From Candidatus Omnitrophota bacterium (lineage in GTDB: Bacteria; Omnitrophota; Gorgyraeia; Gygaellales; Profunditerraquicolaceae), in the NCBI GenBank assembly GCA_028712255.1, contig JAQTQJ010000013.1:1-44696 (forward strand): a stretch of DNA of 44,696 nucleotides, given 5' to 3'. The notes below the pieces were generated by a model. That model had not been told where the DNA came from. It saw only the letters and a list, made by a program, of their open reading frames with translations, and searched no databases. The stretch's first letter is position 1, and each line of letters starts with the position of its first letter. Below, one piece after another: positions 1 through 44,696 of this stretch. The position numbers were made by a program, and so were the translations under genes.

Positions 1-56
1 AGAGCACGCGGCTCATACCCGCTTGGTCGGTGGTTTAAATCCACTCTCCGCCACCA
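1..56 (+). tRNA. tRNA with CAT anticodon (Met or Ile2), 5' part outside the window
   Basis: Only the 3' part is present. The anticodon stem GCGG/CCGC encloses the loop CTCATAC, so the anticodon is CAT. A T arm (GTGG, loop TTTAAAT, CCAC) and a 3' acceptor strand ending in ACCA follow, so here CCA is encoded, unlike the other tRNAs in the window. The T loop starts TTT rather than the usual TTC. A CAT anticodon can be initiator Met, elongator Met or lysidine-modified Ile2. The CTTGGTC stretch resembles Ile2-type tRNAs, but the missing D arm and acceptor strand prevent a decision. If it is Ile2, tilS at 1985 would modify it. Confidence 0.85.
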
Positions 57-68
57 ATTTTGTTTAAA

Positions 69-434
69 ATGGGTAATCCAGACAGATATAAGCAGATAGT
101 TGATAATGCAAACAGCATCATCTTACTGATGGATATCAAAGGCAATATTACTTTTCTTAATCCATTCGGGCAAAGATTTTTTGGTTTTCATCAAGAAGAT
201 ATATTGGGTAAGAGTGTAATTGGTAGCATTGTTTCTGAAAAGGATGTATCTGGAAATAATTTAGTCGAAATGATCGATGATATTGTAAAAAATCCTGAGC
301 GCTATTCCACCAATAAGAATGAAAATACCCGCAGCAATGGTGAACGCGTAAGAGTCCTATGGACAAATAAAGCCATCATTAATAACGATGGTAATATTGA
401 AGAAATCTTGTGTATTGGTAATAAAATTATTTGA
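69..434 (+). CDS. Stand-alone PAS domain protein (possibly a truncated sensor kinase)
   Basis: About 121 residues that amount to one PAS domain: an N-terminal helix (YKQIVDNANSIILLMD), the GNITFLNPFGQRFFGF core, EEDILGK-like and SNGERVRVLWTNKAI strands, and a final ILCIGN strand. In sensor kinases of this type that strand is normally followed by DITERK and the signalling helix; here it reads GNKII then stop, so no output domain remains. The ATG at 69 is preferred over the TTG at 60, which lies just behind the tRNA. No Shine-Dalgarno is visible for either. It may be a one-domain sensory or adaptor protein, or the leftover N-terminus of a broken histidine kinase. PAS assignment is firm; function is not known. 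Confidence 0.7.
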   Translation: MGNPDRYKQIVDNANSIILLMDIKGNITFLNPFGQRFFGFHQEDILGKSVIGSIVSEKDVSGNNLVEMIDDIVKNPERYSTNKNENTRSNGERVRVLWTNKAIINNDGNIEEILCIGNKII

Positions 435-496
435 TACCGCTTTTAAATTATCTGTAACAGTTCAGCATTCGGAAGTGTTCCGATGGATGTGTCATT

Positions 497-546
497 GAAA
501 CAAAGGGGACGGTTATCTTGAAAAAGAGAACCGTCCCCTTTGTTTT
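497..546. repeat. GGGGACGGTT palindrome (long inverted repeat)
   Basis: Arms of about 18 nt (497-514 and 529-546) centred on AAAGGGGACGGTT / AACCGTCCCCTTT, with a 14-nt loop and T-rich sequence after the right arm. It lies between the converging PAS and flippase genes, so its transcript could act as a bidirectional terminator. The core GGGGACGGTTCT recurs at 36793-36861. This suggests a dispersed REP-like element rather than a one-off terminator. Confidence 0.75.
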
Positions 547-568
547 TGATAATCAGATAAACAAATAG

Positions 569-1891
569 TTATTTTCCTGAGATTCTTTTGGCTAGTTTAT
601 CAACGATTAGGGATGTAACGATAAAAACGCCTGCTTCAGTTAATACCGTAGCCAGCGCTGCCCCTATGTAAGAAAATTGATTTACTAGGAGAAACAGGAG
701 CGGCAATGCTAAGATTGCAGCCCGAACATGAATCCTGGCATATAAATCCTGCTTTCCGCAAACAAGTAGAAACTGTACTTTAAAGTTATTAGCACCAACA
801 AAGAATACCCCAGCAAGCAGTAATCTTAAAGCTAGCACTACTTCTGGATAAACTAATCCGCAGGTAATCTTAATGATTAAAGGAGAAAGAATATAGACAA
901 TTGGTAGACTAACCACAAACCCTAAAGTTATACCATCTTGAATTCTATACATTATAGTTATTGCCCGCTGCTTATTTTTGGCAAAAACATTGCTGATTCT
1001 GGGAAATACCGCGCGGGTAAATGAATCCATGGGGAATGTCTGAATGATGTTGGCAATCCTTTCAGCAATAGAATAATAACCGGTAATCACGTTATTAGTC
1101 AAGAGGCCTACCACAAAAATCCTACTGGTGGTATAAGCATTGACGGAAAGAATAGAAATAAAAATATCCCATCCTGTTTTTAACTCTTGCCTAATAGTAT
1201 CATATTTATGGATGATAAATCTAATCTGAAATTTCCTAAAAGCAATATAGAGGCCAAGTATACCGCTAACTATAGAAGATACGGAAGTTAATAGTGGCAC
1301 AAGTTGATAATCCGCGGGTTTTTTTACAAAGATAAAAATAGATACGGCATAGGCTATAGCGCTGATTACATTTACCACAGTAATATAAATCATTTTTTCT
1401 TTACCTTGGAAAAACCATAAGGGAAACAAGGTACTACCAATTACTGTGCCGAAACTTAAAATATAAATCAACCAATCATTTCTAAATTTGGGCACAAAAT
1501 ATAAAATAACACAAAGAACCACCAAGCTTATTGTCGTAAATAGAAACTTTACCGTCATTACCGAAGAAAATACCTCGTTTATCTTTTGTTTATGCTCTCC
1601 AATAAGAGAGATCGTTTTAGTCGCAGAAAGGCTAAAACCATAATCGGTCAAAATCATGAAATACTGGACGAAACTTTGAGCAAAAGCAATCAGGCCGATT
1701 TTTTCCATCCCAATCATCCTGATAAGATAAGGAATAACGACTAAGGGAAGGATATAGCTGATGCCTTGAAGAGTAGTAAGAGAAAGAAAGTTGTTTAAAA
1801 CAATCTTTCTTTCTTTATGTGTGACGATTCTTCTGCGGGCCATTAAGAATAATTTACACTTAGGATAAAATAAAGTCAACTTTTTCTTCAT
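569..1891 (-). CDS. Wzx-like oligosaccharide/polysaccharide flippase, MATE-like superfamily
   Basis: About 440 residues, highly hydrophobic with some 12 or more predicted membrane segments. The family's opening motif NFLSLTTLQGISYILPLVV is near the N-terminus, and LTDYGFSLSATKTIS and PLWFFQGKEKM follow. These are typical of O-antigen/lipid-linked oligosaccharide flippases (Wzx/RfbX type), which move lipid-linked glycans across the inner membrane. It is the only minus-strand gene in the window and has no glycosyltransferase neighbours here. Start choice is uncertain: the ATG at 1891 follows AGGA on its strand and sits just after a palindrome, while the ATG at 1843 (MARRR) fits the family's N-terminus better but has no Shine-Dalgarno. 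The substrate cannot be read from sequence. Confidence 0.85.
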   Translation of the reverse strand: MKKKLTLFYPKCKLFLMARRRIVTHKERKIVLNNFLSLTTLQGISYILPLVVIPYLIRMIGMEKIGLIAFAQSFVQYFMILTDYGFSLSATKTISLIGEHKQKINEVFSSVMTVKFLFTTISLVVLCVILYFVPKFRNDWLIYILSFGTVIGSTLFPLWFFQGKEKMIYITVVNVISAIAYAVSIFIFVKKPADYQLVPLLTSVSSIVSGILGLYIAFRKFQIRFIIHKYDTIRQELKTGWDIFISILSVNAYTTSRIFVVGLLTNNVITGYYSIAERIANIIQTFPMDSFTRAVFPRISNVFAKNKQRAITIMYRIQDGITLGFVVSLPIVYILSPLIIKITCGLVYPEVVLALRLLLAGVFFVGANNFKVQFLLVCGKQDLYARIHVRAAILALPLLFLLVNQFSYIGAALATVLTEAGVFIVTSLIVDKLAKRISGK

Positions 1892-1897
1892 TTTCCT

Positions 1898-1925
1898 GTA
1901 GAGACGCAAGATTATGCGTCCCTAC
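1898..1925. repeat. GTAGAGACGCA palindrome
   Basis: Arms GTAGAGACGCA (1898-1908) and TGCGTCCCTAC (1915-1925) pair over 11 positions with one G-T wobble around a 6-nt loop. It lies immediately upstream of the likely flippase start and inside the divergent flippase-tilS spacer. It resembles short REP-like palindromes with a GAGACGC core. Its role is unknown; in the flippase mRNA it would form a hairpin next to the start codon. Confidence 0.6.
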
Positions 1926-1984
1926 ATTAACAATAACTTCACTTTCTTTATTGTAGAGTTTAATTTCTATGTTAAGATAGTTTA

Positions 1985-2944
1985 ATGAAAAAATTTAGCG
2001 AAACAGTTAAAAAATACACCCTAATTAAAAAAGGTGAAAAAATACTGGTTGGTGTGTCTGGAGGCCCGGATTCATTAACTCTACTTTTGCAATTGGTTAA
2101 CTTAAAACCTAAAATGGAGTTGGTTCTTCAAGTGGCGCATATAGACCACGGTTTACGAAAAAATTCCGGTACTGATGCGCTTTTCGTAGAAAACTTATGC
2201 AAAAGATTAAATATCCCGGTAAACATTAAGAAGTTAGGCCAGAAACTTGTTCAAAAAAAGGGGTCTCTAGAAGAGATATGCAGGGAGGCCAGACTGGATT
2301 TCCTTATTAAAACCGCCAAAAAAATCAAGGCGGACAAGATAGCTTTAGGCCACAACCTTGATGATCAGGCAGAAACGGTGCTTATGCGCATGTTACGAGG
2401 CACGGGTTTATCCGGATTATCCGGGATATCGGTTAAACGCAAGATCAAGGGTATAATTTTTATCCGGCCGCTTTTGGAAACTTCCCGTAGCCAGATTAAT
2501 AAATATTTAAAAAGAGAGGGAATAAAAGCGCGCCTTGACCAAACCAATAAAGAGGATTTATTTTTTCGTAATAAAATCCGGCACAAACTTATCCCTTTCC
2601 TTAAGAATAAATTTAATCCAAATATTGTGGAAGTTCTCTCTAATTTAGCTCAGAGTTCCTCTTGCGACTACGAATATCTTGACCAGGCTGCTAAACGCAG
2701 TTTACGAGGGAATAATTCAAGTCTTAATCTAAAAAAAATTATACAGCTACATCCTGCGATTTTACGCCTTAAAATAAGGCAGGCAATAACCTGCCTCCAA
2801 GGAGATACGCGTAGAATAAGCTTTACACACATTAAGGAAATTGAAGATTTGCTCTTTAACCGCCCGACAGGCTCTATTGTCGACCTGCCTAAAGGAATCT
2901 CAGTTCAAAAAACATATAATTGCTTGCGCCTCTACAAACGCTAA
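1985..2944 (+). CDS. tilS: tRNA(Ile)-lysidine synthase
   Basis: TilS attaches lysine to C34 of the CAT-anticodon tRNA-Ile, changing its decoding from AUG to AUA; it acts in the cytoplasm and uses ATP. The protein is 319 residues. The PP-loop SGGPDS is near residues 25-30, and HIDHGLRKNS, LGHNLDDQAETVLMRMLRGTG and RPLLETSR are all conserved TilS blocks. The C-terminal substrate-binding region is short compared with E. coli TilS. tilS next to ftsH is a common bacterial arrangement. A weak TTGTAG-16-TAAGAT promoter-like pair at 1951-1978 would place the transcript start nearly at the ATG; I give this little weight. Confidence 0.95.
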   Translation: MKKFSETVKKYTLIKKGEKILVGVSGGPDSLTLLLQLVNLKPKMELVLQVAHIDHGLRKNSGTDALFVENLCKRLNIPVNIKKLGQKLVQKKGSLEEICREARLDFLIKTAKKIKADKIALGHNLDDQAETVLMRMLRGTGLSGLSGISVKRKIKGIIFIRPLLETSRSQINKYLKREGIKARLDQTNKEDLFFRNKIRHKLIPFLKNKFNPNIVEVLSNLAQSSSCDYEYLDQAAKRSLRGNNSSLNLKKIIQLHPAILRLKIRQAITCLQGDTRRISFTHIKEIEDLLFNRPTGSIVDLPKGISVQKTYNCLRLYKR

Positions 2945-2957
2945 ATCCATAAAATAC

Positions 2958-2986
2958 TTGATATTACGTCTTTAAACGGCTATAAT
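2958..2986 (+). promoter_or_regulatory. sigma70-type promoter of ftsH
   Basis: TTGATA (2958-2963) and TATAAT (2981-2986) are separated by exactly 17 nt. The ftsH start is 38 nt beyond the -10 box and has its own GGAG Shine-Dalgarno at 3013-3016. This is one of the best promoter matches in the window. Confidence 0.75.
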
Positions 2987-3023
2987 AAATAATCTTAAAA
3001 ACAATTATAAACGGAGAAATAAA

Positions 3024-4880
3024 ATGCCTTCCCAAAATAAAAATAAATCCAATAAAAATAATAAAATTAAACGTTTTCCTTTTGGCTGGTTACTACTTTT
3101 TTTAATGCTTATTTTCTTAATGAATGCCTTCAACAATATCCCCATAACCGGGGTTCCCAAGGAAATTTCTTATAGCCAGTTTTATCAAATATTAAAAAAT
3201 AATCCTGAACGTATAAAACAGGTTGCTAAAACTGAAACTATCCTGCAGGGAGAGTACACAGACAGTTCAAAGTTTTTCGTAAATATCCCGGAAAATGACC
3301 CTGAAATGCTTAACCTGATGCGTGTAAATTTAAAGAATTTTGAAATAAAACCTGCGCGAACCTTTTGGATTACATTACTTTTTAATCTTGGCCCCATCCT
3401 GCTACTTATTTTTTTCTGGTGGATGATGGCTGCCCGAGGAGAACAACTGGGTAGTAGAATTATGACCTTTGGCAAAGTAAAATCTAAAATTCAAAGTAAA
3501 AATGAAAAAGCTACCTTTGATGATGTAGCCGGTGTCGATGAAGCAAAAGAAGAGTTAAAAGAAGTAATCGAATTCCTTAAAGACCCTAAAAAATTCCAAA
3601 AACTGGGTGGTAAGATTCCAAAAGGCGTACTTTTAGTCGGGCCTCCTGGATGCGGAAAAACCTTAATTGCGCGGGCAGTTGCCGGAGAAGCAAATGTACC
3701 TTTTTTTAGTATATCCGGATCTGATTTCGTAGAGATGTTTGTCGGAGTAGGTGCTAGCCGAGTAAGAGATTTATTCGACCAGGGGCGTAAAGCCGGAGTC
3801 GTTTCAGGAAAAGGAGCAATAATCTTTATCGATGAAATTGATGCTGTAGGGCGTCTGCGTTTTTCCGGAATTGGGGGAGGTAATGATGAACGCGAACAAA
3901 CACTCAATCAATTGTTGGTTGAAATGGATGGTTTTGACAGCCAGCAAGGACTGATTCTGATAGCAGCAACTAATCGTCCTGATACCTTAGACCCTGCGCT
4001 TATGCGGCCGGGAAGATTTGACCGCACAATTATCGTAAACCTTCCGGATATTAAAGGCCGTGAAGAAATACTCAAAGTGCATACCCGTAAAATAAAACTT
4101 GCTCCATCAGTTAACCTAAAATCCGTAGCCAGCCAGACTCCGGGATTTTCCGGAGCTGATTTAGCTAATCTCTGTAATGAAGCAGCGCTTATGGCTGCGC
4201 GTAATAACAAGGAGGCAGTGGAAGAGGTTGATTTGGATAAATCAGTAGAAAGAGTGCTGATGGGCCCGGAAAAGAAAAGCCATATCATGTCTAAGAAAGA
4301 GAAGGAAATCACCTCTTTACATGAATCTGGACACGCCCTACTTTCTTTATTATTACCCGAAGTCAATCCTTTGAAAAAAGTTTCGATTATCCCACGGGGC
4401 CTTGCCGGCGGATATACTTTTACTCCGCCATTAGAAGACAGGCATTATTGGACCAAAACTGAGTTAATCGCAGAAATTACAATGATGCTTGGAGGCCGGG
4501 CTTCAGAAGAGTTAAATTTAAGCGGCGTAACTACAGGGGCACAGAATGATTTGGAGGTAGCTACAAATATGGCCAGGCGCATGGTTACCCAATTCGGCAT
4601 GTCTGAGAGACTGGGAAATTTAACTTTAGGAAAAAGAGAAGGGCTTGTATTTTTAGGCCGCGATATTATGGAAGAAAGAAATTATAGCGATCAAACTGCC
4701 CACATTATCGATGAAGAAGTCAAAAAGATAATCGATAATGCCTACGACAAAGCAGTTGATATTTTAAAAAATAACCTGGAAAAACTTAGGCTCCTTTCAA
4801 ACTCATTGCTGGAAAAAGAAGTTTTAAGCGGAGAGGAAGTAAAAAAAATATTGGGGATTGAAAAAAGCGACCTGGTTTAA
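3024..4880 (+). CDS. ftsH: ATP-dependent zinc metalloprotease FtsH
   Basis: FtsH is a membrane-anchored hexameric AAA+ protease that extracts and degrades membrane and regulatory proteins. At 618 residues it has normal length. A first membrane segment lies around residues 19-36 and a second around 113-134, flanking the small extracytoplasmic domain. In the AAA module, Walker A GPPGCGKT is at 206-213, Walker B FIDEID is near 267-272, and the second region of homology contains RPGRFDR. The zinc motif is HESGH at 433-437 (HEAGH in most relatives), and NDLEVAT supplies the third zinc-ligand region. It has its own promoter and Shine-Dalgarno and is followed 8 nt later by folP, so folP may be co-transcribed. 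Confidence 0.97.
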
Positions 4881-4888
4881 AAAAGAAA

Positions 4889-6091
4889 ATGCGTATTTTT
4901 ACTTTTAGTTCCAAAGATGAAATTGAAAAAATAATGGGTGATATTGGTGTCGATCCATACGGGATCAAAATCATGTTGCCTAAAGCGCAAACTTTTTTAA
5001 TCCGCTTAAATACCGTAAACAGTATTTGCGCCAACATTCTCAAGCAAGAAATGCTTTCCTTAGGTGCCGAAGCGGCAATTACCAGAGGCGCATTAACCGG
5101 AAAAATAAAAAAGACAGGTGTTCTTATGTTTGGATCTTTTGCCCAATTTAAATTACTTTCGCAAAAGATAAAATCCCAACCGTTTGGCCTACATAAGCTC
5201 AGTGAAGAACTTAATGAAAATATAAAAAATTATTTTAAAGATAGGTTTATTTTACCTTTAAAAACATCTACTTTGAACTTAAGCAAAAAGACCCATATTA
5301 TGGGCATCATTAACATAACTCCAGATTCATTCAGCGGTGATGGTTTGTATAACCTAAATACAAAAAATTACCCTACTTTAGCTCTTATAAAAGCACAAAA
5401 AATGGTATCAGAAGGAGCCGATATTATTGATTTAGGAGGTCAATCTAGCCGGTCGGGGGTAAAAAATATCAGCATCAAAGAAGAGCTTATACGGCTTAAA
5501 CCCGTAGTAAAACTACTGGCTAAAAAAATCAACAAACCAATCTCTATCGATACCACCAGGCCCCAAGTAGCCCAAGCTTGTTTAGATTTAGGTGCGCAAA
5601 TAATTAATGATGTCTGCGGACTAAGGGATAAGCGTATGATTAAAGTAGTTGCCCGATATAGGGCTGCTGTAGTTATTATGCATATGCAAGGAGTACCCCT
5701 AAATATGCAGAAATTAACCACATATCATTCTCTAATTGACGACATAGCCCTCTATTTAAAAAATGCCATCGATGCAGCCCAAAACGCAGGAATAAAACCT
5801 GAAAAAATTATTATTGATCCAGGGATTGGATTCGGAAAAAAATGCGAACATAATCTTGAAATCATAAAAAGGTTGGGAGAATTTAAGACGTTAGGCAAGC
5901 CTATCCTTATTGGCACATCCCAAAAATCATTTATTGGTAAAATTTTAGATGCTAAAATAAAAGATAGATCCAGTGGTACCCTGGCCACTTGCGTAATGGC
6001 TGCGCAAAATGGAGCAAATATAATACGGGTACATAATGTAAAAGAAACAAAACATTCTTTAAAAATGGTGGATGCAATAAAAAAATGCTGA
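4889..6091 (+). CDS. folP: Dihydropteroate synthase with an N-terminal extension
   Basis: DHPS condenses p-aminobenzoate with hydroxymethyl-dihydropterin diphosphate in folate synthesis. The catalytic TIM barrel starts near residue 135. MGIINITPDSFSGDG is the pterin/diphosphate loop, followed by DIIDLGGQSSRSG, KPISIDTTRP, IINDVCGL, IIDPGIGFGKK and a C-terminal IRVHNVKET. The protein is 400 residues, against about 270-290 for E. coli-type enzymes, because about 120 extra residues precede the barrel (MRIFTFSSKDEIEKIM...). I recognise no motif in the extension, though longer DHPS forms are known in some bacteria. The gene lies 8 nt after ftsH and overlaps cdaA by 7 nt, so it probably belongs to the same operon. 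Confidence 0.93.
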   Translation: MRIFTFSSKDEIEKIMGDIGVDPYGIKIMLPKAQTFLIRLNTVNSICANILKQEMLSLGAEAAITRGALTGKIKKTGVLMFGSFAQFKLLSQKIKSQPFGLHKLSEELNENIKNYFKDRFILPLKTSTLNLSKKTHIMGIINITPDSFSGDGLYNLNTKNYPTLALIKAQKMVSEGADIIDLGGQSSRSGVKNISIKEELIRLKPVVKLLAKKINKPISIDTTRPQVAQACLDLGAQIINDVCGLRDKRMIKVVARYRAAVVIMHMQGVPLNMQKLTTYHSLIDDIALYLKNAIDAAQNAGIKPEKIIIDPGIGFGKKCEHNLEIIKRLGEFKTLGKPILIGTSQKSFIGKILDAKIKDRSSGTLATCVMAAQNGANIIRVHNVKETKHSLKMVDAIKKC

Positions 6092-6843
6092 TAAATATTT
6101 TATTATTATACTGGAAACCGGTAACTGAAGTTATTATCCTATGGCTGTTTATTTACCACATATTGCTTTTTTTCGTGGGTACACGCGCCATACAAGCCTT
6201 ACGCGGCATAATTATACTTTTGCTTGCCTTCTTTATTTTTCAGAAATTTGAATTTATTGTCCTAGATAGGTTATTTAGAGAGCTTTTTGGGATATCCGTC
6301 ATAGCGATATTAATCATTTTCCAACCAGAGATAAGACGAGGGTTGGCTACTCTGGGTAAAGGGCGAATTTTTAAGTACAACTTAAAAGAAGAGGATTTAA
6401 ATTTTATCGTTAAGCAAGTTTCCTTATCTTGTGAAAATCTTGCGCAAAACAAGCTTGGGGCTTTAATTGCCATAGAAAAAAATGATAGCCTGACAAGCTA
6501 TATCCAGAGTGGTGAAATTATAGATAGCCGCATCTGTGCAGATTTAATAGAAGCAATATTTACCCCCAACAATCCTCTTCATGATGGAGGCTTAATTATC
6601 CAACGTGCTCGGATTGCCTCCGCAGGCTGCATTTTCCCGTTGACTACAAATCAAGAAATAAGCCGGATTTTTGGGACACGCCACCGCGCAGCATTAGGCT
6701 TAAGCGAAGAGACTGATGCATTACTAATCGTAGTCTCCGAAGAAAGGCGCGATATATCTGTAATTTATCGCAAGAAATTTTATCGAGATCTAGGCGGTGC
6801 AGAACTTGAATTAAAAATTAAGGAGATACTTTCAGAAAAATAA
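6085..6843 (+). CDS. cdaA: Diadenylate cyclase CdaA (c-di-AMP synthase)
   Basis: CdaA joins two ATP into cyclic di-AMP at the membrane. The 252 residues open with about three membrane helices (to residue 75), then the DAC domain. Motifs include PLHDGGLII with D167-G168-G169, and GTRHRAALGLSEETD with R199-H200-R201. Most relatives have DGA in the first motif; here it is DGG, a small change of unknown effect. In many bacteria cdaA is followed by cdaR (ybbR) and glmM. Here a 40-residue CdaR-like peptide follows 2 nt later, then pdxJ. It overlaps folP by 7 nt. A probable partner phosphodiesterase is encoded at 41559. Confidence 0.95.
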   Translation: MLINILLLYWKPVTEVIILWLFIYHILLFFVGTRAIQALRGIIILLLAFFIFQKFEFIVLDRLFRELFGISVIAILIIFQPEIRRGLATLGKGRIFKYNLKEEDLNFIVKQVSLSCENLAQNKLGALIAIEKNDSLTSYIQSGEIIDSRICADLIEAIFTPNNPLHDGGLIIQRARIASAGCIFPLTTNQEISRIFGTRHRAALGLSEETDALLIVVSEERRDISVIYRKKFYRDLGGAELELKIKEILSEK

Positions 6844-6845
6844 AA

Positions 6846-6968
6846 ATGAATAAAACAGGTGTCTTTTTCCGTATCATTTGTTTTTTTACCACCCACCCTT
6901 GGCTAAAGCTTATTTCTCTACTGCTGGCAATCATTGTTTGGTTTTATGTTAAAGGGGATAAAACATAA
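6846..6968 (+). CDS. 40-residue membrane microprotein resembling the N-terminal anchor of CdaR/YbbR
   Basis: An ATG starting 2 nt after the cdaA stop opens a 40-codon frame: MNKTGVFFRIICFFTTHPW, then LKLISLLLAIIVWFYVKGDK. The second part matches the membrane anchor at the start of YbbR/CdaR proteins, which typically read KLISL-LAI-LWFYV-G. CdaR is the membrane partner of CdaA and is usually encoded directly after it. None of the repeated extracytoplasmic YbbR domains follow; the frame stops and pdxJ begins 7 nt later. It may be a functional stripped-down CdaA partner or the remnant of a deleted cdaR. No good Shine-Dalgarno is present, so translation may be coupled to cdaA. Confidence 0.6.
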   Translation: MNKTGVFFRIICFFTTHPWLKLISLLLAIIVWFYVKGDKT

Positions 6969-6975
6969 TCCGATC

Positions 6976-7689
6976 ATGCCTAAACTAGGGGTAAATATTG
7001 ACCATATAGCGACTTTACGTCAGGCCCGGGGAGGAATTATTCCTGATCCTGTATATGCGGCTTATTTATGTGAAAAAGCAGGAGCTGACAGCATAGTGGC
7101 GCACTTAAGGGAAGACCGCAGGCATATTCAAAATAAAGATATTGAACTATTACGGGAAAATATCAAAACTAAGCTCAATCTTGAGATGTCTATTGCTCGG
7201 GATATTGTTAAAATTGCCTGTAAGATTAAACCCTATCAAGCAACGCTTGTCCCTGAAAAAAGAAAAGAACTGACTACTGAGGGTGGTTTAGATGTAATCG
7301 CTAACTCAAAAAATATCTTTTTGACTTTAAAGAAATTGGAAAGTTCTGGTATCCGAGTAAGCTTATTTATTGATCCGGATAAAAAACAAATAGATGCTTC
7401 TAAAAAAATCGGAGCCGGAATCATCGAGCTGCATACCGGCCGGTATGCAGACGCAAAAAATAATAAAGAAAAAGAAAGATTTCTTAATCAATTAAAAATC
7501 GCTGTTAACTACGCAAAATCAAAAGAACTAGTAATTAATGCCGGCCATGGCTTGGATTATTCAAATTCTAAAGATGTTGCCAGAATAAAAGGAATAGAAG
7601 AGCTCAATATCGGATACTCCATTATCTGCAAGGCCCTCTACATTGGCCTATTCAAAGCAGTTAAAGAGATGAAGGAGCTGACAGAATAA
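6976..7689 (+). CDS. pdxJ: Pyridoxine 5'-phosphate synthase
   Basis: PdxJ condenses 3-amino-2-oxopropyl phosphate with 1-deoxyxylulose 5-phosphate to form pyridoxine 5'-phosphate, the final ring-closing step of the DXP-dependent vitamin B6 route. The start at MPKLGVNIDHIATLRQARGG is the family's standard N-terminus; the frame is open further upstream but that part overlaps the preceding microprotein. Other conserved blocks are IVAHLREDRRHIQ, LNLEMSI, VPEKRKELTTEGGLDV, SLFIDPD, IELHTGRYA and NAGHGLDY. A GGGG run lies about 19 nt upstream, too far for a normal Shine-Dalgarno. Length (237 aa) is normal. It overlaps acpS by 1 nt. Confidence 0.95.
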   Translation: MPKLGVNIDHIATLRQARGGIIPDPVYAAYLCEKAGADSIVAHLREDRRHIQNKDIELLRENIKTKLNLEMSIARDIVKIACKIKPYQATLVPEKRKELTTEGGLDVIANSKNIFLTLKKLESSGIRVSLFIDPDKKQIDASKKIGAGIIELHTGRYADAKNNKEKERFLNQLKIAVNYAKSKELVINAGHGLDYSNSKDVARIKGIEELNIGYSIICKALYIGLFKAVKEMKELTE

Positions 7690-8045
7690 TGATTATCGGC
7701 ACAGGAGTAGATATCACCGAAGTACGCAGAATCAAACAGGCAGTCCAAAAATGGGGAGACGATTTTTTACTGCGTGTTTTTACGGAAAGCGAAATAAAAA
7801 ATGCTAAAACTAAAACTTCTTTTTATCAACACTTAGCCGGAAGATTCGCTGCCAAAGAGGCAATCTTTAAAGCAGCTGGCGATAAAAAACTCTCCTGGCA
7901 GGATATTCAAATTCATAATGACCAAGAAGGAAAGCCTATCTGTTTATTTCTTAATGGCTCCGGAAAAAATATCAATGTCCAGATTTCAATTTCACATGTT
8001 AAAACCTATGCGGTTGCCAACGCAATTGTTGCGAAGAAAAGTTAA
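7689..8045 (+). CDS. acpS: Holo-[acyl-carrier-protein] synthase
   Basis: AcpS transfers the 4'-phosphopantetheine arm from CoA to acyl carrier protein. At 118 residues it has normal length. IIGTGVDITEVRRI holds the metal-binding Asp near residue 7, AGRFAAKEAIFKA holds the second metal-ligand Glu, and ISISHVKTYAVANAI is the C-terminal block. Its start overlaps the pdxJ stop by one base, and its end overlaps nnrD by 38 nt, so pdxJ-acpS-nnrD is almost certainly one transcript. The pdxJ-acpS-nnrD order is common in bacteria. Confidence 0.95.
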   Translation: MIIGTGVDITEVRRIKQAVQKWGDDFLLRVFTESEIKNAKTKTSFYQHLAGRFAAKEAIFKAAGDKKLSWQDIQIHNDQEGKPICLFLNGSGKNINVQISISHVKTYAVANAIVAKKS

Positions 8046-8862
8046 AACTCATAAGGGAGATTACGGGCATATTTTAATTTTGGCCGGCTCAATCAGATTT
8101 TCCGGGGCCGCTTTACTTTGCGCTGAATCTGCCCTGCGCGCGGGAGCGGGTCTGGTAACTTTGGGCACGCCTAAAGGCCTTTGCCCGGCCTTAATTAGCA
8201 AAAAACCAAAAGAAGTAATGATTCTACCATTACCGGAGACTAAGGAAGGCACATTGAGCCTGGCAGCTTTTGCTAAAATTGATCATTTCCTTAAAAATGC
8301 CGATGTATTGATAATTGGCCCGGGATTGGGAAAAAATAAATCAACTTATGCGCTAATAAAGAAAATTATTAAAAAAACACGCTTTTCCATGGTTATTGAT
8401 GCCGATGCGCTTAATGCCTTGAATAACCACTTGGGAATACTTAAAGCGCATAAAGGAGAGATTATTTTAACTCCGCATCAAATGGAGATGTCCAAGCTTT
8501 TCTCAATCAATGTTAATTTGATTAAAAAAAATAGGAAATTGATTGCTAATAAGTGCGCAAAACATTATAATAGTATAATTATCCTTAAAGGGCATAGCAG
8601 TGTTGTAACTGATGGCAATAAGCACCTTTATATAAATAAAACAGGAAATCCCGGCATGGCAACCGCAGGAAGCGGAGATGTGCTTAGCGGTATTGTTGGG
8701 GCTTTTTTAGCCCAGGGATTGAATACTTTTAGGGCAGCAAAATATGCGGCATATATTCACGGTTTAGCCGGTGATATAGCGGCAAAAGATAAAACGCAAA
8801 TGGGATTGATCGCTTCGGATATTATTAACCGGATTCCGGATGCGATTAAAAAATCTAGCTAG
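8008..8862 (+). CDS. nnrD: ADP-dependent NAD(P)H-hydrate dehydratase
   Basis: NnrD repairs hydrated NAD(P)H (NADHX/NADPHX) using ADP. It has the ribokinase-like fold: HKGDYGHILILAGS, GAALLCAESALRAGAGLVTLG, DVLIIGPGLGKN, VIDADALNAL, ILTPHQMEM, ILKGHSSVVTDG and NPGMATAGSGDVLSGIVGAFLAQG. The start at MRLPTQLLRRKVKTHKG fits the family; the frame is open further upstream but only within acpS coding sequence. The NnrE epimerase domain that is often fused at the N-terminus is absent, so epimerase activity must come from elsewhere. The 38-nt overlap with acpS suggests translational coupling. The gene ends one base before tRNA-Thr. Confidence 0.93.
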   Translation: MRLPTQLLRRKVKTHKGDYGHILILAGSIRFSGAALLCAESALRAGAGLVTLGTPKGLCPALISKKPKEVMILPLPETKEGTLSLAAFAKIDHFLKNADVLIIGPGLGKNKSTYALIKKIIKKTRFSMVIDADALNALNNHLGILKAHKGEIILTPHQMEMSKLFSINVNLIKKNRKLIANKCAKHYNSIIILKGHSSVVTDGNKHLYINKTGNPGMATAGSGDVLSGIVGAFLAQGLNTFRAAKYAAYIHGLAGDIAAKDKTQMGLIASDIINRIPDAIKKSS

Positions 8863-8863
8863 T

Positions 8864-8936
8864 GCCGGCGTAGCTCAGTTGGCAGAGCGGCTGTTTTGTA
8901 AACAGCGGGTCGGGGGTTCAATTCCTCTCGCCGGCT
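8864..8936 (+). tRNA. tRNA-Thr (TGT)
   Basis: Acceptor GCCGGCG pairs with CGCCGGC. The D arm is AGCTCAGTTGGCAGAGC, the anticodon stem GCTGT/ACAGC encloses loop TTTGTAA (anticodon TGT), and the T arm has loop TTCAATT. CCA is not encoded. The 3' half from 8904 onward recurs as a perfect 35-nt direct repeat at 9051. Confidence 0.95.
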
Positions 8937-9085
8937 TAATATTGAAAATACACGACCCGAAAGGGGTGTGGGGAAAAATTTTCCCCACGTCTTCGGGGTA
9001 ACAGCGACGAACGAATGTGAGGAGCGCCATAGGGGCAGAGCCCCTTTGGTAGCGGGTCGGGGGTTCAATTCCTCTCGCCGGCTTA
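8904..9085 (+). repeat. Direct repeat of the tRNA-Thr 3' half flanking a 112-nt spacer
   Basis: Positions 8904-8938 and 9051-9085 are identical over 35 nt. The repeat runs from the 3' side of the anticodon stem through the tRNA end, with weaker similarity for about 12 nt more. The repeat unit is 147 nt. The spacer holds a perfect palindrome (8968-8988) and a GGGGC/GCCCC hairpin near 9032-9046, and has no coding sequence. Identity from the anticodon arm to the 3' end is the pattern of attachment sites left by tRNA-targeting tyrosine recombinases, but no integrase is present. Confidence 0.7.
8968..8988. repeat. Perfect GTGGGGAAAA-A-TTTTCCCCAC palindrome
   Basis: A 21-nt sequence with perfect 10-bp arms around a single central A, inside the spacer between tRNA-Thr and its duplicated 3' half. 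It could be a protein-binding operator, a transcription terminator for tRNA-Thr, or the core of a small element. Nothing in the sequence decides between these. Confidence 0.65.
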
Positions 9086-9110
9086 TTATTGAAATAAGGA
9101 AAGAATAAAC

Positions 9111-9193
9111 GGGCAGGTACCCAAGTGGCCAAAGGGGGCAGACTGTAAATCTGCTGCACCTGTGCTTCAGAGGTTCGAATCCTCTCCTGCCCA
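9111..9193 (+). tRNA. tRNA-Tyr (GTA)
   Basis: Acceptor GGGCAGG pairs with CCTGCCC. The anticodon loop CTGTAAA gives GTA. There is a long type-II variable arm (CTGCACCTGTGCTTCAG region) and a T arm AGAGG-TTCGAAT-CCTCT. At 83 nt it is the expected length for bacterial tRNA-Tyr. CCA is not encoded. Confidence 0.95.
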
Positions 9194-9292
9194 TTTGATA
9201 TTTTACTTTTTTGCAACATACAACGCTTCGGAGTGACAGAGAGGCGAAGCCCCTATGGGGAGCGAGCCCTCTAATATGTTACAGCGAGCGAC

Positions 9293-9363
9293 GCGGGAGT
9301 AGTTCAGTGGTAGAACAATAGCCTTCCAAGCTATATATGGGGGTTCGATTCCCCTCTCCCGCT
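9293..9363 (+). tRNA. tRNA-Gly (TCC)
   Basis: Acceptor GCGGGAG pairs with CTCCCGC. The D arm is AGTTCAGTGGTAGAAC, the anticodon loop CTTCCAA gives TCC, and the T arm GGGGG-TTCGATT-CCCCT is typical. CCA is not encoded. The 99-nt spacer before it (9194-9292) contains a CCCC-TAT-GGGG hairpin and no gene. Confidence 0.95.
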
Positions 9364-9381
9364 TAAATACTAAAAATCAAT

Positions 9382-10815
9382 ATGGGCACCGAGATAAAAG
9401 ATATCCTCCCTAAATTAATCGAAAATGCCGCAGTAATGGTGCTTTATTTTGATTATAAAGGAAATATTCTTTTCTGTAATAAAAAAACTCAGGAGGTTCT
9501 TGGGCTTAAAGAAATTAATATTGTTGGAAAAAACTGGCTTGAAATATTGTTCAAAAATAAGCATGAAACTATAAAAGTAAATATGTTTAAAGCTGTAATG
9601 GATGACTGCGTAACCTATAAAAGAACAAAAGATTTTACCTGCCATATCAACCAACGGCTTATTTCATGGAGTATCAGCCCAATACTAAACCAAGCTAATC
9701 AAGTTGAAGCGCTATCACTATTTGGTCAAGACATTACAGAAACAAAAGAAAGGGAATCATCGCTAAAAAATATCGATGATTCTTTAAAAAATATTTTTTC
9801 CGGCATAAAAGAATATGCCTTATATGTAATTAATCTGAATGGTTTTATCACTTATTTCGGAATGGGCTCTGAAACAATGCTTGGCTGGAATAAAAAAGAT
9901 ATTATTTTTAAACATGCCAGTATACTACACAATACTGCCAGTGAAACTATTAGTTTGGAATCTATTCTTAAACAAGTAAGATCGTTTGGTAAATTTGAAA
10001 CAGAGACGGAGTTACTCACTAAAAATAAAGAAACCATCCCGGTTATATTAACCGTAAACCAATTCTTGGATACTAAAGGAAAACTTTCAGGTTATGTATT
10101 TATTGCTAAAGATATAACTGAGAGAAGAAAATTAGAATACCAAATCTTTCAATCAGAAAAAATAGCGGCTCTAGGGCAGCTTTCTGCCGGTATGGCACAT
10201 GAGATCAATAATCCACTTTTTGTCATTTCAGGTAGATTAGAAATGTTAAAAGATGAGCAGCTTTCTCCAAAAGTTAAGGATAATCTTGCTTTAATCGCAA
10301 ACCAAACTGACCGCATCCGCAAGCTTGTTGATAGAATCTTAAAGTTTTCTCGTAAATCAACTCCCATGCAGGAACCAATTGACATAAACGAAGTTATTGA
10401 AGGGGTATTGCCCTTGATTCATTACAACAAGCTGCCCAGCGCTAAAATTGAAATAGAAAAATATTTTCAAAAGGATATGCCCAAAATAAAAGGAGATCAG
10501 CATCAGCTACAAGAGGTATTCCTTAATATCCTTACTAACGCTTATCAATCTATGCCTAACGGAGGAGTAATTAAAATTATTACGAGCAACCTTGATAATC
10601 TTTATGCCCAAATTCAAATAACCGACACAGGAGTCGGTATTCCCGCTCACCAGCTTAAAAATATCTTTATGCCATTTTTTTCGACAAAGAATGAAGGTAT
10701 AGGATTGGGTTTATCAATTTGCCATAATATTATTAAAAACCATAATGGTTCTATAGAATTAACCAGCCAAGTTAACCATGGATCAACTTTTACCATAAAA
10801 TTGCCTTTTATTTAA
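9382..10815 (+). CDS. Cytoplasmic PAS-PAS histidine kinase
   Basis: 477 residues with no membrane segment. The first PAS domain is about residues 10-120 and the second about 140-245, each ending in a DIT-type strand. The HisKA domain follows with H-box SAGMAHEINNPLF (phospho-acceptor H273). The HATPase domain has an N-box (LTNAYQSM), DTGVGIP and GIGLGLSICHNIIKNH. The architecture is that of soluble sensor kinases of NtrB-like type; the signal is unknown. The receiver gene 13 nt downstream is the obvious cognate partner. The gene begins 18 nt after tRNA-Gly without a visible Shine-Dalgarno. Confidence 0.92.
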   Translation: MGTEIKDILPKLIENAAVMVLYFDYKGNILFCNKKTQEVLGLKEINIVGKNWLEILFKNKHETIKVNMFKAVMDDCVTYKRTKDFTCHINQRLISWSISPILNQANQVEALSLFGQDITETKERESSLKNIDDSLKNIFSGIKEYALYVINLNGFITYFGMGSETMLGWNKKDIIFKHASILHNTASETISLESILKQVRSFGKFETETELLTKNKETIPVILTVNQFLDTKGKLSGYVFIAKDITERRKLEYQIFQSEKIAALGQLSAGMAHEINNPLFVISGRLEMLKDEQLSPKVKDNLALIANQTDRIRKLVDRILKFSRKSTPMQEPIDINEVIEGVLPLIHYNKLPSAKIEIEKYFQKDMPKIKGDQHQLQEVFLNILTNAYQSMPNGGVIKIITSNLDNLYAQIQITDTGVGIPAHQLKNIFMPFFSTKNEGIGLGLSICHNIIKNHNGSIELTSQVNHGSTFTIKLPFI

Positions 10816-10828
10816 AAAGGAGGGTGCC

Positions 10829-11221
10829 ATGCTCTATAAAATTCTGGTTGTAGATGACGAAATTCCGGTAAGAGATTTATTTAGCGATCTATTCAGAAAA
10901 GAAGATTGTCAAACTGTTAGTTGTGGTAGCGGCGAAGAGGCTTTAAAGATTCTAAAAAATGGTACTTTTGATGTAGTATTGTTAGATATTAAGTTACCAG
11001 GAATAAGCGGGATAGAAGTGCTGAGAAACATAAGAGAAGTTCATAAAAAATTGCCTGTGGTTATGATCACTGGCTTTGGATTCGATGAAGATTTAATTGC
11101 TAAAACCAAAGAATTCGGCTGTTCCGGATATATTGGGAAAAATATGCCTGTAGCGCAAATAATTACCACTTTTAAACACCTTGTAAAAAAAGCAAAAGAA
11201 AAAGGATGTGCCTGTGACTGA
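10829..11221 (+). CDS. Receiver-only response regulator (CheY-like)
   Basis: 130 residues forming a single receiver domain: VVDDE acidic pocket, phospho-acceptor D53 in LLDIKLPG, T81 in MITGFG and K104 in YIGKN. No DNA-binding or enzymatic output domain follows, so it probably acts through protein contacts or passes phosphate on in a relay. A strong AAGGAGG Shine-Dalgarno precedes the ATG. It lies 13 nt after the histidine kinase, with which it presumably forms a two-component pair. Its last 14 nt overlap the thymidylate synthase gene. Confidence 0.92.
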   Translation: MLYKILVVDDEIPVRDLFSDLFRKEDCQTVSCGSGEEALKILKNGTFDVVLLDIKLPGISGIEVLRNIREVHKKLPVVMITGFGFDEDLIAKTKEFGCSGYIGKNMPVAQIITTFKHLVKKAKEKGCACD

Positions 11222-11960
11222 AGAATTCTTAAAACCGGTTTTTATAGATGCCTTTGACCTAGACGACGCTTGGTTTCAATGCTTATCAACAATATTAGAC
11301 AAAGGCCACGTCTATACGATAACCCGCGGAAGCTATGAAGGACAAAAACGCTTGGAATTCGATTTTATTTCAATAAGAGTACGTAAGCCGTCTCATCAGA
11401 TAATACCAATAATCCCCGAAGGCATGAGCATTCCTGCGCCAACAGATATGGATTATATCCAAGGGTACCTAAGCTATTTGCTTACCGGGGCAAAGACCGA
11501 AACTGAAGATTATACTTACGGAGAAAGGCTTGTTGACCCAAAAGTTAAAATTATAGACAGCCGAGAGGGCAGAGAATTAATCCGTGAATTGCCTTTAAAC
11601 GTCAATCAGATAGAAGAAGTAATCAAAATGTACAAAGAGAAAGGATTTGGCACAAATCAAGCAGTTATGGAAATTGGTATGCCTTCGGATATTAAATTAA
11701 TTGACCCTCCCTGCTTAAGATTAATCGATACGCGAGTGCGTTACAACAAATTGCATTTCATACTTTATTTTCGTTCCTGGGATCTCTGGGGAGGATTTCC
11801 TTCTAACTTGGGAGGCTTGCAACTGGTAAAACAATATATGGCTGAGGAAATTGGAGTAGAAGACGGAGAAATCATTGCCGTAAGCAAGGGGCTACACCTC
11901 TATGATTATGTCTGGGATTTAGCAAAACTAAGGACTAATAAAATTAAGGATTTAAACTAG
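11208..11960 (+). CDS. thyA: Thymidylate synthase, archaeal (methanogen-like) type
   Basis: Thymidylate synthase methylates dUMP to dTMP. The 250-residue protein carries AFDLDDAWFQCL, TRGSYEGQKRLEFDF, a candidate catalytic Cys169 in DPPCLRLID, and the nucleotide-binding block YFRSWDLWGGFPSNLGGLQL. The spacing and length match the divergent thymidylate synthase group best known from methanogenic archaea rather than E. coli ThyA or ThyX. The GTG at 11208 is chosen, following an AAGG; a second in-frame GTG lies at 11214. It overlaps the response regulator by 14 nt and precedes gpsA by 3 nt. The class assignment is from remembered family motifs and should be checked by phylogeny. Confidence 0.85.
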   Translation: MPVTEEFLKPVFIDAFDLDDAWFQCLSTILDKGHVYTITRGSYEGQKRLEFDFISIRVRKPSHQIIPIIPEGMSIPAPTDMDYIQGYLSYLLTGAKTETEDYTYGERLVDPKVKIIDSREGRELIRELPLNVNQIEEVIKMYKEKGFGTNQAVMEIGMPSDIKLIDPPCLRLIDTRVRYNKLHFILYFRSWDLWGGFPSNLGGLQLVKQYMAEEIGVEDGEIIAVSKGLHLYDYVWDLAKLRTNKIKDLN

Positions 11961-11963
11961 GCA

Positions 11964-12959
11964 ATGAATAAAATGCGTATTGGTATATTAGGAGATGGAG
12001 GATGGGGCAGTACTTTAGCAATTCTACTTGCTAATAAAGGATATCTTGTTACTCTCTGGGGAGCCTTTGAGAATTACACTTTACAAATGGCCAAAACCAG
12101 ATTTAATCCAAAATTTTTACCCGGGATAAAAATACCGGAAGAGATTAAAATAACCAGTAATATAAAATCAGCTATTACTGATAAAGAAATTGTTGTGCTT
12201 GCGATTCCTTCACAATACACCAGGTCGGTATTAAAAAGAATTAGGGGTGGCTTCTCCAAAAATACTATTTTTTTAAGTGTTACCAAAGGTATTGAAATTA
12301 AATCCTCTGAGAGAATTTCAGAGGTCATCCATGCAGAACTTGGCCCGGTAAAATTGGCTGTATTGAGCGGGCCTACTATTGCCCAGGAGGTAGCAAAAGG
12401 AATTCCTACTACCGCAGTAGCTGCTTCTATCAATAAAGAAATACGCAAAACCATTCAAGCTGTTTTTAATACAGAGAAATTTCGTGTTTATACAAATTCC
12501 GATGTTATCGGTGTAGAGCTTGGAGGTAGCTTAAAAAATGTAATTGCCATTGCCTGTGGTGTTTCTGATGGTTTGGGATTTGGCACCAATACTAAAGCAG
12601 CAATTCTTACTCGTGGACTTGCTGAGATTTCCAGATTAGGCAAGGCAATGGGGGCAAAATTAGAAACTTTTAGCGGGATAAGCGGCTTAGGAGACTTAGT
12701 TACAACTTGTATAAGTAAACAAAGCCGTAACCGCATGGTTGGTGAACTGATTGGAAAAGGCAAAAGCTTGAAAGAAATTCGCCAGCATATGCAGATGGTT
12801 GCCGAAGGAGTACCAACAGCTAAATCCGCTTATGCTTTAAGTAAAAAATATAAAACAGAGATGCCGATAACAACAGAAGTATACCGTTTACTTTACAAGA
12901 ATAAATCTCCTCGGCAAGCGGTAAAAGATTTAATGACAAGAAAGAGCAAAGAAGAATAA
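11964..12959 (+). CDS. gpsA: Glycerol-3-phosphate dehydrogenase [NAD(P)+]
   Basis: GpsA reduces dihydroxyacetone phosphate to sn-glycerol 3-phosphate for phospholipid synthesis. 331 residues. The Rossmann motif GILGDGGWGSTLAILLANKG is at the N-terminus (most relatives have GAGSWGTA). SVTKGIE, LSGPTIAQEVAKGIPT, the catalytic-Lys region ELGGSLKNVIAIACGVSDGLGFG, and FSGISGLGDLVTTC with SRNRMVGELIGKG all match the family. An internal ATG 9 nt downstream (MRIGIL) is an alternative start. It is followed by tRNA-Pro. Confidence 0.96.
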   Translation: MNKMRIGILGDGGWGSTLAILLANKGYLVTLWGAFENYTLQMAKTRFNPKFLPGIKIPEEIKITSNIKSAITDKEIVVLAIPSQYTRSVLKRIRGGFSKNTIFLSVTKGIEIKSSERISEVIHAELGPVKLAVLSGPTIAQEVAKGIPTTAVAASINKEIRKTIQAVFNTEKFRVYTNSDVIGVELGGSLKNVIAIACGVSDGLGFGTNTKAAILTRGLAEISRLGKAMGAKLETFSGISGLGDLVTTCISKQSRNRMVGELIGKGKSLKEIRQHMQMVAEGVPTAKSAYALSKKYKTEMPITTEVYRLLYKNKSPRQAVKDLMTRKSKEE

Positions 12960-12966
12960 ATAAGAA

Positions 12967-13041
12967 CGGGGGATAGCGCAGTTTGGCTAGCGCGCTTGAA
13001 TGGGGTTCAAGAGGTCGAGAGTTCAAATCTCTCTCCCCCGA
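12967..13041 (+). tRNA. tRNA-Pro (GGG)
   Basis: Acceptor CGGGGGA pairs with TCCCCCG. The D arm is AGCGCAGTTTGGCTAGCGC, the anticodon stem CTTGA/TCAAG encloses loop ATGGGGT (anticodon GGG), and the T arm GAGAG-TTCAAAT-CTCTC is perfect. CCA is not encoded. Two partial copies of a closely related tRNA-Pro 3' end follow at 13106 and 13220. Confidence 0.95.
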
Positions 13042-13056
13042 CTTAAAAAATAGAGC

Positions 13057-13107
13057 GTCCGCCACTAAGGCGTTGGCGGACGGGCGCCAAAGTATTAGTG
13101 GCGCCCG
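13057..13107. repeat. Two adjacent hairpins with GCCA...TGGC arms
   Basis: Hairpin A has arms GTCCGCCA (13057-13064) and TGGCGGAC (13074-13081), with a 9-nt loop. Hairpin B has arms CGGGCGCCA (13081-13089) and TGGCGCCCG (13099-13107), also with a 9-nt loop. Both sets of arms are perfect. They fill the gap between tRNA-Pro and its first partial copy, whose anticodon arm begins at the end of hairpin B. Confidence 0.7.
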
Positions 13108-13154
13108 CTTGAATGGGGTTCAAGAGGTCACAGGTTCAAGTCCTGTCGCCCCGA
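13106..13154 (+). pseudogene. tRNA-Pro fragment: anticodon arm to 3' end
   Basis: Positions 13106-13128 repeat the anticodon arm of the upstream tRNA-Pro exactly. A T arm (ACAGG-TTCAAGT-CCTGT) and a 3' acceptor strand CGCCCCG plus A follow. The 5' acceptor and D arm are missing: upstream sequence is the GCCA/TGGC hairpin and contains no CGGGGCG partner. The T arm and acceptor differ from the upstream gene, so this looks like the 3' half of another tRNA-Pro allele. Confidence 0.7.
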
Positions 13155-13179
13155 TAATTGAATTAAAAGGGTGTAGGTT

Positions 13180-13233
13180 TCCGCCGGAGGCGGATCCGCC
13201 AAGATTTGTGGCGGACAAATCCTGTCGCCCCGA
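13180..13233. repeat. Hairpin pair followed by a second, shorter tRNA-Pro 3' fragment
   Basis: Hairpin TCCGCC-GGA-GGCGGA (13180-13194) is followed at once by TCCGCCA (13195-13201) and TGGCGGA (13209-13215) around a 7-nt loop. Then TCCTGTCGCCCCGA (13220-13233) repeats the last 14 nt of the preceding tRNA-Pro fragment. The TCCGCCA/TGGCGGA arms match hairpin A at 13057, so hairpin plus tRNA-3'-end occurs twice in a row. Confidence 0.65.
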
Positions 13234-13253
13234 CATAAATAAGTGGAGGGAAT

Positions 13254-13613
13254 ATGGTAAAAAAATATGATGGAACAGAAAGAAGAAAATATCCGCGCGC
13301 AGACGGCAGGTTTATTGTGTCTTACAGGGTTATTCCGAATAACTCTAATACTGACATATCCCAGACTAAAAACTTGAGCCTTGGCGGAATGCTTCTGACC
13401 ACCAACTGTCAGTTTTCTATAGGGACAAATTTGGCACTTGAGATCCGTCTGCCTTTTGATCCTAATCCGATTATGATTATCGCTAAAGTTCTTGAATCAA
13501 GAGAAATTACTAAAAATATAATTTACGATACACGTCTTGCTTTTATGGCGGTAGATGAAAAACACCGTTCCATAATTGGAGAAACTGTTAATTATTATCT
13601 AAAAAAAGGTTAA
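13254..13613 (+). CDS. PilZ domain protein (probable c-di-GMP receptor)
   Basis: 119 residues, essentially one PilZ domain. The RRKYPR segment near residues 10-15 provides the RxxxR motif and NLSLGGMLL near residue 41 provides the (D/N)xSxxG motif; together these bind cyclic di-GMP in this family. A C-terminal DTRLAFMAVDEKHRSIIGETV block is common in PilZ proteins. A GGAGG Shine-Dalgarno precedes the ATG. No diguanylate cyclase or motility gene is in the window, so the regulated target is unknown. It lies just after the tRNA-Pro repeat region and 4 nt before hom. Confidence 0.88.
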   Translation: MVKKYDGTERRKYPRADGRFIVSYRVIPNNSNTDISQTKNLSLGGMLLTTNCQFSIGTNLALEIRLPFDPNPIMIIAKVLESREITKNIIYDTRLAFMAVDEKHRSIIGETVNYYLKKG

Positions 13614-13617
13614 AAAC

Positions 13618-14913
13618 ATGAGAAAAATCAATATTGGTATAATCGGTTTCGGTAATATTGGCTCTGGTGTGGTAAAAATCCTGCAGCAGAGAAAAAACCT
13701 GTTAGCTCAAAAAATAGGAATTGAAATAATAATCAAAAAAATATGTGACAAAGATATCTCAACAAAAAGGGATGTTGTGGTCGATAAAAAACTATTTACC
13801 CATAATGCCTTTGAGGTAATTGACGACCCGCAAATCGATATTATCGTTGAATTAATGGGAGGAATTAATCCAGCTAGAGAATTTATTTTAGCTGCTTTAA
13901 AAAAAGGTAAACATGTAGTTACCGCAAATAAGGCTTTACTTGCTGAGCATGGTTTTGAACTATTCAGCGAGGCCGCAGAACGAGGCAAAAATATCTACTT
14001 TGAAGCTTCTGTAGGAGCAGGTATACCCATCATAAAATCAATAAAAGAGGGGCTTGTGGTTAATAAATTCAATTGTATTTTTGGCATTGTAAATGGCACA
14101 TCTAACTATGTACTCACTCAGATGTCTAAAGAAGGCTGTTCTTTTACCAATGCAATTAACCAGGCTAAAACAAAAGGTTTTGCCGAAAAAGACCCTACGC
14201 TGGATATTGAAGGAATTGATTCAGCGCATAAACTGGTTTTACTTACTTATCTGGCTTATGGCCGGATCGTAAAAATAAAAGACATCTTTATCGAGGGTAT
14301 TTCTCAAATATCTTCCGCTGATATTGCCTACGCTAAAGATTTAGGATATGAAATAAAATTGCTGGCCATCGCTAAAAAAGAAGCCGATGAATTAGAAGTT
14401 AGAGTACATCCAACATTTTTACCCGCTAAACATTTACTCTCATCCGTTAATGGAGTTTTCAATGCCATTTATGTTTCAAGCGATTTGGCAGGAGATCTTA
14501 TGTTCTATGGCCCCGGTGCAGGACAATTCCCGGCAGCCTCAGCGGTAGTTTCCGATATCGTGGATCTTACCCAAGATATTAAAGCAGGCTTATTTAGGCC
14601 AACTTTGAATTCAATCCAGGATATTTCAATTAAAAACTTGCGTAAAATAGATGAATTTGAAAATAAATACTATATCCGCATTACTGCAATAGATAAGCCG
14701 GGAGTTTTGGCTAAGATATCGGGCATCCTGGCAAAATTTGGTATCAGTATTGCTTCAGTGACCCAAAAAGAAAAATTAAGGACTCAAGTTGTGCCGGTGG
14801 TTATGGTAACTCATGAAGTAAAAGAAAAAAATCTGCGTAGTGCACTTAAAATGATTGATCGATTGGCAGATATCAAAGAAAAATCCGTTGCAATAAGGAT
14901 TGAAGGTGTATAA
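13618..14913 (+). CDS. hom: Homoserine dehydrogenase with C-terminal ACT domain
   Basis: Reduces aspartate semialdehyde to homoserine, the entry to threonine and methionine synthesis. 431 residues. The Rossmann motif GIIGFGNIGSGVV is N-terminal, KKGKHVVTANKALLAEHG and FEASVGAGIPIIKS mark the nucleotide- and substrate-binding core, and NGTSNYVL and GFAEKDPTLDIEGIDSAHKL are catalytic-domain signatures. An ACT domain (YYIRITAIDKPGVLAKISGI) occupies about residues 345-425 and usually confers feedback by threonine. It ends exactly where thrC begins, so the two are probably translationally coupled. Confidence 0.97.
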   Translation: MRKINIGIIGFGNIGSGVVKILQQRKNLLAQKIGIEIIIKKICDKDISTKRDVVVDKKLFTHNAFEVIDDPQIDIIVELMGGINPAREFILAALKKGKHVVTANKALLAEHGFELFSEAAERGKNIYFEASVGAGIPIIKSIKEGLVVNKFNCIFGIVNGTSNYVLTQMSKEGCSFTNAINQAKTKGFAEKDPTLDIEGIDSAHKLVLLTYLAYGRIVKIKDIFIEGISQISSADIAYAKDLGYEIKLLAIAKKEADELEVRVHPTFLPAKHLLSSVNGVFNAIYVSSDLAGDLMFYGPGAGQFPAASAVVSDIVDLTQDIKAGLFRPTLNSIQDISIKNLRKIDEFENKYYIRITAIDKPGVLAKISGILAKFGISIASVTQKEKLRTQVVPVVMVTHEVKEKNLRSALKMIDRLADIKEKSVAIRIEGV

Positions 14914-15996
14914 ATGAGCAGGCAAAATTATAGAGGGATAATCCAAAAGTACAAAAAGTTTTTACCGGTAAGCAACAAAACCCCGGTAATAACCTTAAAC
15001 GAAGGCAGTACTCCATTAATTTATGCTAAATATCTAAGTAAGCTAGTAGGAGATCATGTAGAAGTCTACTTAAAATATGAAGGTTCCAACCCTACAGGAT
15101 CATTTAAAGACCGCGGAATGACTTTGGCTATCTCAAAGGCCTGTGAAGAAAATGCTACTGCGGTTATGTGCGCTTCTACTGGGAATACATCCGCCTCTGC
15201 AGCTGCCTATGCCGCTTGTGCCGGGATAAAATGCATTGTTCTCATCCCAAGCGGCGCAATCGCATTGGGCAAACTCAGCCAAGCGTTAATTCATGGGGCA
15301 AAAGTTTTAGCAATTAAAGGAAATTTTGATGCGGCATTAGATCTGGCCAGGGAAATTACTAAACAATACCCAATAGTATTAGTAAATTCCTTAAATCCAT
15401 ACCGCATCCAAGGGCAAAAAACTGCCAGTTTTGAAATATGCGACTATCTTGGTGATGCTCCAGATTTCCAAATCATACCAGTAGGCAATGCAGGCAATAT
15501 TACCGCTTATTGGAAAGGATATAAAGAATACAAAGATCAAGGCTTAAGTAAAAAACTGCCAGTTATGCTAGGTTTTCAAGCAGCAGGAGCTGCGCCCATT
15601 GTCAAAAGAAAACCGATTAAGAATCCGCAGACTTTGGCTACAGCAATCCGTATTGGAAACCCTGCAAGCTGGAAAAATGCAGAGCAAGCCCGTGATGAAT
15701 CCGGCGGATTAATTGACATGGTTTCAGATAAACAAATAGTTGCGGCCTATAAAATATTGGCTGAGAAAGAAGGAGTATTTGCTGAACCGGCTTCTGCCGC
15801 TTCAATTGCCGGGCTTTTCAAATTAATAAAAAATGGTTATTTTAAACACAGCTTAGCTAAGCATCAAAAAATTCGTATTGCCTGTATTCTAACAGGACAT
15901 GGCCTAAAAGACCCTGAAAGGGCAATTAAAACAGTTAGACCTCCTAAGCTTATGCGTGCAGATTTAAAAGCTATAATTAAAGAAATTGGTTACTAA
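14914..15996 (+). CDS. thrC: Threonine synthase
   Basis: Converts O-phosphohomoserine to threonine using pyridoxal phosphate. 360 residues. The PLP lysine is K65 in PTGSFKDRGM. CASTGNTSASAAAYAA binds the cofactor phosphate region, and VGNAGNITAYWKG and EPASAASIAGL are further family blocks. The short length is that of the hom-linked bacterial form rather than the longer yeast/E. coli form. Its ATG follows the hom stop codon directly. Its substrate requires a homoserine kinase; no classical GHMP-type thrB is in the window, but an iPGM-like candidate is at 17221. Confidence 0.96.
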   Translation: MSRQNYRGIIQKYKKFLPVSNKTPVITLNEGSTPLIYAKYLSKLVGDHVEVYLKYEGSNPTGSFKDRGMTLAISKACEENATAVMCASTGNTSASAAAYAACAGIKCIVLIPSGAIALGKLSQALIHGAKVLAIKGNFDAALDLAREITKQYPIVLVNSLNPYRIQGQKTASFEICDYLGDAPDFQIIPVGNAGNITAYWKGYKEYKDQGLSKKLPVMLGFQAAGAAPIVKRKPIKNPQTLATAIRIGNPASWKNAEQARDESGGLIDMVSDKQIVAAYKILAEKEGVFAEPASAASIAGLFKLIKNGYFKHSLAKHQKIRIACILTGHGLKDPERAIKTVRPPKLMRADLKAIIKEIGY

Positions 15997-16645
15997 TAAA
16001 AAAATTCTTATCACAGCCGGACCAACATGGGTTGCTATAGACAAAACCAGAGTAATCAGTAATATTGCCTCCGGCCAAACTGGATTTATTTTGGCTGAGA
16101 AATTAAAAAAGCTTGGCGTTAAAGTTACATTGCTATTGGGCCCAGGAAATTTTTACGGTTGTCAAACCGGCATAAGAGTAATAAGATTCAAATATTTTTC
16201 TGAATTGGCACAGCTCATGGATAGAGAGCTAAGGAATGGAAAATTTACGGCGGTTATTCATACTGCGGCGGTTTCAGATTATCGGACTAAAAAAATAATC
16301 CAATGCAAAGTCAGCTCGCTTCGTAAAAGTTGGAAGCTAAATTTAGTTCCAACAGAAAAACTGATCAACAACTTAAAAATTTATCAACCACAATTATTTA
16401 CGGTAGGCTTTAAATTTGAACCAAATACAAATAAAAATAAATTAATAGAAAAGGGCAGAATCTTGCAGGAGCAGGCAAATTTAAACCTGGTAGTGGCAAA
16501 TTCTGACAAAAATAGTGGTTACCAAGCTTACATTTTAGACAAACAGGATAATTATGGCCCTTTCTTAACTAAAACAAAGATGGCAATTTATTTATCCAAC
16601 TTGATAAAGAATAAATTACTAGTTAAGAATCAACGCCAACCTTAG
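15986..16645 (+). CDS. coaB: Phosphopantothenate-cysteine ligase (CoaB domain only)
   Basis: CoaB couples 4'-phosphopantothenate to cysteine in CoA synthesis. The 219 residues begin KILITAGPTWVAIDKTRVISN and include ASGQTGFILAEKL, VIHTAAVSDY and LVVANS, typical of the C-terminal half of bacterial CoaBC. The N-terminal flavoprotein decarboxylase CoaC, usually fused, is absent, so it must be separate or fused elsewhere. The best start is a TTG at 15986, overlapping thrC by 11 nt; no ATG is available near the family's N-terminus. It is an odd guest inside a threonine operon. Confidence 0.88.
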   Translation: MVTNKKILITAGPTWVAIDKTRVISNIASGQTGFILAEKLKKLGVKVTLLLGPGNFYGCQTGIRVIRFKYFSELAQLMDRELRNGKFTAVIHTAAVSDYRTKKIIQCKVSSLRKSWKLNLVPTEKLINNLKIYQPQLFTVGFKFEPNTNKNKLIEKGRILQEQANLNLVVANSDKNSGYQAYILDKQDNYGPFLTKTKMAIYLSNLIKNKLLVKNQRQP

Positions 16646-16662
16646 AAGAAAGGGAGCCAATA

Positions 16663-17199
16663 ATGAAAAAAATACCTATTAATTTCGCAACTGTAACAAT
16701 AACTATAGTTGTATTATTTATCACTATCTATTTAGCAATTGTTTTAATGCATAGTGCAGTTGCTGCTAACTGGACAAAATTAGAGAACCAGCTACAGAGG
16801 AGAAATGAGATTATCCTTAACTTGACAAATAACGTAAAAGGTTACGCGCTACAAGAAAAGGCTACTTTTGAAGATATTAACCATGCGCGCTTGCAATGGG
16901 AAAAAGCTACTTCTGCGGAAGAAAAAATCAGATCACTACCTGATATTGACCGTGGATTAGCAAAGTTACTTTTAGCATCTAAAAATTATCCTGACCTAAA
17001 AACGGATCAAACTTTTCTTAGCCTTACGAATAAGCTATCAAATGTAGAAAATAATATCGCAATTGAAAGGCCACGCTATAATCGAATCGCAAAAATTTAT
17101 AATATTATAGCAAAAAACTTTCCAGGAAATCTCATTAGAGGAACACTCGGTTACAAAACAGCCGGTGAATATTTTAAAGCGAAAGAGAAACATAAATAA
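16663..17199 (+). CDS. lemA: LemA family protein
   Basis: 178 residues: an N-terminal membrane helix (about 9-33) followed by a long helical domain with LENQLQRRNEIILNLTNNVK, FEDINHAR, NYPDLKTDQTFLSL and LSNVENNIAIERPRYN, the hallmarks of LemA. The protein is anchored by its N-terminus. Family function is poorly understood. A GGGAG Shine-Dalgarno precedes the ATG. It sits between coaB and the iPGM-like gene without an obvious pathway link. Confidence 0.9.
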   Translation: MKKIPINFATVTITIVVLFITIYLAIVLMHSAVAANWTKLENQLQRRNEIILNLTNNVKGYALQEKATFEDINHARLQWEKATSAEEKIRSLPDIDRGLAKLLLASKNYPDLKTDQTFLSLTNKLSNVENNIAIERPRYNRIAKIYNIIAKNFPGNLIRGTLGYKTAGEYFKAKEKHK

Positions 17200-17220
17200 T
17201 TTTTTAAAATAGGACAACCT

Positions 17221-18432
17221 ATGACAAAATACATCGTGCTAGTTGCTGATGGCATGGCAGATTACCCCATAGAGGAACTAGGTATGCGCACGCCTTTAGA
17301 AGCCGCACGCACACCAAATATGGATTTTATCGCCAAACACGGCATACTGGGGCTTGCTAAAACTATCCCAGAAAAAATGACTCCGGCTTCCGATGTTGCC
17401 AATCTTTCTATTCTAGGATATGACCCGCAAAAATATTATTCCGGAAGAGGCCCGCTGGAAGCAGCAAATTTGGGTATTGAGTTAGAAGATGATGACGTTG
17501 CTTTCCGCTGTAACTTGATTACAGCATCCGGTGACACCTTACTTGATTACAGCGCCGGACACATTAAATCGACAGAAGCTGAAAAACTAATTAAGATTCT
17601 CGATCAAAAATTAGGTACTAACAAAATACGCTTTTTTAACGGGATAAGCTATCGGCATTTACTTTTAGTTAAACGCGGTTCCGATTTAAAACTACAAGAT
17701 TTAAAATGCCTGCCTCCACATGATATCGCAGGACAAAGCATAAACAGAAACTTCCCTAAAGGAGATAATGCACAGCTAATTATTAAACTTATGCAGGATT
17801 CCCGGCAGATACTGGAAGAGCACGAGATCAATCACGTACGACTGGATTTAAAAGAGAACCCGGCAAATATGATCTGGTTATGGGGCCAAGGTAAGAAACC
17901 GGCTATACCTAAATTCATTGATAAATTCGGCCTGTCGGGAAGCGTAATTTCAGCTGTAGATTTAATCAAAGGATTAGGGCGTATATTAGGGCTCGAAGTC
18001 ATCGATGTCCCGGGTGCCACTGGTTATTATGATACCAACTACCAAGGGAAAGCTGATGCTGCAGTTGCCTCTTTAGAGAAAAATAACTTTGTTTTTGTCC
18101 ATGTAGAAGCTCCGGATGAAGCAGGACATAATGGAGACTTAAGGGAAAAACTTACGGCAATAGAGAGATTTGATCAAATAATAGTAGGATCGCTCCTGGA
18201 GTATTGTAAAAATAAAAATGATTTCCGGATCATGGTTTTGCCGGACCATGCCACTCCGGTTTCTCTTAAGACACATACCCCAGATGCAATCCCATTTGAA
18301 ATCTACGGTAAGGATATTCCCGCAGGAAATTTTCTTAATTACAGTGAAAAGGAAGCGCAGAAATCCCAGCTTTATTTTGAACATGGATTTCAACTTATGG
18401 AACATCTTATTTCCAGCACCCCGCGCTTATAA
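17221..18432 (+). CDS. apgM: iPGM-like phosphotransferase: ApgM-type phosphoglycerate mutase or proposed homoserine kinase
   Basis: 403 residues of the archaeal-type, cofactor-independent phosphoglycerate mutase family in the alkaline phosphatase superfamily. VADGMADYPI, the nucleophile-Ser region TPASDVANLSILGYDP, YSGRGPLEAANLGI, HVEAPDEAGHNGD and LPDHATPV supply the metal ligands and catalytic Ser. Members of this family found with hom and thrC have been proposed to act as homoserine kinase where thrB is missing. Here hom and thrC are upstream, lysC is directly downstream, and no thrB is present, which supports that reading. Sequence alone does not exclude phosphoglycerate mutase. The last codons lie inside the repeat shared with the groEL leader. 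Confidence 0.9.
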   Translation: MTKYIVLVADGMADYPIEELGMRTPLEAARTPNMDFIAKHGILGLAKTIPEKMTPASDVANLSILGYDPQKYYSGRGPLEAANLGIELEDDDVAFRCNLITASGDTLLDYSAGHIKSTEAEKLIKILDQKLGTNKIRFFNGISYRHLLLVKRGSDLKLQDLKCLPPHDIAGQSINRNFPKGDNAQLIIKLMQDSRQILEEHEINHVRLDLKENPANMIWLWGQGKKPAIPKFIDKFGLSGSVISAVDLIKGLGRILGLEVIDVPGATGYYDTNYQGKADAAVASLEKNNFVFVHVEAPDEAGHNGDLREKLTAIERFDQIIVGSLLEYCKNKNDFRIMVLPDHATPVSLKTHTPDAIPFEIYGKDIPAGNFLNYSEKEAQKSQLYFEHGFQLMEHLISSTPRL

Positions 18433-18466
18433 GGTATTGCGCGGGTGTGCCCTGGTGGGCAAGGAG
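18418..18466 (+). promoter_or_regulatory. Double-hairpin leader abutting the lysC Shine-Dalgarno (copy 1)
   Basis: Hairpin 1 has arms CCCGCGC and GCGCGGG around a 12-nt loop. Hairpin 2 is TGCCC-TGGT-GGGCA and directly touches AAGGAG, 9 nt before the lysC ATG. Forty-six of 49 positions match the groEL leader at 28656. The first hairpin overlaps the end of the apgM-like gene, which contributes its last codons and stop. It may be a translational or stability control element. Confidence 0.7.
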
Positions 18467-18474
18467 AGTAAACA

Positions 18475-19695
18475 ATGCATAAAGGTTTAGTTGTGCAAAA
18501 ATACGGCGGTTCATCTGTAGCTAATGTCGAGCGTATTCAAAAAGTCGCTCAAAGAGTAGTTGACTACAGTAAAAAAGGATACCAGCTAGTAGTTGTGGTT
18601 TCAGCCTTAGGTGACACTACCGATGAATTAATTGAACTGGCAGATAAAATTAACCCTAAGCCCTCAGAGAGAGAAATGGACATGCTATTGTCAACCGGAG
18701 AACAAATTTCTGTTGCTCTCTTAGCCATGGCTATCCACAAACTAAAATCTCAAGCAATCTCATTCACCGGTTCTCAGGTCGGTATTATTACCGATACCAG
18801 TCATACACGAGCCAGAATCCAAAAAATAAACGGCGATAAAATTAAAGAAGAACTAAAAAAAGGAAACATTGTTATCGTAGCGGGCTTTCAGGGAGTGACT
18901 CTAAACCAGGATATTACTACTTTAGGCCGCGGCGGATCAGACTTAACTGCAGTTGCCCTTGCCAAAGAACTCGGAGCAGATTCCTGTGAAATCTATACGG
19001 ATGTAGAGGGTATCTATACCACAGACCCACGAATTGAGCCTCATGCAAAAAAAATCAAAGAGATTACTTATGATGAAATGCTTGAGATGGCCTCATTAGG
19101 CGCCCAGGTAATGCAAGCCCGTTCTATTGAAGTAGCAAAAAAATTCGATGTACCATTGCATGTGCGTTCATCATTTAGCAATAACAGCGGAACGATGATT
19201 ATTAAGGAGGTAAAAAATATGGAAGATGTAGTAGTTAGCGGCATAACTTTAAATAAAAATGATGCAAAAATCACTCTTTGCGAGGTTCCTGATAAACCGG
19301 GGGTAGCGGTCAAATTATTCAAAGATCTGGCAACTGCCGGAGTCAGCGTTGACATGATCGTGCAAAACGTAAGCCATACACGTCAAACAGATATATCTTT
19401 TACTATTGCAAAAATCGATTCTAGTAAAGCCGGCCGCATTACTAAAGCCGTAGCAAAAAAAATTGGCGCAGGAGAAGTTTTGCTTGACGAAGACATTGCC
19501 CGCGTTTCTATCGTAGGTGTAGGAATGAAATCGCACCATGGCGTTGCAGCCAAAATGTTTGGTGTTTTAGCAGATAATAAAATTAATATCGAAATGATCT
19601 CTACCTCCGATATCAGTATATCCTGTATCATCAAGAAGAAAAATGCAGAGATTGCGGTAAAAAAATTACATGAAGAATTTGGCCTAAACAAATAA
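18475..19695 (+). CDS. lysC: Aspartate kinase
   Basis: Phosphorylates aspartate, the first step towards lysine, threonine and methionine. 406 residues. The kinase domain starts VVQKYGGSSVANVERIQ and includes STGEQISVALLA, GFQGVTLNQDITTLGRGGSDLTAVALA and YTDVEGIYTTDPRI. Two ACT domains occupy about residues 265-406 (CEVPDKPGVAVKLFKDL and VSIVGVGMKSHHGVAAKMF) and usually mediate feedback by lysine or threonine. Translation is preceded by a double-hairpin leader with AAGGAG. An in-frame AAGGAGG-N8-ATG inside the gene (19204-19221) could produce a separate regulatory subunit. Confidence 0.97.
   Translation: MHKGLVVQKYGGSSVANVERIQKVAQRVVDYSKKGYQLVVVVSALGDTTDELIELADKINPKPSEREMDMLLSTGEQISVALLAMAIHKLKSQAISFTGSQVGIITDTSHTRARIQKINGDKIKEELKKGNIVIVAGFQGVTLNQDITTLGRGGSDLTAVALAKELGADSCEIYTDVEGIYTTDPRIEPHAKKIKEITYDEMLEMASLGAQVMQARSIEVAKKFDVPLHVRSSFSNNSGTMIIKEVKNMEDVVVSGITLNKNDAKITLCEVPDKPGVAVKLFKDLATAGVSVDMIVQNVSHTRQTDISFTIAKIDSSKAGRITKAVAKKIGAGEVLLDEDIARVSIVGVGMKSHHGVAAKMFGVLADNKINIEMISTSDISISCIIKKKNAEIAVKKLHEEFGLNK
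19204..19221 (+). promoter_or_regulatory. Internal ribosome-binding site and in-frame ATG within lysC
   Basis: AAGGAGG at 19204-19210 is followed after 8 nt by ATG at 19219, in frame at codon 249. It lies exactly between the kinase domain and the ACT domains. Initiation here would give a 158-residue protein made of the two ACT domains, as known for the aspartokinase beta subunits of Bacillus and Corynebacterium. Confidence 0.7.
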
Positions 19696-19704
19696 GGGGT
19701 AATT

Positions 19705-21273
19705 ATGAAAAAAATAAAATTATACGATACCACATTGCGTGATGGTTCTCAGGCAGAAGGAATATCTTATTCAGTAATGGATAAAATACGTATTGCCGAA
19801 GAACTGGATAAATTTGGTATTCATTTTATTGAAGGCGGCTGGCCAGGCTCTAACCCCAAAGACAGGGAATTCTTTGAAAAAATAAGTAAAGCCAAGCTTA
19901 AAAACTCAAAAATTGCCGCTTTTAGCATGACCCGCAGGCCAAATATTAAAACTTCGCAAGATACCAATATTGCCGCGCTTTTAAAATCAGGGGCGCAAGT
20001 AATTACTATTGTAGGCAAAACCTGGGATTTCCATGTAACTGAAGTTTTAAAAACTACCCTTGATGAAAATCTGAAAATGATTAAAGATACTGTCAGCTTC
20101 CTGGTTAAAAAGGGTTTTATTGTATTTTATGATGCAGAGCATTTTTTTGACGCCTACAAAGCTAACCAAAATTACGCTTTAAAAACTTTAATTGCTGCTC
20201 AAGACGCAAAAGCAAGCACCATCTGTCTTTGCGATACTAATGGCGGTTCACTACCAAGCCAAATTACGGCTACGATAAAAGAAATTAAACACAAGATTAA
20301 AGTTGACTTAGGAATCCACTGCCATAATGACGCAGGAGTTGCGATTGCTAATTCCCTGGCGGCTATCGAAGCCGGGGCAAATATTGTTCAGGGCACGATT
20401 AACGGGTATGGAGAGAGATGCGGCAATGCCGATTTAATCCCAATCATCGCAAATTTAAAAACTAAATTAGATATTAATTGCATACCTGATACTCAATTAA
20501 AACAACTAACACATCTCTCACATTTTGTCAGTGAAATCAGTAACATGCGTCTGAAAAATGAACAGCCTTTTGTAGGAGATTCTGCTTTTGCGCATAAGGG
20601 CGGGATGCATATTAACGCGATAATGAAAAATCCAAAAACTTATGAGCATATCGACCCGTCTTTAGTAGGAAATCGGCGCAGAATTTTAGTCTCGGAATTA
20701 GGAGGCAAAACCGGTATTTTATTAAGAGCTAAGGATTTAAACTATGATTTAAGCAAAGGGGATAAGCAAACTAAAAAAATCCTGGAATTAGTGCAAACCT
20801 TAGAGCATAAAGGTTTTCAATTCGAAGCTGCTGAAGCATCTTTTCAAGTATTAATGCAGAGGGCGTTAAAGAAATTTGATAATTTCTTTGAGCTTGAAGG
20901 TTTTAGGGTAGTGGTTGAAAAAATCCAGGATAAGAAGATTACATCGGAAGCAATCATTAAATTAAAAGTAAACGGGGTTAAGGAACATACCGCCGCAGAA
21001 GGCGACGGCCCAATAAACGCATTGGACAATGCCCTGCGTAAAGCGCTTAAAGATTTTTACCCTACCCTTGCCAAAATGCATCTATCTGATTTTAAAGTGC
21101 GTGTTCTGGATGAAAAAGCCGGCACTGCTACCCCTGTACGCGTTTTAATTCAATCGCAGGACACAGATGATGTCTGGAATACAATCGGTGTACATGAAAA
21201 CATAATTGAAGCCAGCTGGCAGGCCCTGGTAGATAGTATTGAGTACAAACTATTAAAAGACAATGTTAAATAA
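19705..21273 (+). CDS. cimA: (R)-citramalate synthase
   Basis: Condenses pyruvate and acetyl-CoA into citramalate, the start of a threonine-independent route to 2-oxobutyrate and isoleucine. 522 residues of the HMGL/2-isopropylmalate synthase family. The TIM barrel starts IKLYDTTLRDGSQAEGISYS and includes FIEGGWPGSNPKD, LCDTNGGSLP, LGIHCHNDAGVAIANSLAAIEAGA and VQGTINGYGERCGNADL; a LeuA-type regulatory domain follows (about 380-520). The GGWPGSNPKD and FFDAYKAN blocks favour CimA over LeuA or homocitrate synthase. AGGGG precedes the ATG, and lysC ends 9 nt upstream. Confidence 0.95.
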   Translation: MKKIKLYDTTLRDGSQAEGISYSVMDKIRIAEELDKFGIHFIEGGWPGSNPKDREFFEKISKAKLKNSKIAAFSMTRRPNIKTSQDTNIAALLKSGAQVITIVGKTWDFHVTEVLKTTLDENLKMIKDTVSFLVKKGFIVFYDAEHFFDAYKANQNYALKTLIAAQDAKASTICLCDTNGGSLPSQITATIKEIKHKIKVDLGIHCHNDAGVAIANSLAAIEAGANIVQGTINGYGERCGNADLIPIIANLKTKLDINCIPDTQLKQLTHLSHFVSEISNMRLKNEQPFVGDSAFAHKGGMHINAIMKNPKTYEHIDPSLVGNRRRILVSELGGKTGILLRAKDLNYDLSKGDKQTKKILELVQTLEHKGFQFEAAEASFQVLMQRALKKFDNFFELEGFRVVVEKIQDKKITSEAIIKLKVNGVKEHTAAEGDGPINALDNALRKALKDFYPTLAKMHLSDFKVRVLDEKAGTATPVRVLIQSQDTDDVWNTIGVHENIIEASWQALVDSIEYKLLKDNVK

Positions 21274-21409
21274 AAAACTAAAGAATTTCAAAATTATTGG
21301 CATAAGCCTAGCGATTATTCTTATTCTACTGTTAATAATTGGCTACAGGCTAGGTTACAAAAAAGATATAGAAAAGATAGCTGCTAACCCGGCTCAAAAT
21401 AATCCCTAA
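21263..21409 (+). CDS. 48-residue single-pass membrane microprotein, unknown
   Basis: An ATG overlapping the end of cimA by 11 nt opens a 48-codon frame: a basic N-terminus (MLNKKLKNFK), a strongly hydrophobic helix at about residues 11-27 (IIGISLAIILILLLIIG), then a basic and polar tail ending in NPAQNNP. The layout is that of a small inner-membrane protein with its N-terminus inside. I do not recognise a family. It fills almost the whole 157-nt gap between cimA and valS. No strong Shine-Dalgarno is visible, so translation would have to be coupled to cimA. Confidence 0.5.
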   Translation: MLNKKLKNFKIIGISLAIILILLLIIGYRLGYKKDIEKIAANPAQNNP

Positions 21410-21430
21410 CTTAAAAATACCCCACAATAC

Positions 21431-24082
21431 ATGAATGAACTACCTAGCCGCTATAATCCTAAAGAAACCGAGGATAAATGGTACAAAATCTGGGAAGAGA
21501 ATAATCTTTTTTCTGCCAAGGTTTCTCCGAATAAGCCGCCTTACTGCATAGTTATCCCTCCGCCCAATATTACCGGCATCCTGCACATGGGCCATGCCTT
21601 AAACAACAGTATCCAGGATATTTTAATTCGCTATAAGAGAATGCAGGGTTTTGAGGCTTTATGGATGCCGGGAACCGACCATGCCGGAATCGCTACTCAA
21701 AACGTAGTAGAGAAAGCCTTGGCAAAAGAAGGACTAAAACGCCAGGATTTAGGCAGGGAAAAATTTATTGAAAGAGTCTGGAACTGGAAAGAACAATACG
21801 GCTCAACCATAATTCATCAACTGAAAAAACTTGGTTGCTCATGTGATTGGAATCGCCTGCGCTTTACTATGGATCAGGATTATTCAAAGGCTGTGGCCGA
21901 AGTATTTGTCAGGCTCTATGAGAAAAAATTAATTTACCAAGGCAATTACATTATCAACTGGTGCCCAAGATGCCAAACAGCATTAAGCGATGAAGAAGCA
22001 ATGCATACGGAATTACAGGGAAACCTTTATTACCTCAAATATCCGCTAAAAGAAAACCCATCAATTTTTATTACCGTTGCCACAACCCGGCCAGAAACTA
22101 TGCTTGGAGATACAGCTGTAGCCGTAAACCCAAAAGATAAACGCTATAATAAATACATAGGAAAAATTTTAATCCTACCGTTAACAAAAAGAGAAATTAA
22201 AATTATTACCGATGATAGCGTAGATATGGAGTTTGGAACAGGAGCAGTAAAAATCACCCCAGCTCATGATCCTAATGATTATGTTTTAGGCAAAAAACAT
22301 AGCTTGGAATTTATTAATGTTATGCATCCGGATGCCAGGATGAATGAATCAACCGGGAAATATTCCGGCTTTGACCGGTTTAAAGCCAGAGAAGCAATAT
22401 TGGAAGATTTAAAAATATTGGGGTTACTTGAAAAAATTAATCCACATACGCTTTCTGCAGGGCATTGTTACCGCTGTCACACAATTGTTGAGCCATATTT
22501 ATCCAAACAATGGTTTGTAAAAATGAAACCACTGGCAAAACCTGCAATTGAGGCGGTAAAAAAAGGAAAAATAAAATTTCATCCCGAGCGTTGGACTAAA
22601 GTCTATCTAAACTGGATGGAGAATATCCAAGACTGGTGCATCTCCCGGCAGATCTGGTGGGGACACCGAATTCCGGTTTATTACTGTAAAAATTGCCAAG
22701 CCAAAAATCCAAAATATGGCATCATTGTATCTGCGGTAAAACCTCTACAATGCCCCACATGTAAATCTACTGAGTTAGTTCAAGAGGAGGATGTCTTAGA
22801 CACCTGGTTCTCAAGTTGGCTATGGCCCTTTGCTACATTCTACTGGCCCAAGGAAAACGCGGATTTAAAATATTTTTACCCCACCTCGTCCTTAGTTACT
22901 GCTCCAGAAATCATCTTTTTTTGGGTTGCGCGTATGATCATGGCAGGATTTGAATTTAGAAAACAGCTCCCCTTTAAAGATGTTTACATACACGGCACAG
23001 TGCGCGATATCGAAGGTAAAAAAATGTCCAAGTCTTTGGGTAATATCATTGATCCCTTGGAAATTATCGCTGAATATGGTACGGATGCCTTGCGTTTTAG
23101 CCTTATCTCGATAACCTCCCAAGGCCAAGACGTGTATCTATCCAAAGAAAGATTTGAACAAGGCAGAAACTTTGCCAATAAGATTTGGAACGCTTCACGC
23201 CTTGTCCTTACAAACCTTAAACCTGAAGAAGTGGATGTAGATTTATGCGTTTTTTTTAAAAAAGAACAACTGGTTATTGTCAACCGTTGGATATTAAGCA
23301 GGTTTTATTCAACTTTAGATAAAGTAACCAAAGAATTAGATAACTATAAGTTTAATGAAGCTGCCAATACCCTATATTCATTTTTTTGGCATGAATTCTG
23401 TGACTGGTACCTGGAGTTAATCAAACCACAAATAGCTCAAAAAGAAACCCAAATAGTCATGTATAAAGTCTTAGAGAAGACATTAAGAATACTTCACCCT
23501 TTTATGCCTTTTATAACCGAAGAGATCTGGCAACGCCTTCCGGGTGCAGAGAATTCAATTATGCAACAAAGTTGGCCGCATTTACAGAAAGGCTTGATTA
23601 ACAAAAAAGATGAAAAACAGATGCAGGAGGCTTTTGATATTATTAATGCCATAAGAAACATGCGCGCTGAATTAGAAATTAACTTACAAAGCCGCGTGAA
23701 TATCAAATTAAGTCTTGCAAATAAACTTACGCAAAAATCAATAGAGCCGCTTTTTGATTACATAAAGAATTTGGCTAAAATCGATTCCTTAAGCATAACT
23801 CAAAGTTTCACCACGCAAAGCAACGAATATGTTGTCGTGTTAAAAGACATGCACATAGTTATGGCGCTTAGCGGAATAACCGATGTTGCCCAGCAAATTA
23901 AGAAAAATCAATCGAAAATCGAAAAACTGGAATCGGAAATAAAAAATAAAAAAGCTATGCTTTCAAATAAGAATTTTATCGAACGCGCACCCAAAGAAAT
24001 TATCGAGGCTGAGAAAATCAAATTGTCTGATATGCAAACTCAGATTGCTAAACTAAAGGTAATTATAGATGGCTTACGCTAA
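21431..24082 (+). CDS. valS: Valine-tRNA ligase
   Basis: Class I aminoacyl-tRNA synthetase charging tRNA-Val. 883 residues, normal length. HIGH-type motif HMGH lies near residue 52 in PPPNITGILHMGHALN. The editing domain contains TTRPETMLGDTAVAVNP, and DTWFSSWLWPFA and the KMSKS loop (KKMSKSLGN, about residue 531) follow. An HWTH-like anticodon-binding region and a C-terminal coiled coil (IKKNQSKIEKLESEIKNKKAM) complete it. Two CxxC pairs (CPRC and CKNC/CPTC regions) may bind zinc. No Shine-Dalgarno is visible. It overlaps nadC by 14 nt. Confidence 0.97.
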   Translation: MNELPSRYNPKETEDKWYKIWEENNLFSAKVSPNKPPYCIVIPPPNITGILHMGHALNNSIQDILIRYKRMQGFEALWMPGTDHAGIATQNVVEKALAKEGLKRQDLGREKFIERVWNWKEQYGSTIIHQLKKLGCSCDWNRLRFTMDQDYSKAVAEVFVRLYEKKLIYQGNYIINWCPRCQTALSDEEAMHTELQGNLYYLKYPLKENPSIFITVATTRPETMLGDTAVAVNPKDKRYNKYIGKILILPLTKREIKIITDDSVDMEFGTGAVKITPAHDPNDYVLGKKHSLEFINVMHPDARMNESTGKYSGFDRFKAREAILEDLKILGLLEKINPHTLSAGHCYRCHTIVEPYLSKQWFVKMKPLAKPAIEAVKKGKIKFHPERWTKVYLNWMENIQDWCISRQIWWGHRIPVYYCKNCQAKNPKYGIIVSAVKPLQCPTCKSTELVQEEDVLDTWFSSWLWPFATFYWPKENADLKYFYPTSSLVTAPEIIFFWVARMIMAGFEFRKQLPFKDVYIHGTVRDIEGKKMSKSLGNIIDPLEIIAEYGTDALRFSLISITSQGQDVYLSKERFEQGRNFANKIWNASRLVLTNLKPEEVDVDLCVFFKKEQLVIVNRWILSRFYSTLDKVTKELDNYKFNEAANTLYSFFWHEFCDWYLELIKPQIAQKETQIVMYKVLEKTLRILHPFMPFITEEIWQRLPGAENSIMQQSWPHLQKGLINKKDEKQMQEAFDIINAIRNMRAELEINLQSRVNIKLSLANKLTQKSIEPLFDYIKNLAKIDSLSITQSFTTQSNEYVVVLKDMHIVMALSGITDVAQQIKKNQSKIEKLESEIKNKKAMLSNKNFIERAPKEIIEAEKIKLSDMQTQIAKLKVIIDGLR

Positions 24083-24944
24083 ATATTTTTTATCCGAAAA
24101 TAAACCTAAAATTAACCCTATCAGGCTTAAGGAAATAATTAGGCGCGCCTTAATTGAAGATACTGGCTTCGGAGATATTACTACTAAGTTTACTATCCCA
24201 AAAAATAAAAAAATAAAAGCTTCTATTGTCGCTAAAGAAGATTTTCTTCTCTGCGGTATCATGGCCGCCAAAGAGGTTTTCAAGACCGCTGATCCAAAAG
24301 TTAAATTTGATGAAAAGATTAAAGAAGGCAAGGATGTGCACGCAAAAGATATCATCGCCGTTATATCAGGAAATGCTCATAGTATCCTTGGGGCCGAAAG
24401 AACAGCTCTAAATTTATTATCTTTACTTTCTGGTATAGCTACAAAAACAAGAAAATTTGTCAGAAAAATTGCACCTTTTAAAACCAAGATCACCGACACC
24501 CGCAAAACCATAGCGGGCTTAAGGGAATTACAGAAATATGCAGTTAAAATCGGAGGCGGATATAACCACAGAATAAGCCTGGATGAGATGATTTTAATTA
24601 AAGATAACCACTTAAAGATTCTTGGAGGATACTCTAAACTAACAAATATTCCTTCTAACTGTAAAATTGAAATTGAAGCCCAAAGCCTAGAAGAATTTAG
24701 GCATGCCTTAAGCCTTAAACCCAATGTTATTATGCTTGATAATATGAGTATCAAAGATATTAAAAAAGCAGTAAAAATTAGGAATAATACCAGATTTAAA
24801 AAACAACCAACCCTTCTTGAAATAAGTGGGGGCATCTGCCTTAGCAATATAAAAAAATACGCTGCAACGGAAGTTGAGATAATCTCAATAGGAGAATTAA
24901 CTGATTCAATAGAATCCGTAGATATCAGCTTAGAGGTTATTTAA
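24069..24944 (+). CDS. nadC: Nicotinate-nucleotide pyrophosphorylase (carboxylating)
   Basis: Quinolinate phosphoribosyltransferase: quinolinate plus PRPP gives nicotinate mononucleotide and CO2 in de novo NAD synthesis. 291 residues. RALIEDTGFGDITTKF, AERTALNLLSLLSGIATKT, ITDTRKTIAGLRELQKYAVKIGGGYNHR, LIKDNHLK, IEIEAQSLEEF and LLEISGGI are the family's conserved blocks. It overlaps the end of valS by 14 nt and is followed 16 nt later by uvrB. nadA and nadB are not in this window. Confidence 0.96.
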   Translation: MAYAKYFLSENKPKINPIRLKEIIRRALIEDTGFGDITTKFTIPKNKKIKASIVAKEDFLLCGIMAAKEVFKTADPKVKFDEKIKEGKDVHAKDIIAVISGNAHSILGAERTALNLLSLLSGIATKTRKFVRKIAPFKTKITDTRKTIAGLRELQKYAVKIGGGYNHRISLDEMILIKDNHLKILGGYSKLTNIPSNCKIEIEAQSLEEFRHALSLKPNVIMLDNMSIKDIKKAVKIRNNTRFKKQPTLLEISGGICLSNIKKYAATEVEIISIGELTDSIESVDISLEVI

Positions 24945-24960
24945 ATATCCATTTAAGCCC

Positions 24961-26934
24961 ATGGAAAAATTCAAATTAGTTTCCCGTTTTAAACCATGTG
25001 GTGACCAACCCAAAGCTATAAAAGAACTTACCCATGAAATCCTTAGCAGTAAACGTTATTCTACTTTACTGGGAGTCACCGGAAGCGGTAAAACCTTTAC
25101 CCTGGCCAACGTTATAGCCAAAACAAACCTGCCTACGCTTATAATTTCGCACAATAAAACATTAGCTGCCCAACTTTATTCAGAATTCAAAGAGTTTTTT
25201 CCTCACAATGCGGTGGAATATTTTGTAAGCTACTACGATTATTACCAACCAGAAGCATATATTCCTTCTACTGACACTTATATAGAGAAAGATTCATCGA
25301 TTAACGAGAGATTGGACCGTTTAAGGCTTTCAACAACTACATCCTTAATGAGCCGTCGGGATGTAATTGTGGTAGCCAGTGTCTCATGTATTTATAATCT
25401 AGGTTCACCTGCCGATTACCAAGATATGCTTGTAATCCTAAGAACCGGAGAGAGCCTTAATCGCGATGAGCTAATCTCCAAACTCATTCAGATTCAATAT
25501 GTGCGCAATGATTACGAATTCATTCGCGGTAAGATCAGAGTACGTGGGGATGTAATCGAGGTCTTCCCTTCCTACAGCGAACAAGCACTGCGCATAGAAT
25601 TAACAGGCGACCTTATAAGTAGAATTTCAATAATCCATCCGGTATCTGCAAAAACAATAAGTATAGTTGATAAAATCGCTATTTATCCGGCCAAACATTT
25701 CATTGCCTCAAAAGATAAAATAGATACGGCAATAAAATCTATAAAAGAGGAATTGGTTGTTGAATTAAAAAAATTAAAGGAAAAAAACAAATTAATTCAA
25801 GCCCAACGCTTGGAATCACGCACAAATTATGACCTGGATATGCTCAAAGAAATCGGATATTGCCATGGCATAGAAAATTATTCACGCCATCTAAACGGGC
25901 TACCATTAGGCTTTCGGCCATATTCAATGATTGATTACTTCCAAGGTAATTTTTTAACCATAATTGATGAATCACATGCGACTATTCCTCAGATAGGGGG
26001 AATGTATGCAGGTGATAGGGCCAGAAAAGAAACCTTAGTAAACTACGGTTTCAGGCTTCCTTCATGCCTGGATAATCGGCCGCTCAAATTTAATGAGTTT
26101 AATCAGCTGATAAAGCAGTTTATCTTCGTTTCAGCCACGCCGGATAAATATGAACTAAATCTAAGCCAGAATAAAGTTATTGAACAAATTATCCGGCCTA
26201 CCGGATTAATCGATCCTGAAATTATCGTCAAACCCTCCAAAGGACAAATTCAGGATTTAATCCAACAGGTAAAAATCCGCGCTAAAAATAACCAAAGGAC
26301 ACTAATTACCACTCTTACCAAAAGAATGGCAGAAGACCTTGCTAATTTCCTTGCCGAAAACGGCATAAAAGTCAAATACCTTCACTCTGAAATACAAACA
26401 ATTCAACGATCAGTAATATTAAGGGAACTACGCCAGAAAAAATTTGACTGCCTGGTAGGAATTAACCTGCTTCGTGAGGGGTTGGATTTACCAGAGGTTT
26501 CATTAGTGGCTATACTAGATGCTGACAAAGAAGGATTTTTACGCTCAAGTACAAGCCTAATACAAGTGGGAGGGCGAGCCGCACGCAATATTGACGGCAC
26601 AGTAATTATGTATGCCGATACGATTACCGGTTCGATGAAAAAAGCGATCGAAGAAAGCACTCGTAGGAGAAAAATCCAGCTAAAATACAACCAAAAGAAT
26701 AAAATTACTCCTCGTTCTATTCAAAGATCAATTAAAGAGGGAATAGAAGATTTGGAAGTTGCTTCTGAATTTGTACGAGTTTTAACTGGTGAACCGACAG
26801 AACAATACCAGTTGCATAAATATATAACTGAGTTAGAATATGAAATGGAACGAGCAGCGCGCAACCTGCAATTTGAAAAAGCTGCCCTCTTAAGAGATAA
26901 AATCAAGGAGTTACGTAATGTTACTGGCAGTTGA
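24961..26934 (+). CDS. uvrB: Excinuclease ABC subunit B
   Basis: Damage-verifying helicase-like subunit of nucleotide excision repair, working with UvrA and UvrC. 657 residues. Walker A GVTGSGKT lies near residues 38-45. The YYDYYQPEAYIPSTDTYIEKD beta-hairpin region is followed by SRRDVIVVASVSCIYNLG, the DESHAT box, the VSATPDKYE motif and the helicase C-terminal block with VGINLLREGLDLPEVSLV. A C-terminal UVR domain (LEYEMERAARNLQFEKAALLRDKI) ends the protein. It overlaps coaX by 17 nt. Confidence 0.97.
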   Translation: MEKFKLVSRFKPCGDQPKAIKELTHEILSSKRYSTLLGVTGSGKTFTLANVIAKTNLPTLIISHNKTLAAQLYSEFKEFFPHNAVEYFVSYYDYYQPEAYIPSTDTYIEKDSSINERLDRLRLSTTTSLMSRRDVIVVASVSCIYNLGSPADYQDMLVILRTGESLNRDELISKLIQIQYVRNDYEFIRGKIRVRGDVIEVFPSYSEQALRIELTGDLISRISIIHPVSAKTISIVDKIAIYPAKHFIASKDKIDTAIKSIKEELVVELKKLKEKNKLIQAQRLESRTNYDLDMLKEIGYCHGIENYSRHLNGLPLGFRPYSMIDYFQGNFLTIIDESHATIPQIGGMYAGDRARKETLVNYGFRLPSCLDNRPLKFNEFNQLIKQFIFVSATPDKYELNLSQNKVIEQIIRPTGLIDPEIIVKPSKGQIQDLIQQVKIRAKNNQRTLITTLTKRMAEDLANFLAENGIKVKYLHSEIQTIQRSVILRELRQKKFDCLVGINLLREGLDLPEVSLVAILDADKEGFLRSSTSLIQVGGRAARNIDGTVIMYADTITGSMKKAIEESTRRRKIQLKYNQKNKITPRSIQRSIKEGIEDLEVASEFVRVLTGEPTEQYQLHKYITELEYEMERAARNLQFEKAALLRDKIKELRNVTGS

Positions 26935-27655
26935 TATCGGTAATACTAATATAACGTTTGGAATATTTAAAGGTAAGAAACTTCAGAAACAATTTGATAT
27001 CCCCACAAAAGAATATTCAAAATCAAAACTACTAAGAAAACTAAGAATAAAACCAAAACTATCCGCTACGCTCATATGTAGCGTTGTACCTAAACTCACC
27101 CGGATTCTTCAACGTGACTTAATGATTGAAACTGGTAAAAAACCATATATATTAGGTAATGATCTGGTTGTTCCCATAAATAACCCTTACCATAAACCAA
27201 ACCAGTTAGGCCAGGACCGCCTGGTAAATGCTTATGCCGGCTCTTGCCTTTACAAAGTACCACTAATTGTAATAGATTCCGGAACCGCAATTACCTTTGA
27301 CGTTATCGATAAAAATAAAAAATACCTAGGAGGTTTGATTATTCCAGGAATGAAAATATCTCTTGAAGCCCTAAGTGAAAAAACAGCGTTACTTCCGCCT
27401 GTTTCATTAAATACTCCAATGATCTTTATGGGATGCGATACGAAAAACAGCATATTAAACGGTATTGTTTTTGGCACAGCAGGCTCAGTCAAAGAGCTGA
27501 CAAATAAAATCAAGCAATGCATAGGTAAAAATGCACTGGTTATTGGTACAGGTGGCAATATTGATTTAATAAAAAAATATTCCGGGATAAATTTAAAAGT
27601 TGATACCGACTTAACCTTAAAAGGGATTAACTTTATTTATGAAAAAACAATTTAA
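26918..27655 (+). CDS. coaX: Type III pantothenate kinase
   Basis: Phosphorylates pantothenate, the first step of CoA synthesis. 245 residues of the ASKHA fold: VDIGNTNITFGIFKG is the phosphate loop, NPYHKPNQLGQDRLVNAYAG and VIDSGTAITFDVID are the substrate and catalytic blocks, and GGLIIPGMKISLEALSEKTALLP and IVFGTAG follow. The ATG has an AAGGAG Shine-Dalgarno located inside the end of uvrB. Together with coaB (15986) and panE (44128), several CoA-pathway steps are scattered through this window. Confidence 0.95.
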   Translation: MLLAVDIGNTNITFGIFKGKKLQKQFDIPTKEYSKSKLLRKLRIKPKLSATLICSVVPKLTRILQRDLMIETGKKPYILGNDLVVPINNPYHKPNQLGQDRLVNAYAGSCLYKVPLIVIDSGTAITFDVIDKNKKYLGGLIIPGMKISLEALSEKTALLPPVSLNTPMIFMGCDTKNSILNGIVFGTAGSVKELTNKIKQCIGKNALVIGTGGNIDLIKKYSGINLKVDTDLTLKGINFIYEKTI

Positions 27656-28256
27656 ATCTACAATTATTTGTTTAATTGTTTCAATTCTTATTTTTAACTA
27701 TGGCCTTTCCTCTGGAGAAAATAATCCCAAAGAAACTGCTAAAAATGATCCAGGAGTTACTTTCGAGCAAGCACTTAAAAATTATGAAGTATTCAAACAA
27801 AAGGAACAGGATGAAACAGCAAAAAAAATTAACATTGATTTGAACCGGGTAACAGAAGAATGGATTGCTCAGGCAAAAGAAAACAAGGCAAAACTTCTGG
27901 GGACCCGCCTTGAGCAAAATTGGGAAAAGTTAGCATTATACTTTCCCATTTCGCCAAGCCACTATGAATATTATTTAAGAGGGTATAAATACAGTGTAAT
28001 TAAAAATGATGTAGTTAAATCCGATTCTATTACCTCTCCATTTAAAGCAACTCTGAGCATAAAGGAGGAGCTTTACGTTGAGAAAAACCATTCTCCTGAT
28101 ATTAGTGACGCAAGCCCATATTTTTACACGGTTACCACTTCCTACAATTTAAATTTTGAATATAAACAAAATAAACTTGAATTAACCAATACTGATACTA
28201 AAATTGTTAACATAGAGAATGCTGCGCCTGATCAGATAAAAAAACGTACTCTTTAA
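27639..28256 (+). CDS. Exported protein of unknown function
   Basis: 205 residues. A signal peptide is clear: MKKQFK, then a hydrophobic stretch (STIICLIVSILIFNYGL) and SSGENN; there is no lipobox cysteine. The mature part begins with a charged, coiled-coil-prone region (about residues 40-90: YEVFKQKEQDETAKKINID, WIAQAKENKAKLLG). A likely beta-rich part follows (YYLRGYKYSVIKNDVV, FKATLSIKEELYVEKN, YFYTVTTSYNLNFEYK). I recognise no family. It overlaps coaX by 17 nt, so it is probably expressed with it, and the groESL promoter follows immediately. Confidence 0.75.
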   Translation: MKKQFKSTIICLIVSILIFNYGLSSGENNPKETAKNDPGVTFEQALKNYEVFKQKEQDETAKKINIDLNRVTEEWIAQAKENKAKLLGTRLEQNWEKLALYFPISPSHYEYYLRGYKYSVIKNDVVKSDSITSPFKATLSIKEELYVEKNHSPDISDASPYFYTVTTSYNLNFEYKQNKLELTNTDTKIVNIENAAPDQIKKRTL

Positions 28257-28266
28257 GAAAAAACTC

Positions 28267-28294
28267 TTGACAAGAATTTTTTTTTATCTATAAT
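28267..28294 (+). promoter_or_regulatory. sigma70-type promoter of groESL
   Basis: A consensus TTGACA (28267-28272) and a consensus TATAAT (28289-28294) are separated by 16 nt. The CIRCE operator starts at the last base of the -10 box, so a bound repressor would block transcription. Confidence 0.85.
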
Positions 28295-28320
28295 TAGCAC
28301 TCTGGGAAAAAGAGTGCTAG
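28294..28320 (+). promoter_or_regulatory. CIRCE operator (HrcA binding site)
   Basis: TTAGCACTC, nine bases, GAGTGCTAG: this matches the CIRCE consensus at all but the final base (A in the consensus). CIRCE is bound by HrcA and represses groESL until heat stress. hrcA itself is not in the window. Confidence 0.93.
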
Positions 28321-28360
28321 TTTTAGATTAACAAAATCCAAATTATAGGGAGGTGACAAA

Positions 28361-28651
28361 ATGGAAATTAAACCATTGGGTGATCGCATCGTCGTTAAGC
28401 CTTTGGAAGCAGAAAATAAAAGCAAAGGTGGAATTCTTTTACCTGACACTGCCAAAGAGAAACCACAAGAAGCCAAGGTTATAGCGGTAGGAAGAGGCAA
28501 AATACTGGAGAATGGCTCAATCCACGCTCCTGAAGTAAAAGCAGGAGATAAGGTGCTCTACGGAAAATATTCCGGTAATGAAATTACCACCAAAGATGGC
28601 GAAGAACTGCTCATTTTGCGTGAAGAAGATATCTTAGCAATTATCAAATAA
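28361..28651 (+). CDS. groES: Co-chaperonin GroES
   Basis: 96-residue lid of the GroEL chamber. Starts [20 protein letters not shown]; the mobile loop is [15 protein letters not shown], and [14 protein letters not shown] and [11 protein letters not shown] are the standard C-terminal blocks. A very strong GGGAGGTGA Shine-Dalgarno precedes the ATG. Expression is set by a consensus promoter under CIRCE control. Confidence 0.98.
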
Positions 28652-28655
28652 TATG

Positions 28656-30356
<1,701 letters not shown>

Positions 30357-30380
30357 ACCCTAAGAAATACGCAAATCAAA

Positions 30381-30423
30381 AAGACCCTGTTTCCCGATTA
30401 GCCAGGAAACAGGGTCTTTTTTT
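30381..30423 (+). terminator. Rho-independent terminator after groEL
   Basis: A perfect 14-bp stem, AAGACCCTGTTTCC (30381-30394) with GGAAACAGGGTCTT (30405-30418), encloses a 10-nt loop and runs into TTTTTTT. It closes the groESL operon. Confidence 0.93.
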
Positions 30424-30436
30424 CCCAAAATATCTG

Positions 30437-30465
30437 TTGACAAACACTCCTAAATATTATAAAAT
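30437..30465 (+). promoter_or_regulatory. Probable promoter of guaB3-guaA
   Basis: Consensus TTGACA (30437-30442), 17 nt, then TAAAAT (30460-30465). It lies just beyond the groEL terminator. About 90 nt of leader separates it from the guaB3 ATG; I see no purine-riboswitch fold there, but have not folded it. Confidence 0.6.
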
Positions 30466-30557
30466 TTATAATCCTTTCTGTAATTCCCAAGATGAGGCGA
30501 AATATTCATAACTTATTACAAAACAACAGGTTAATAGTATAATAAGGAGAATTTAAG

Positions 30558-31718
30558 ATGGCTGAATGGATAGGTATAAATAGGCGCGCAAGAAGATGCT
30601 ACGGTTTTGATGAGGTTGCCCTAGTACCCGGAGCGCAAACCGTAAATCCCAATGAGGTTGATACAAGTTTTGAATTTAATGGAAAAAAATTCAAAATACC
30701 TATCCTAGCTGCTGCCATGGACGGAGTGGTTAATGTAAGGTTTGCCATCGAAATGTCCCGCTTAGGCGGAATTGCCGTATTAAACCTTGACGGAATTCAA
30801 ACGCGCTACGAGAATCCGGATGAAGTATTGGAAGAAATTTCAAAAGCTACACCGCAAAAAGCCACTGAGTTAATCCAAACAGTATATACCACACCCATCA
30901 AAGAAAAACTAATCACAAAACGAGTTGCCGAAATCAAAAAAGCAAAAGCTATCGCAGTTGTAAGCTGTATTCCGGCCAACGCAGAAAAATTCTCAAAGTT
31001 AGCTGTTAGTGCAGGAGCTGATATTTTTGTCATTCAATCTACAGTCACTACCATTAAACATATCTCTACCCAATACAAAACCCTGGATTTAGTAAAGTTC
31101 TGTAAATCTATAAAAATTCCTGTAATCCTGGGAAATTGTGTTACCTACGAAACAACCTTAGATCTAATGGAAACCGGCGCCAGCGGCTTACTAATTGGAG
31201 TTGGCCCGGGAGCAGCATGTACAACACGAGGCGTATTAGGAATCGGAGTACCCCAGGTTACGGCTACAGTAGACGCCGCAGGCGCTCGTGATTTTTATTA
31301 TAAACGAACAGGGAAATATGTCTCCATTATTACTGACGGAGGAATGAATAGGGGTGGAGATATTTGCAAAGCCTTTGCCTGCGGAGCAGATGCAGTAATG
31401 ATTGGCTCAAGTTTTGCCCGTGCTCATGAGGCTCCGGGACGTGGATTCCACTGGGGCATGGCAACTTCACATGTCAACCTGCCTCGAGGAACCCGCATTC
31501 AAGTTGGCACAACCGGCTCATTAAAAGAAATCTTACTTGGCCCGGCAAAAGTAGATGACGGATCGCAGAATTTACTTGGGGCTTTAAAAACTTCTATGGG
31601 CTCACTAGGAGCTTCCAACTTAAAAGATATGCACGATGTGGAAATTATTATTGCTCCATCGATCCAAACCGAAGGGAAAATCTTTCAAGTTGGCCAAAGA
31701 GTAGGGATGGGAAAATGA
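30558..31718 (+). CDS. guaB3: GuaB3-type IMP dehydrogenase family protein
   Basis: 386 residues of the IMPDH/GMP reductase TIM barrel. It has no CBS pair, and its N-terminus ([20 protein letters not shown]) and loop [24 protein letters not shown] are those of the GuaB3 group, known from actinobacteria and cyanobacteria. C221 in PGAACTTR is the expected catalytic cysteine. [25 protein letters not shown] and [14 protein letters not shown] are further family blocks. The frame ends 4 nt inside guaA, so it presumably supplies XMP for GMP synthesis. A classical GuaB could exist elsewhere in the genome. An AAGGAG Shine-Dalgarno is present. Confidence 0.9.
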
Positions 31719-33256
31719 CCAAACAAACGATATTAATATTGGATTTCGGTTCTCAATACACTCAATTAATAGCTCGGCGAATTAGAGAAAATAAAGTTTT
31801 TTCAAAAATTATCCCTTATAATACACCTGCAAAAGAAATCGCCGCATTGGCTCCTAAAGGCCTAATCCTTTCCGGAGGCCCGGCTTCTGTAGTCAATAAA
31901 AAATCCCCTTACCCGGATATGGGCATCTTTAAATTGGGTATACCAATTCTTGGTATTTGTTATGGAATGCAGGTAATCTGCGAGTTATTAGGTGGAAAAG
32001 TTAAACATACTCGTGAGCGCGAATATGGAAAAACAGAATTATTCATAGATGATAACCGAGATATTTTTAACCACTTGCCCGGAAATTTTAGCTGCTGGGC
32101 AAGCCACGGAGATTATGTAACGAAGATGCCTGTCGGTTTTCACACTATCGCACACACCACAAACACTCCGATTGCTGCCATTTCAAATCAAAAAAGAAAA
32201 ATATACGCCGTCCAATTTCATCCTGAAGTAACCCACACCGAAAAGGGCAGCCAAATGTTGAGTAATTTTTTATTTAAAATTTGCGGTGCTTCCGGACGTT
32301 GGACTATGCAGTCATTTATCAAAGAATCTATCGAGAATATCAAAAAGAATGTAGGCAAAGATAAAGTAGTTTTGGGCTTAAGCGGAGGAGTAGATTCTTC
32401 CGTGGCTGCTTTATTGATTCATAAAGCTATAAATAAAAATTTACGCTGTATCTTTATTGATAACGGTCTGCTAAGGAAAGGCGAAGCAGAACAGGTAAGA
32501 AGTGTTTTTAAAGACATGTACCACCTCAATTTGAGCTATGTAGATAGAAGTAAAAGATTCCTTGAACGCCTAAAAGGCATAACCGACCCTGAAGAAAAAA
32601 GAAAAATTATCGGAGATGAGTTTATCAAAGTCTTTGAAGAAGAGGCAAAAAAAACAAAAGGCGCCAAATTTTTAGGCCAAGGCACACTTTATCCGGATGT
32701 TATCGAATCCATTTCGCCAACCGGCGGCCCAAGCAGAAGGATAAAAAGCCATCATAATGTAGGAGGCCTGCCTACCCAGATGAAGCTTAAGCTCATTGAA
32801 CCGCTCAGAGAAATATTTAAAGATGAGGCCCGCGAAATTGGAAGGCAGCTTGGATTACCGGAAAATATCATACAACGGCAGCCTTTTCCCGGGCCAGGCC
32901 TTGCAGTCAGGATTATTGGAGATATAACCACAGAGAGGCTTAATCTTTTACGTGAAGCGGATAAACGTGTAATCGAAGAAATATCAAAAGCCGGCCTTTA
33001 TGAACAAATATGGCAATCATTTGCAGTGCTACTGCCAATTAAGAGCGTAGGTATAATGGGCGATGAGCGCACTTATGAGAATGTCGCAGCCTTAAGATGT
33101 GTTTCTAGCTTTGATGGCATGACAGCTGACTGGGTAAAACTTCCTTATGAAGTTATGGAAAGAATCTCCAATCGAATCATCAACGAAGTAAAAGGTATCA
33201 ATCGGGTTGTTTACGATATCAGTTCAAAACCTCCGGCAACTATTGAGTGGGAGTAA
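31715..33256 (+). CDS. guaA: GMP synthase (glutamine-hydrolysing)
   Basis: Converts XMP to GMP using glutamine. 513 residues. The class I glutamine amidotransferase has nucleophile Cys in ILGICYGMQ and the His/Glu pair in [13 protein letters not shown]. The ATP-pyrophosphatase domain has the PP-loop [12 protein letters not shown]. The C-terminal dimerisation domain contains [13 protein letters not shown] and ends KPPATIEWE, the universal terminus. It overlaps guaB3 by ATGA, indicating translational coupling. Confidence 0.98.
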
Positions 33257-33291
33257 TTTATTAAGCCCTAAATCCGTAACACTAATATGAT

Positions 33292-33347
33292 TAAGCTCTA
33301 AGCGGTAAGCCATAAGCTTATAGCTTAAAACTTACAACTTACAGCTT
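33292..33347 (+). repeat. Eight degenerate 7-bp tandem repeats upstream of dnaE
   Basis: Consecutive units TAAGCTC, TAAGCGG, TAAGCCA, TAAGCTT, ATAGCTT, AAAACTT, ACAACTT, ACAGCTT. The first half keeps TAAGC and the second half keeps CTT, so the array is also roughly palindromic around AAGCTT. It ends 5 nt before the dnaE ATG and replaces any Shine-Dalgarno sequence. Confidence 0.75.
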
Positions 33348-33352
33348 TCATT

Positions 33353-36300
33353 ATGTCTCATTCCGAATTTATTCACCTCCATTTACATACGCAATACAGC
33401 CTTCTCGACGGAGCCTGCCGCATACCTGAGATATTAACCATTGCTAAAAGTTTCAAAATGGATTCCCTTGCCATTACTGACCACGGAAATATGTTCGGCG
33501 CAATTGAATTCTATATTGAAGCACAAAAAGCCGGAATTAAACCAATTATTGGCTGCGAAGTATATGTGGCCCCTAAAAGTAGGCTGGATAAAGGGGGCGG
33601 CATAGAAGATGCTGCCAACCATCTAATACTCCTGGCCCGCAATGAAGAAGGCTACCACAACCTAATGAAATTGGTATCAATCGGCTACCTAGAAGGATTT
33701 TATTACCGTCCGCGTATCGATAAAGAAGTTCTTTCCTTACACTCTCAGGGATTAATCGCCTCAAGCGCCTGCCTTAAAGGAGAAATTGCTTCGCTTATCT
33801 TACAAAAACGTTTCAACGACGCTTTAAAAACCGCTGATACTTACCAAAATATTTTTGGAAAAGGAAATTTCTATCTGGAAATACAGGGTAACTCCATACC
33901 CGAACAGCAAATAGCAAACCAAGGATTGCTCAAAATCTCTAAAGAATTAGGAATCCCATTAGTTGCTACCAACGACGTACACTATCCAACTAAAAACAAA
34001 GCCCAAGCACACGAAGCATTGCTGTGCATCCAAACTCAAACTACGCTTGATGACCCTAAACATATGCGTTTTCAAACAGAAGAATTTTATTTTACTTCTC
34101 CCGAGGAAATGAAAAAATTATTTAAAGACTTCCCCCAAGCTTTAAGTAATACTGTGGAAATCGCCAAACGTTGCAATCTAGAGTTAGATTTTGGAAAAAT
34201 GCACCTACCCAAATATACTCCACCACAGGGAAAAGATAAGGAAGAGTTCCTTCTTGAGCTTTGCCAAAACGGCTTAGCGAATAAAAACTTAGAAAATTCC
34301 CCTGAAGTACAAAAACGCCTTGATCATGAATTAAGAATTATCCGTAATATGGGTTTTATCAGTTATTTCCTGATTGTTTGGGATTTTATCCATCATGCAA
34401 AAAGTCAAGGGATCCCGGTAGGCCCCGGAAGAGGGTCCGCTGCTGGAAGCCTGGTAAGTTTTCTTTTGGGCATTACAGATCTTAACCCGTTAAAATACGG
34501 CCTACTTTTTGAACGTTTCCTTAATCCAGAGCGTTTAGGCCTGCCGGATATCGATATTGATTTCTGCTATGAACGCAGGCAAGAAGTTATCGACTATGTA
34601 ACCAGTAAATATGGACAGGAAAATGTAGCACAAATTATTACCTTTGGAACCATGCAGGCCCGCGCCGTAATCAGAGATGTTGGACGGGTTATGGGAATTA
34701 CTTATGCCGATGTGGATCGTATCGCAAAATTAATCCCGGCAGAACTTGATATGACACTTAAAAAAGCACTTGAGAGCACACCTGAGCTAAATAACCTTTA
34801 TAAAAATGATTCTCAAATAACTAAACTTGTTGATACTGCTTTATCCCTTGAAGGATTAAACCGTCATGCCTCAGTTCATGCTGCAGGAGTAATTATTGCT
34901 GACAAACCTTTAAACAATTATATGCCTATATTTAAAACTAGCGATGATCAAATCACTACTGGTTACAGTATGGGAATCCTAGAAAAAATTGGGCTGCTTA
35001 AGGTTGACTTTCTTGGCCTTCGAACCCTCACCGTCATAGATGAAACTTTAAAACTTATTAAAAAAAATTATGGTATCGAAATCGATATTGAAAAATTATC
35101 TCTTGATGATCAAAATACCTACAGATTATTAGCCTCAAGCCACACTATTGGGATATTCCAAGTTGAAAGTTCTGGTATGCGCGATTTACTTAAAAAACTT
35201 ATACCTGAACGCTTCGAGGATTTAATCGCCCTTCTTGCACTTTACCGCCCCGGTCCGATTGGGTCAGGGATGCTTGACGACTTCATGAAACGCAAACATG
35301 GATTAACACCTATCAAATATGAACATCCAAAACTAGAACCTATCCTCAAAGAAACCTATGGGATTATGGTTTATCAGGAACAAATCATGCAAATTGCCTC
35401 TTCCCTTGCGGGATTTTCACTGGCCCAAGCAGATATTTTACGAAAAGCAATGGGAAAGAAAATTCCAGAAGTTATGGAAAAGGAGCGGAAAAATTTTCTT
35501 AATGGCTGTATCAAAAACTCAATTAAAGAGAGCACTGCCAGTAAGATATTCGATCTAATAGAATACTTTTCGGGTTATGGTTTCAACAAGAGCCACAGCA
35601 CAGCCTACGCATTAATCTCATACCGCACCGCCTATTTAAAAGCAAATTATCCCGTGGAATTTATGAGTGCTTTACTCACTTCAGAACGTGATAATACTGA
35701 TAAAATCGTCGAATATGTAAATGAATCAATCCGTATGGGTTTAAAAGTATTGCCTCCGGATATAAATGAAAGTGACATACTCTTTAAGGTAGATGATAAA
35801 AAAACCATACGCTTTGGTTTTTCAGCTATAAAAAATGTTGGCCACGGCGCCTCTGTTTCTATTGTAAAAGCCAGAGGAGACGAAAAATTTAAAACACTGG
35901 ATGATCTTTGCCATCGACTCGATTTAAGATTGGCAAACCGTAAGGTCTTAGAAAGCCTTATTAAATGCGGAGCACTGGATTATTTCGGTAAATCCCGAGC
36001 CGGTATGCTAGCTAACCTAGATGTAACACTAGAGGGAGCACAAAAGGTTCAAAAAGAAAAATCAAGCGGCCAACTTTCATTCTTTGACCAAGCTATGGAA
36101 GAAACTGGGTTTAAAAAGACTGCAAATAGTTTACCTGATGTAAATGAGTGGCCCGAACCACAATTGCTTGCTTTTGAAAAAGATATGCTGGGTTTCTATG
36201 TAAGCGGCCATCCCCTTGCACGTTATGCCAAAGCACTCAAACGTTTCGTTTCCTGCTCAACCTCTAGTTTACATGAACATAAAGACCAAGATATAATTAA

Positions 36301-36784
36301 AATGGTTGGGCTAATCGTTAAGATAAAACACACAGTTACCCGTGCAAAACAAGAAAAAATGGCGATATTAAAACTAGAAGACCTGGAAGGTTCAGTCGAA
36401 GCGCTGGTTTTTCCTCGCACCTTTAATAAAATAAATTCTTATATTCAAGCAAACAGTATCGTGCATATCCGTGGCGTACTAGATCTTAAGGAAGAAACCC
36501 CAAAAATAATCGTCGAAGATATGCTGCCATTTGAAGAAATTTATAAATTGATTACCGCAATGAATATTAATCTATCTGGCATAAGAGAGAACATTTTTGA
36601 ATCCTTAAAAACCTTACTTACCGGTTACCGAGGGAACACTCCCGTATATTTACGCCTTGATACGCCTGCAAAATCCCGTGTTCATCTGGTTGTAGGAGAA
36701 GGACTCTATGTTAGCCCTAGTGAAAAACTTATTCAGGATTTAGATGAATTATTAGGTGAGGAACGTTTATCACTAGTAATCTAG
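33353..36784 (+). CDS. dnaE: DNA polymerase III subunit alpha
   Basis: Replicative polymerase catalytic subunit. 1143 residues. The N-terminal PHP domain begins FIHLHLHTQYSLLDGACRI. The C-family polymerase core has GPGRGSAAGSLVSFLLGIT and PDIDIDFCYERR (catalytic Asp pair), then HASVHAAGVII, KVDFLGLRTLTVID and LIALLALYRPGPIGSGM. The helix-hairpin-helix region contains GFNKSHSTAYALISYRTAYLK, and an OB fold (about residues 980-1070) follows. This is the DnaE1 type. No Shine-Dalgarno is present; a degenerate 7-bp tandem repeat occupies the 56 bases ending 5 nt before the ATG. Confidence 0.98.
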   Translation: MSHSEFIHLHLHTQYSLLDGACRIPEILTIAKSFKMDSLAITDHGNMFGAIEFYIEAQKAGIKPIIGCEVYVAPKSRLDKGGGIEDAANHLILLARNEEGYHNLMKLVSIGYLEGFYYRPRIDKEVLSLHSQGLIASSACLKGEIASLILQKRFNDALKTADTYQNIFGKGNFYLEIQGNSIPEQQIANQGLLKISKELGIPLVATNDVHYPTKNKAQAHEALLCIQTQTTLDDPKHMRFQTEEFYFTSPEEMKKLFKDFPQALSNTVEIAKRCNLELDFGKMHLPKYTPPQGKDKEEFLLELCQNGLANKNLENSPEVQKRLDHELRIIRNMGFISYFLIVWDFIHHAKSQGIPVGPGRGSAAGSLVSFLLGITDLNPLKYGLLFERFLNPERLGLPDIDIDFCYERRQEVIDYVTSKYGQENVAQIITFGTMQARAVIRDVGRVMGITYADVDRIAKLIPAELDMTLKKALESTPELNNLYKNDSQITKLVDTALSLEGLNRHASVHAAGVIIADKPLNNYMPIFKTSDDQITTGYSMGILEKIGLLKVDFLGLRTLTVIDETLKLIKKNYGIEIDIEKLSLDDQNTYRLLASSHTIGIFQVESSGMRDLLKKLIPERFEDLIALLALYRPGPIGSGMLDDFMKRKHGLTPIKYEHPKLEPILKETYGIMVYQEQIMQIASSLAGFSLAQADILRKAMGKKIPEVMEKERKNFLNGCIKNSIKESTASKIFDLIEYFSGYGFNKSHSTAYALISYRTAYLKANYPVEFMSALLTSERDNTDKIVEYVNESIRMGLKVLPPDINESDILFKVDDKKTIRFGFSAIKNVGHGASVSIVKARGDEKFKTLDDLCHRLDLRLANRKVLESLIKCGALDYFGKSRAGMLANLDVTLEGAQKVQKEKSSGQLSFFDQAMEETGFKKTANSLPDVNEWPEPQLLAFEKDMLGFYVSGHPLARYAKALKRFVSCSTSSLHEHKDQDIIKMVGLIVKIKHTVTRAKQEKMAILKLEDLEGSVEALVFPRTFNKINSYIQANSIVHIRGVLDLKEETPKIIVEDMLPFEEIYKLITAMNINLSGIRENIFESLKTLLTGYRGNTPVYLRLDTPAKSRVHLVVGEGLYVSPSEKLIQDLDELLGEERLSLVI

Positions 36785-36792
36785 CTTTATAG

Positions 36793-36861
36793 AATCTGGG
36801 GGACGGTTCTATTTTTCCAACCATCTCAAAAACGAAGGAAAATAGAACCGTCCCCCAGATT
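36793..36861. repeat. Long GGGGGACGGTTCTATTTT palindrome after dnaE
   Basis: Arms of about 25 nt (36793-36818 and 36837-36861) pair almost perfectly: AATCTGGGGGACGGTTCTAT against ATAGAACCGTCCCCCAGATT, with an 18-nt loop. The core matches the palindrome at 497-546. It probably terminates dnaE transcription while belonging to a dispersed REP-like family. Confidence 0.8.
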
Positions 36862-36873
36862 TACAATTTTTCC

Positions 36874-36902
36874 TTGACACCCTAACTTTTTGCTGTTATT
36901 AT
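36874..36902 (+). promoter_or_regulatory. sigma70-type promoter of the HU gene
   Basis: Consensus TTGACA (36874-36879), 17 nt, TATTAT (36897-36902). It lies directly after the dnaE palindrome and about 90 nt before the HU start, leaving room for a structured leader. Confidence 0.75.
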
Positions 36903-36961
36903 ACTTAGCAATAACATTCTGTGCTTATAATAGAACAAGTCTTATTGTAATTGTGCTGGAA

Positions 36962-36982
36962 TTGTCCCTAAGGACAAGGAGG
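36962..36982 (+). promoter_or_regulatory. Hairpin abutting the HU Shine-Dalgarno
   Basis: TTGTCC-CTAA-GGACAA is followed at once by GGAGG and, 7 nt later, ATG. The layout (4-nt loop hairpin touching the Shine-Dalgarno) equals hairpin 2 of the lysC and groEL leaders, with different paired bases. Upstream, GTGCTTATAAT (36921-36931) resembles GCGCTTATAAT of the groEL copy. Confidence 0.6.
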
Positions 36983-36989
36983 AATTAAG

Positions 36990-37262
36990 ATGACGAAAAA
37001 AGATATTGTCTTAAAAGTATCCGATGATAGTAATTTAAAACAAATAGATGTTAAAGAAGTGGTGCAAAAGACCTTTGATTGCATTATCGATGCCTTAGTT
37101 AGGGGTGAAAAGATTGAATTGCGCAATTTTGGTGTTTTTAAAGTTAAACAGAGAAGGAGCCGTACAGGCAGAAATCCACGAACCAACCAGGTCATTCCTG
37201 TCCCGCCCAGAAAAGTAGTCATCTTCAAAGCTGGCTTGGAAATGAAACAGAAAATTAAGTAA
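36990..37262 (+). CDS. HU/IHF family DNA-binding protein
   Basis: 90-residue nucleoid protein that bends DNA as a dimer. MTKKDIVLKVSDDSNLKQID begins the dimerisation helices, IELRNFGVFKVKQRR is the conserved core, and GRNPRTNQVIPVPPRKVVIFKAG forms the DNA-gripping arms, with the NP dipeptide that intercalates in DNA. It could be called HU or IHF; sequence alone does not settle it. A strong AAGGAGG sits right after a small hairpin, and a consensus-like promoter is upstream, fitting high expression. Confidence 0.95.
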   Translation: MTKKDIVLKVSDDSNLKQIDVKEVVQKTFDCIIDALVRGEKIELRNFGVFKVKQRRSRTGRNPRTNQVIPVPPRKVVIFKAGLEMKQKIK

Positions 37263-37289
37263 ACCTTTTTTAAAAACAAAAAATAACTA

Positions 37290-38576
37290 ATGTTTAAAAG
37301 AATCCCGGGTACTAAAGACATCCTGCCTGAGGAAGCATTTTCTTGGCAGAGAATCGAAACAGAAGCACGTAAAATATTCTCACTTTATAACTATCAAGAA
37401 ATCCGAACCCCGATAATCGAAGAAGCTTCCCTTTTCAACCGTACTCTTGGTACAACCGCTGAAATCGTTCAAAAACAAATGTTCCTTATCCACAAGGATA
37501 GGCCTTCCTCTACTACACCTTTTAGGAAGGGCCATATGCATAACCAAGAAGATGTCTATGCCTTGCGTCCTGAAGGCACCGCTTCAATCATACGCAGCTA
37601 TCTGGAAAATAACTTAGATAAAACATCTGGTTTTTTAAAATTATATTATATCGGGCCAATGTTTCGCCTTGAACGTCCGCAAAAAGGAAGATTACGCCAA
37701 TTCCATCATATTGGCTGCGAAGCAATCGGTTCACAAGATGCAGGGCTTGATGTTGAAACAATTGCTTTAGCCGTTTGCCTACTTAAGGATTTTGGCATCT
37801 CAGGTTATATAATTAAAATCAATAGCCTGGGCTGTTCAAAAGACAAACAAACCTTAAGCTTAAAGCTAAAGGAAGATCTGCAGAAAAAATCAAAGGATCT
37901 CTGCGCTGATTGCCAACAAAGGTTAAAAAATAATGTGTTAAGGATATTGGACTGTAAAAACCAAAGCTGTCAAAAAATTGTAAAAACTCTTTTTCTCAAC
38001 CAATCACATCTTTGTCCGGATTGCTTATCGCATTTTAACGAAGTAAAAAAAGGCCTGGACATTTTAGGCATACCATTTCAAATCCAGGATCAGCTTGTTC
38101 GGGGCTTGGATTACTACAACCGCACAGTATTTGAAATCACGCACAATGATTTAGGTAGCCAAGATGCTATTGGCGCAGGAGGCCGTTACAATAATTTAGT
38201 TCATGAATTAGGTGGCCCTGAACTTGGGGGAATCGGTTTTGCTTTCGGTGTTGAAAGGTTACTTCTGGCAAAAGGAGCCTTAAAAGAAACTTCGCAAAAA
38301 AAATTAGTATACCTGATTACGCTAGGAGAAGCTGCAAAAAATGCCGGCATAAAAATACTGGATCAATTACGTAAATCCGATATTGCATGTGATACGGATT
38401 ACCTTAATAAATCCTTAAAAGGTGCCCTACGGACTGCCAATGATTCAGGAGCAAATTTAGTTTTAATTTTAGGAGACGATGAATTAAAAAACAATACTAT
38501 CACCCTTAAGGATATGTCAAAAAGTACCCAAAAAGAAGTAAAAATCGAAGACCTAACTAAGGAATTAAAATGCTAA
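37290..38576 (+). CDS. hisS: Histidine-tRNA ligase
   Basis: Class II synthetase charging tRNA-His. 428 residues. RIPGTKDILPEE opens the protein. Motif 2 region YIGPMFRLERPQKGRLRQFHHIGCEAIG, the histidine-binding LVRGLDYYNRTVFEI and motif 3 GGIGFAFGVERLLL are all intact, and the anticodon-binding domain occupies about residues 330-428. Four Cys pairs in the insertion (CADC, CKNQSC, CPDC) suggest a metal site, as in some bacterial HisRS. It overlaps aspS by 7 nt; the hisS-aspS pair is common in bacteria. Confidence 0.97.
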   Translation: MFKRIPGTKDILPEEAFSWQRIETEARKIFSLYNYQEIRTPIIEEASLFNRTLGTTAEIVQKQMFLIHKDRPSSTTPFRKGHMHNQEDVYALRPEGTASIIRSYLENNLDKTSGFLKLYYIGPMFRLERPQKGRLRQFHHIGCEAIGSQDAGLDVETIALAVCLLKDFGISGYIIKINSLGCSKDKQTLSLKLKEDLQKKSKDLCADCQQRLKNNVLRILDCKNQSCQKIVKTLFLNQSHLCPDCLSHFNEVKKGLDILGIPFQIQDQLVRGLDYYNRTVFEITHNDLGSQDAIGAGGRYNNLVHELGGPELGGIGFAFGVERLLLAKGALKETSQKKLVYLITLGEAAKNAGIKILDQLRKSDIACDTDYLNKSLKGALRTANDSGANLVLILGDDELKNNTITLKDMSKSTQKEVKIEDLTKELKC

Positions 38577-40015
38577 GAACACATACCTGCGGCCAACTAA
38601 CTGCTGAAGACACCGGAAAACAGATTACACTTTGCGGGTGGGTAGCTAACAGGCGCGACCATGGTAAATTAATCTTTATCGATATCCGCGACCGCTATGG
38701 CCTTACTCAAGTAGTTTTTATCCCTAAAGAATCAGGGGAGGCTTATAAAATAGCACAGGAGTTAAGAAGCGAATTTGTAATTAAATTAACGGGCTTAGTA
38801 AATAAACGTCCTGACGGAACAATTAATCCAAAATTGGCAACCGGCCAAATAGAAATTTTGGCTAAAGAGATGGAGATATTAAATCCAAGCCTTACCCCGC
38901 CATTTGAAATCCAGGATGATATTGAGATAACCGAAGAAATCCGCCTTAAATACCGTTATCTTGATTTAAGAAGAAATAAAGTTTTTAATAATCTGCTTAT
39001 GCGCAGCAACCTTTATAAAGTTATCCGCAGCTATTTAGCGGATAAAGATTTTATTGAATGCGAAACACCGATACTTACCAAATCCACCCCTGAGGGCGCC
39101 CGTGATTACTTGGTCCCCTCAAGATTAAATCCCGGACAATTTTATGCTTTGCCTCAATCCCCACAATTATTCAAACAGATACTTATGGTTGCCGGAATCG
39201 AAAAATATTATCAGATTGCCAAATGTTTCCGAGACGAAGACCTGCGCGCCGACCGCCAACCGGAATTTACCCAGTTGGATATTGAAATGTCATTTATAAA
39301 TGAGGAGGATATTTTTACTTTAACCGAAGGATTAATGAAATTAATTTTTAAGGAATTAAAGAATACCGATATCCCGACGCCTTTTGCACGCATAAGCTAC
39401 GAAGAGGCTGCCTCAAAATATAAATCGGATAAACCTGACCTGCGGGCTGAGACAAAAACTGAGTTTGCTTTCTGTTGGGTTGTGGATTTCCCGCTCTTTA
39501 AATTCAACGCGGAAGAAAAACGGTGGGTTAGCGAGCATCATCCTTTTACCGCGCCAAACACACAAGATTTGGGTCTCCTGGATAAACTCCTGAATAAAAT
39601 CAATCCTTCGACTGCGCTCAAGATTGATACTGAGGCGTGCGCCGCCGAACGTATCAAATCTCGTTCATATGATTTGGTTTTAAATGGAATGGAACTGGGC
39701 TCAGGCTCAATAAGAATCCACCGTCAGGAACTCCAAGAAAAAATTTTCGATATTATCGGAATCAAAAAAGAGGAAGCACTGGCGCGTTTTGGTTTTCTCC
39801 TGGAAGCCTTTCAGTTCGGTGCTCCTCCGCATGGAGGGGTTGCTTTTGGATTAGATAGATTATTATCCATACTTTCTGCAGAATCAAGTATTCGCGAAGT
39901 TATTACCTTTCCTAAAACTTCAGCTGCATTTTGCCCATTAACTAATGCACCATCAGATGTTGAGGATAAACAATTAAAAGAATTAAGTTTGATTATTAAA
40001 AAAGGAGGGATGTAA
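38570..40015 (+). CDS. aspS: Aspartate-tRNA ligase lacking the GAD insertion domain
   Basis: Class II synthetase charging tRNA-Asp. The N-terminal OB fold (HTCGQLTAEDTGKQITLCGWV, RRDHGKLIFIDIRDRYGLTQVVF) and catalytic core (KYRYLDLRR, PTGA-like STPEGARDYLVPSR, CFRDEDLRADRQPEFTQLDIEMSF, GVAFGLDRLL) are bacterial in type. Length is 481 residues, against about 590 for E. coli AspRS. The sequence runs from SDKPDLRAET (about residue 285) straight to CWVVDFPLFKF, whereas E. coli AspRS has the roughly 110-residue GAD domain between these blocks. The active site motifs look complete. Whether it is Asp-specific or also charges tRNA-Asn cannot be read here. Confidence 0.95.
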   Translation: MLRTHTCGQLTAEDTGKQITLCGWVANRRDHGKLIFIDIRDRYGLTQVVFIPKESGEAYKIAQELRSEFVIKLTGLVNKRPDGTINPKLATGQIEILAKEMEILNPSLTPPFEIQDDIEITEEIRLKYRYLDLRRNKVFNNLLMRSNLYKVIRSYLADKDFIECETPILTKSTPEGARDYLVPSRLNPGQFYALPQSPQLFKQILMVAGIEKYYQIAKCFRDEDLRADRQPEFTQLDIEMSFINEEDIFTLTEGLMKLIFKELKNTDIPTPFARISYEEAASKYKSDKPDLRAETKTEFAFCWVVDFPLFKFNAEEKRWVSEHHPFTAPNTQDLGLLDKLLNKINPSTALKIDTEACAAERIKSRSYDLVLNGMELGSGSIRIHRQELQEKIFDIIGIKKEEALARFGFLLEAFQFGAPPHGGVAFGLDRLLSILSAESSIREVITFPKTSAAFCPLTNAPSDVEDKQLKELSLIIKKGGM

Positions 40016-40016
40016 A

Positions 40017-40565
40017 ATGAAAAGGTTTAAACTTGCAGGAATTTGCGTATTAACATCAACCTTGGCTTTATCCGGATGCATCGCCAGGACATACAATTTA
40101 ACCCGCGACAGAGTTGATCAGGATTTGTCTTCGTCATCAGGTAACCGGGGCTATGTTATGGGACAAGCTCCCGAACCCAAAGAAAGAGCAACTACCCGCA
40201 CCACTAGAGTCTTCGAGATAGAACTGGGCTTGGCTAAGAAAACTAATCAAAGCTGCCCAGCAGCTACCCCACTGGCAGCTGCTAGCACAGAAGAACCTGT
40301 ACTTGTCCAAGAACAAGAAACACAAACTGAAGGCACAAATGAGAACTTTGAACAATATACCGTAGGTAAAAATGACACATTGCAAAAGATTTCTAAAAAA
40401 TTCTACGGAACAACTAAAAAATGGACCAAGATTTACGAGGCAAACAAAGACGTTCTACGCGGGCCGGATAAACTCTACCCCGGTCAAACCCTAAAGATTC
40501 CTTCTACTGACGAGTTAAAAATTAAAACTGAAAAAACTACAGAACCAAAAGAAAATCTTAAATAG
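40017..40565 (+). CDS. LysM domain lipoprotein
   Basis: 182 residues. The signal peptide ends in lipobox LSGC with lipidated C21. A low-complexity, Thr/Glu/Gln-rich linker follows (about 22-110), then one LysM domain (about 112-162): YTVGKNDTLQKISKKFYGTT...YPGQTLKIP, which binds peptidoglycan glycan strands. A short charged tail ends the protein. The likely role is a cell-envelope lipoprotein tethered to peptidoglycan. AAAGGAGGG precedes the ATG; it starts one base after aspS ends and is 6 nt before phoH. Confidence 0.9.
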   Translation: MKRFKLAGICVLTSTLALSGCIARTYNLTRDRVDQDLSSSSGNRGYVMGQAPEPKERATTRTTRVFEIELGLAKKTNQSCPAATPLAAASTEEPVLVQEQETQTEGTNENFEQYTVGKNDTLQKISKKFYGTTKKWTKIYEANKDVLRGPDKLYPGQTLKIPSTDELKIKTEKTTEPKENLK

Positions 40566-40571
40566 CCCTTA

Positions 40572-41525
40572 ATGGATAAAATAATAAGACTGCAATCCCA
40601 AAAAGAAGCTCAAGACCTTATTGGGGCCCATGATGCCAATATTAAAAGCATAGAAGATGAATTTAAAGTTAAGCTTATCCTACGCGGGGAACACTTAAAA
40701 TTAAGCGGTAGCGCAGCGAAGGTCAAAAAAGTAAGCGAATTATTGGAATTTTTAATTGCGGGGCTTCGTGCAGGAAATGAGGAGATAAGCCAAAATGATT
40801 TGGCTTATTTAATCTCCAATCTGAAAAATGGCTCAAAAACTTCACAGATAAAACAATTAGACACAGGGATTACCCGCTCCTGCGCAGGCAAACAGATTGG
40901 GCCAAAAACTACTGGACAAAGAGAATACGTTGAGGCAATCCAACAAAATGACATCGTCTTTGGTATCGGGCCAGCAGGAACAGGAAAAACTTACCTTGCT
41001 ATGGCTTGTGCAGTTGAAGAGTTAAAAAAACAACAGGTGCGCCGGATAATTTTGACCCGGCCAGCAATAGAAGCAGGAGAATCATTGGGATTTCTCCCTG
41101 GAGATATGCAAGCTAAAATCTCGCCATACCTGCGGCCACTTTATGACGCCTTATATGATATGATGGATCCTGCACGTATCGAAAAATATATCGAAACCGG
41201 AATAATTGAAGTTGCCCCACTTGCCTATATGAGAGGCAGGACATTAAATGACGCCTTTATCATTCTAGACGAAGCCCAAAATTGTACTGCCGAACAGATG
41301 AAGATGTTTTTAACCCGCTTAGGTTTCGATTCCAAAGCGGTGATTACCGGAGACATGACTCAAAGTGACCTGCCCCAAGGCAAGCCCGTTGGGCTGTTCC
41401 AGGCCCAAGATATACTTAAAGAAATTAACGGAATCAAATTTATCTACTTTAGCGGTTCTGACGTAGTCAGGCACTCACTAGTACAAAGAATTATTGAAGC
41501 ATACAAAAAAATCGCTCCACAATAA
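40572..41525 (+). CDS. phoH: PhoH family ATPase
   Basis: 317 residues. An N-terminal KH-like region (LIGAHDANIKSIEDEFKVKL, about 17-75) precedes the P-loop NTPase domain, with Walker A GPAGTGKT near residue 133-140, RRIILTRPAIEAGESLGFLPGD, AFIILDEAQN (Walker B) and TRLGFDSKAVITGDMTQSDLP. PhoH proteins are linked to RNA metabolism and the ybeY pathway. The order phoH, 7TM-HD gene, ybeY, recO is like the yqf cluster of Bacillus, which supports the call. Confidence 0.95.
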   Translation: MDKIIRLQSQKEAQDLIGAHDANIKSIEDEFKVKLILRGEHLKLSGSAAKVKKVSELLEFLIAGLRAGNEEISQNDLAYLISNLKNGSKTSQIKQLDTGITRSCAGKQIGPKTTGQREYVEAIQQNDIVFGIGPAGTGKTYLAMACAVEELKKQQVRRIILTRPAIEAGESLGFLPGDMQAKISPYLRPLYDALYDMMDPARIEKYIETGIIEVAPLAYMRGRTLNDAFIILDEAQNCTAEQMKMFLTRLGFDSKAVITGDMTQSDLPQGKPVGLFQAQDILKEINGIKFIYFSGSDVVRHSLVQRIIEAYKKIAPQ

Positions 41526-41558
41526 CTTTATATGATTTTTAATAAGTAATTTTTTACC

Positions 41559-42875
41559 ATGAAGAAATTATTCAATAAAAACAACATTAACCTGGCGGGA
41601 ATAGGCATATTTATATTCTTTTTTAGTTATATTATCCATATAAATCCAGCTATACCATTTTTTTTAATCATCCTTTATATATGTTTTTACAAAAAACTTT
41701 CTGTGACTAAAAATGCGGGCCTGGCAAATTTAAGTTTTCTATACCTGATCTCATTTTTTGCCGGTTATACTTTACTCAAAAATGGAATATCGATTTATTT
41801 TGTCCCGATCACAATTGTCCCGATGCTTAGCGTTCTTCTTTTTAATAATCTTGGGGTAGCTTATTTTTTATCATTAGGAACATCTCTGTCGCTGGCAATT
41901 TTGAGCCCAGAACCATTTAAAGCTTGGCTCATCTTCATAACCTCCTCCTCCTGCGCTATACTATTGGTAAATGGAGCGCGCAAACGTACAAAAGTAATCC
42001 AAGCTGGATTTATCGCAGGGATCGCACAATTAATCAGTTTAGTCCTTCTTGAATACCTCTGGATCAATCAATCCCAAAGGTACCTAATAATCCTACTTAA
42101 CGGCTTAATTTGTGGGGTAATCACCCTGGGTATCCTACCGTTATTTGAATATTTATTGCGCACAGTAACTAATATCAGCCTTCTAGAGCTAGCAGACTCT
42201 AACCAGCCAATTTTACAACGCATGACTCTTCAGGCGCCTGGTACTTACCACCACAGCCTAATCGTAGGCAATCTTTCAGATACTGCTTGTTCTGCTATAG
42301 GAGCCAACGGCCTACTAGCCAGAATAGGCGCATATTATCATGATATCGGAAAACTGAATAAACCGGAATATTTTATCGAGAATCAGGATATAAGAAAAAA
42401 CGCTCATGACACTCTTTCACCAACCATGAGCAAATTAATCATCATGAACCATGTAAAAGAAGGGTTGGAGCTTGCTAAAAAATATCGTTTAAGCCCGATA
42501 CTATGGGATTTTATTCAACAACATCATGGTAATAGCCTAGTTTATTACTTTTATCGAAAAGCCCTAGAAGGTAAAGAAGAGGACCAAGAAATAACCGAAG
42601 AGGGTTTTCGCTACCCTGGCCCAAAACCCACAACCCGCGAAACAGCAATCGTACTACTGGCAGACTCAGTGGAAGCAGCTACACGCTCATTAAAAAACCC
42701 TACTCCGGACAAAATTGAAGAAATGGTACACAAAATAATAAATAATAAATTTATAGACGGGCAACTTGATGAATGTGAACTCACCCTTAAAGATATTGAA
42801 AAAATATCTGGTGTTTTTAGTAAAATATTAAGCGGCATATATCACAGCCGAGTTAATTATCCCCAAGAAACCTAG
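41559..42875 (+). CDS. 7TM-HD membrane phosphohydrolase, probable c-di-AMP phosphodiesterase (PgpH-like)
   Basis: 438 residues. About seven membrane helices (roughly 5-200) are followed by a cytoplasmic HD domain: TYHHSLIVGNLSDTACSAIG, the metal-binding H261-D262 in YYHDIGKL, FIQQHHGNSLVYYFY and LADSVEAATRS. This matches the C-terminal two-thirds of PgpH (YqfF), which hydrolyses c-di-AMP. PgpH is usually about 700 residues because a large extracytoplasmic 7TMR-HDED domain follows the first helix; that domain is absent here. cdaA at 6085 provides the matching synthase. The location between phoH and ybeY is typical for pgpH. Substrate is inferred. Confidence 0.88.
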   Translation: MKKLFNKNNINLAGIGIFIFFFSYIIHINPAIPFFLIILYICFYKKLSVTKNAGLANLSFLYLISFFAGYTLLKNGISIYFVPITIVPMLSVLLFNNLGVAYFLSLGTSLSLAILSPEPFKAWLIFITSSSCAILLVNGARKRTKVIQAGFIAGIAQLISLVLLEYLWINQSQRYLIILLNGLICGVITLGILPLFEYLLRTVTNISLLELADSNQPILQRMTLQAPGTYHHSLIVGNLSDTACSAIGANGLLARIGAYYHDIGKLNKPEYFIENQDIRKNAHDTLSPTMSKLIIMNHVKEGLELAKKYRLSPILWDFIQQHHGNSLVYYFYRKALEGKEEDQEITEEGFRYPGPKPTTRETAIVLLADSVEAATRSLKNPTPDKIEEMVHKIINNKFIDGQLDECELTLKDIEKISGVFSKILSGIYHSRVNYPQET

Positions 42876-42880
42876 GATGA

Positions 42881-42922
42881 ACCTTACACCTTCTAATTAT
42901 TAAAATATTGAAGGCGTAGGGT
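42881..42922 (+). repeat. Hairpin upstream of ybeY
   Basis: Arms ACCTTACACCTTC (42881-42893) and GAAGGCGTAGGGT (42910-42922) pair at 12 of 13 positions, counting one G-T wobble, around a 16-nt loop. It is followed by CTTATAAT and then an AAGGTG before the GTG start of ybeY. There is no T-run, so a simple terminator is unlikely. Confidence 0.5.
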
Positions 42923-42953
42923 CTTATAATTTAAATAAGAAAGAAGGTGCGGG

Positions 42954-43367
42954 GTGAAAATAACCATAAAAAATCTCCAAAATAAACTACCTATCCATGC
43001 CTCAAAGATAAAAAAATTGATCCGTAAAATCGTTGAAGGGGAAAAAGTAAAAGAATCAGGCTGGATAAATATTTGTTTTGTAAATAATGCGCGTATAAAA
43101 AAATTTAACGCAAAATTTCTTAAAAATAACACCACAACCGACGTTTTGGCCTTTAATCTAGGGGACAGAAAAAAAGTAATCCTAGCTGATATCATGATTT
43201 CTACAGACAAAGCAATAAAACAAGCACATAATTTTAACACTACCTGCGATTATGAACTATTACTTTATGTCGCCCATGGGATACTCCACATACTTGGATT
43301 TGATGACCACACTAAAAGCCAAATAAAAATTATGCGAAAGAAGGAAAGTAAATATGTCGATAGATAA
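42954..43367 (+). CDS. ybeY: Endoribonuclease YbeY (rRNA maturation factor)
   Basis: Zinc-dependent RNase needed for 16S rRNA 3'-end maturation and ribosome quality control. 137 residues. The zinc motif HGILHILGFDDH matches HGxLHLxGYDH, and TTDVLAFNLGD matches the family's TDVLSFP block. The start is GTG, with AAGGTG 6-11 nt upstream. It overlaps recO by 14 nt. Confidence 0.95.
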   Translation: MKITIKNLQNKLPIHASKIKKLIRKIVEGEKVKESGWINICFVNNARIKKFNAKFLKNNTTTDVLAFNLGDRKKVILADIMISTDKAIKQAHNFNTTCDYELLLYVAHGILHILGFDDHTKSQIKIMRKKESKYVDR

Positions 43368-44112
43368 AGCCTGCGGCTTGGTCTTAAGTAAACGTGACTT
43401 ACGAGAAACATCCATAATTGTTGATCTTTATACAAAAGAATTTGGAAAAATTAACGGAATACTAAAAGGAATCCGCACAGAACCGGAAAAATTCGCCTCA
43501 AACTTAGAACTTTTTTCATTAAACGAGATTATCTTCTACAGAAAAACTCACTCTAATCTACACCTGGTTAGTCAGGCAGATAAAATAGAAAATTTCACCG
43601 GGGTAAGAAAAAATATAGAAAGGACAACTACTGCGGGTTTTATGATGGAGCTGATTAATTCCGTAATGCAGCCTGAGGATAAAAATGAGGAAATTTTCAA
43701 TTTAGCACTAGCCAGTCTCAAAGAACTTGAGACAAATTATAATCCTGAAAAAATCGCAACTATCTTTAAAATTAAAATGCTTAATCTTTCAGGATTTAAA
43801 CCTCATTTTGACTCCTGTGTTTCCTGTATGGATAGAATAATGGGCCAATCTAAATTCAGCCTCTCACTCGGAGGCCTGCTTTGCCCATCCTGTATAACAA
43901 AAGATCCTACTGCTCGTGCGATATTCCGTGGCACAATTGCCACTGTTTTACATATTGAGAAAAATAGTTTTACCACCAGCCTTAATCTAGGAATCAATCC
44001 TCAGATAAAGAAGGAACTTGACTTGATTTTGAATTCATTTTTAAATTTTCACCTTGGTAAAGAACTAAAATCTCAGAAGTTGATTAACAAATTGGAATTA
44101 GCAGTAGGATAA
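43354..44112 (+). CDS. recO: DNA repair protein RecO
   Basis: RecO loads RecA with RecR (RecFOR pathway) and anneals single strands. 252 residues. The N-terminal OB fold is MSIDKACGLVLSKRDLRETSIIVDLYTKEFGKINGILKGIR. The helical domain contains a zinc cluster with CVSC (about residues 154-157) and LCPSC. AAGGAA precedes the ATG, and the start overlaps the end of ybeY by 14 nt. The ybeY-recO association is common in bacteria. Confidence 0.93.
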   Translation: MSIDKACGLVLSKRDLRETSIIVDLYTKEFGKINGILKGIRTEPEKFASNLELFSLNEIIFYRKTHSNLHLVSQADKIENFTGVRKNIERTTTAGFMMELINSVMQPEDKNEEIFNLALASLKELETNYNPEKIATIFKIKMLNLSGFKPHFDSCVSCMDRIMGQSKFSLSLGGLLCPSCITKDPTARAIFRGTIATVLHIEKNSFTTSLNLGINPQIKKELDLILNSFLNFHLGKELKSQKLINKLELAVG

Positions 44113-44127
44113 AGGAAAGAGGATCAT

Positions 44128-44696
44128 ATGAAAATTGTTATTGTCGGGCCAGGTGCAATAGGATGCTTAATTGCAGCATTTTTGACAAAAACAAAAGAAG
44201 ATGTTTGGCTTTTAGATAAAAATAAAGAAACTGCTGCAAAAATAAATGAAACAGGGATTATTTTGGAAAATTCATCAGGCTCCTGGCAGGCTAAAGTTAG
44301 AACTACAACTAACATAGAAAATATCGGTCAAGCTGACCTAATAATTATCTGCGTAAAATCATTCAATACAAAGCAGGCTACCGAACAGATCAAGCCTCTC
44401 CTGAACCAAAATACTAAAATTTTAACTTTACAAAATGGAATAGGGAATATCGAAATTATTTCCGAAATAGTCGGAGAGGAAAGGGTAATCGCAGGAATCA
44501 CTAGTGAAGGAGCAACTCTAATTGATATCGGTAAAATTCGCCATTGCGGCCGCGGAGAAACTATAATCGGTACAATTAACGGAAAAACACCGGTTGAAAT
44601 ACGCTCAATTCGTGAAATATTTAACAAAATAGGCTTCGAAACTAAAATGTCGCGCGACATAAAAAGCCTAATCTGGTCAAAACTAATTATTAACGT
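44128..44696 (+). CDS. panE: 2-dehydropantoate 2-reductase (partial, runs off the window)
   Basis: Ketopantoate reductase: NADPH-dependent reduction of 2-dehydropantoate to pantoate on the way to pantothenate. The first 189 residues are present. The Rossmann motif IVGPGAIGCLIAAFL is at the N-terminus, and IIICVKSFNTKQA, TLQNGIGNIEII, GITSEGATL and the start of the catalytic-Lys region (DIKSLIWSKLIIN) follow, matching ApbA/PanE. GGAAAGAGGA lies upstream of the ATG. The C-terminal domain is beyond the window end. Confidence 0.93.
   Translation, partial: MKIVIVGPGAIGCLIAAFLTKTKEDVWLLDKNKETAAKINETGIILENSSGSWQAKVRTTTNIENIGQADLIIICVKSFNTKQATEQIKPLLNQNTKILTLQNGIGNIEIISEIVGEERVIAGITSEGATLIDIGKIRHCGRGETIIGTINGKTPVEIRSIREIFNKIGFETKMSRDIKSLIWSKLIIN

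Follow-up and report, generated by a model that had tools for sequence, protein, structure and literature searches.

A 40-residue frame between cdaA and pdxJ in Omnitrophota as a probable minimal CdaR without YbbR domains

CdaR (YbbR) is the partner of the diadenylate cyclase CdaA (DacA) in the Bacillota, where its gene lies directly 3' of cdaA. The two proteins contact each other via the transmembrane parts of both (PMC10243994, PMC6368335, PMC8573169), and in S. aureus a suppressor of ybbR loss maps to TM3 of DacA (PMC5207132). The N-terminal helix of the Bacillota proteins carries the pattern K/R-x2-[SA]-x3-A-x3-W, likely the site of contact with the transmembrane part of CdaA. The mode of CdaA regulation by CdaR has been called unclear (PMC8573169), and both activation and repression have been reported. 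Canonical CdaR proteins comprise several extracytoplasmic YbbR domains; the Listeria protein, 454 aa long, contains four such stretches. In streptococci, CdaA–CdaR fusions physically link the cyclase to the CdaR helix (PMC10243994). The literature searched contained no work on c-di-AMP or YbbR from Omnitrophota.

The short frame downstream of cdaA

We considered a stretch of 44,696 nucleotides from a Candidatus Omnitrophota bacterium (contig JAQTQJ010000013.1), below referred to as the window. The features of the locus, in window coordinates, are as follows.

4889..6091, + strand: folP, dihydropteroate synthase with an N-terminal extension, upstream of cdaA and overlapping its start
6085..6843, + strand: cdaA, membrane diadenylate cyclase with the CdaA_N transmembrane part and the DAC domain
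6846..6968, + strand: mini-cdaR, predicted 40-aa single-pass membrane protein, the CdaR anchor without YbbR domains
6894..6956, + strand: conserved helix core HPWLKLISLLLAIIVWFYVKG, residues 17–37 as defined by conservation, overlapping the predicted helix 18–38
6976..7689, + strand: pdxJ, pyridoxine 5'-phosphate synthase, the usual gene after mini-cdaR

The mini-cdaR frame, translated as MNKTGVFFRIICFFTTHPWLKLISLLLAIIVWFYVKGDKT, begins with ATG, ends with TAA, and is separated by 2 nt from the cdaA stop codon and by 7 nt from the pdxJ ATG. The tight fit between the two genes and the intact start and stop had been pointed out in the first-pass annotation, and the coordinates and the CdaA and PdxJ matches agree with that description. 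The upstream product matches TIGR00159 with 200.9 bits (cut-off 188.8) and the DAC domain with E-value 1e-38. The N-terminal extension of FolP comprises about 130 aa (window positions 4889–5290) ahead of the pterin-binding domain; it is also found in relatives, the folP match beginning at residue 1 in several loci. Further downstream in the window, at 8864–9363, there is a cluster of tRNA-Thr, tRNA-Tyr and tRNA-Gly; the antisense ORFs at 8859–9219 over this cluster are probably spurious.

The 40-mer falls into none of the Pfam or NCBIfam families. Its homology is limited to the N-terminal anchor of CdaR/YbbR; PF07949 (YbbR) does not match it, in agreement with the initial description of the frame as a CdaR anchor minus the YbbR domains. 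Mini-CdaR resembles the Bacillota CdaR in the position directly 3' of cdaA and in the helix pattern, but it is only 40 aa long and has no YbbR domain at all. The CdaR of some other Omnitrophota and of Verrucomicrobiota (134–160 aa) has the same site and the same anchor, but retains one YbbR domain.

Nor was a replacement for the short form found elsewhere, a full-length YbbR having been sought in the whole genome (1.71 Mb, 96% complete): PF07949 had no match at E≤10, although this absence is not absolute, since the Pfam model misses diverged copies. YbbR is likewise absent among the listed members of the genus with stand-alone CdaA. A second copy of the anchor is represented in this genome by weak fragments only (E 0.008 with an internal stop; E 0.27). 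As for degradation, the genome encodes a 326-aa DHH/DHHA1 protein (G000:C1:168942-169169), a candidate c-di-AMP/pApA phosphodiesterase, and no PgpH-type 7TMR-HDED domain was found in it.

Conservation, selection and length classes

Stand-alone cdaA loci of relatives from the same genus, family, order and class were selected by CdaA alone, and 43 of them had enough downstream sequence. The anchor frame is directly 3' of cdaA and open in all 43, so the same short frame, which the first-pass annotation had proposed to look for, is retained from the genus to the class level. It has an ATG, GTG or TTG start in 42 loci. The short form is likewise seen in 42 loci, the only YbbR ectodomain being that of L043 (147 aa). 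L029/L082 likewise have an open, conserved frame, yet no ATG, GTG or TTG occurs close to where it begins, which may reflect either initiation at an unusual codon (ATC/ATA) or a mistake in the assembly.

The substitution pattern of the short form indicates purifying selection. At the genus level its pN/pS is 0.31 (33 codons) and that of the 21-codon helix core is 0.16, versus 0.91 and 1.54 for the same DNA in two shifted frames; these values are uncorrected and the synonymous sites are near saturation, hence the true ratio is probably below 0.31 and 0.16, respectively. The measurement bears on a scenario raised at the outset, in which relatives would have full-length cdaR at this site and the present copy would drift as a deletion remnant. 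Full-length cdaR at the site does occur in relatives of other classes, whereas the supposed drift is not observed, the short form being constrained and old. Among 135 short ORFs, 121 begin at most 30 nt from the cdaA stop, overlaps of 8 or 4 nt being the commonest; a ribosome-binding site is present in 51 of the 135 and is weak in many members.

Searched with a profile built from the short ORFs, 220 of the 237 Omnitrophota genomes turned out to have the anchor. The profile also matches the N-termini of 138–160 aa and 307–323 aa CdaR proteins encoded at the same site. Over 175 distinct Omnitrophota loci the CdaR length is trimodal, with nothing between the classes. The short class (27–91 aa, 138 loci) has no ectodomain. 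The middle class (138–160 aa, 17 loci) has one YbbR domain and the long class (307–323 aa, 20 loci) two or three YbbR stretches in the proteins tested with Pfam. Long CdaR occurs in other classes of the phylum, and middle and short forms are intermingled in the class to which the window belongs. In other phyla CdaR is mostly 216–716 aa long; the Verrucomicrobiota proteins have 134–142 aa, apart from an 80-aa form, with no YbbR domain detected in it, that occurs in one Verrucomicrobiae genome.

The CdaA tree implies at least ten switches between ectodomain-bearing and ectodomain-free forms, its deep branches being weakly supported. Two separate cases are better supported, namely L239 within family f12 (support 90) and L241 of f48, which lies next to the full-length f50 (support 91). 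Since other phyla mostly have long CdaR, loss of the YbbR domains is favoured over gain, although the CdaA tree cannot prove the direction. In family f14, the mini-CdaRs L163, L164, L168, L171, L173, L176, L179, L189 and L198 have a polar, K-rich C-terminal tail of 28–43 aa in place of YbbR, possibly a reduced outside module.

The link to CdaA and the helix motif

In one locus, L079 (QZM4_1.bins.76), CdaA and mini-CdaR form a single 300-aa protein, identical to L071 of G268. It is a mini form of the CdaA–CdaR fusions, which in Omnitrophota otherwise have the architecture CdaA_N-DAC-anchor-YbbR and, as in streptococci, link the cyclase to the CdaR helix; the window, in contrast, has two separate genes and no YbbR. 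The L079 fusion was folded on the CdaA alignment rows alone, the anchors being misaligned in the mixed CdaA/anchor alignment.

Most genomes in which the anchor ORF is missing have no stand-alone CdaA either, but encode a CdaA_N-DAC-anchor-YbbR fusion at another site. In ten of them (G011, G015, G037, G038, G044, G064, G161, G217, G219, G244) stand-alone CdaA is replaced by a longer DAC protein. The two of these ten proteins that were scanned with Pfam are both CdaA_N-DAC-YbbR fusions, and YbbR is in the same frame as DAC in G037, G217 and G219. Further, folP directly adjoins pdxJ in all nine of these ten genomes in which pdxJ was found, which means that cdaA and mini-cdaR are absent together. 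Hence they behave as a unit, the folP–pdxJ site having either both genes or neither. The other anchor-less genomes include some in which CdaA was not found, one with a fragment at a contig end, one with a diverged CdaR and one whose assembly is possibly contaminated. Mutual information between CdaA and the anchor gave no signal standing out from phylogeny.

The fusions with YbbR, about 490–520 aa long (CdaA_N, DAC, anchor helix and YbbR; L277 and L278 from G015 and G011, L274, L276, L279, L281, L282), replace the folP-cdaA-cdaR-pdxJ site in some genomes, and a few genomes (e.g. G030, G034) have both types. In G011 the fusion at L046 is followed 3' by a 333-aa ORF that, by sequence appearance, resembles DHH-family (NrnA/DhhP-like) phosphodiesterases, so a pair for c-di-AMP synthesis and degradation is possible there.

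Because of the site, the anchor homology and the inheritance as a unit with cdaA, mini-CdaR belongs to the CdaR lineage; having no YbbR domain, it falls outside PF07949, which is defined by that domain.

The short forms share the motif K-x2-[SA]-L-x2-A-x3-W-x-Y, corresponding to K21, S/A24, L25, A28, W32 and Y34 of the ORF. Among the 138 short forms, K is retained in 135, S/A in 137, A in 135, W in 130 and Y in 134. The same K, S/A, A, W and Y are all kept in full-length Omnitrophota CdaR. In twenty CdaR proteins of other phyla, K/R and S/A are found in all 20, A in 19 and W in 18, while Y is not kept. A mere membrane anchor would require hydrophobicity alone, whereas here specific residues are kept. 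Conservation has a periodicity of 100 degrees, corresponding to one helix face, which is marginal (p ~0.05).

AlphaFold2 predicts helices at residues 4–16 and 18–38 of mini-CdaR (pLDDT 81). The net charge is +2.7 on the N side and +0.7 on the C side, the N side being more positive in 111 of 137 cases. The N end should be inside, since the DAC domain in the L079 fusion is cytoplasmic. The protein is probably single-pass with the N-in/C-out topology. A structure search found no solved structure containing the CdaR anchor.

Possible roles of the isolated helix

We consider it likely that the ORF is a genuine minimal CdaR, which has lost YbbR and kept the helix, the latter most likely packing on CdaA and setting its assembly, orientation or activity. 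A short interfacial helix (residues 4–16) would be followed by one transmembrane helix (18–38), oriented N-in/C-out. The latter would most likely pack on the transmembrane bundle of CdaA via K21, S/A24, L25, A28, W32 and Y34. Mini-CdaR would then be the intramembrane contact module alone, with no outside sensor or input. Less favourable to this reading are the marginal periodicity, the lack of a mutual-information signal, the weak ribosome-binding sites of many members and the missing standard start codon in L029/L082. An analogy is provided by KdpF, AcrZ, MgrB and other small single-pass membrane regulators, which are helices of tens of residues that tune a membrane protein; their sequences and partners are unrelated to mini-CdaR.

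Alternatively, the helix could be a non-regulatory structural subunit or assembly chaperone of CdaA, involved in insertion, stability or oligomer geometry, the regulatory part having been the lost ectodomain. This is possible, if somewhat doubtful. The contact part alone is kept, and helix packing typically involves motifs such as [SA]-x3-A with W; moreover, c-di-AMP production by DacA in E. coli was not clearly affected by YbbR of S. aureus (PMC6368335). On the other hand, B. subtilis CdaR has been reported to increase the output of CdaA in E. coli (PMC8316131), so CdaR, though not necessarily its helix alone, can alter activity.

It is improbable that the helix pairs with another protein providing a YbbR ectodomain in trans. 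Some relatives do have YbbR elsewhere, in the CdaA–YbbR fusions, but none is detected in this genome at E≤10 or among the listed genus members with stand-alone CdaA, with the reservation about diverged copies made above.

Still less probable is a leader peptide, or one for translational coupling, serving pdxJ and having no function as a protein. The tight fit between cdaA and pdxJ and the overlap with cdaA in many genomes would suit such a role. However, selection acts on the amino acid sequence, and mini-cdaR is lost along with cdaA while pdxJ remains. This reading was rejected because the peptide persists at L045, where the next gene is not pdxJ, and is fused to CdaA in L079.

Finally, a decaying cdaR deletion remnant kept by chance, as might be suspected from the full-length cdaR at the same site in other classes, is hardly credible and was rejected given purifying selection (pN/pS 0.16–0.31) and phylum-wide conservation, the frame being open in 43 of 43 CdaA-selected loci, specific residues being kept over 138 short forms and the CdaR lengths falling into discrete classes.

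Returning to the minimal CdaR, the Omnitrophota represent a natural truncation experiment, in which the YbbR domains are lost while the helix and a few of its residues stay. This would make the intramembrane contact the essential part and suggests that CdaR works via the membrane, not via its outer domains. In practical terms, this provides a minimal construct of 30–40 residues with named residues to mutate; ORFs as short as mini-cdaR may be missed by gene finders. More tentatively, a lone CdaR helix may suffice for the control of CdaA, with YbbR an optional add-on that has been repeatedly lost, so that most Omnitrophota of this class could use a sensor-less intramembrane micro-regulator.
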